DNA from: a virus
IMG/VR virus record: IMGVR_UViG_3300042564_001094
Location: 1 to 23,667 of that record
DNA length: 23,667 bases
Reading direction: 5' to 3' (one strand)
Below, piece after piece: positions 1 to 23,667 of the stretch. Position numbers and translations under genes: made by a program. The notes beneath the pieces are model-generated. The model was not told the origin of the DNA, ran no database searches, and saw nothing but the letters and a program-made list of their open reading frames with translations. Position 1 is the stretch's first letter. Every line of letters begins with the position of its first letter.

Positions 1-193
1 CGTTAAAAGTTATAGTTGGTAAATTATTTATTACACAATTTGTTATGAAAGTTGCGTAATGTTCTGCTTGTTGTTTTTGCATTGCTTTGGCTTGTTCAAT
101 AACCATTGAAAAAAAATGCTTTTGCTCTTGCGTTAGTGATGGTTCAATAAAGGATAATAACCACTCAACGCTACTTTGTTTATTGTTGCTCAT
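1..193 (-). CDS. Small phage protein, 3' end outside window
   Basis: The frame is open from ATG at 193 to the window edge (64 codons, no stop), so only the N-terminal part is seen. The protein begins MSNNKQSSVEWLLSFIEPSL and continues into a Gln/Lys-rich helical stretch containing IEQAKAMQKQQAEHY. Short proteins with a KQSSVEWL-like start and an EQAKAM-like helix are common hypothetical proteins of phages of Bacteroidota; no function is known to me. Its start codon lies inside the 3' end of the upstream gene (14-nt overlap), and its first 25 nt nearly repeat the start of the gene at 428, so it belongs to the same cassette family. It was too short and incomplete to appear in an automatic gene list, but the clear coding pattern and coupling support it. 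Confidence 0.7.
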   Translation of the reverse strand, partial: MSNNKQSSVEWLLSFIEPSLTQEQKHFFSMVIEQAKAMQKQQAEHYATFITNCVINNLPTITFN

Positions 194-428
194 TGTTGTA
201 TGATTTTTTTTCTCTTGCAAATAACTTAAAACTATTTCCCTTACCATCGTCAAATGTAATAATTGAATCAGTAGTGTTTCCAATTGTAAAACTTAATTCG
301 TTAGAATATCCAAATAGAGATGGTTCTGCTAAATGTATCGGTTCATCATCATTAAATTGAAATACCCATTCAATATTTTGGATTTTATGAGTTAGTATTC
401 TCACGCTACTTTGTTTATCGTTGCTCAT
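180..428 (-). CDS. Hypothetical small phage protein with MSNDKQSS start
   Basis: An 82-aa protein that I do not recognise. It starts MSNDKQSSVR, the same opening as the genes at 193 and 1068, then continues with a probably beta-rich, acidic middle and a Lys/Asn/Gln-rich C-terminus ending NNEQQ. The upstream gene ends ATGA over this start, and a strong Shine-Dalgarno sequence (AAGGAGG) sits in the upstream coding tail. The stop codon is inside the start region of the next gene. Being in the middle of a tightly coupled operon, it is very probably translated. The shared N-terminus suggests that start regions have been exchanged between unrelated bodies. Confidence 0.7.
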   Translation of the reverse strand: MSNDKQSSVRILTHKIQNIEWVFQFNDDEPIHLAEPSLFGYSNELSFTIGNTTDSIITFDDGKGNSFKLFAREKKSYNNEQQ

Positions 429-712
429 TTGTTACCTCCTTGTATTGGAACTTCTAAAACTTGCACTCCGCAATGGTCTGCGTTATCCCATAAAGTTGAA
501 TCATCACAATTTAGAATCTCTAATAGATGCCTTGCTTCTTCTTCTGTTGTTTCTTTGGTGTTGTAGATGATGAGAGTTCTTTTTGTTGCAAGTGGTGCCA
601 AATTCTTAAGATGTTTTTTCACCATTTCTTGTGCAGTGTCTGGGTTGTTCTCATAGTAATTTTTGATTGCCTCAGCAGTGTTTAGCAATTGATATTCTGT
701 ATATAGTTTCAT
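425..712 (-). CDS. Hypothetical small phage protein ending IQGGNK
   Basis: A 95-aa protein without a recognised domain. It starts MKLYTEYQL and is predicted to be largely helical at residues 10-40 (Lys/Glu/Asn-rich), followed by an alternating hydrophobic strand RTLIIYNT and an acidic region. The last residues IQGGNK are encoded by codons that also carry AAGGAGGTAAC, a Shine-Dalgarno sequence for the gene starting at 428; the stop TGA overlaps that ATG. The same tail and overlap occur in the gene directly upstream (709-1068). Proteins of this sort, starting MKLYT and ending QGGNK, are frequent in phages of Bacteroidota. The function is unknown. Confidence 0.7.
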   Translation of the reverse strand: MKLYTEYQLLNTAEAIKNYYENNPDTAQEMVKKHLKNLAPLATKRTLIIYNTKETTEEEARHLLEILNCDDSTLWDNADHCGVQVLEVPIQGGNK

Positions 713-1068
713 TTGTTACCTCCTTGTATTTTATTGATTACCCATTTTGCACCACATATAAATGGATAGTGACCCCCTCCAACTTTCTTTGCTTTTTCTT
801 CTATCTCCTCATCACTTGGTAGTTGAATATTTTCTTTACCAATTTTAATGATACAATCCATACAAATGTTGTGAGTAGATTCTGATTCATCACAATTTAT
901 ACATAATGAATCACTTGGTAGTTCGATGGGGGTGAGTTGCTCAATAAAAGTATCTATCATATCATCACTCGGAATATGTTTTTGATGGCACCAATCATAT
1001 CCCATAGCAATGGCGTTTCTTACTTGGTCTGCTGTGTATAGTTTCATACTTTGTTTATCGTTGCTCAT
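709..1068 (-). CDS. Hypothetical phage protein with four-cysteine zinc-finger-like motif
   Basis: A 119-aa protein. The N-terminus combines the MSNDKQS opening with an internal second start, MKLYTADQV, at residue 8, so translation could begin at either ATG. Residues about 57-74 contain two CxxC pairs (CINC and CMDC) about a dozen residues apart, a pattern fitting a structural zinc site. The C-terminal part, PSDEEIEEKAKK followed by CGAKWVINKIQGGNK, matches a phage module I have seen as a hypothetical small protein. The tail codons carry the Shine-Dalgarno sequence of the gene at 712. The function is unknown; zinc binding is inferred from the cysteines only. Confidence 0.7.
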   Translation of the reverse strand: MSNDKQSMKLYTADQVRNAIAMGYDWCHQKHIPSDDMIDTFIEQLTPIELPSDSLCINCDESESTHNICMDCIIKIGKENIQLPSDEEIEEKAKKVGGGHYPFICGAKWVINKIQGGNK

Positions 1069-1270
1069 TGTGTTTTTTTTCTTCTTTTTCTATTTGTGAT
1101 ACAACAAAGGTTATGAAAGCACTAATTAAAGTACCTAAACAACCATAAAAGTATCTTGTATCTTCATTCCAGTGACCTGCATTCCAGTCCCACTTAATAA
1201 ATCCACATAGTAGGTAAAAGAAAGCCATTAGTAAGATAAATCTAACGTGATTTTTTTGTTTAGTGCTCAT
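1055..1270 (-). CDS. Small two-helix membrane protein
   Basis: A 71-aa protein with two hydrophobic segments, about residues 10-25 (FILLMAFFYLLCGFI) and 42-59 (GCLGTLISAFITFVVS), separated by a polar Trp-rich loop, and a charged Lys/Glu C-terminus. This is the topology of a small phage inner-membrane protein. Holins share this shape, but the position in the early-type operon does not favour lysis, so no function is assigned. The start ATG lies inside the end of the upstream gene and the stop lies inside the start region of the gene at 1068 (14-nt overlap). Confidence 0.65.
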   Translation of the reverse strand: MSTKQKNHVRFILLMAFFYLLCGFIKWDWNAGHWNEDTRYFYGCLGTLISAFITFVVSQIEKEEKKHNEQR

Positions 1271-2213
1271 TAGTTTTGTTTTCTAATTCTTCTAGTTGTT
1301 TTTTTAATCTATCTATACTACCCCAGATAATACTTGCATTAGGATCTAGTTGCTTAATCTTAGCTACTAACTCTTCTTGTGCACCTCTAGAGTAAAACCC
1401 GTGTTCTATATCATCTGCTAAGTTTTGTAAGTGCATAGGAGCATGTATAGAGATACGTAGGTCATAACTATGCCACTTAGTCTTCCAATCTATAAAGGCA
1501 ATACCTTTAGTTAGCTTTCTAAGTAAGTTATGCAAGGTCCAGTTACGTACTCTTACAATAGATCTATCACTACCAAATACGTGAAGGAAGCGTAAAAACC
1601 ATCTAGGGCAGAATTTAGGCTTAGCGTCATGGTCCATAGCAAGTACTAAAGGATAAAGAGCATTAAAGTAATCACCTTCTTCATGCCATAGATGTACTCC
1701 TAAGTAACCATACTTCTCAAATCCTTTGGGAAAGAAGATATAGCGGAAATCATCTAATTCAATGTTACGGGTGAAGATTATACCCCTCTTTCTTCCTCTC
1801 CAGAAGAGAAAGAAATACTTAATATCTTGTAAGCGCTCTTCTAAGGTAGGAGCCTTATAAAATTTACTGTTTTTGTCTATTTTACCCATGTTTTCTTTTC
1901 TTTTTTTAAATTCTTTACGTTGTTCAACTCTCTCTTTAAGTTTTGCAAGTGCATCAGACTGATAGATTTCTCCATATGCACCTCCTAAAAACTTATCTAG
2001 TTTTTCACTGTCTTGTATGAACTTAAGTACTTCCTCACACATACGAGATGCTGTATACTCTCTACGCTCACATATCTCAGAATTTAAGAAGTCTTTAATC
2101 CTCTGTACATGTAGTTTAGCATATTCATCCATAGCTTGAGTGATGTCTACTTCATTATAGACTCCACTCTCATCTCTATTAAGAAATTCCTTTGCTGTTG
2201 GTAGGTTCTTCAT
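1260..2213 (-). CDS. Hypothetical 317-aa phage protein, apparently composite
   Basis: The protein appears to have two parts. Residues 1-70 (AKEFLNRDE, DITQAMDEYAKLHVQ) resemble a short helical module found at the start of many small phage proteins. The rest, from about residue 110, is basic and aromatic-rich (FFLFWRGRKRG, WFLRFLHVFG, IAFIDWKTKWHSYDLRISIH), with a helical acidic end. No catalytic motif is evident and I cannot assign a function. It is the largest gene in the left operon, overlaps its upstream neighbour by 4 nt (ATGA) and overlaps the next gene by 11 nt. A fusion of a cassette module to a larger body is an inference from the changing composition. Confidence 0.65.
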   Translation of the reverse strand: MKNLPTAKEFLNRDESGVYNEVDITQAMDEYAKLHVQRIKDFLNSEICERREYTASRMCEEVLKFIQDSEKLDKFLGGAYGEIYQSDALAKLKERVEQRKEFKKRKENMGKIDKNSKFYKAPTLEERLQDIKYFFLFWRGRKRGIIFTRNIELDDFRYIFFPKGFEKYGYLGVHLWHEEGDYFNALYPLVLAMDHDAKPKFCPRWFLRFLHVFGSDRSIVRVRNWTLHNLLRKLTKGIAFIDWKTKWHSYDLRISIHAPMHLQNLADDIEHGFYSRGAQEELVAKIKQLDPNASIIWGSIDRLKKQLEELENKTNEH

Positions 2214-2464
2214 AAAGCTTCTATTTTTTGTAATAACTCGGCTACTTCATCTTCTGTAAGAAAACCGATTACATCATTAGTTATGGGTGTATCATAGCAT
2301 ATATGACCATCAAATAACACTGCTAACTCATATAATCCATCCTTACCTCCGTAACTTCTATCAGTTTTTACTACACTGGCACCATAACGATTATCAAAGC
2401 TTACTTTAGCCTGAATACCCTTATTATGAACTGTATCCTTAAATAATAAATCTTCAAATAGCAT
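2210..2464 (-). CDS. Hypothetical small phage protein
   Basis: An 84-aa acidic protein starting MLFEDLLFKDTVHNKGIQA, with a predicted mixed alpha/beta fold: strands around AKVSF and ASVVK, a Gly-rich turn RSYGGKDGLYELAVL, and a C-terminal helix LTEDEVAELLQKIEAL. It looks like a small conserved hypothetical protein of Bacteroidota phages, but I know no function. It overlaps the upstream gene by 11 nt and shares an ATGA junction with the gene at 2213, so it is translationally coupled on both sides. Confidence 0.65.
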   Translation of the reverse strand: MLFEDLLFKDTVHNKGIQAKVSFDNRYGASVVKTDRSYGGKDGLYELAVLFDGHICYDTPITNDVIGFLTEDEVAELLQKIEAL

Positions 2465-2645
2465 CTGGTTTTTTAATTAGGTTATCTAAAAATTCTTTAT
2501 ACTGTTTCTCTGCTTCTAAATAGCTTTTTTCTATTGCTTGCGGTCCTGCATAATATGCATGATGTCCTTTTAATTCACCAATACAATAACCAATAATATT
2601 GGCCATCTTTAATTTATCTTCTAAATGTTCTGCTTCTGTTTTCAT
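2454..2645 (-). CDS. Hypothetical small helical protein
   Basis: A 63-aa protein, predicted to be almost entirely helical, with two charged helices (EAEHLEDKLKMANIIGYCIGEL and YLEAEKQYKEFLDNLIKK) joined by a His/Tyr-rich turn. No motif was recognised. Support comes from its position: it overlaps the HNH gene upstream by 4 nt (ATGA) and the downstream gene by 11 nt in a continuous coupled operon. Confidence 0.6.
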   Translation of the reverse strand: MKTEAEHLEDKLKMANIIGYCIGELKGHHAYYAGPQAIEKSYLEAEKQYKEFLDNLIKKPDAI

Positions 2646-3013
2646 ATTCTTGTTTTACTAAAGCCATATTCTTTTGCTACATCTGGATTGTTTTCTATGT
2701 AAGTATGGCAAAACCTACACACTGATAACCAAGTAGTTACATCTAAAGTATACTTACCCCTGCCACGGATGTGGTGTACGTCCGTACTCATTACAGTACA
2801 TCCAGGAAGTTTAGCCTGACATGTATCATGTTTAGTTAAGAACTCTACACGTAGGATATTATACTCTTGATTCTCTACAAGTTTCTTTTTAGAGATTTTA
2901 GGTAAAGACTTTGGTTTACTATGCTTGTTAGCACAGTTCTTACAATAGCCTTTACCTAATATTCTCTTCCAGAATGCTGGTACAGTAATTCCACAGTCTT
3001 GACACTGCTTCAT
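2642..3013 (-). CDS. HNH-type nuclease with N-terminal zinc ribbon
   Basis: A 123-aa protein with two recognisable parts. Residues 4-27 hold two CxxC pairs (C4/C7 and C24/C27), a zinc ribbon. Residues 63-110 fit a compact HNH domain: DVHH at 78-81 followed by IRGRG, then W95, CRFCH at 99-103 and N109 in ENNP. The HNH family cuts DNA at a metal bound by the His/Asn residues. Similar small proteins occur singly in phage replication and recombination clusters (NinG-like or restriction-like roles), and the sequence does not tell which applies here. It sits in a coupled run of small genes, overlapping both neighbours by 4 nt. It could also be a structural zinc protein without nuclease activity. 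Confidence 0.75.
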   Translation of the reverse strand: MKQCQDCGITVPAFWKRILGKGYCKNCANKHSKPKSLPKISKKKLVENQEYNILRVEFLTKHDTCQAKLPGCTVMSTDVHHIRGRGKYTLDVTTWLSVCRFCHTYIENNPDVAKEYGFSKTRI

Positions 3014-3330
3014 ATTAAGTCATCTAATCCAATATCAAAGGCAGCTGCTACATCATCATATAAATCCGGATCACTATCTTTAATGAGCTCTACAACGGGG
3101 TATAGAATATCATTAACTTGATTTAGAAGGATATACATGTCATGCTGTTTAAGCTTGTCAAGATTCTCTTCAGTTAGAATCATAGATAAAGTTACTGCAG
3201 TACCCATAAAAGGTACAGTGGAGCTGATTTCAGCCTCTGCAATAAGATCTTCTAGTTGTTCTAACTGATTTAGATTGTTTAAGTAACAGAATACAATTTG
3301 TCTGTTGTCAAGGCCGTGGAATTTTGTCAT
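3010..3330 (-). CDS. Hypothetical acidic protein
   Basis: A 106-aa, strongly acidic and mostly helical protein (LNNLNQLEQLEDLIAEAE, LTEENLDKLKQHD, DDVAAAFDIGLDDLI). No signal peptide or membrane segment was convincing. I do not recognise the family. The start overlaps the upstream stop by 4 nt and the stop overlaps the HNH gene start by 4 nt. The acidic, helical character would suit a protein that binds other proteins, but this is only a guess. Confidence 0.6.
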   Translation of the reverse strand: MTKFHGLDNRQIVFCYLNNLNQLEQLEDLIAEAEISSTVPFMGTAVTLSMILTEENLDKLKQHDMYILLNQVNDILYPVVELIKDSDPDLYDDVAAAFDIGLDDLI

Positions 3331-3791
3331 GATATTTGGTAGAAATTAATTGGTAATATACCAGCATCTATTAACTTATCTATGATATCTTTTTTATTGA
3401 TACCCAAGTCTTTAAATGATAGTGTACATACAAATTTAGGATCTGGTTCTGTATTTTCCCAAAAAGGGCTTAAGAAAGGATGATCCTTAAAGAAATGTCC
3501 CAATAAACTATTACTAAACTTAATCATCATCTCTTGTTTCCAGGAGTTTAGAATAAACTGAGTTTTTCTGTGGGCTTTGATAACTCTTAGCTTTTTAGCT
3601 TCAGACATCTCTTTTAGTTCTTCTTCTGTATACATAGTGATGCCAAACATAGCTCTCTTGTATAAGAAGTTCTGGTTAGGATTAAAGGGGTCTTTATCAT
3701 AAACTTGATAAGACTTACCATTAAAGTTGTTTGTGTTTGCTTGGTATGTAGATAGCTTTCCGCTATACATAACCCTGTTGTCTTTTTTCAT
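3327..3791 (-). CDS. Hypothetical phage protein, first gene of left operon
   Basis: A 154-aa protein starting MKKDNRVMYSGKLSTYQANT, with an aromatic- and Asn-rich N-terminus, a basic central helix (EAKKLRVIKAHRKTQFILNSWKQ) and a C-terminal helix-turn region (FKDLGINKKDIIDKLIDAGI). It has no recognised domain. The last segment could be a small helix-turn-helix, but the evidence is weak. It is the promoter-proximal gene of the coupled operon running to position 1. A terminator-like hairpin lies about 30 nt upstream and its leader contains AACAAACAAATTACC, an A-rich stretch typical of Bacteroidota translation starts without a Shine-Dalgarno sequence. Confidence 0.65.
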   Translation of the reverse strand: MKKDNRVMYSGKLSTYQANTNNFNGKSYQVYDKDPFNPNQNFLYKRAMFGITMYTEEELKEMSEAKKLRVIKAHRKTQFILNSWKQEMMIKFSNSLLGHFFKDHPFLSPFWENTEPDPKFVCTLSFKDLGINKKDIIDKLIDAGILPINFYQIS

Positions 3792-3819
3792 ATGTGGTAA
3801 TTTGTTTGTTGATTAGATA

Positions 3820-3861
3820 AAATTTATAATAATAGGGCTGAGTTTCCCCAGCCCCTTATTA
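3820..3861 (-). terminator. Terminator-like hairpin after the SSB-like gene
   Basis: On the minus strand GGGCTG (complement of 3849-3854) pairs with CAGCCC (complement of 3835-3840), extended by A/T pairs, and is followed by TATTATTATAAATTTT. It lies directly after the stop of the gene at 3864-4433. Confidence 0.7.
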
Positions 3862-3863
3862 CA

Positions 3864-4433
3864 TTAGAAATCAAATGTTACTTCAGAATCAGAAGTTACG
3901 TTCTCTACAGAGAATGCATCTTCTTCAATGCTCTCTTCTTTTACTTCTTCCTTTACTTCTTCTTTAACAGCTTTAACCTTAACAGCTTTTACTTCAGTAG
4001 TTACACCATTTTGAATAGCAGCACGGATTTCATCTGTATTAGTATGAGGAATAATCTCATCCTCTTCATACATAGACTCAGTGTAATATGTCTTACGATA
4101 AATTACTTGGTCTTCAAACTTACAAGATACACCGGTATTACCTGCAAACTTGATATCGCGTTCTGGATTTTCTTGGTTAAATGGTTCTAATGATTCTTTG
4201 ATAATAATATTACCGGGTAACTCATAACCATCAGTAATATTAATCTGTTTAGCCATTTCACTTAACTCATTAGTCATACCAGGGATAAATGCGGTACGTG
4301 CTTTCTTACGCATCCAGCCTTTATCAAAAGAGAATGTAGCTTGTTCTACACGGATACTTGCATACTCAGGATTGTTAGTAGACACACGGACTACGTTGCC
4401 GAACTCATCAGCAACAACTTTTACTTTGCTCAT
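3864..4433 (-). CDS. Candidate single-stranded DNA-binding protein with acidic tail
   Basis: I start this gene at ATG 4433 (MSKVKVVADEFGN, 189 aa), because a longer reading would run through the upstream terminator. Residues 1-130 look like a beta-rich domain (VRVSTNNPEYASIRVEQATFSF, YELPGNIIIKESLEPF). The C-terminus is a low-complexity Lys/Glu region followed by an acidic stretch ending SEVTFDF. A nucleic-acid-binding fold with a disordered acidic tail ending in a hydrophobic tip is the pattern of phage and bacterial SSBs, whose tail recruits replication partners. The fold assignment is inference; a structural prediction would decide it. Terminator-like hairpins stand on both sides, so it can be expressed alone and probably at high level. 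Confidence 0.45.
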   Translation of the reverse strand: MSKVKVVADEFGNVVRVSTNNPEYASIRVEQATFSFDKGWMRKKARTAFIPGMTNELSEMAKQINITDGYELPGNIIIKESLEPFNQENPERDIKFAGNTGVSCKFEDQVIYRKTYYTESMYEEDEIIPHTNTDEIRAAIQNGVTTEVKAVKVKAVKEEVKEEVKEESIEEDAFSVENVTSDSEVTFDF

Positions 4434-4468
4434 AATATTTTTAGGGTTTTTTAAATTGTTTAATGCAT

Positions 4469-4493
4469 AAAAAAACCGGCTATTAACCGGCTT
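4469..4493 (-). terminator. Rho-independent terminator overlapping a stop codon
   Basis: The minus-strand stem is AAG-CCGG / CCGG-TTT with a 7-nt loop, followed by an uninterrupted run of T. The 5' arm begins inside the stop codon of the gene at 4492-4743. Confidence 0.85.
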
Positions 4494-4743
4494 ACATGTC
4501 TGGAAGTAAATCTTCCGGGAGTATATCAGCTTCAAACTCTGAAGGGTCTATCTCCTCTATCTCTAGTTCTTCAACTTCTAGGATTGTAATTGTTGTACTG
4601 CTAATAGATGCACCAAAGAATGGGTCTTCAACTACATCACCGGCATTAAGGCACATGAGGTATTGCAAGTCATCATCAGTGCAGTCAAGATACTGCTCCA
4701 CAGATAACTCTATAACCTTACCATTCCTTAATTGGTACAACAT
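4492..4743 (-). CDS. Hypothetical acidic protein
   Basis: I prefer the ATG at 4743 (MLYQLRNGKVIELSVEQYLD, 83 aa) over an in-frame TTG three codons upstream. The N-terminal half resembles a short strand-helix module (QLRNGKVIEL, SVEQYLDCTDDDLQYLM) seen in small phage proteins. The C-terminal half is very acidic (VEELEIEEIDPSEFEADILPEDLLPDM) and probably disordered. I know no function. A TATATTTG element lies only 7-14 nt upstream of the ATG, so a transcript from it would be nearly leaderless. An AT-rich 12-bp inverted repeat lies just upstream and a terminator begins at the stop. Confidence 0.65.
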   Translation of the reverse strand: MLYQLRNGKVIELSVEQYLDCTDDDLQYLMCLNAGDVVEDPFFGASISSTTITILEVEELEIEEIDPSEFEADILPEDLLPDM

Positions 4744-4749
4744 CTCATT

Positions 4750-4757
4750 CAAATATA
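4750..4757 (-). promoter_or_regulatory. Possible Bacteroidota -7 element TATATTTG
   Basis: The minus-strand sequence TATATTTG matches the Bacteroidota sigma-factor -7 consensus TAnnTTTG. No clear TTTG element is visible about 20 nt upstream, and the spacing would place the RNA start at or next to the ATG at 4743. It may be a chance match in AT-rich DNA. Confidence 0.3.
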
Positions 4758-4791
4758 TAGAGTAATTAAATTAATTAACTACTCTATATAT
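4753..4791. repeat. AT-rich inverted repeat, 12-bp arms
   Basis: ATATATAGAGTA at 4753-4764 is perfectly complementary to 4780-4791, with a 15-nt AT-only spacer. It sits between the stop at 4812 and the start at 4743. It could be a weak terminator of the upstream gene, an operator or a 5'-UTR hairpin, and it abuts the TATATTTG element at 4750-4757. Confidence 0.6.
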
Positions 4792-4811
4792 AAGTTATTT
4801 CTATTATAAGG

Positions 4812-5258
4812 CTATTGCCAAGTAATTTTAATACCCTTTGGCAACATTTCAATATCAATAAGTAGAGCTCTACCCTCTTCTCCAATCACTAAACTCACGG
4901 GTTTGTCTACTTTGATATTTTTAATTGTGTGAGAAACCGGCTTAATCAAGTCAGGTTTAGCAGTTACAGCTACAACATTATCAGGATACTCTACATTAGT
5001 AACTGTTTTTTCTGACTTTCTATGCCAGAATCCTGGTGATTTAGCTTCTACAATATCCCTACACTTACGGACATAGCCTTTTTGTCCATGAGTTAAGTGC
5101 TTTTTAGGATGTTTCTTTACTTTGTGAATTGGTGTTGCAAATTTTGTAACAACCGATTCTTCATACCCAGTAATAATCTGGATAGCATCTAAATCAAAAC
5201 CATACTTCTGTAGGTTTTGAATTCTTTCTGTGGTTAATTTAGTTTCTGTATAATTCAT
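4812..5258 (-). CDS. Hypothetical protein with basic N-terminal half
   Basis: A 148-aa protein starting MNYTETKLTTERIQNLQKYGF. Residues 8-40 could be a small helix-turn-helix-like unit (TERIQNLQKYGFDLDAIQIITGYEESVV), followed by a very basic His/Lys stretch (HKVKKHPKKHLTHGQKGYVRK) that would suit nucleic acid binding. The C-terminal half is Val/Ile-rich and beta-like (VSLVIGEEGRALLIDIEMLPKGIKITW). I cannot name the family. It stands between a terminator (5300-5329) and an AT-rich inverted repeat, so it appears to be expressed as a single gene. Confidence 0.6.
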   Translation of the reverse strand: MNYTETKLTTERIQNLQKYGFDLDAIQIITGYEESVVTKFATPIHKVKKHPKKHLTHGQKGYVRKCRDIVEAKSPGFWHRKSEKTVTNVEYPDNVVAVTAKPDLIKPVSHTIKNIKVDKPVSLVIGEEGRALLIDIEMLPKGIKITWQ

Positions 5259-5299
5259 GATAGTGATTTTTATATATATTTAGTAAGGTAGCTACATTA

Positions 5300-5329
5300 G
5301 AAAAAGGGCCAGGATTTCTCCCAGCCCTT
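5300..5329 (-). terminator. Rho-independent terminator with GAAA tetraloop
   Basis: The minus strand forms AAGGGCTGGGA / TCCTGGCCCTT (11 pairs including two G-T) closed by GAAA and followed by TTTTTC. It lies 38 nt after the glucosaminidase stop. Confidence 0.85.
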
Positions 5330-5366
5330 ATTTACTAATTCTCTAATCAACTACCACATTGCGAGC

Positions 5367-5861
5367 TTATTTAGCGGCTCTAAGAGCACTTAGGTAGTTT
5401 GGGTCACTGGCGTAGACACCATCAATTTTACGTAGATACTTATTCTGTATATCAATGTAGCATCTTACATTATCTCTGTAAGATTTATACTTTGCATATA
5501 CACCATGTTTACCATCTACATACTTACACTTATGGTAAGTTAATCCAAACATGTTCTTGGCTTGTACACCAACGTTACTCTTACCAATGCTAGATTCTAT
5601 CTTAGCTTGGGCAACAGCAACAGCCGGTAATACACAACCATACTTCACTAACTCAGCTGTTAAGCCAGAGTCAGTAAGTTTCATATCTTCCACAGTCTTT
5701 TCAATTGTAACAGTGTCTTTAACTACCGAAATAATCTCGGTACTTAGATCTATCATAGATGTAAACAATAATATTACATTCAGGGATAGAGAAACAATAA
5801 GCAATTTCTTGTACGATTTAGTGTGAGTCACACTCAGATCATCATTAACTTTTAGTATCAT
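5367..5861 (-). CDS. Membrane-anchored N-acetylglucosaminidase (GH73-like)
   Basis: A 164-aa protein with a cytoplasmic N-terminus, one membrane segment at residues 19-37 (KLLIVSLSLNVILLFTSMI), then an extracytoplasmic domain. Residues 75-140 match the glucosaminidase/lysozyme-like family: GCVLPAVAVAQAKIESSIGKS contains the likely catalytic E89, followed by AKNMFGL at 101-107 and the Tyr-rich YAKYKSYRDNVRCYIDI. Such enzymes cut the beta-1,4 bond after GlcNAc in peptidoglycan; in phages they act in lysis or in wall penetration. The domain is shorter than cellular GH73 proteins. The anchor would hold it in the inner membrane with the domain in the periplasm (a signal-anchor endolysin). It lies outside the head gene block on the opposite strand. 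Confidence 0.75.
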   Translation of the reverse strand: MILKVNDDLSVTHTKSYKKLLIVSLSLNVILLFTSMIDLSTEIISVVKDTVTIEKTVEDMKLTDSGLTAELVKYGCVLPAVAVAQAKIESSIGKSNVGVQAKNMFGLTYHKCKYVDGKHGVYAKYKSYRDNVRCYIDIQNKYLRKIDGVYASDPNYLSALRAAK

Positions 5862-5871
5862 AGGATTAAGA

Positions 5872-5903
5872 TTAAAAATGGGGATACCGTATATACCCCC
5901 ATT
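5872..5903 (-). terminator. Terminator-like hairpin before the glucosaminidase gene
   Basis: AATGGGG / CCCCATT (7 bp, plus-strand positions 5877-5883 and 5897-5903) is followed on the minus strand by TTTAATCTT. Only about 15 nt remain between it and the next start codon at 5861. Confidence 0.75.
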
Positions 5904-5945
5904 GATTTCAACATTATAACTAATCTAAATATGAAACACACTAGT

Positions 5946-6077
5946 TTATACGGAACCAGAGTATTTCATCATTGTAATTCTTTGACCGGTCTTAACCATA
6001 AGACCAATAATAGTGCCATTCTGTAGCACTTTACCTATGATTTTACCTTCAATCACAGGTCTTGGGTTTGTAAACAT
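5946..6077 (-). CDS. Small basic protein, 43 aa
   Basis: The ATG at 6077 opens a 43-codon frame ending TAA. The product MFTNPRPVIEGKIIGKVLQN continues with GTIIGLMVKTGQRITMMKY; it is beta-prone and basic, with a Gly pattern like a small SH3/KOW-type barrel fragment. The overlap with the upstream gene is 29 nt. Below the usual length cut-off, it is supported by its position: it fills the space between the upstream gene and the terminator at 5872-5903, and no other gene explains that stretch. The function is unknown. Confidence 0.5.
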   Translation of the reverse strand: MFTNPRPVIEGKIIGKVLQNGTIIGLMVKTGQRITMMKYSGSV

Positions 6078-6390
6078 TGTAGTTTTTGTCATAAAATAGG
6101 GTTTTAGTTGGGTAATACTTAACAATCATGTGTATATAACGGTCATACAGTATATACTGTACTTCACAATCATCACACTTCATAGTAATTAACAGTTTCT
6201 TCTCTGATACTTTCATTACAAAAGCATTGTCTACACCTTCTTCTTCTGCTAAACTAATAACAGCAGCTGTATCATCACAAGTTAGCTGGTGACAAGTTTC
6301 ATCACTTTCAAATTTGTGTACCTTAATCTTAATAGATTGAGAGTACAGTGTATTAGAAAGGAAGAGGGTGAGTAATAATAGTTTCTTCAT
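6049..6390 (-). CDS. Secreted small protein with signal peptide
   Basis: I choose the ATG at 6390 (MKKLLLLTLFLSNTLYSQS, 113 aa); an in-frame TTG one codon upstream is less likely. Residues 1-19 are a classical signal peptide: a KK pair, a Leu-rich core and a plausible cleavage after YSQS. The mature part has four paired cysteines (ETCHQLTC and MKCDDCEVQY), which could form disulfides in the periplasm, and a Lys/Tyr-rich C-terminus. The gene overlaps its upstream neighbour by 38 nt. Exported small phage proteins often modify the host envelope or block superinfection, but nothing in the sequence shows which. Confidence 0.65.
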   Translation of the reverse strand: MKKLLLLTLFLSNTLYSQSIKIKVHKFESDETCHQLTCDDTAAVISLAEEEGVDNAFVMKVSEKKLLITMKCDDCEVQYILYDRYIHMIVKYYPTKTLFYDKNYNVYKPKTCD

Positions 6391-6985
6391 CAAATGTTGG
6401 TTTAGTTACCGGCAAGATAGTATATCTTTTTGGCATTTTTTCATCTCTAACTATCTGAGGAATAGAGTTGTTAATACCAAACTTGCATAGTCTACAACTC
6501 ATATTACATAGAACATCATCCACAGTTTTTAGATCAAAAGACTTTATTTTCTTAAGTTCTTCCTTAAATTCTGCAAAGAATCCGCGCATAGTTTCAACAA
6601 TAGTAATAATGTCATCACCATAAAGAGCATCTACTTTTTCACTAAATGATAAGTTAAAATGGTTACCAAAGAATTTAACACTAAAAGATACACAGTGTGC
6701 AGAATCTTTATTCCAGTCTACATTTTCTTTTGAATAAACCGGTCTACGTTTAGCTGATAATCTAGCGTCTCTGTAATAGATAGAAGTTTGTACTTTAATA
6801 GAAAAGTCCTGAACGGGAATACTTGTAGCCCATTTTGTAGGAGTTGTAGCAAACCAAATATCAAGCTGTTTCTGATTGTACTCATAGGACCAATGCCAGT
6901 AGTCAAAGATTGCCAGCATGATATGTGTTTTATCATCATGATAACACTGTACTTTTTTTGCTTTTTTAAATGTAAAAGAGTTCAT
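6353..6985 (-). CDS. Hypothetical 210-aa protein
   Basis: An aromatic- and Lys-rich protein starting MNSFTFKKAKKVQCYHDDKT. It appears globular with a beta-rich first half (IMLAIFDYWHWSYEYNQ, SFSVKFFGNHFNLSFSEKV) and a helical second half (ITIVETMRGFFAEFKEELKKIKSFD), followed by a CxxC-containing stretch NMSCRLCKFG that could bind metal. It has no match I can name. The start is 16 nt after a strong terminator, so no promoter fits between; either that terminator leaks or the hairpin is a processing site. It is the first gene of a three-gene unit with 6049-6390 and 5946-6077. Confidence 0.6.
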   Translation of the reverse strand: MNSFTFKKAKKVQCYHDDKTHIMLAIFDYWHWSYEYNQKQLDIWFATTPTKWATSIPVQDFSIKVQTSIYYRDARLSAKRRPVYSKENVDWNKDSAHCVSFSVKFFGNHFNLSFSEKVDALYGDDIITIVETMRGFFAEFKEELKKIKSFDLKTVDDVLCNMSCRLCKFGINNSIPQIVRDEKMPKRYTILPVTKPTFDEETIITHPLPF

Positions 6986-7000
6986 TGTAGTAGTTTAATT

Positions 7001-7028
7001 AAAAAAGGGGTGCTCGTATACACCCCTT
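7001..7028 (-). terminator. Rho-independent terminator
   Basis: AAGGGGTG / CACCCCTT (8 bp) with an 8-nt loop is followed on the minus strand by six T. It is the second of two hairpins after the gene ending at 7076. Confidence 0.85.
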
Positions 7029-7058
7029 GTTAGAAACATTAATATTTAAAAACACTTT

Positions 7059-7084
7059 GGACTATAGTATACGACCTATAGTCC
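7059..7084 (-). terminator. Hairpin enclosing the stop codon of the upstream gene
   Basis: GGACTATAG at 7059-7067 is perfectly complementary to 7076-7084. The minus-strand 5' arm contains the TAG stop of the gene at 7076-7321, and GTGTTTTTAAAT follows the stem. A tandem terminator with 7001-7028 is likely. Confidence 0.6.
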
Positions 7085-7321
7085 TCCGATTCCGGCCACT
7101 AAATCATCCCACATCTGTTGTGTATAGCCAGAGATGATTAACTCTCTCTGATCTACACTAAGATAGGGAAATGCTGATTGTACATGCGCACCTTGCATAT
7201 AGAAGTTTAAATCTACATGATTAACGGGACCAATCTCATGCTCACCACCTTTTACATCTTTTACAAGAAGAATAATTTTACCTGGTTCTTCAGTTTTACG
7301 GTAAGAAAGTATCTGGCTCAT
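7076..7321 (-). CDS. Hypothetical 81-aa protein
   Basis: The likely start is ATG 7321 (MSQILSYRKTEEPGKIILLV), which follows the stop of the upstream membrane gene by one base. A longer reading would start inside that gene in another frame. The protein looks like a compact alpha/beta domain: strands KIILLVKD and HEIGPVNHVDLNFYM, then helices PYLSVDQRELIISGY and QQMWDDLVAGIGG. It is not recognised. The stop codon is TAG, rare in this window, and is buried in the hairpin at 7059-7084. Confidence 0.6.
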   Translation of the reverse strand: MSQILSYRKTEEPGKIILLVKDVKGGEHEIGPVNHVDLNFYMQGAHVQSAFPYLSVDQRELIISGYTQQMWDDLVAGIGGL

Positions 7322-7322
7322 C

Positions 7323-7502
7323 TTAGTCAATAAAACGGTTAAAGAATACAATAACAAAGAACATAGATGCCATAAGAGATACAGCAGCATACAGATAATT
7401 TACATTACCGGTAAACATAAGCAGAACCATTACACAAATCTGTGTAATACCAAGTGCAGTTAGTACTAGTGAAGACACTAGTTTAAAATTAAATTTTTTC
7501 AT
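7323..7502 (-). CDS. Small two-helix membrane protein, holin-like
   Basis: The ATG at 7502 opens a 59-codon frame. The product starts MKKFNFKLVSSLVLTALGI and has two hydrophobic stretches, about residues 9-31 and 38-56 (LYAAVSLMASMFFVIVFF), joined by a short TGNVN turn with a basic N-terminus and RFID at the C-terminus. The two-helix hairpin of about 60 residues is the form of many phage holins, and a glucosaminidase is encoded 1.5 kb away on the same strand. Small membrane proteins of unknown role have the same form. It is paired with the next gene (one-base gap). The leader begins right after the terminator of the structured RNA unit. Confidence 0.55.
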   Translation of the reverse strand: MKKFNFKLVSSLVLTALGITQICVMVLLMFTGNVNYLYAAVSLMASMFFVIVFFNRFID

Positions 7503-7542
7503 ATGTGGTTTTTATTAATTAGTTACAAGATTAGATATCTAC

Positions 7543-7573
7543 TAAAAGAAAAAGGAGGCCCAATAACCTCCTT
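7543..7573 (-). terminator. Terminator of the tRNA/structured RNA transcript
   Basis: AAGGAGG / CCTCCTT (plus positions 7552-7558 and 7567-7573) with an 8-nt loop is followed on the minus strand by TTTCTTTTAG. Confidence 0.8.
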
Positions 7574-7574
7574 A

Positions 7575-7916
7575 GATATAATACAGATGATGAAAAAGAT
7601 TTTAACCACTCATTGGTTAGGGCTAATATTGGTTAGCCTTTGCAGTTAGGATAAATGCTAATCTATCCTAACTAAAAAGTCCTGGAAGCAGATCTTACGG
7701 TATGCAACCAGGAACATTTAAAAAACAACTCCTTGCATGCTCACCATGCTTGTAGATTTGATTGGACATAGTTTACTGTCCACCTGTTGACGTGCACATC
7801 AGAGCAGGGTCCATCACAGTTCACTTTGGGTCATTTAACACTTATTGGGTAATTACTCCCATAAGCCAAAGTTTCTTTCAACGGTGCTAATCCGCCCTCT
7901 GTAAGGAGTTGTTTTT
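7575..7916 (-). ncRNA. Candidate structured noncoding RNA directly 3' of tRNA-Leu
   Basis: This is a 342-nt gene-free interval between the encoded CCA end of the tRNA and a terminator. Immediately after the tRNA, 7903-7917 (minus) pairs perfectly with 7720-7734 over 15 bp (AAAAAACAACTCCTT on the plus strand). The enclosed 168 nt hold nested helices: CAGAG/CTCTG (7800-7804 with 7897-7901), ACTTTGG/CCAAAGT (7823-7829 with 7866-7872) enclosing CTTATTGGG/CCCATAAG (7841-7849 with 7858-7865), GGACA/TGTCC (7764-7768 with 7777-7781) and GCATG/CATGC (7735-7745 region). Beyond the closing stem, four more perfect hairpins follow in series (7680-7713, 7644-7673, 7621-7638, 7603-7619). No open frame longer than about ten codons was seen. 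The family is not recognised. Confidence 0.6.
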
Positions 7917-8005
7917 TGGTACTACCAGTGGGAATCGAACCCACACTGTCATTACTGACAACAGGATTTTAAGTCCTGCGCGTCTACCTATTCCGCCATA
8001 GTAGC
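7917..8005 (-). tRNA. tRNA-Leu (anticodon UAA)
   Basis: The minus strand reads GCTACTATGGCGG, then TAGGTAGACGCG of a Leu-type D arm, an anticodon stem-loop with loop CTTAAAA (anticodon TAA, reading UUA), a long variable arm TGTCA-GTAA-TGACA typical of class II tRNAs, and the T arm GTGGG-TTCGATT-CCCAC. The acceptor stem pairs with one G-T at position 1-72 and one internal G-T. The discriminator A and CCA are encoded (7917-7920). UUA is a common Leu codon in this AT-rich genome, so the tRNA probably supplements the host. It is not a stop suppressor. Confidence 0.95.
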
Positions 8006-8011
8006 ATAGTA

Positions 8012-8019
8012 CAAATATA
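8012..8019 (-). promoter_or_regulatory. Promoter -7 element for the tRNA unit
   Basis: TATATTTG on the minus strand matches the Bacteroidota -7 consensus TAnnTTTG exactly and lies 6 nt before the tRNA 5' end, so RNA would start almost at the mature end. It is placed between the terminator at 8032-8067 and the tRNA. The -33 element is only a T-rich stretch. Confidence 0.55.
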
Positions 8020-8031
8020 GTACATTTAAAA

Positions 8032-8067
8032 TAAAAAGGGGAAAGATATTAATCCCTCCCCTTTTAA
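8032..8067 (-). terminator. Rho-independent terminator
   Basis: AAAAGGGGA / TCCCCTTTT (9 bp; 8034-8042 with 8057-8065) is followed on the minus strand by TATTTTA. It ends the three-gene unit 9556 to 8075. Confidence 0.85.
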
Positions 8068-8074
8068 ATCTACA

Positions 8075-8416
8075 TTAGTTAAACTTGCTTTGCAACAAGT
8101 TCTCAAAGTAAGTAATAGTTTCTTGAGTTGAATCCAAGGTAGCTTTAGCTGTATCCAAATGCTCTTGACGGGCTTGGATGTTTCTAACATAAATACCATT
8201 GTCTGTAAAGACAGTAGTTGGGAAGATTGCATTGTTCAATGCTTCTTCAGCATCTTCTACTGCAGTTTCATCATCAACCAACTTAGCTTTCAATGCAGCC
8301 AATTGACCATTGATAGCACTAAGTGCTTTACGTTCAACTTTAGCGGCTACTACACCTGCTTCATCTCCCTTTAAACGGGCAGTTACTTCTTTAATAAAGT
8401 TTGTTACTTTTGACAT
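8075..8416 (-). CDS. Coiled-coil protein
   Basis: A 113-aa protein made almost wholly of heptad-like helices: residues 1-55 (FIKEVTARLKGDEAGVVAAK, then SAINGQLAALKAKLVDDETAVEDAEEAL) and 80-112 (QARQEHLDTAKATLDSTQETITYFENLL), with a short beta-like hinge TTVFTDNGIYV between them. This is an antiparallel coiled-coil hairpin in appearance. Its use of Ala and GCA/GCT codons differs from the AT-rich neighbours and resembles a highly expressed or structural-type gene. No family is known to me. It follows the gene at 8428 by 11 nt and ends in a strong terminator. Confidence 0.65.
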   Translation of the reverse strand: MSKVTNFIKEVTARLKGDEAGVVAAKVERKALSAINGQLAALKAKLVDDETAVEDAEEALNNAIFPTTVFTDNGIYVRNIQARQEHLDTAKATLDSTQETITYFENLLQSKFN

Positions 8417-8427
8417 ATTATTTAGTT

Positions 8428-9315
8428 TTAAATTGTTGTTAATTTAGTTTTTGGTTTTGGTTTAATAGTAATAGGTTTTTGTTTGTACGAAGATAAAGGA
8501 TCACTATCTATAGTTGCAATAGTACTATGAGTAGAACCATCAGATGAATCAAGACGTATAGGATAAGTTACACCACTAACAAAAACCCCATTAGCATCTG
8601 CAGCAGCACTACTACCCTTAATTACAAGACGAGTAGCAGGTTGTGAACTACCTATAGCAACTGAAGTAATAGGTACATAACCAAAATTATACTCATGAAA
8701 CTCAGACTCAAGCATATTATAAGAAAAATCACCATCTTTGGTAGTTACTCTTAAGTTATAACAACCTTTATCTTCTTGGTACTCACCATCATATTCTACA
8801 GTACCTACAAATCCTCCTTGATCATCTCCCCCATAATGATAACTACCTTCTCTACTCTTGTAAGTGACTTTATCTCCTACTTTAAATCTTCTAGGAGGTT
8901 TTTCAGGTTTTTCTGGTTCAATATAGTGTTTAACATAAGGAGCAAGAATCATTTGAGAAGTATAGTCAAAGGTTGACATACTACCATCTTCTCTTTCTAC
9001 TCTGTAGTAATCGGTACCTGTAGAATCTTTCTCAAAAATAGTAGCTTTACAACCAATCCAGTCACCATAATCTTGAGTAACAATAACATTATCTCTATGT
9101 TCAGGTGTCCAATGAGGATAGATAGCATCCCAACTCTCTTCTATTTCTTCTGTAGTAGCATACTTCCATCCAGTTCCACTAAAAGATGATTGGTCATGTA
9201 ATCTCCCATCTTTAATAATTTGAAATTGATTGTCTCTTTCTTGAATTCCAATACAACCATAAAAAATGCTACAAAAAGGAGAGCCGGTTACTTTAATTAA
9301 TTTTAAGTTTGCCAT
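8428..9315 (-). CDS. Hypothetical 295-aa protein with SH3-like repeats
   Basis: Residues 1-95 are a mixed domain (MANLKLIKVTGSPFCSIFYG, WDAIYPHWTPEHRDNVIVTQ). Residues about 85-130 and 140-215 each look like SH3-type small barrels: GCKATIFEKDSTGTDYYRVE, then KVGDKVTYKSREGSYHYGGD with GFVGTVEYDGEY and NLRVTTKDGDFSY. Between them is a Pro/Glu/Lys linker (EPEKPEKPPRR). The C-terminus is Ser/Thr-rich and ends in a basic KPKPKTK stretch. Such a modular, linker-containing layout suits binding to protein or nucleic acid. The function is unknown. It lies 4 nt after its upstream gene in one operon. Confidence 0.6.
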   Translation of the reverse strand: MANLKLIKVTGSPFCSIFYGCIGIQERDNQFQIIKDGRLHDQSSFSGTGWKYATTEEIEESWDAIYPHWTPEHRDNVIVTQDYGDWIGCKATIFEKDSTGTDYYRVEREDGSMSTFDYTSQMILAPYVKHYIEPEKPEKPPRRFKVGDKVTYKSREGSYHYGGDDQGGFVGTVEYDGEYQEDKGCYNLRVTTKDGDFSYNMLESEFHEYNFGYVPITSVAIGSSQPATRLVIKGSSAAADANGVFVSGVTYPIRLDSSDGSTHSTIATIDSDPLSSYKQKPITIKPKPKTKLTTI

Positions 9316-9319
9316 AAGA

Positions 9320-9556
9320 TTAGTCTACTTTGTGGATGATAGGATACTTAAGTCTTTCCTTTAAGAACTGTTTACGTGCTACTACCCTTTCTTTTGCTTC
9401 ACTTAGAGTTTGACATCTAGATTGTGCAGAAGATATCCTTTCCCATATATATTTAGGAAAGCGGTTATCTATGTACCTCCAATGATGAAAGATGCTTAAT
9501 TTTTCTTGAGGATAGAAGCTTGATTCTCCCTCTTGTAAGATTCTGTACTTTGCCAT
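9320..9556 (-). CDS. Hypothetical 78-aa protein
   Basis: The protein opens MAKYRILQEGESSFYPQEKL and has an aromatic, basic middle (HHWRYIDNRFPKYIWERI) followed by a helix TLSEAKERVVARKQFLKERL. The layout, a strand with YxPQEK then a WW-type core and a LxEAKE helix, resembles small phage proteins with no known role. It is the first gene of the three-gene unit ending at 8075. Its leader reads AACTAAACTTAAAACTAAAAC, A-rich without a Shine-Dalgarno sequence. Confidence 0.6.
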   Translation of the reverse strand: MAKYRILQEGESSFYPQEKLSIFHHWRYIDNRFPKYIWERISSAQSRCQTLSEAKERVVARKQFLKERLKYPIIHKVD

Positions 9557-9579
9557 AGTTTTAGTTTTAAGTTTAGTTA

Positions 9580-9606
9580 AAAGAAAGGGGGAAATAAATC
9601 CCCCGG
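9580..9606 (-). terminator. Rho-independent terminator
   Basis: The minus strand reads GGGGGA / TCCCCC (6 bp, 9587-9592 with 9599-9604) with loop TTTATT, then TTTCTTTT. It starts right after the stop at 9607. Confidence 0.8.
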
Positions 9607-9756
9607 TTAATCTATACCTACTTCTTTAGAGGCATAGTACGCAGAAAATGCCCGGCTAACACCTTGCATCCTAAAAAATCTGTAAAAGTCCAGGTATTCA
9701 TATAATAACCCGTAAGACTTAGCTACATACCAATGTTCTGTAAATTGATCTATCAT
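9607..9756 (-). CDS. Small hypothetical protein, 49 aa
   Basis: The ATG at 9756 gives a 49-codon frame: MIDQFTEHWYVAKSYGLLYE, then a Tyr/Phe-rich helical part YLDFYRFFRMQGVSRAFSAYY, ending KEVGID. The start is 4 nt after the lipoprotein stop and the stop touches a strong terminator, so it fits precisely as the last gene of a two-gene unit. No function is known. Confidence 0.6.
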   Translation of the reverse strand: MIDQFTEHWYVAKSYGLLYEYLDFYRFFRMQGVSRAFSAYYASKEVGID

Positions 9757-9760
9757 AAGC

Positions 9761-9913
9761 TTATCTATATTCTAAGAACTCACCATGATAATAACGTTTA
9801 GACTTCTTCCCACAACCATGAGGAATTCCGGATGATCTTCTACTAGCACAAGAAGCCAATAGAGAGGAGAGCATTACTATCAGTAACACTTGTCCAATAA
9901 TTTTCTTTTTCAT
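9761..9913 (-). CDS. Small lipoprotein
   Basis: I take the ATG at 9913 (MKKKIIGQVLLIVMLSSLLA, 50 aa); a longer reading would begin inside the terminator hairpin. The N-terminus is a lipoprotein signal: KKK, a hydrophobic core, and lipobox LASC with C22 as the lipidated residue. The mature part is only 29 residues, Ser/Arg/Gly/Lys-rich, with a second cysteine (GIPHGCGKK). Small phage lipoproteins are known in other systems to block receptors or DNA entry of competing phages, but here this is only a possibility. Its leader begins just after the terminator that ends the structured RNA array. Confidence 0.7.
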   Translation of the reverse strand: MKKKIIGQVLLIVMLSSLLASCASRRSSGIPHGCGKKSKRYYHGEFLEYR

Positions 9914-9940
9914 ATAATGTATCTGTTTAAGTTTAATAAT

Positions 9941-9997
9941 AAAAAAACTACAAGGTCCTCTAGACGTGTTAGTAGGATATACCATACCTTGTAGTTT
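9941..9997 (-). terminator. Long-stem terminator ending the structured RNA array
   Basis: AAACTACAAGGT at 9945-9956 is perfectly complementary to 9986-9997 (12 bp), with a small inner CCT/AGG stem, and the minus strand continues with seven T and ATTATT. As an alternative it may be a 5'-UTR element of the lipoprotein gene. Confidence 0.75.
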
Positions 9998-10579
9998 AAA
10001 ATAGGCATTTCACCTATTAGTAGTCAGTAGTTGACTATACTGCATTGCTTCATCAGCACTTATGCTATGCTTTTGTACTGTTCGGTATAATACCAAAGAG
10101 TACAGTTTACTTCCATCTGCACTCAGTTGTAATAAGAGGCTTTACTAAGAGCAAACATGCCTACTTAGTTACGTTATTACAACTGCTCACCCTTTGGAAA
10201 CTGATTAATTGGGGGAAATACATAAGTATTTCTTGGGTTAATCAGTGTGGCTTCATTCATTAGCTGTCTAAGACATTACCTATCAGTAAGGCACTAATAA
10301 ACTTATACCACGTGAGTTGTGGTGCATTAAAGTAATTCAATTGTAACAGCAGCTCTTTTACAGTATCCTCTCTGTGTTCTAAGAAGCAATGCTTCACAGA
10401 TACCTTCCTGTCGTTCTGTTGGAAGAGAGCACCCTTCCGCTTACTTTACTGTTACAATTGTTTACTCCACTCTGCATTCAATTGTAATACTTGGAATACT
10501 GTCCTATCTTGTATTTCTACTAAGGATACTGTTCACTTGATTACAATTGCCGGTCCTTGTGAAACCGGTTATGATGCAT
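9998..10579 (-). ncRNA. Candidate structured noncoding RNA array of stem-loop modules
   Basis: This is 582 nt without a credible gene, flanked by minus-strand terminators at both ends. Three modules have related closing stems: CAGTTGTAATAA (10124-10135 with 10174-10185), CAATTGTAACAG (10338-10349 with 10449-10460) and CAATTGTAAT (10479-10488 with 10540-10549), all perfect. The 123-nt middle module contains further helices (GGAAG/CTTCC, GTATC/GATAC, TGTG/CACA, GAAGC/GCTTC). Other hairpins are 10000-10018, 10021-10037, 10074-10104 with inner GGTATAATACC, 10201-10245 (CTGATTAA outer and GAAATAC inner stems) and 10307-10323. Linkers repeat: a 28-nt stretch at 10105-10132 matches 10460-10487 at 23 positions, and TGCATTAAAGTAA occurs at 10323 and 10575. 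The minus strand is favoured by the flanking terminators. No known RNA family was recognised. Confidence 0.6.
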
Positions 10580-10606
10580 TAAAGTAAAGGCCCGGTTAAG
10601 AGCCTT
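10580..10606 (-). terminator. Terminator-like hairpin
   Basis: AAGGC / GCCTT (10587-10591 with 10602-10606), followed on the minus strand by TTACTTTAAT. It begins at the stop codon of the gene at 10605 and separates it from the RNA array. The T tail is interrupted, so termination may be partial. Confidence 0.55.
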
Positions 10607-10838
10607 AGTCACACCAACTCCTAGAACAAGATGGACAAGAGATAATATGTGAAGAAGTAGATACTTTAAAAGCCTCTTCTTCTCCATACTTCTCTATTAA
10701 CATCTCACCTAGAGTCTGTAGCTTACCGTATTGCTCTCCTCTAACCCAGTTATACATATGGTTACAAGAGGTATAAGCAAATAAAGGTAGTTTTTTCTGT
10801 TTACAGAATAAACGCTGATTGTCATAATATATATCCAT
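10605..10838 (-). CDS. Hypothetical protein with C-terminal Cys cluster
   Basis: A 77-aa protein starting MDIYYDNQRLFCKQKKLPLF. The middle, TSCNHMYNWVRGEQYGKLQTL, contains Cys/His and an aromatic core, and the end, SHIISCPSCSRSWCD, has three cysteines in a CPxC...C pattern. Together with the first cysteines this would make one small zinc site. Proteins of this form with a terminal CPxCxRSxCD tail are hypothetical proteins in phages of gut Bacteroidota as far as I recall. The first gene upstream of the RNA array, it has a hairpin-rich leader (10870-10918). Confidence 0.65.
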   Translation of the reverse strand: MDIYYDNQRLFCKQKKLPLFAYTSCNHMYNWVRGEQYGKLQTLGEMLIEKYGEEEAFKVSTSSHIISCPSCSRSWCD

Positions 10839-11215
10839 ACCTACTATAATAGTAACGCTCTGAGCCTAAATGGCTATTTATACTCCCTCAGAGGAGTGTT
10901 AATCAATCAATTAGCCATATAATGGCCCCATCTTCCCCCATATACTCCCACTTCTTACCACTTTGTCACACTGTATGTTTTAGTGGTAAGTGTTTTAGTC
11001 ACACATCCTCACACCCTCACACATGTCTACTGTATTATACAGTTTGTCATGAAAAAGTTAAACATTATGACAATTGTCTCAAGAATTACGGGGTTTATAG
11101 TTTCAAAAGTTAAACAAAACTGTTTTTGACCCTATATGTGTATGACATAGTTTATCATCCATTCGTAATCCTCTCTTCATCCAAGTATTGCTCTATAACA
11201 AATTCTATATAATAA
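10839..11215. other. Gene-free, hairpin-rich interval
   Basis: No credible coding frame is visible in these 377 nt. Several inverted repeats are present: ATGGCTA/TAGCCAT (10870-10876 with 10912-10918) enclosing ACTCC/GGAGT (10882-10886 with 10893-10897), TTACCACT/AGTGGTAA (10955-10962 with 10982-10989), ACTGTA/TACAGT (11029-11043), and TGTCAT/ATGACA (11045-11050 with 11067-11072). The word AAAGTTAAACA occurs at about 11055 and 11108. It probably holds the leader and promoter of the gene at 10838 and perhaps another structured RNA. Confidence 0.5.
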
Positions 11216-11254
11216 AAGGAATACAGCGCAGGATTATCCCACACTGTATTCCTT
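11208..11254 (-). terminator. Rho-independent terminator
   Basis: AAGGAATACAG (11216-11226) is perfectly complementary to 11244-11254, with an inner GGAT/ATCC stem; the minus strand continues TTTATTATATAG. It ends the gene at 11260-11700. Confidence 0.8.
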
Positions 11255-11259
11255 ATCCA

Positions 11260-11700
11260 TTACTCACCTGATTCTTCAGTGAATGGATTTGCTTCAGGCA
11301 TTGCTACCGCACTTGCTACTGCACTTGGTTCAGCAACAGCAACTGTGCTTGGTGCAGATACACCTGTTAATTGCGCAAACAAATGCTGTGCGCTTAACTG
11401 TGCAAATGCGTTACCCAATGTGGTGTTACCCAAACGCTCTGTTGCTGACATAATTTTCTGCACAGAGTTGTTGGCTACATACACACCTGTTTTGTCCCGG
11501 TTAAACTGCAGTTCCAATTCATTGGGTGCGAAGTCTTCACGGTAGAAAAACAATGGGCGTTGGTTCTCTTCATTTACACGGTAGTAATCACCTTGGATTT
11601 CAGCGTACAAGTGAAGTTGTTCAGGAGTTGCAGAGGTAATCTCATAGACTTTTACAACTCTTCCATTTTTGGAATACTCATTAATCTTTTTTGCTTTCAT
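11260..11700 (-). CDS. Hypothetical 146-aa protein, first of the leftward arm
   Basis: The protein begins MKAKKINEYSKNGRVVKVYE. Residues 1-75 form a probable beta-rich domain (VYEITSATPEQLHLYAEIQG, PLFFYREDFAPNELELQFN), followed by a helix (IMSATERLGNTTLGNAFAQL) and an Ala/Val/Ser/Pro-rich low-complexity tail ending in acidic ESGE. Codons are richer in GC than in the neighbouring small genes (GCA/GCT/GCG alanines), which could mean high expression or different origin. I do not recognise the family. It is the first gene of the minus strand next to the divergent region, a usual place for very early genes, and stands alone ahead of a strong terminator. Confidence 0.65.
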   Translation of the reverse strand: MKAKKINEYSKNGRVVKVYEITSATPEQLHLYAEIQGDYYRVNEENQRPLFFYREDFAPNELELQFNRDKTGVYVANNSVQKIMSATERLGNTTLGNAFAQLSAQHLFAQLTGVSAPSTVAVAEPSAVASAVAMPEANPFTEESGE

Positions 11701-11734
11701 AGTAATAGGGTTTTATGTGTATATTTTTCTTTAT

Positions 11735-11760
11735 GCATTGAGTAACAAAGAGTAGCCCTT
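11735..11760 (-). repeat. Imperfect direct repeat, copy 1
   Basis: GCATTGAGTAACAAAGAGTA and six following bases match the copy at 11933-11958 at 23 of 26 positions, preceded by similar T-rich sequence. It lies 35-60 nt upstream of the start at 11700. Confidence 0.6.
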
Positions 11761-11932
11761 ATTATGTACTATACCCCCTTAATACAATTTTTAACCTTGT
11801 ATCTTGAGAGCACAACCGGCACTGCATTGTTTGTTCCACAGCATTCCCACCATAACCTATCTACACCACTACTATCTATCTGAATAGTTAGTGTGAGGTA
11901 CAGTAATTATTTATGAGAATATATTTATTTAA

Positions 11933-11958
11933 GCATTGAGTAATAAATAGTAGCCTTC
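11933..11958 (-). repeat. Imperfect direct repeat, copy 2
   Basis: GCATTGAGTAATAAATAGTA with following bases is the second copy of the motif at 11735, about 200 bp away in the same orientation. A conserved leader or promoter motif is possible. Confidence 0.6.
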
Positions 11959-12155
11959 TATTTCTAGCTGCCAGGGGGTAGCCACCTTTTGGTGTAGGAC
12001 CGGGGTGCTGTGTGGGGGGAATCAACCACACCCCCATACATAAAACAATTCCCATATACGTGGTAGGGGGTATTAGAGTGAACCCCATGTACGGGGGGAT
12101 ACTTGTTGGTAAAATGTTAGTGGGGGTAAATATATAAAGTGTAATCTTGTATATT

Positions 12156-12284
12156 ATGCCAGAGAATGAAGAAGTTAAGGATGATAGTAAACCAGGCACT
12201 AGTTGTATTAGGTGTGGTAAACCTATGGATCCCAGAGATCCCTGTGATTGTAATGAGCTGGTATATGTGTATTGGGAAATGTAA
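12156..12284 (+). CDS. Zinc-ribbon-like miniprotein, first gene of rightward operon
   Basis: The ATG at 12156 opens a 42-codon frame ending TAA. The product MPENEEVKDDSKPGTSC is followed by IRCGKPMDPRDPCDCNELVY. The four cysteines (CIRC...CDC) about 13 residues apart form a small zinc-knuckle pattern, after an acidic disordered N-terminus. Below ordinary length limits, it is supported by the cysteine spacing, the operon-leading position and the 5-nt gap to the next gene. The role is unknown; short zinc proteins at the head of phage operons are often regulators. Confidence 0.6.
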   Translation: MPENEEVKDDSKPGTSCIRCGKPMDPRDPCDCNELVYVYWEM

Positions 12285-12289
12285 TTATT

Positions 12290-12535
12290 ATGGAAGAAAA
12301 TAAAGAATTGCTTACACCTGAAGAGGTAAAAGAGCGCAAAGAAAAGTTGACTCAGTACTATACTGAGCAAGTAGAGTTTTTAACTGTACAGTTAAGGTAT
12401 GAAACGTTAGTTACTGACATTGAGGAACAGAGAGCTAAGCGCTTACAGTTTCAGGTGATGGTAGCTAATATGTTGGCTCCAGATGATGAACCTGAAGAAG
12501 AGGTTGAACAACCCAGAACACTTAAGAGGTCATGA
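12290..12535 (+). CDS. Helical acidic protein
   Basis: I take the ATG at 12290 (MEENKELLTPEEVKERKEKL, 81 aa); an in-frame TTG at 12272 would overlap the upstream gene. It is almost entirely helical and charged, probably a coiled coil over residues 10-62 (KERKEKLTQYYTEQVEFLTV, ETLVTDIEEQRAKRLQFQVM), with an acidic tail DDEPEEEVEQ and a basic end TLKRS. No family was recognised. The stop overlaps the next start by 4 nt (ATGA). Confidence 0.65.
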   Translation: MEENKELLTPEEVKERKEKLTQYYTEQVEFLTVQLRYETLVTDIEEQRAKRLQFQVMVANMLAPDDEPEEEVEQPRTLKRS

Positions 12536-12900
12536 TTGTAAATCAAGTTAGTAAGAAGGTTAAGATGAGTAAGGGGGATATTGTAAAGTATCAGCTCCTC
12601 ACACATTGTTATCTAGAAAGGATTACTGTTAGTAATGCTGATCTGGATTGTCTTACTATGCTTGCATTTAACGGGGAGATTGAGCTTACCGAGTTTTGTA
12701 ATTATGCATCAGATGAGGGGATATTTAAAACCCCTCAGTCTGTACGTAATGCGGTTATTAAGTTTGAACGTAAAGGGATGATTGAAAAGAATGGTAAGGG
12801 TAGGAAGATGATTAAGTTAGCCCCGGTCCTTAATGTGCAAGCAAAGGGTAATGTTTTATTAGATTATAAATTTGTAAGTCTTGAATCCGAAGAAGTATAA
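12532..12900 (+). CDS. Winged-helix-like protein
   Basis: A 122-aa protein. Residues 10-45 contain helices (SKGDIVKYQLLTHCYLERI, NADLDCLTMLAF), and residues 48-98 follow a winged-helix order: EIELTEFCNYASDEGIFKT, then PQSVRNAVIKFERKGMIEKN as the recognition helix, then GKGRKMIKLAP as a basic wing. This suggests DNA binding, perhaps a regulator of the packaging/head operon or a small-terminase-like role, but no DNA target is visible. The start overlaps the upstream gene by 4 nt and the end overlaps the next gene by 20 nt. Confidence 0.6.
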   Translation: MIVNQVSKKVKMSKGDIVKYQLLTHCYLERITVSNADLDCLTMLAFNGEIELTEFCNYASDEGIFKTPQSVRNAVIKFERKGMIEKNGKGRKMIKLAPVLNVQAKGNVLLDYKFVSLESEEV

Positions 12901-13264
12901 AGATATTTTAAAAGAGACATCTGTAGAGCTAGACATGGAACAAAAGGTTGTTAAAGCAGTGACGGACTTTTACTGGGATAAAGCTAGGAAGTCTCTCTCT
13001 TCTTTAGAGGATCCCCATGTGTTTATAGATGGTCTTGGTACGTTTAATATTAAGTGGGATATTCTTCAGACTAATATCCGGAGGTATTCTGAGTATTTAG
13101 AGAATAGAGAGAACTTAATTTTTTCTAGGTATCATGTGTACCGGAGTACAGTAGATAAACTAGAGAAGATGCAAAGCTTAGAAATCAAAATGAAAGAAGA
13201 GTATGAGAAAAAGAAAGATCATAGAAAAAATAAAAAACAACAAACTGACAACTCTGTGGAATAA
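12881..13264 (+). CDS. HU/IHF-like DNA-bending protein
   Basis: A 127-aa protein. Residues 4-40 give the two N-terminal helices of the HU/IHF fold (KKYKDILKETSVELDMEQKV, VKAVTDFYWDKARKSL), and HVFIDGLGTFNIK at 46-58 is the first strand with the family's G-x-GTF signature (G51, G53, T54, F55). The long DNA-binding beta arm of HU is not evident; instead a helical and very basic tail follows (KKKDHRKNKKQQ). The start is TTG at 12881, chosen because helix 1 would be lost from the next ATG (12935). HU/IHF-like proteins are reported in crAss-like phages near the packaging genes and could help DNA condensation or packaging. It overlaps both neighbours. Confidence 0.6.
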   Translation: MNPKKYKDILKETSVELDMEQKVVKAVTDFYWDKARKSLSSLEDPHVFIDGLGTFNIKWDILQTNIRRYSEYLENRENLIFSRYHVYRSTVDKLEKMQSLEIKMKEEYEKKKDHRKNKKQQTDNSVE

Positions 13265-13538
13265 CAAGTCTTTGATACTAGAGGGTATTAAGAATTATTT
13301 GTTTACCACGGATACTATTGAACAGATTGCTCTTGAGCGCAATACCATTTGTTTGGCTTGTCCTAACTTTGACCTTACTGGTGTAGATTGTTTAGCACCG
13401 GGTACACAGCCTTGTTGCTCTGCATGTGGGTGCTCGTTAAAATTTAAGACCCGGAGTTTATCCTCTGAGTGTCCTGTACAAAAATGGCCTGCTCTACTTA
13501 CCCAAGAAGAGGAGGATGATTTATTATCTAAACTATGA
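13203..13538 (+). CDS. Cysteine-rich zinc-binding protein
   Basis: A 111-aa protein with seven or eight cysteines between residues 50 and 90: CLAC at 50-53, C63, CCSAC at 71-75, C77 and C90, enough for two zinc sites. The N-terminus is basic and helical (MRKRKIIEKIKNNKL) and the end acidic (TQEEEDDLLSKL). The start overlaps the HU-like gene by 62 nt, unusually much; no better ATG exists downstream, although a TTG at 13272 is in frame. No enzyme motif was seen. It probably binds nucleic acid or protein; a role next to the nuclease and terminase is inferred from position only. Confidence 0.65.
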   Translation: MRKRKIIEKIKNNKLTTLWNNKSLILEGIKNYLFTTDTIEQIALERNTICLACPNFDLTGVDCLAPGTQPCCSACGCSLKFKTRSLSSECPVQKWPALLTQEEEDDLLSKL

Positions 13539-14347
13539 GTGTAATATTTAAATCCCAGAATCATAAATATGAGTCGGTAGATACTGATGGTATAGAGTGG
13601 ACTTCAGTGACCTCTTTTATATCTAAGTATAAGAAACCATTTGATGCTCAAGCTGTAGCGGAGAAATCTGCTAAGTCTAAGAAGTCTAAGTGGTATGGTA
13701 TGTCTGTAGAGGATATATTACAAGCATGGTCTAATGAATCTAATAGAGCTATTGACCAGGGTAACTGGTATCACAATCAGCGTGAAGCAGATCTGTTACA
13801 ACTCAATACTATTGAAAGACATGGTTGCATCCTCCCTATTATCAGGCCATTAGTTACTGATGATGTAAAGTATGCTCCTGTACAGAAGCTTGTAGAGGGT
13901 ATGTACCCGGAGCATTTTGTATACTTGAAGTCTGCTGGTATATGTGGTCAATCAGATCTTGTAGAGGTAGCAAAAGGTTATGTAAATATCACAGACTATA
14001 AGACTAACAAAGAGATTAAGAAAGAATCCTATGTAAATTGGGAGGGTGTTAGTCAGAAGATGTCACCACCTGTAAGTCACTTAGATGATTGTAATTTCTG
14101 GCATTATGCACTACAGTTGTCTACATATATGTATATTATATTGAAGCACAACCCTAAACTAAAGCCCGGAAAGATAACAATACACCACGTATTGTTCTAT
14201 ACAGATGGTACAGATAAGTTTGGAAACCCTATTACTAAGCTAGATGATCAGGGAGAACCTTTAGTTAAAAAGATTGTGCCTTATGACTTACCTTATCTTA
14301 AGGCAGAAGTGATAAACCTAATTAAACATAAACAAGATGCTCATTAA
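13535..14347 (+). CDS. PD-(D/E)XK superfamily nuclease
   Basis: A 270-aa protein. Residues 137-158 carry the signature: GQSDLVEVAKGYVNITDYKT, with D141 and D154-x-K156 as the metal-binding and catalytic residues, and QLSTYMYI from residue 194 matches the QxxxY motif of RecB/Cas4-type nucleases. The N-terminal part (WTSVTSFISKYKKPFD) also fits this group, where a Glu or His further back completes the site. These enzymes are exonucleases or endonucleases on DNA ends; crAss-like phages carry one in the packaging region. It is in the operon just upstream of the terminase, with ATGA coupling to its upstream gene and an 11-nt overlap with the next. Recombination or genome trimming roles are possible. 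Confidence 0.8.
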   Translation: MSVIFKSQNHKYESVDTDGIEWTSVTSFISKYKKPFDAQAVAEKSAKSKKSKWYGMSVEDILQAWSNESNRAIDQGNWYHNQREADLLQLNTIERHGCILPIIRPLVTDDVKYAPVQKLVEGMYPEHFVYLKSAGICGQSDLVEVAKGYVNITDYKTNKEIKKESYVNWEGVSQKMSPPVSHLDDCNFWHYALQLSTYMYIILKHNPKLKPGKITIHHVLFYTDGTDKFGNPITKLDDQGEPLVKKIVPYDLPYLKAEVINLIKHKQDAH

Positions 14348-14852
14348 ACTATTTGATATAGTTAATAATAAGGTGGTGCCAACAGAGCACTGCTATACAA
14401 TCTCCTCTCTTAATGATATAATGACGGAATATCCGGATGATTATTTAAAAGTATATACATACTTATTCTATATGACTTGTCCTAATCCAGATCTTAACCC
14501 TTTCTTTAATGTTCCTGAACATGAGAAGGAAGAGATTATTATGTCTGAGATTGATATGGATATTTCTACTGAGGATGAACTTGTTATCCGGGGTATGAAT
14601 ACTTGTAAGAAATTATATGAGACTCCTACGTACAGAACGTATGTGGGTATCAAGTCTATGCTGGATAGACTAGCCCATTATATGGAGACTACAGAGATTC
14701 AGCATGGTAGAGATGGTAACATCACGGCTTTAGTGAATGCTGCTGCTAAGTTTGAGCAGATCAGACAATCATTTAAGGGAGCATATAAAGATTTAGCTGA
14801 AGAACAGCAAAGTCAGGTAAGAGGAAATATAGGATTAGCATACGATCAATAA
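14337..14852 (+). CDS. Hypothetical 171-aa protein upstream of terminase
   Basis: The protein starts MLIKLFDIVNNKVVPTEHCY. Its N-terminal 60 residues are mixed (NDIMTEYPDDYLKVYTYLFY) and the remainder is helical (TEDELVIRGMNTCKKLYETP, GIKSMLDRLAHYMETTEIQH, LVNAAAKFEQIRQSFKGAYK). It appears in the same position in crAss-like genomes as I remember them, but with no assigned function. Being helical and two genes before TerL, it is a possible small terminase subunit; no helix-turn-helix is obvious, so this stays a guess. It overlaps the nuclease gene by 11 nt. Confidence 0.65.
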   Translation: MLIKLFDIVNNKVVPTEHCYTISSLNDIMTEYPDDYLKVYTYLFYMTCPNPDLNPFFNVPEHEKEEIIMSEIDMDISTEDELVIRGMNTCKKLYETPTYRTYVGIKSMLDRLAHYMETTEIQHGRDGNITALVNAAAKFEQIRQSFKGAYKDLAEEQQSQVRGNIGLAYDQ

Positions 14853-14853
14853 T

Positions 14854-15060
14854 ATGGAACATAGTTTATACGGATGGTTGTTTACATACAACACCTACAC
14901 AAAAAACTGGAGTGCTTTTAAGTCAGAGGATAAAGAAGCATATTTTAATAATGCAGAGTGCCCGTCTAAGATTACATCTAAGACAATTGATACATTATTA
15001 TATATGATTCTTAAGACTGATGGAAAGCCAGAAGAATTTGATAGTTTAGTAGATGAGTGA
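14854..15060 (+). CDS. Hypothetical 68-aa protein
   Basis: The protein starts MEHSLYGWLFTYNTYTKNWS, an aromatic N-terminus with an apparent pair of strands (YGWLFTYN and WSAFK), followed by two helices (KEAYFNNAECP, SKTIDTLLYMILKTDG). It looks like a small conserved protein adjoining crAss-like terminases. The start is 2 nt after the upstream stop and the end overlaps the TerL start by 8 nt, so it is translated together with TerL. Confidence 0.65.
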   Translation: MEHSLYGWLFTYNTYTKNWSAFKSEDKEAYFNNAECPSKITSKTIDTLLYMILKTDGKPEEFDSLVDE

Positions 15061-17245
15061 ATTAATAGAGATACCAACCTGGGATAATGGTGAATGGACA
15101 GTTAGTACCTTCTCTTCTCCAGAGGAGTGGAGAGAGTATGTCTTGACATTATTTAAAGAGCCGGGTCAGTATAACTTTAATGAAACAGCTCTACTGTTTA
15201 ACAAAGAAGCCACTAATTTTAACAAGTTTGGCTTTTATACAGTTGCCCCATTTAAGTCTAAAGATTATATCTATTACTGGAATGATCAGAAAAACAAATG
15301 CAGAAAAGGTGTATTGTATAAAGACAAAGCAAATGTCTGGTACTTAACCAGGGATTACTACATGTGGTTAAACTTCCTACCTATTTATGATAAAGAGGAG
15401 AAGAAGTTTGGATTTGCTAAAGTCCGGGATGCTCAGTACCACATGGCTCTGTACGAGATCTTGGCTGAACTATACTACAAACACGTAGCTATTCTTAAGA
15501 AACGTCAGATTGCATCATCATACTTTCATGCTGGTAAACTAATTAACTCATTATGGTTTGAAGAGGGTGTTACCCTTAAGATAGGGGCATCACTTAAAGA
15601 TTATATAAATGATAAGGGTACATGGAAGTTCTTAGATGAGTATGCATCGTTTCTGAATGAGCATACAGCCTGGTACAGACCTATGAACCCGGATAAAGTA
15701 ATGCTATGGCAGCAAAAGATTGAGGTAAGAAAAGGTAATAAGAAAACTGAGGTAGGATTAAAGGGTACTATACAAGGTATGTCATTTGAGAAATCTGCAA
15801 CAGCGGGTGTGGGTGGTCCTTGTCAGTACTTCTTCCATGAGGAAGCAGGTATTGCTCCTAAGATGGGGGAGACATATGAATACTTACGTCCTGCATTACA
15901 ATCTGGTATGGTAACTACCGGGGTATTTATTGCAGCAGGATCTGTCGGTGATCTTGATCAGTGTGAACCACTAAAGAACTTAATCATGAACCCAGAGGCT
16001 AATGATATCTTTGCTGTAGAAACTAATCTACTAGATGGTAAAGGAACTATTGGTACAGCTGGATTGTTTATTCCTGAGCAATGGTCAATGATGCCATACG
16101 TAGATAAGTATGGTAACTCATTGGTAGACAGTGCTTTAGAAGCTATCAAAGAAGAGAGGATTAAGTGGAAGAAAGAGATTGAGCCGGACAAGTATCAGTT
16201 ACGTATTTCTCAGAAGCCTACAAATATTGAAGAGGCATTTGCATTTAGGAGGGAGTCTGTATTTGCAGTGCATTTGTTAGCTGCACAGTTAAGGAGGATT
16301 GAAGACAAAGAATATCCTTATGAGTTATTAGAGTTGTATAGAGATGAACACAGTAACTTAACTGTTAAAGACTCTAACAAATTACCTATTAATGAATTCC
16401 CTATCTCTAAAAAGACAGAGGATAAAACAGGTTGTTTGGTCGTGTGGGAAAGACCTAAAAAAGATCCTACATTTGGAATGTATTATGCAAGTATTGACCC
16501 GGTTTCTGAAGGAAAGACTACTACCTCTGATTCTCTTTGTTCCATTTTTGTTTATAAAGCTCCTGTTGAAGTATCTAGAGAAGAGGGTGGAGAGCAGAAA
16601 ACGCATATAGAACAGGATAAGATTGTAGCAGCATGGTGTGGACGTTTTGATGATATCAAGAAAACACATGAAAGATTAGAGTTAATTATTGAGTGGTATA
16701 ATGCCTGGACATTAGTGGAGAATAACGTATCCCTATTTATTCAGTACATGATCTCTCAGAGAAAACAGAGATACTTAGTTACTAAAGACCAAATCTTATT
16801 CTTAAAAGATATTGGTAGTAATGCTAGTGTATATCAGCAATATGGATGGAGGAACACTGGTACATTATTTAAAGCACATTTATTATCTTATGCTATTGAG
16901 TTTCTTAGAGAGGAAACAGACCATGATTATAAGACAGATGGTACAGTTGTAAGGACTACATATGGTGTATCTAGAATACCAGATCCTATGCTGATCAAAG
17001 AGATGTTGGCATATAGAGAGGGATTAAACGTGGATAGACTTGTAGCATTTACAGCTCTAGTAGCCTTTGCAAAAATCCAACAATCAAACCGTGGATATTT
17101 AAAACGTAGAGAACTAAACCCTGAAAGTTTGGATAAGTCAAAAGATTTATATAAATTAAAAGTAGGGGCTTTTAGGCATATTGGAAAAAGCGGGTCTTCT
17201 AGCGGTATGCAAAGGCCAAAACAGGCATTTAAAAATTTAAAATAA
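15053..17245 (+). CDS. terL: Terminase large subunit
   Basis: A 730-aa protein, the packaging motor of the phage. Around residues 148-160 the stretch AILKKRQIASSYFHAGK stands where the ATPase P-loop of TerL lies, in a degenerate form without the usual GxGK(S/T). Around 258-266 QYFFHEEAG matches Walker B with the catalytic Glu. The nuclease domain follows: YYASIDP (D near 481), the acidic TLVENN, and NVDRLVAFTALVAFA (D near 660), the three metal-binding positions of the RNase H-like fold. It is longer than many TerL proteins (about 450-600 aa) but in range for crAss-like phages. It drives DNA into the prohead with ATP and cuts the concatemer, docking on the portal encoded downstream. The stop TAATG overlaps the next small ORF. 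Confidence 0.9.
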   Translation: MSELIEIPTWDNGEWTVSTFSSPEEWREYVLTLFKEPGQYNFNETALLFNKEATNFNKFGFYTVAPFKSKDYIYYWNDQKNKCRKGVLYKDKANVWYLTRDYYMWLNFLPIYDKEEKKFGFAKVRDAQYHMALYEILAELYYKHVAILKKRQIASSYFHAGKLINSLWFEEGVTLKIGASLKDYINDKGTWKFLDEYASFLNEHTAWYRPMNPDKVMLWQQKIEVRKGNKKTEVGLKGTIQGMSFEKSATAGVGGPCQYFFHEEAGIAPKMGETYEYLRPALQSGMVTTGVFIAAGSVGDLDQCEPLKNLIMNPEANDIFAVETNLLDGKGTIGTAGLFIPEQWSMMPYVDKYGNSLVDSALEAIKEERIKWKKEIEPDKYQLRISQKPTNIEEAFAFRRESVFAVHLLAAQLRRIEDKEYPYELLELYRDEHSNLTVKDSNKLPINEFPISKKTEDKTGCLVVWERPKKDPTFGMYYASIDPVSEGKTTTSDSLCSIFVYKAPVEVSREEGGEQKTHIEQDKIVAAWCGRFDDIKKTHERLELIIEWYNAWTLVENNVSLFIQYMISQRKQRYLVTKDQILFLKDIGSNASVYQQYGWRNTGTLFKAHLLSYAIEFLREETDHDYKTDGTVVRTTYGVSRIPDPMLIKEMLAYREGLNVDRLVAFTALVAFAKIQQSNRGYLKRRELNPESLDKSKDLYKLKVGAFRHIGKSGSSSGMQRPKQAFKNLK

Positions 17246-17406
17246 TGAACTGGTGCATAAGTACAACAGCAATGGAAAATGTTACAGTTAATATAACATA
17301 TATCAGTTACTATTCTGATGAAGATGAGGAAACTGTAGACATTAATATGAATGAATTATTAGAACAACCTAACACAACAATTACAGACTATGGCTTATCT
17401 TTATAG
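17245..17406 (+). CDS. Small acidic ORF between TerL and a homing endonuclease gene
   Basis: The ATG overlapping the TerL stop (TAATG) opens a 53-codon frame: MNWCISTTAMENVTVNITYI, then SYYSDEDEETVDINMNELLE, ending DYGLSL with TAG. It is beta-prone, then acidic. It runs 17 nt into the GIY-YIG gene. The TAATG coupling argues that it is translated, but its natural 3' end may have been lost when the endonuclease gene entered. No function is known. Confidence 0.5.
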   Translation: MNWCISTTAMENVTVNITYISYYSDEDEETVDINMNELLEQPNTTITDYGLSL

Positions 17407-17932
17407 GCATATTAGATTAGATAAAAATGAACCCTTTTATATTGGTATCGGTAGTGATGAAAAATATAAAAGAGCTAATTCTGTCAATCCTAGAACAAAA
17501 TATTGGAAAAATATTATTTCTAAAACGGAATATAGGGTTGACATAGTTATGGATAATTTAAGTTGGGAAGAAGCTTGTGAGAAAGAAAAAGAATTTATAG
17601 CATTATATAAAAGAAAATCTGATGGAGGAATTCTTTGTAATCTAACTCTTGGTGGTGAAGGTGTATATGGTAGAATTTTATCACAAGAAACTAAAAATAA
17701 AATCTCTGAAAAAATATCTGGTGTAAACCACGGTATGTATGGAAAATCTCATACAGAAGCTGCAAAAAATAAAATTATGGAAACAGCTTCAAAAAGAGTA
17801 ATTAATACAAAAACTAATGAGATATTTACATCTATAAAAAATGCTGCTATCAGTATGAATATGAGACCTAATACATTAACAAGAAAACTTTCTGGTATTA
17901 GAAATAATGATACAGTATTTAAATTAATTTAA
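17390..17932 (+). CDS. GIY-YIG homing endonuclease with NUMOD repeats
   Basis: A 180-aa protein. Residues 3-19 give the GIY-YIG pair as YLY...YIGIG, followed by a downstream Arg, an acidic helix (EEACEKEKEFIALY) and the closing CNLTLGGEG motif typical of the family. Residues 96-130 contain NUMOD3-like repeats (LSQETKNKISEKISG, GMYGKSHTEAAKNK), and the end is a NUMOD1-like helix-turn-helix (KNAAISMNMRPNTLTRKLSG), which bind the target DNA. Freestanding homing endonucleases cut phage genomes lacking the gene and spread into them. It lies between the terminase and portal genes, is visibly richer in A/T than both, and is not flanked by a recognisable intron. Confidence 0.9.
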   Translation: MAYLYRHIRLDKNEPFYIGIGSDEKYKRANSVNPRTKYWKNIISKTEYRVDIVMDNLSWEEACEKEKEFIALYKRKSDGGILCNLTLGGEGVYGRILSQETKNKISEKISGVNHGMYGKSHTEAAKNKIMETASKRVINTKTNEIFTSIKNAAISMNMRPNTLTRKLSGIRNNDTVFKLI

Positions 17933-17941
17933 AAAAAGAAA

Positions 17942-20695
17942 ATGCAACTTTTTAACGCACTGCAATTAAAAAATGGAGCAAAGGTAGAACATAACCGTAT
18001 GTCTACTTTAACTCAACCTATACAGTTTATTCCGCGTAAGGAAAAAAATGATGATTGGTCAGCTCACAATCTTGATTGGCTAGAATGGCAGGGTATGAAG
18101 CAGTTACGTAGAAATGCCAGAAGGCTTTCTAAGAACTACAAACTTGCTAAAGGTATTATTGACCGGACAGATTATATTGTAGAAGAGGATGTAGAGTACG
18201 CTGAGTTAATTGATGTTCTTACAAAAGAAGATCAGTCAGCATTAGAGTTAAAGTTTTACCCAATTATCCCCAATGTAATTAATGTATTAGTAGCAGAATT
18301 TGCTAAAAGAAATACAAGGGTTAGTTTTAGGGCCGTAGATGAGATTTCATACAATGAGTTATTAGAGCAGAAAAGAGCCATGATTGAGCAGAAGCTATTA
18401 GCTGATGCTGAACGTAAAATGGTTATGAGTATGATTGAGCAAGGTGCTGATATGGAAGATCCTGAAATCCAGAAAGCATTAGCTCCAGAGAATCTTAAAT
18501 CATTACCTGAGATTGAGCAGTACTTTAAGAAAGATTATAGATCTATGTTAGAGGAATGGGCAGAACACCAAGCCCGTGTAGATGAGGAAAGATTTAAGAT
18601 GGATGAACTTGAAGAGAGAGCTTTCCGTGATATGTTAATCACAGATAGAGAGTTCTGGCACTTTAAGATGAATGAGGATGACTATGAGATGGAGTTGTGG
18701 AACCCGTTGGTTACTTTCTATCACAAGTCTCCTGATGTAAGATATATCTCTCAGGGTAACTGGGTAGGTAAGATTGAGTTATACACTGTAGCAGATATCA
18801 TTGACAAGTATGGTTACCTAATGACTGATGATCAGTTACGTTCTATGGAGGCTATTTATCCTACAAGAGCAGCGGGTTATCCTTTACAGGGTTATCAGAA
18901 TGATGGTTCTTACTATGATGCTACTAAGTCTCATGAATGGAATACTAATATGCCTTCATTACAGTACAGACAGTTTATGTCTACCTGGGAGCAAAATAGT
19001 ACTGCCGGTAATGATATTGTTAGTTACATTATGTCTGAGTCTGAAGACTATGTAGATTACAAGAATACAGACATGTTACGGGTGGCTCACATTTACTGGA
19101 AGTCACAACGTAAAGTAGGACACTTAACTAAGATTGATGAGAATGGTCAAGTTATCCAAGATGTTGTAGATGAGTCATATAAAGTTACTCAGAAACCTAT
19201 CTATGATACTACACTATTCAAGAATAAGAATAAAGAGAATCTGGTTGCCGGTGAGCATATTGACTGGATTTGGATTAATGAGGTATGGGGTGGCGTAAAG
19301 ATTGGGCCTAACTATCCTGCATACTTTGGTATGAATAACAACTCTGGTGGTATTAACCCTATTTACTTAGGTATTAATCAGCCAAAACCCGGACGTGTAC
19401 CTTTCCAATTTAAAGGAGATGCTACACTGTACGGTTGTAAATTACCAGTGGAAGGATCCGTATTCTCAGATAGAAACACTAAGTCTACATCTTTAGTAGA
19501 TTTAATGAAGCCTTACCAGATTGGTTATAACATTGTAAATAACCAAATTGCTGATATCCTTGTAGATGAGTTAGGTACAGTGATCATGTTAGATCAGAAT
19601 GCTTTACCTAGACATTCATTGGGAGAAGATTGGGGAAAGAACAACTTAGCAAAAGCCTACGTTGCAATGAAGAACTTCCAGATGTTACCATTGGATACAT
19701 CCATCACTAACACTGAGAATGCTCTTAACTTCCAACACTATCAGGTATTAAACTTGGAACAGACACAGCGTTTGATGTCTAGAACTCAATTGGCTAACTA
19801 CTTTAAGCAGCAGGCATTTGAGGTAATAGGTATTACACCACAGCGTCTTGGAGAACAAGTGGAACAAGCTACAGCTACCGGTGTAAGAATTGCTGTATCA
19901 AACTCTTATGCACAAACAGAGACATACTTTATTAATCACTGTGATTACTTAATGCCTCGTGTACATCAGATGCGTACAGACTTAGCCCAGTTCTATCAGT
20001 CAACCAAACCATCTATCAGATTGCAGTACATTACTTCTACTGATGAGAAAGTTAACTTTGAGATGAATGGTACTGACTTATTGCTCAGAGACTTTAATAT
20101 CTTCTGTACAACCAAAACTAATCACAGAGCTACTCTGGAACAGTTAAAGCAATTGGCTATCACAAACAACACCGCAGGTGCCTCTATCTATGATTTAGGT
20201 AATATCATGAAGGCTGAGTCTATTGCAGAGGTTACACATATCCTTAAATCAGCTGAAGAGAAACAAAATGCTCAACGTCAGCAAGAAATGCAACAACAAC
20301 AAGCTATGCAAGAACAAGCTTTACAAGCTAAGTCTCAAGAAGCTATGATGAAGATGCAGTTTGAATCTGAGGAGAATGAGAAGGATAGACAGAATGATAT
20401 TGTTATTGCTGAGATTAGAGCTGCTGGTTATGGATCTACTGTAGATATTAACCAAAACCAGCAATCTGACTATCAAGATGCTATCAGAGATATCCGTAAG
20501 AGTGAAGAGTTTCAGCAGCAAATGGATTTAAAGAAAGAATCTGCTAGTACTCAAAAAGCTATGAACATGGATAAGATGGCAATTGAGCGTGAAAAGCTAG
20601 CCTCACAAAGAGAGATAGCTAATAAACAATTAGAGATAGCAAGAACTAATAAAACTCAGTACGAGATTAAACAAGAAAATAATAAAAAGAAATAA
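17942..20695 (+). CDS. Portal protein
   Basis: A 917-aa protein with the length, position (after TerL) and sequence character of crAss-like portals. Residues 1-19 precede a second possible start, MSTLTQPIQFIPRKEKNDDW, at residue 20, so the true N-terminus may be at 17999. The body has an early helical part with KFYPIIPNVINVLVAEFAKR near 100, long charged helices at 140-230, and a central mixed domain of 250-750. Residues about 770-917 are Gln/Glu/Lys-rich coiled coil. The ring sits at one vertex and passes DNA packaged by TerL. Its last residues NNKKK are encoded in a 17-bp imperfect repeat recurring after the next gene, and the original C-terminus seems to have been longer. Confidence 0.85.
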   Translation: MQLFNALQLKNGAKVEHNRMSTLTQPIQFIPRKEKNDDWSAHNLDWLEWQGMKQLRRNARRLSKNYKLAKGIIDRTDYIVEEDVEYAELIDVLTKEDQSALELKFYPIIPNVINVLVAEFAKRNTRVSFRAVDEISYNELLEQKRAMIEQKLLADAERKMVMSMIEQGADMEDPEIQKALAPENLKSLPEIEQYFKKDYRSMLEEWAEHQARVDEERFKMDELEERAFRDMLITDREFWHFKMNEDDYEMELWNPLVTFYHKSPDVRYISQGNWVGKIELYTVADIIDKYGYLMTDDQLRSMEAIYPTRAAGYPLQGYQNDGSYYDATKSHEWNTNMPSLQYRQFMSTWEQNSTAGNDIVSYIMSESEDYVDYKNTDMLRVAHIYWKSQRKVGHLTKIDENGQVIQDVVDESYKVTQKPIYDTTLFKNKNKENLVAGEHIDWIWINEVWGGVKIGPNYPAYFGMNNNSGGINPIYLGINQPKPGRVPFQFKGDATLYGCKLPVEGSVFSDRNTKSTSLVDLMKPYQIGYNIVNNQIADILVDELGTVIMLDQNALPRHSLGEDWGKNNLAKAYVAMKNFQMLPLDTSITNTENALNFQHYQVLNLEQTQRLMSRTQLANYFKQQAFEVIGITPQRLGEQVEQATATGVRIAVSNSYAQTETYFINHCDYLMPRVHQMRTDLAQFYQSTKPSIRLQYITSTDEKVNFEMNGTDLLLRDFNIFCTTKTNHRATLEQLKQLAITNNTAGASIYDLGNIMKAESIAEVTHILKSAEEKQNAQRQQEMQQQQAMQEQALQAKSQEAMMKMQFESEENEKDRQNDIVIAEIRAAGYGSTVDINQNQQSDYQDAIRDIRKSEEFQQQMDLKKESASTQKAMNMDKMAIEREKLASQREIANKQLEIARTNKTQYEIKQENNKKK
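20678..20694 (+). repeat. Direct repeat left of the second homing endonuclease gene
   Basis: AATAATAAAAAGAAATA matches 21410-21426 with one mismatch. It lies in the last codons of the portal gene, in the same reading frame. Confidence 0.7.
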
Positions 20696-21411
20696 TGGTA
20701 TTTATATATGTTTTAAAAGATCCTACTACTTTAGAAGTAAAGTATGTAGGTAAAACAGCAACCACTATTCAAAAACGTTATTCTCAACATAAACACAATT
20801 GGAAAAGAAAAGTAGGAAGATTAAATAGATTAAATAGTTGGATTAAAAATTTAGCTAAATCTAATATGCTTCCTCTAATTGAAGTTATAGATGAGGTAGA
20901 TGACAATTCTTGGATTGAAGCTGAAAGAGGTTATATACGTTTATTTAAAAGTATAGGTTGTAATTTAAAAAATCATACTATGGGTGGAGAAGGAACTTGT
21001 GGTTATAAAATGTCTAAATCCTCCATTGTTAAAAGAAATAATACACTTAAAACATCTAATGCATGGGCTAAAAAGAATATAGAGCATTCTAATATTATGA
21101 AAGAAAAACATGCAGAAGGAAGTGTTAAGTTTGGTTATGGACATTTACCAGTAGAAAAACGCATAGAAATTGGAAATAGACATTCTGAAAAGATGAAAGA
21201 AAATTTTAGTAAAAATCCAGAATGCTTAAATAGAATGATTTCTAAAATTAAAAAACCTGTAGCAAGTTTAAAAGAAGATGGTTCAGAAGATAAGTTTTTT
21301 GAATCTGCTACAGCAGCTGCAAGATTTTATAATATTGCAAATACACATGTAACTAGGGTCTGTAAAAATAAGTCTAAAAGCACACATGGACTATATTTTA
21401 AGTATGCCTAA
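20695..21411 (+). CDS. GIY-YIG homing endonuclease inserted at portal 3' end
   Basis: A 238-aa protein. The N-terminus FIYVLKDPTTLEVKYVGKT is the GIY-YIG motif (IYV...YVG), followed by an Arg-containing helix (KRYSQHKHNW), the acidic EAERGYIRLF and the closing CNLKNHTMGGEG. The middle holds Lys-rich NUMOD-like segments and the C-terminus (FESATAAARFYNIANTHVTR) a NUMOD1-like helix-turn-helix. The ATG overlaps the portal stop (TAATG), and the gene is bounded by an imperfect 17-bp direct repeat. A/T content is higher than in the portal, a sign of separate origin. It is expected to cut homologous phage DNA at or near the portal 3' end to spread itself. Confidence 0.9.
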   Translation: MVFIYVLKDPTTLEVKYVGKTATTIQKRYSQHKHNWKRKVGRLNRLNSWIKNLAKSNMLPLIEVIDEVDDNSWIEAERGYIRLFKSIGCNLKNHTMGGEGTCGYKMSKSSIVKRNNTLKTSNAWAKKNIEHSNIMKEKHAEGSVKFGYGHLPVEKRIEIGNRHSEKMKENFSKNPECLNRMISKIKKPVASLKEDGSEDKFFESATAAARFYNIANTHVTRVCKNKSKSTHGLYFKYA

Positions 21412-21426
21412 TAATAAAAACAAATA
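21410..21426 (+). repeat. Direct repeat right of the second homing endonuclease gene
   Basis: AATAATAAAAACAAATA is the second copy of the sequence at 20678-20694, starting at the endonuclease stop codon. Confidence 0.7.
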
Positions 21427-21454
21427 CGATAAGCCAGAGAAGGGTAAGAAGTAA
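21410..21454 (+). pseudogene. Displaced original C-terminal tail of the portal gene
   Basis: Read in the phase that continues the repeat of the portal, this 45-nt stretch encodes NNKNKYDKPEKGKK and a TAA stop. The portal now ends NNKKK. The simplest reading is that the portal once ended NNKNKYDKPEKGKK, and that insertion of the endonuclease gene inside this tail copied 17 bp and left the last codons behind. Alternatively, it is a tiny gene starting at ATG 21404 (MPNNKNKYDK). Comparison with a related phage lacking the endonuclease would decide. Confidence 0.55.
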
Positions 21455-21561
21455 TAGCCTTATATTACAAGAAATACAGCTTTAAAAACAAATTTTTAAA
21501 GTTTATAAAAAGTAATATATTATATTCTTAATGTACAGTACAAAATAAAATAACCAACTAT
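21455..21561 (+). promoter_or_regulatory. Leader of the scaffold-like gene with AT hairpin
   Basis: CTTTAAAAA at 21480-21488 is perfectly complementary to 21493-21501 with loop CAAA, then an AT-only stretch and TATATTATATTCTTAATG before the start at 21562. It could be a weak terminator after the portal region plus a promoter for the scaffold and capsid genes. No consensus -7 element was found. Confidence 0.4.
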
Positions 21562-22788
21562 ATGAGTGAAACCAAACCAACTGAGCAAACCACCGTACAA
21601 CAAGTAGATATCAACATTGATGATATCTTCGGTGGAGCTCCGGGAGCAGATAGTATTGTGCTTCCATCAGAGGAAGAAAAGAAGCCACACTTCTTCTCTA
21701 CCCCTAAAACAGATTTAACGTTCTTAGACAGACAAGAGGAGGATGAAGATGGCAACATCAAACCTGCAACTCAATCTACTGAAGAGGTTCTTAATGAGTT
21801 AACCGATGGGGTTAATGATTTATTAGACCAAGATGAGGAGTCACCCAAAGGAGGTAGACCTAAAGTAGATAAGAGTGGTATGGTAGAAACCTTCTCTAAA
21901 CTAATTGAAGAGGGTTTATTAATTGGCTTTGAAGATGATAAGTCAATGGATGAATACTCTCTTAAAGATTGGAAGGAGCTCTTGCAAGCTAACTTTGAAG
22001 AAAAGGAGCGAGCAATTAGAGAGCAAACTCCAAAAGAGTTCTTTGAAGCACTTCCTGAAGAACTTCAGTATGCTGCTCAGTACGTAGCTAATGGTGGTAC
22101 AGATCTTAGAGGTTTGTTCGGTGCATTAGCACAAGTAGAAGAGGTACGTGGTCTAGATCCTACAGATGAGATGGATCAAGAACAGATTGTACGTTCTTAC
22201 TTGCGTGCTACTGGGTTTGGTAATGATGAAGAAATTGATGAGGAGATTGTAACTTGGAAAGACTTAGGCAAGTTGGAACAACAAGCTAATAAGTTTAAAC
22301 CAAAGTTGGATAAGATGCAAGAGTCTATTGTAGCCCAAAAGATTGCTGAACAAGAGCAAATGAAGGCACAACAGGAGCAAGCAGCAGCTGCGTATATGGA
22401 TAACGTATATGAGGCTCTTAAACCCTCTGAATTGGCAGGTATTAAGTTGGATAAGAAAACCCAGTCTATGTTATATGCTGGTCTTGTACAACCTAACTAT
22501 CCTTCTATTTCAGGAAGAAACACAAACCTATTGGGTCATTTGTTAGAGAAGCATCAATTTGTAGAACCTAACTACCCATTAGTAGCTGAAGCACTATGGT
22601 TATTGGCTGATCCAGAAGGATATAAGTCAAAGATTATGGAGCAAGGTAAAAACAAAGTGGTTGAAAACACTGTAAGGCAACTTAAAACAGAGCAGTCTAG
22701 AAAGATTTCTAGTACTATGCCTGAAGAAAAAGAGGAGCCTAAACAGCGTAAGATCCCAAGACAAACAAACATTTTTAAACGCTTTTAA
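21562..22788 (+). CDS. Scaffold-like head protein between portal and capsid
   Basis: A 408-aa, strongly acidic protein starting MSETKPTEQTTVQQVDINID. The first 110 residues are acidic and disordered (SEEEKKPHFF, DRQEEDEDGN, LLDQDEESPKGGRPKV). Residues 110-250 are helical (FSKLIEEGLLIGFEDDKSMD, EFFEALPEELQYAAQYVANG), 255-300 a likely coiled coil (EQQANKFKPKLDKMQESIVA, EQMKAQQEQAAAAYMDN), and the C-terminus is basic (KEEPKQRKIPRQTNIFKRF). Scaffolding proteins share this build and this place before the capsid gene, with a basic C-terminus binding the capsid shell. A constant head protein of crAss-like phages stands here; scaffold activity is inferred, not shown. Confidence 0.6.
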   Translation: MSETKPTEQTTVQQVDINIDDIFGGAPGADSIVLPSEEEKKPHFFSTPKTDLTFLDRQEEDEDGNIKPATQSTEEVLNELTDGVNDLLDQDEESPKGGRPKVDKSGMVETFSKLIEEGLLIGFEDDKSMDEYSLKDWKELLQANFEEKERAIREQTPKEFFEALPEELQYAAQYVANGGTDLRGLFGALAQVEEVRGLDPTDEMDQEQIVRSYLRATGFGNDEEIDEEIVTWKDLGKLEQQANKFKPKLDKMQESIVAQKIAEQEQMKAQQEQAAAAYMDNVYEALKPSELAGIKLDKKTQSMLYAGLVQPNYPSISGRNTNLLGHLLEKHQFVEPNYPLVAEALWLLADPEGYKSKIMEQGKNKVVENTVRQLKTEQSRKISSTMPEEKEEPKQRKIPRQTNIFKRF

Positions 22789-22818
22789 CAACACAAACAA
22801 ACAAATAAATAAATAATT
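22789..22818 (+). promoter_or_regulatory. A-rich leader of the major capsid gene
   Basis: The 30 nt before the capsid start are AACAACACAAACAAACAAAT followed by AAATAAATAATT: tandem AAAC and AAAT units without any Shine-Dalgarno sequence. Unstructured A-rich leaders favour strong translation in Bacteroidota. Confidence 0.5.
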
Positions 22819-23667
22819 ATGGCAACTCCAGTTTTAAACAATGGTATATTTCTGCGTGATACCAGCTACCAAGCTAGTTCTCACGTAGATTCATACCACC
22901 TCGTAAACATGCTGAAAAGCAGTGAACCAATGGATTTAGGTCCAGTAGACATTTGGGCTATGGCTCAAAAGGTTGAAATGCCTTTGTACCAGTTTTCTAG
23001 CTTTGGTGGCAAAAACATTATCAATGTAGACAACGCTCGTGGAGAGTACAAGTGGCAGGTTCCTGTTGCTCAAGATCTTCCTTATGTTGTTCTTGATGTA
23101 GATACTACCAATACTACTAAAGGTATTGATGGTACTAACTTCCAAATCAAATTGAACAAGCGTGTATTTGGTCATGGTGACATCGTTACTTATGATAAGT
23201 ACAACGGTTTGGAAATGTACATCACTGCTGATGATATCATCCCAACTGGTGATGGTTTCATCTACACTGTTCAATTGGTAAACAACAGCAATGGTGTTTC
23301 TTTGGACAACAAATACTTGGCATCTGGTACTAAGTTCTTCCGTAAAGGTTCTGCTCGTGGTGAATACGGTGAGCGTTTCTCTGATATCGGACAGTATGGT
23401 GCTGGTTTCCGTGAATTCTACAACTATGTAGGTGGTGCAGAAGCTCACGTACACTATTCAATCTCTTCTCGTGCAGATTTGATGTTGAAGGGTGGTTTGA
23501 ACGCTGATGGTACAATTCCTGTAACTGAAATCTGGCGTAACTTTGACAAGACTATGGATCCTTCAGTTACTAGCTTGGAGTCTATGGTACAAACTATGGG
23601 TAAAGATGCAGTTAAGCGTGCATTTGACAATGGTAACTTGACCCGTACTTTCTTGACTACAATGGAA
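22819..23667 (+). CDS. Major capsid protein, 3' end outside window
   Basis: The ATG at 22819 opens an uninterrupted frame of 283 codons to the window edge. The N-terminus MATPVLNNGIFLRDTSYQAS is followed by HVDSYHLVNMLKSSEPMDLG and a beta-rich stretch (YKWQVPVAQDLPYVVLDVD, NFQIKLNKRVFGHGDIVTY) with a later helical spine-like part (YGAGFREFYNYVGGAEAHVH). Place after the portal and scaffold-like genes, high Gly and Asn content and a more GC-rich, selected codon use (GGT, GCT, AAC, TTC) mark it as the major shell protein with an HK97-type fold, expected at about 500 residues. The long A-rich leader agrees with very high expression. Confidence 0.8.
   Translation, partial: MATPVLNNGIFLRDTSYQASSHVDSYHLVNMLKSSEPMDLGPVDIWAMAQKVEMPLYQFSSFGGKNIINVDNARGEYKWQVPVAQDLPYVVLDVDTTNTTKGIDGTNFQIKLNKRVFGHGDIVTYDKYNGLEMYITADDIIPTGDGFIYTVQLVNNSNGVSLDNKYLASGTKFFRKGSARGEYGERFSDIGQYGAGFREFYNYVGGAEAHVHYSISSRADLMLKGGLNADGTIPVTEIWRNFDKTMDPSVTSLESMVQTMGKDAVKRAFDNGNLTRTFLTTME

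Follow-up and report, generated by a model that had tools for sequence, protein, structure and literature searches.

The phi29-type pRNA is a phage RNA of ~120-170 nt built on a three-way junction with short exchangeable loop pairing codes, and pairing between the loops of different molecules builds a ring. For the large ornate phage RNAs GOLLD and ROOL, we know of no established purpose. GOLLD is large, ornate, and phage-encoded, often lies near tRNA genes, and combines a conserved 3' part with a variable 5' part; ROOL is a large phage RNA with pseudoknots that occurs near tRNA islands and has no known function; and the three-dimensional structures of both are cages (PMC12286853).

The locus described here lies in a 23.7-kb virus record, the whole of which is referred to below as the window. 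That it encodes an RNA, and that this RNA has the architecture set out below, we regard as nearly certain, and that it serves as a scaffold presenting arms is put forward tentatively. No Rfam family, GOLLD and ROOL included, matches the frames of which this RNA is composed, and the covariance models of GOLLD, ROOL, and OLE gave no match at E ≤1 in 20 loci or at E ≤10 in window positions 9500-11300. Searches of the open literature turned up no account of such an RNA, novelty being claimed relative to Rfam 15 and that literature, and the design of a frame with a swappable arm was found in no RNA family searched.

Genomic setting of the RNA

The terminase and portal genes of the window match head-packaging PHROG families, and its closest annotated records, at ~25% identity, are crAss-like and Flavobacterium phages. 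Minus-strand genes run leftward from ~11.7 kb and plus-strand genes rightward from ~12.3 kb, and the RNA locus sits in the left arm, behind the terminator of an upstream 146-aa gene (Table 1). Two proteins flanking the portal gene (17390-17932 and 20695-21411) have the look of GIY-YIG-type homing endonucleases, as judged from their translations alone.

Transcription would proceed on the minus strand from ~10.59 kb and stop at the terminator near 9.94 kb. Upstream of this stretch lie a promoter-like leader and a Pistol ribozyme, which is self-cleaving. Promoter-like sites are no more numerous in this region than expected by chance, and the leader that holds the best of them contains 13-mer words that recur in ~10 related loci. 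Two such words on the minus strand of window positions 11030-11130, GUUUUGUUUAACUUUUG and the near-palindrome AGACAAUUGUCAU, recur ahead of the RNA in 9-10 loci and are candidates for a phage promoter and operator. The Pistol match scores above the Rfam gathering score and has the conserved core. It ends on the start codon of a 77-aa gene, such that cleavage would free an mRNA almost without a leader. This gene is 73-99% identical in four relatives, with changes concentrated at third codon positions, and its product carries a Cys-rich motif (SCPSCSRSWC) at the C terminus.

An initial sequence-only reading of this interval had placed minus-strand terminators at both ends of the RNA. At the 3' end a strong one does exist, just beyond the interval then proposed, with a stem AAACUACAAGGU/ACCUUGUAGUUU followed by a U run, and it is nearly identical in L015, L017, L032, and L039. 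The supposed 5' terminator is a weak hairpin, and the clear upstream terminator is that of the 146-aa gene. Because of the 77-aa gene and this weak hairpin directly ahead of unit A, the 5' end of the mature RNA is uncertain.

A freshwater-1 RNA (RF02979, 84.7 bits) occurs on the minus strand at window positions 7757-7818, ~100 nt downstream of a tRNA-Leu (7917-8005), and the noncoding stretch that contains both is closed by AAAACAACUCCUU/AAGGAGUUGUUUU. In L005, L024, L166, and L187 a tRNA is likewise followed by freshwater-1, so that freshwater-1, which is said to have been described in a 2017 paper by Weinberg, probably belongs to a second larger RNA. On the plus strand, a sub-threshold match to the Bacteroidetes FopS sRNA (9545-9616, 32.2 bits against a gathering score of 56) is perhaps a hint of Bacteroidetes-type signals.

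Table 1. Features of the RNA locus in window coordinates
Feature	Position	Strand	Basis or details
Strong terminator of upstream 146-aa gene	11216..11254	-	18-pair stem, T-rich tail
Best promoter-like site ahead of RNA	11034..11061	-	TTAACT-16-TATAAT, 10/12
Pistol self-cleaving ribozyme	10835..10897	-	Rfam RF02679, 52.2 bits (gathering score 34.5)
77-aa protein gene, between Pistol ribozyme and RNA	10605..10838	-	Conserved as protein in relatives
Weak hairpin directly 5' of unit A	10587..10606	-	Sequence; absent from terminator-scan list
Frame unit A	10461..10590	-	Covariance model R1, 74.7 bits, E 5.5e-21; covariation
Unit A, P1	10588-10583/10466-10461	-	
Unit A, inner P1	10578-10574/10477-10473	-	
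Unit A, P3	10568-10564/10554-10550	-	
Unit A, P4	10549-10540/10488-10479	-	
Unit A, pseudoknot	10561-10559/10470-10468	-	Loop CAC with GUG
Unit A, variable arm	10489..10539	-	Near-same arm in L008, 95% over 63 nt
Joining arm between A and B	10338..10460	-	12-bp closing stem
Frame unit B	10107..10335	-	R1 match 10220-10102, 22.3 bits
Unit B, P1	10335-10331/10111-10107	-	
Unit B, inner P1	10326-10322/10122-10118	-	
Unit B, P3	10316-10312/10190-10186	-	
Unit B, P4	10185-10174/10135-10124	-	
Unit B, pseudoknot	10197-10195/10115-10113	-	Loop CCA with UGG
Extra domain in unit B P3	10200..10311	-	GUGG...CCAC and ACUGAUUAA...UUAAUCAGU (two-tier hairpin)
Conserved downstream hairpin CUGUACUCUUUGGUAUUAUACCGAACAGUACA	10073..10104	-	Fold; compensatory changes in relatives
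Strong terminator at RNA end	9944..9998	-	Fold -17 kcal/mol, z -2.9

A predicted pseudoknotted frame, M1

The sequence-only reading divided the interval into stem-closed modules, and the elements that it listed are all there: the closing stems of a 62-nt module (10124-10135/10174-10185, 12 bp), a 123-nt module (10338-10349/10449-10460, 12 bp), and a 71-nt module (10479-10488/10540-10549, 10 bp), the repeated linker (10105-10134 and 10460-10489, 83%), the TGCATTAAAGTAA repeat (10316-10335 and 10568-10587, 90% over 20 nt), and the two-tier hairpin (10200-10246). The stem-closed module is not the unit, however. Two patterns drawn from the repeated linkers led to ~30 viral contigs with strong mosaic similarity to the minus strand, and reading these relatives side by side revealed that the true unit is linker, arm, and linker together, a three-way junction with a pseudoknot. 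Two frames are present, whose variable arms correspond to the 71- and 62-nt modules; the repeated linkers form the frame itself.

From these comparisons, the frame, which we designate M1, is predicted to be a pseudoknotted three-way-junction RNA element with the consensus UUUACU-UUAA-UGCAY-CAYAA-P3 hairpin (loop UUCMMAAGG)-P4-variable arm-P4'-A-RUGCA-GANNGR-AGUAAA. Searching viral contigs with the P3 hairpin and its flanks found at least 119 stretches, and nearly all of those listed contain the full frame. With the arms removed, an alignment of 48 diverse frames spans 81 columns and is free of gaps, and a model of P1, inner P1, P3, P4, and the pseudoknot leaves 90.4% of cells paired, with double (compensatory) changes in 23 of the 28 pairs. 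The covariation score is 0.435 as compared with 0.156 in shuffles, none of 500 of which reached the observed value, and slid controls did not exceed 0.122. The inner P1, P3, the pseudoknot, and P4 are each 97-100% paired; the outer P1 is variable and only 61% paired, yet both of its sides change at all six pairs. M1 loci recruited through the second frame described below add the P3 stems CCUGA/UCAGG and UCUAC/GUAGA.

The pseudoknot joins the P3 hairpin loop to an internal loop of P1 through three codes, CCC/GGG (65 units), CCA/UGG (22), and CAC/GUG (17), so that 104 of 108 distinct units are paired and 4 are not. This pairing is probably formed in cis, although the covariation is equally compatible with pairing in trans. 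The geometry of the frame suits a junction with a docked P3: P3 and inner P1 are 5 bp each, a 5-nt linker lies between them, and a single nucleotide separates P4 from P1. Judging from known three-way junctions, P4 would stack on P1 to form a rod, and P3 would fold back and dock onto P1.

Changes within stems yielded G-U far more often than A-C (37 versus 7, p 5e-6), which indicates that the functional molecule is the RNA of the window's minus strand. The minus strand also folds well (z = -5.8 against dinucleotide shuffles, versus -4.4 for the plus strand, 20 shuffles each). The proposal of a noncoding minus-strand RNA, here ~580-650 nt, is thus borne out by compensatory changes, which keep the stems complementary in relatives, and by the preference for G-U over A-C. 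A protein-coding alternative is ruled out, since open reading frames do not fit and the stems covary; no gene traverses the RNA. An integron-like cassette site was likewise rejected on the 37 G-U against 7 A-C on the sense strand, and a CRISPR array or mimic on the presence of at most 2 copies per repeat in the interval and arm lengths of 25-294 nt.

The window copy is a short form of the RNA, in which unit A, the joining arm, and unit B, its P3 enlarged, are followed by a 3' tail. When the whole RNA is folded with the helices of both frames imposed, only 1 kcal/mol of 210 is lost. Unit B scores low with model R1 because of the insert in its P3, and L024 and L028 carry insertions at this site as well. 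In L005 and L024, the interior of the joining arm recurs within the P4 of unit B. Two copies of one frame support the earlier suggestion that a functional unit had been duplicated and had diverged, and its guess of "one large ornate RNA" came nearest; they are not simple tandem copies, since the frame is conserved and the stem-closed interiors are hypervariable arms swapped between phages. A hammerhead-like CUGAUGA...GAAA in the 3' tail was dropped, having no Rfam support.

L022 (6021 to the contig end), a close relative of the window, appears to carry a single chimeric frame whose 5' half is of A type and whose 3' half is of B type. Its CAC loop faces UGG, a mismatched pseudoknot that is one of the four exceptions to the code, and the arrangement looks like the product of recombination within the RNA.

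Arms that appear to be exchanged between phages

The P4 arm behaves in these comparisons as a cassette that is exchanged between phages. In L105, L134, and L153 the upstream flanks are 98-99% identical, but arm identity is 25-64%, compared with 41 ± 20% for shuffled arms; for L105 and L134, the flank is 99% and the arm 25% identical, and the alignment ends at the P4 borders. Conversely, 13 pairs of loci have arms that are 80-100% identical with 0-53 of ~3,000 flanking nucleotides alignable, among them the window's unit A arm and its counterpart in L008, despite unrelated flanks. The arms of M1 and M2, the second frame, comprise 238 distinct sequences in 162 clusters, and one arm is shared by an M1 and an M2 frame, at 85% over 46 nt (E 7e-10). 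Compensatory changes also occur within arm clusters, and the folding of arms is slightly better than that of control segments, a modest excess (mean z -0.89 versus -0.42, p 3e-4).

Arms that are exchanged like cassettes, with the breaks falling at the borders of P4, are what would be expected if the locus were a recombination platform that folds as single-stranded DNA, in the manner of integron attC, with the RNA incidental. We consider this extremely improbable, since G-U greatly exceeds A-C in the stems and does so on one strand only, the orientation is fixed relative to genes, and homologous recombination in the ~40-nt conserved 5' part of the frame and its shorter 3' part could explain the exchange.

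Exchange of arms at this speed suggests a changing partner, whether a host factor, a host defence, or a competing phage. If the frame were a stable handle and each arm captured or paired with a particular target, such as a host regulator, a defence sensor, or the RNA of a rival phage, then the RNA would be a decoy, sponge, or antisense RNA, as the sequence-only reading also put forward, and arm diversity would reflect target diversity. The hypervariability and exchange of the arms and the single locus per genome accord with this idea, but the arms are structured domains with compensatory changes, a poor fit to pure antisense guides, and we think it unlikely. Alternatively, host defences may sense the RNA and arm swapping may be a means of escape, the core function lying elsewhere in the molecule. 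Variation is indeed limited to the arms, and the frame is fixed even between phages with terminases that are 28-30% identical; arms are re-used across phages, however, rather than only drifting, and neither a defence system nor a pattern of escape was observed, which makes this explanation quite unlikely.

A second frame and ribozymes upstream

Some relatives (L136 and L104, for instance) carry 1.4-1.6 kb of noncoding sequence with recurring words ahead of the M1 frame, and the most frequent of these words make up both sides of a second frame, M2, of the form ACUCUCA-UCCAAGCAGG-arm-CAAGG-RUUGCAA-CCUUG-UGAGAGU. An exact search for M2 found at least 116 stretches or contigs. Among 83 units, the stem occurs in compensatory variants (for example, ACUCUUG/CAAGAGU, ACUCUUA/UAAGAGU, and ACUCCUA/UAGGAGU), and arm lengths range from 23 to 202 nt. 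In loci recruited by M2 alone, the model search placed 37 of 39 M1 matches 104-1444 nt downstream on the same strand, so a single noncoding stretch usually has M2 first and M1 after it. M2 seems to follow the same design as M1 and to lie upstream of it in the same RNA of relatives, which could reach 1-2 kb. The folding stability of the large RNAs of L136 and L104 is only patchy.

Another recurring block, GUAGCCRGAGCGUAAGCAGGCAGUUUUUAACUUACC...UUCCUGAACUUCCUGGUUCAUAGGGAUUAUAAUUUAAGAACC, is found between frames in L015 (10331-10742) and between A and B in L004 and L021, with a similar piece in L136 at about -530, and is possibly a third frame.

Five of 30 large contigs carry a Pistol (3 matches, one just below the cut-off) or Hatchet (2) ribozyme, a count confined to contigs picked without knowledge of ribozymes and excluding L005, L034, L039, and L071, which were included because they were known carriers. 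All five matches are on the M1 strand, 0.4-1.3 kb upstream of M1; in a subset of phages, the locus is thus headed by a self-cleaving ribozyme.

Distribution and gene context

Many uncultured relatives of crAss-like phages carry this large noncoding RNA, at about one place per genome. Covariance model R1, run on 30 contigs of 69-128 kb, recovered the frame in 29, as one copy in 23 of them and as two closely spaced copies in 6; a mobile repeat dispersed over the genome is ruled out by the single locus. Most of these contigs encode a crAss-related terminase. A terminase related to that of the window is present in 30 of 35 searched records (34 carriers), with identities from 97% down to ~25%, and conservation of the frame across terminases this divergent means that M1 is nearly invariant among very distant phages. 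In bacterial genomes R1 had no match among 4 or among 296, in searches that had no positive control and of which the larger was strictly filtered. In cultured phages and plasmids, blastn with the 1-kb region and two synthetic frames gave no useful match, the sole microvirus match covering 30 nt of a replication gene.

M1 loci are intergenic and nearly always oriented like the neighbouring genes. The next open reading frame often begins 20-50 nt downstream of the frame, a tRNA lies within 1.5 kb in a minority of loci, and in three loci only (L014, L024, and L031) it is directly adjacent, a tRNA-Glu starting a few nucleotides after P1, where RNase P would cut just 3' of the frame. Together with the ribozymes upstream on the same strand, these features would suit a cis-acting mRNA leader or processing element in which ribozyme and junctions set the ends of an mRNA, its stability, or the translation of the next gene. 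We hold this to be very unlikely. The first downstream open reading frames at 84 loci fall into 61 clusters and are unrelated at most loci, a strong terminator parts the RNA from the next gene in the window, and a leader has no need of exchangeable arms or of a 1-2 kb RNA. The varied downstream genes and the terminator make a leader for one gene unlikely, and a riboswitch or one-gene cis-regulatory leader was rejected on the same 61 clusters.

A structural RNA that may present exchangeable arms

By analogy with GOLLD and ROOL, we infer that this is a large phage structural RNA that works like them, its frames presenting exchangeable arms; this is our best reading, and we hold it with somewhat less than even confidence. 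Each frame would be a rigid pedestal that holds one interchangeable arm, and several frames in one RNA would give a large particle of defined form, with the arms setting its surface or contents. Like GOLLD and ROOL, the RNA is possibly multimeric. If the frames are fixed and rigid and the arms form a pool swapped by recombination, then the structural RNA may amount to a combinatorial display, a repertoire of particle surfaces set against hosts, their defences, or rivals. We know of no natural RNA family that works in this way, and consider this extension rather doubtful.

A modular RNA in which frames and arms can be swapped in a defined way offers a new handle on the large ornate phage RNAs. 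That the arms change rapidly and the frame does not suggests an arms race, and the partner in it can be searched for; if the arms bind molecules of hosts or rivals, then they would parallel, as RNA, the variable receptors made of protein. The finding also gives the self-cleaving Pistol and Hatchet ribozymes, whose roles in biology are to our knowledge mostly obscure, a defined position in phages, ahead of one particular noncoding locus.

Comparison with known RNA families

Freshwater-1 is present in these phages too, where it follows a tRNA, but is a separate 62-nt motif in another noncoding stretch, outside the frame. The phi29-type pRNA is likewise a three-way junction with exchangeable short pairing codes; the code of M1, in contrast, pairs the P3 loop with the internal loop of P1, probably in cis, and M1 has hypervariable arms. 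The lack of an Rfam match separates the present RNA from pRNA, ROOL, and GOLLD alike, and from ROOL it also differs in sequence and in its modular build of several frames. As for the phage-encoded, near-tRNA trait of GOLLD, ROOL, and OLE, a phage terminase occurs in 30 of 35 records, a tRNA is directly adjacent at only the three loci named above, and a minority of the others have one within 1.5 kb. The RNA of the window is, like GOLLD, large, ornate, and phage-encoded, but its variable parts are exchangeable arms set in recurring frames.
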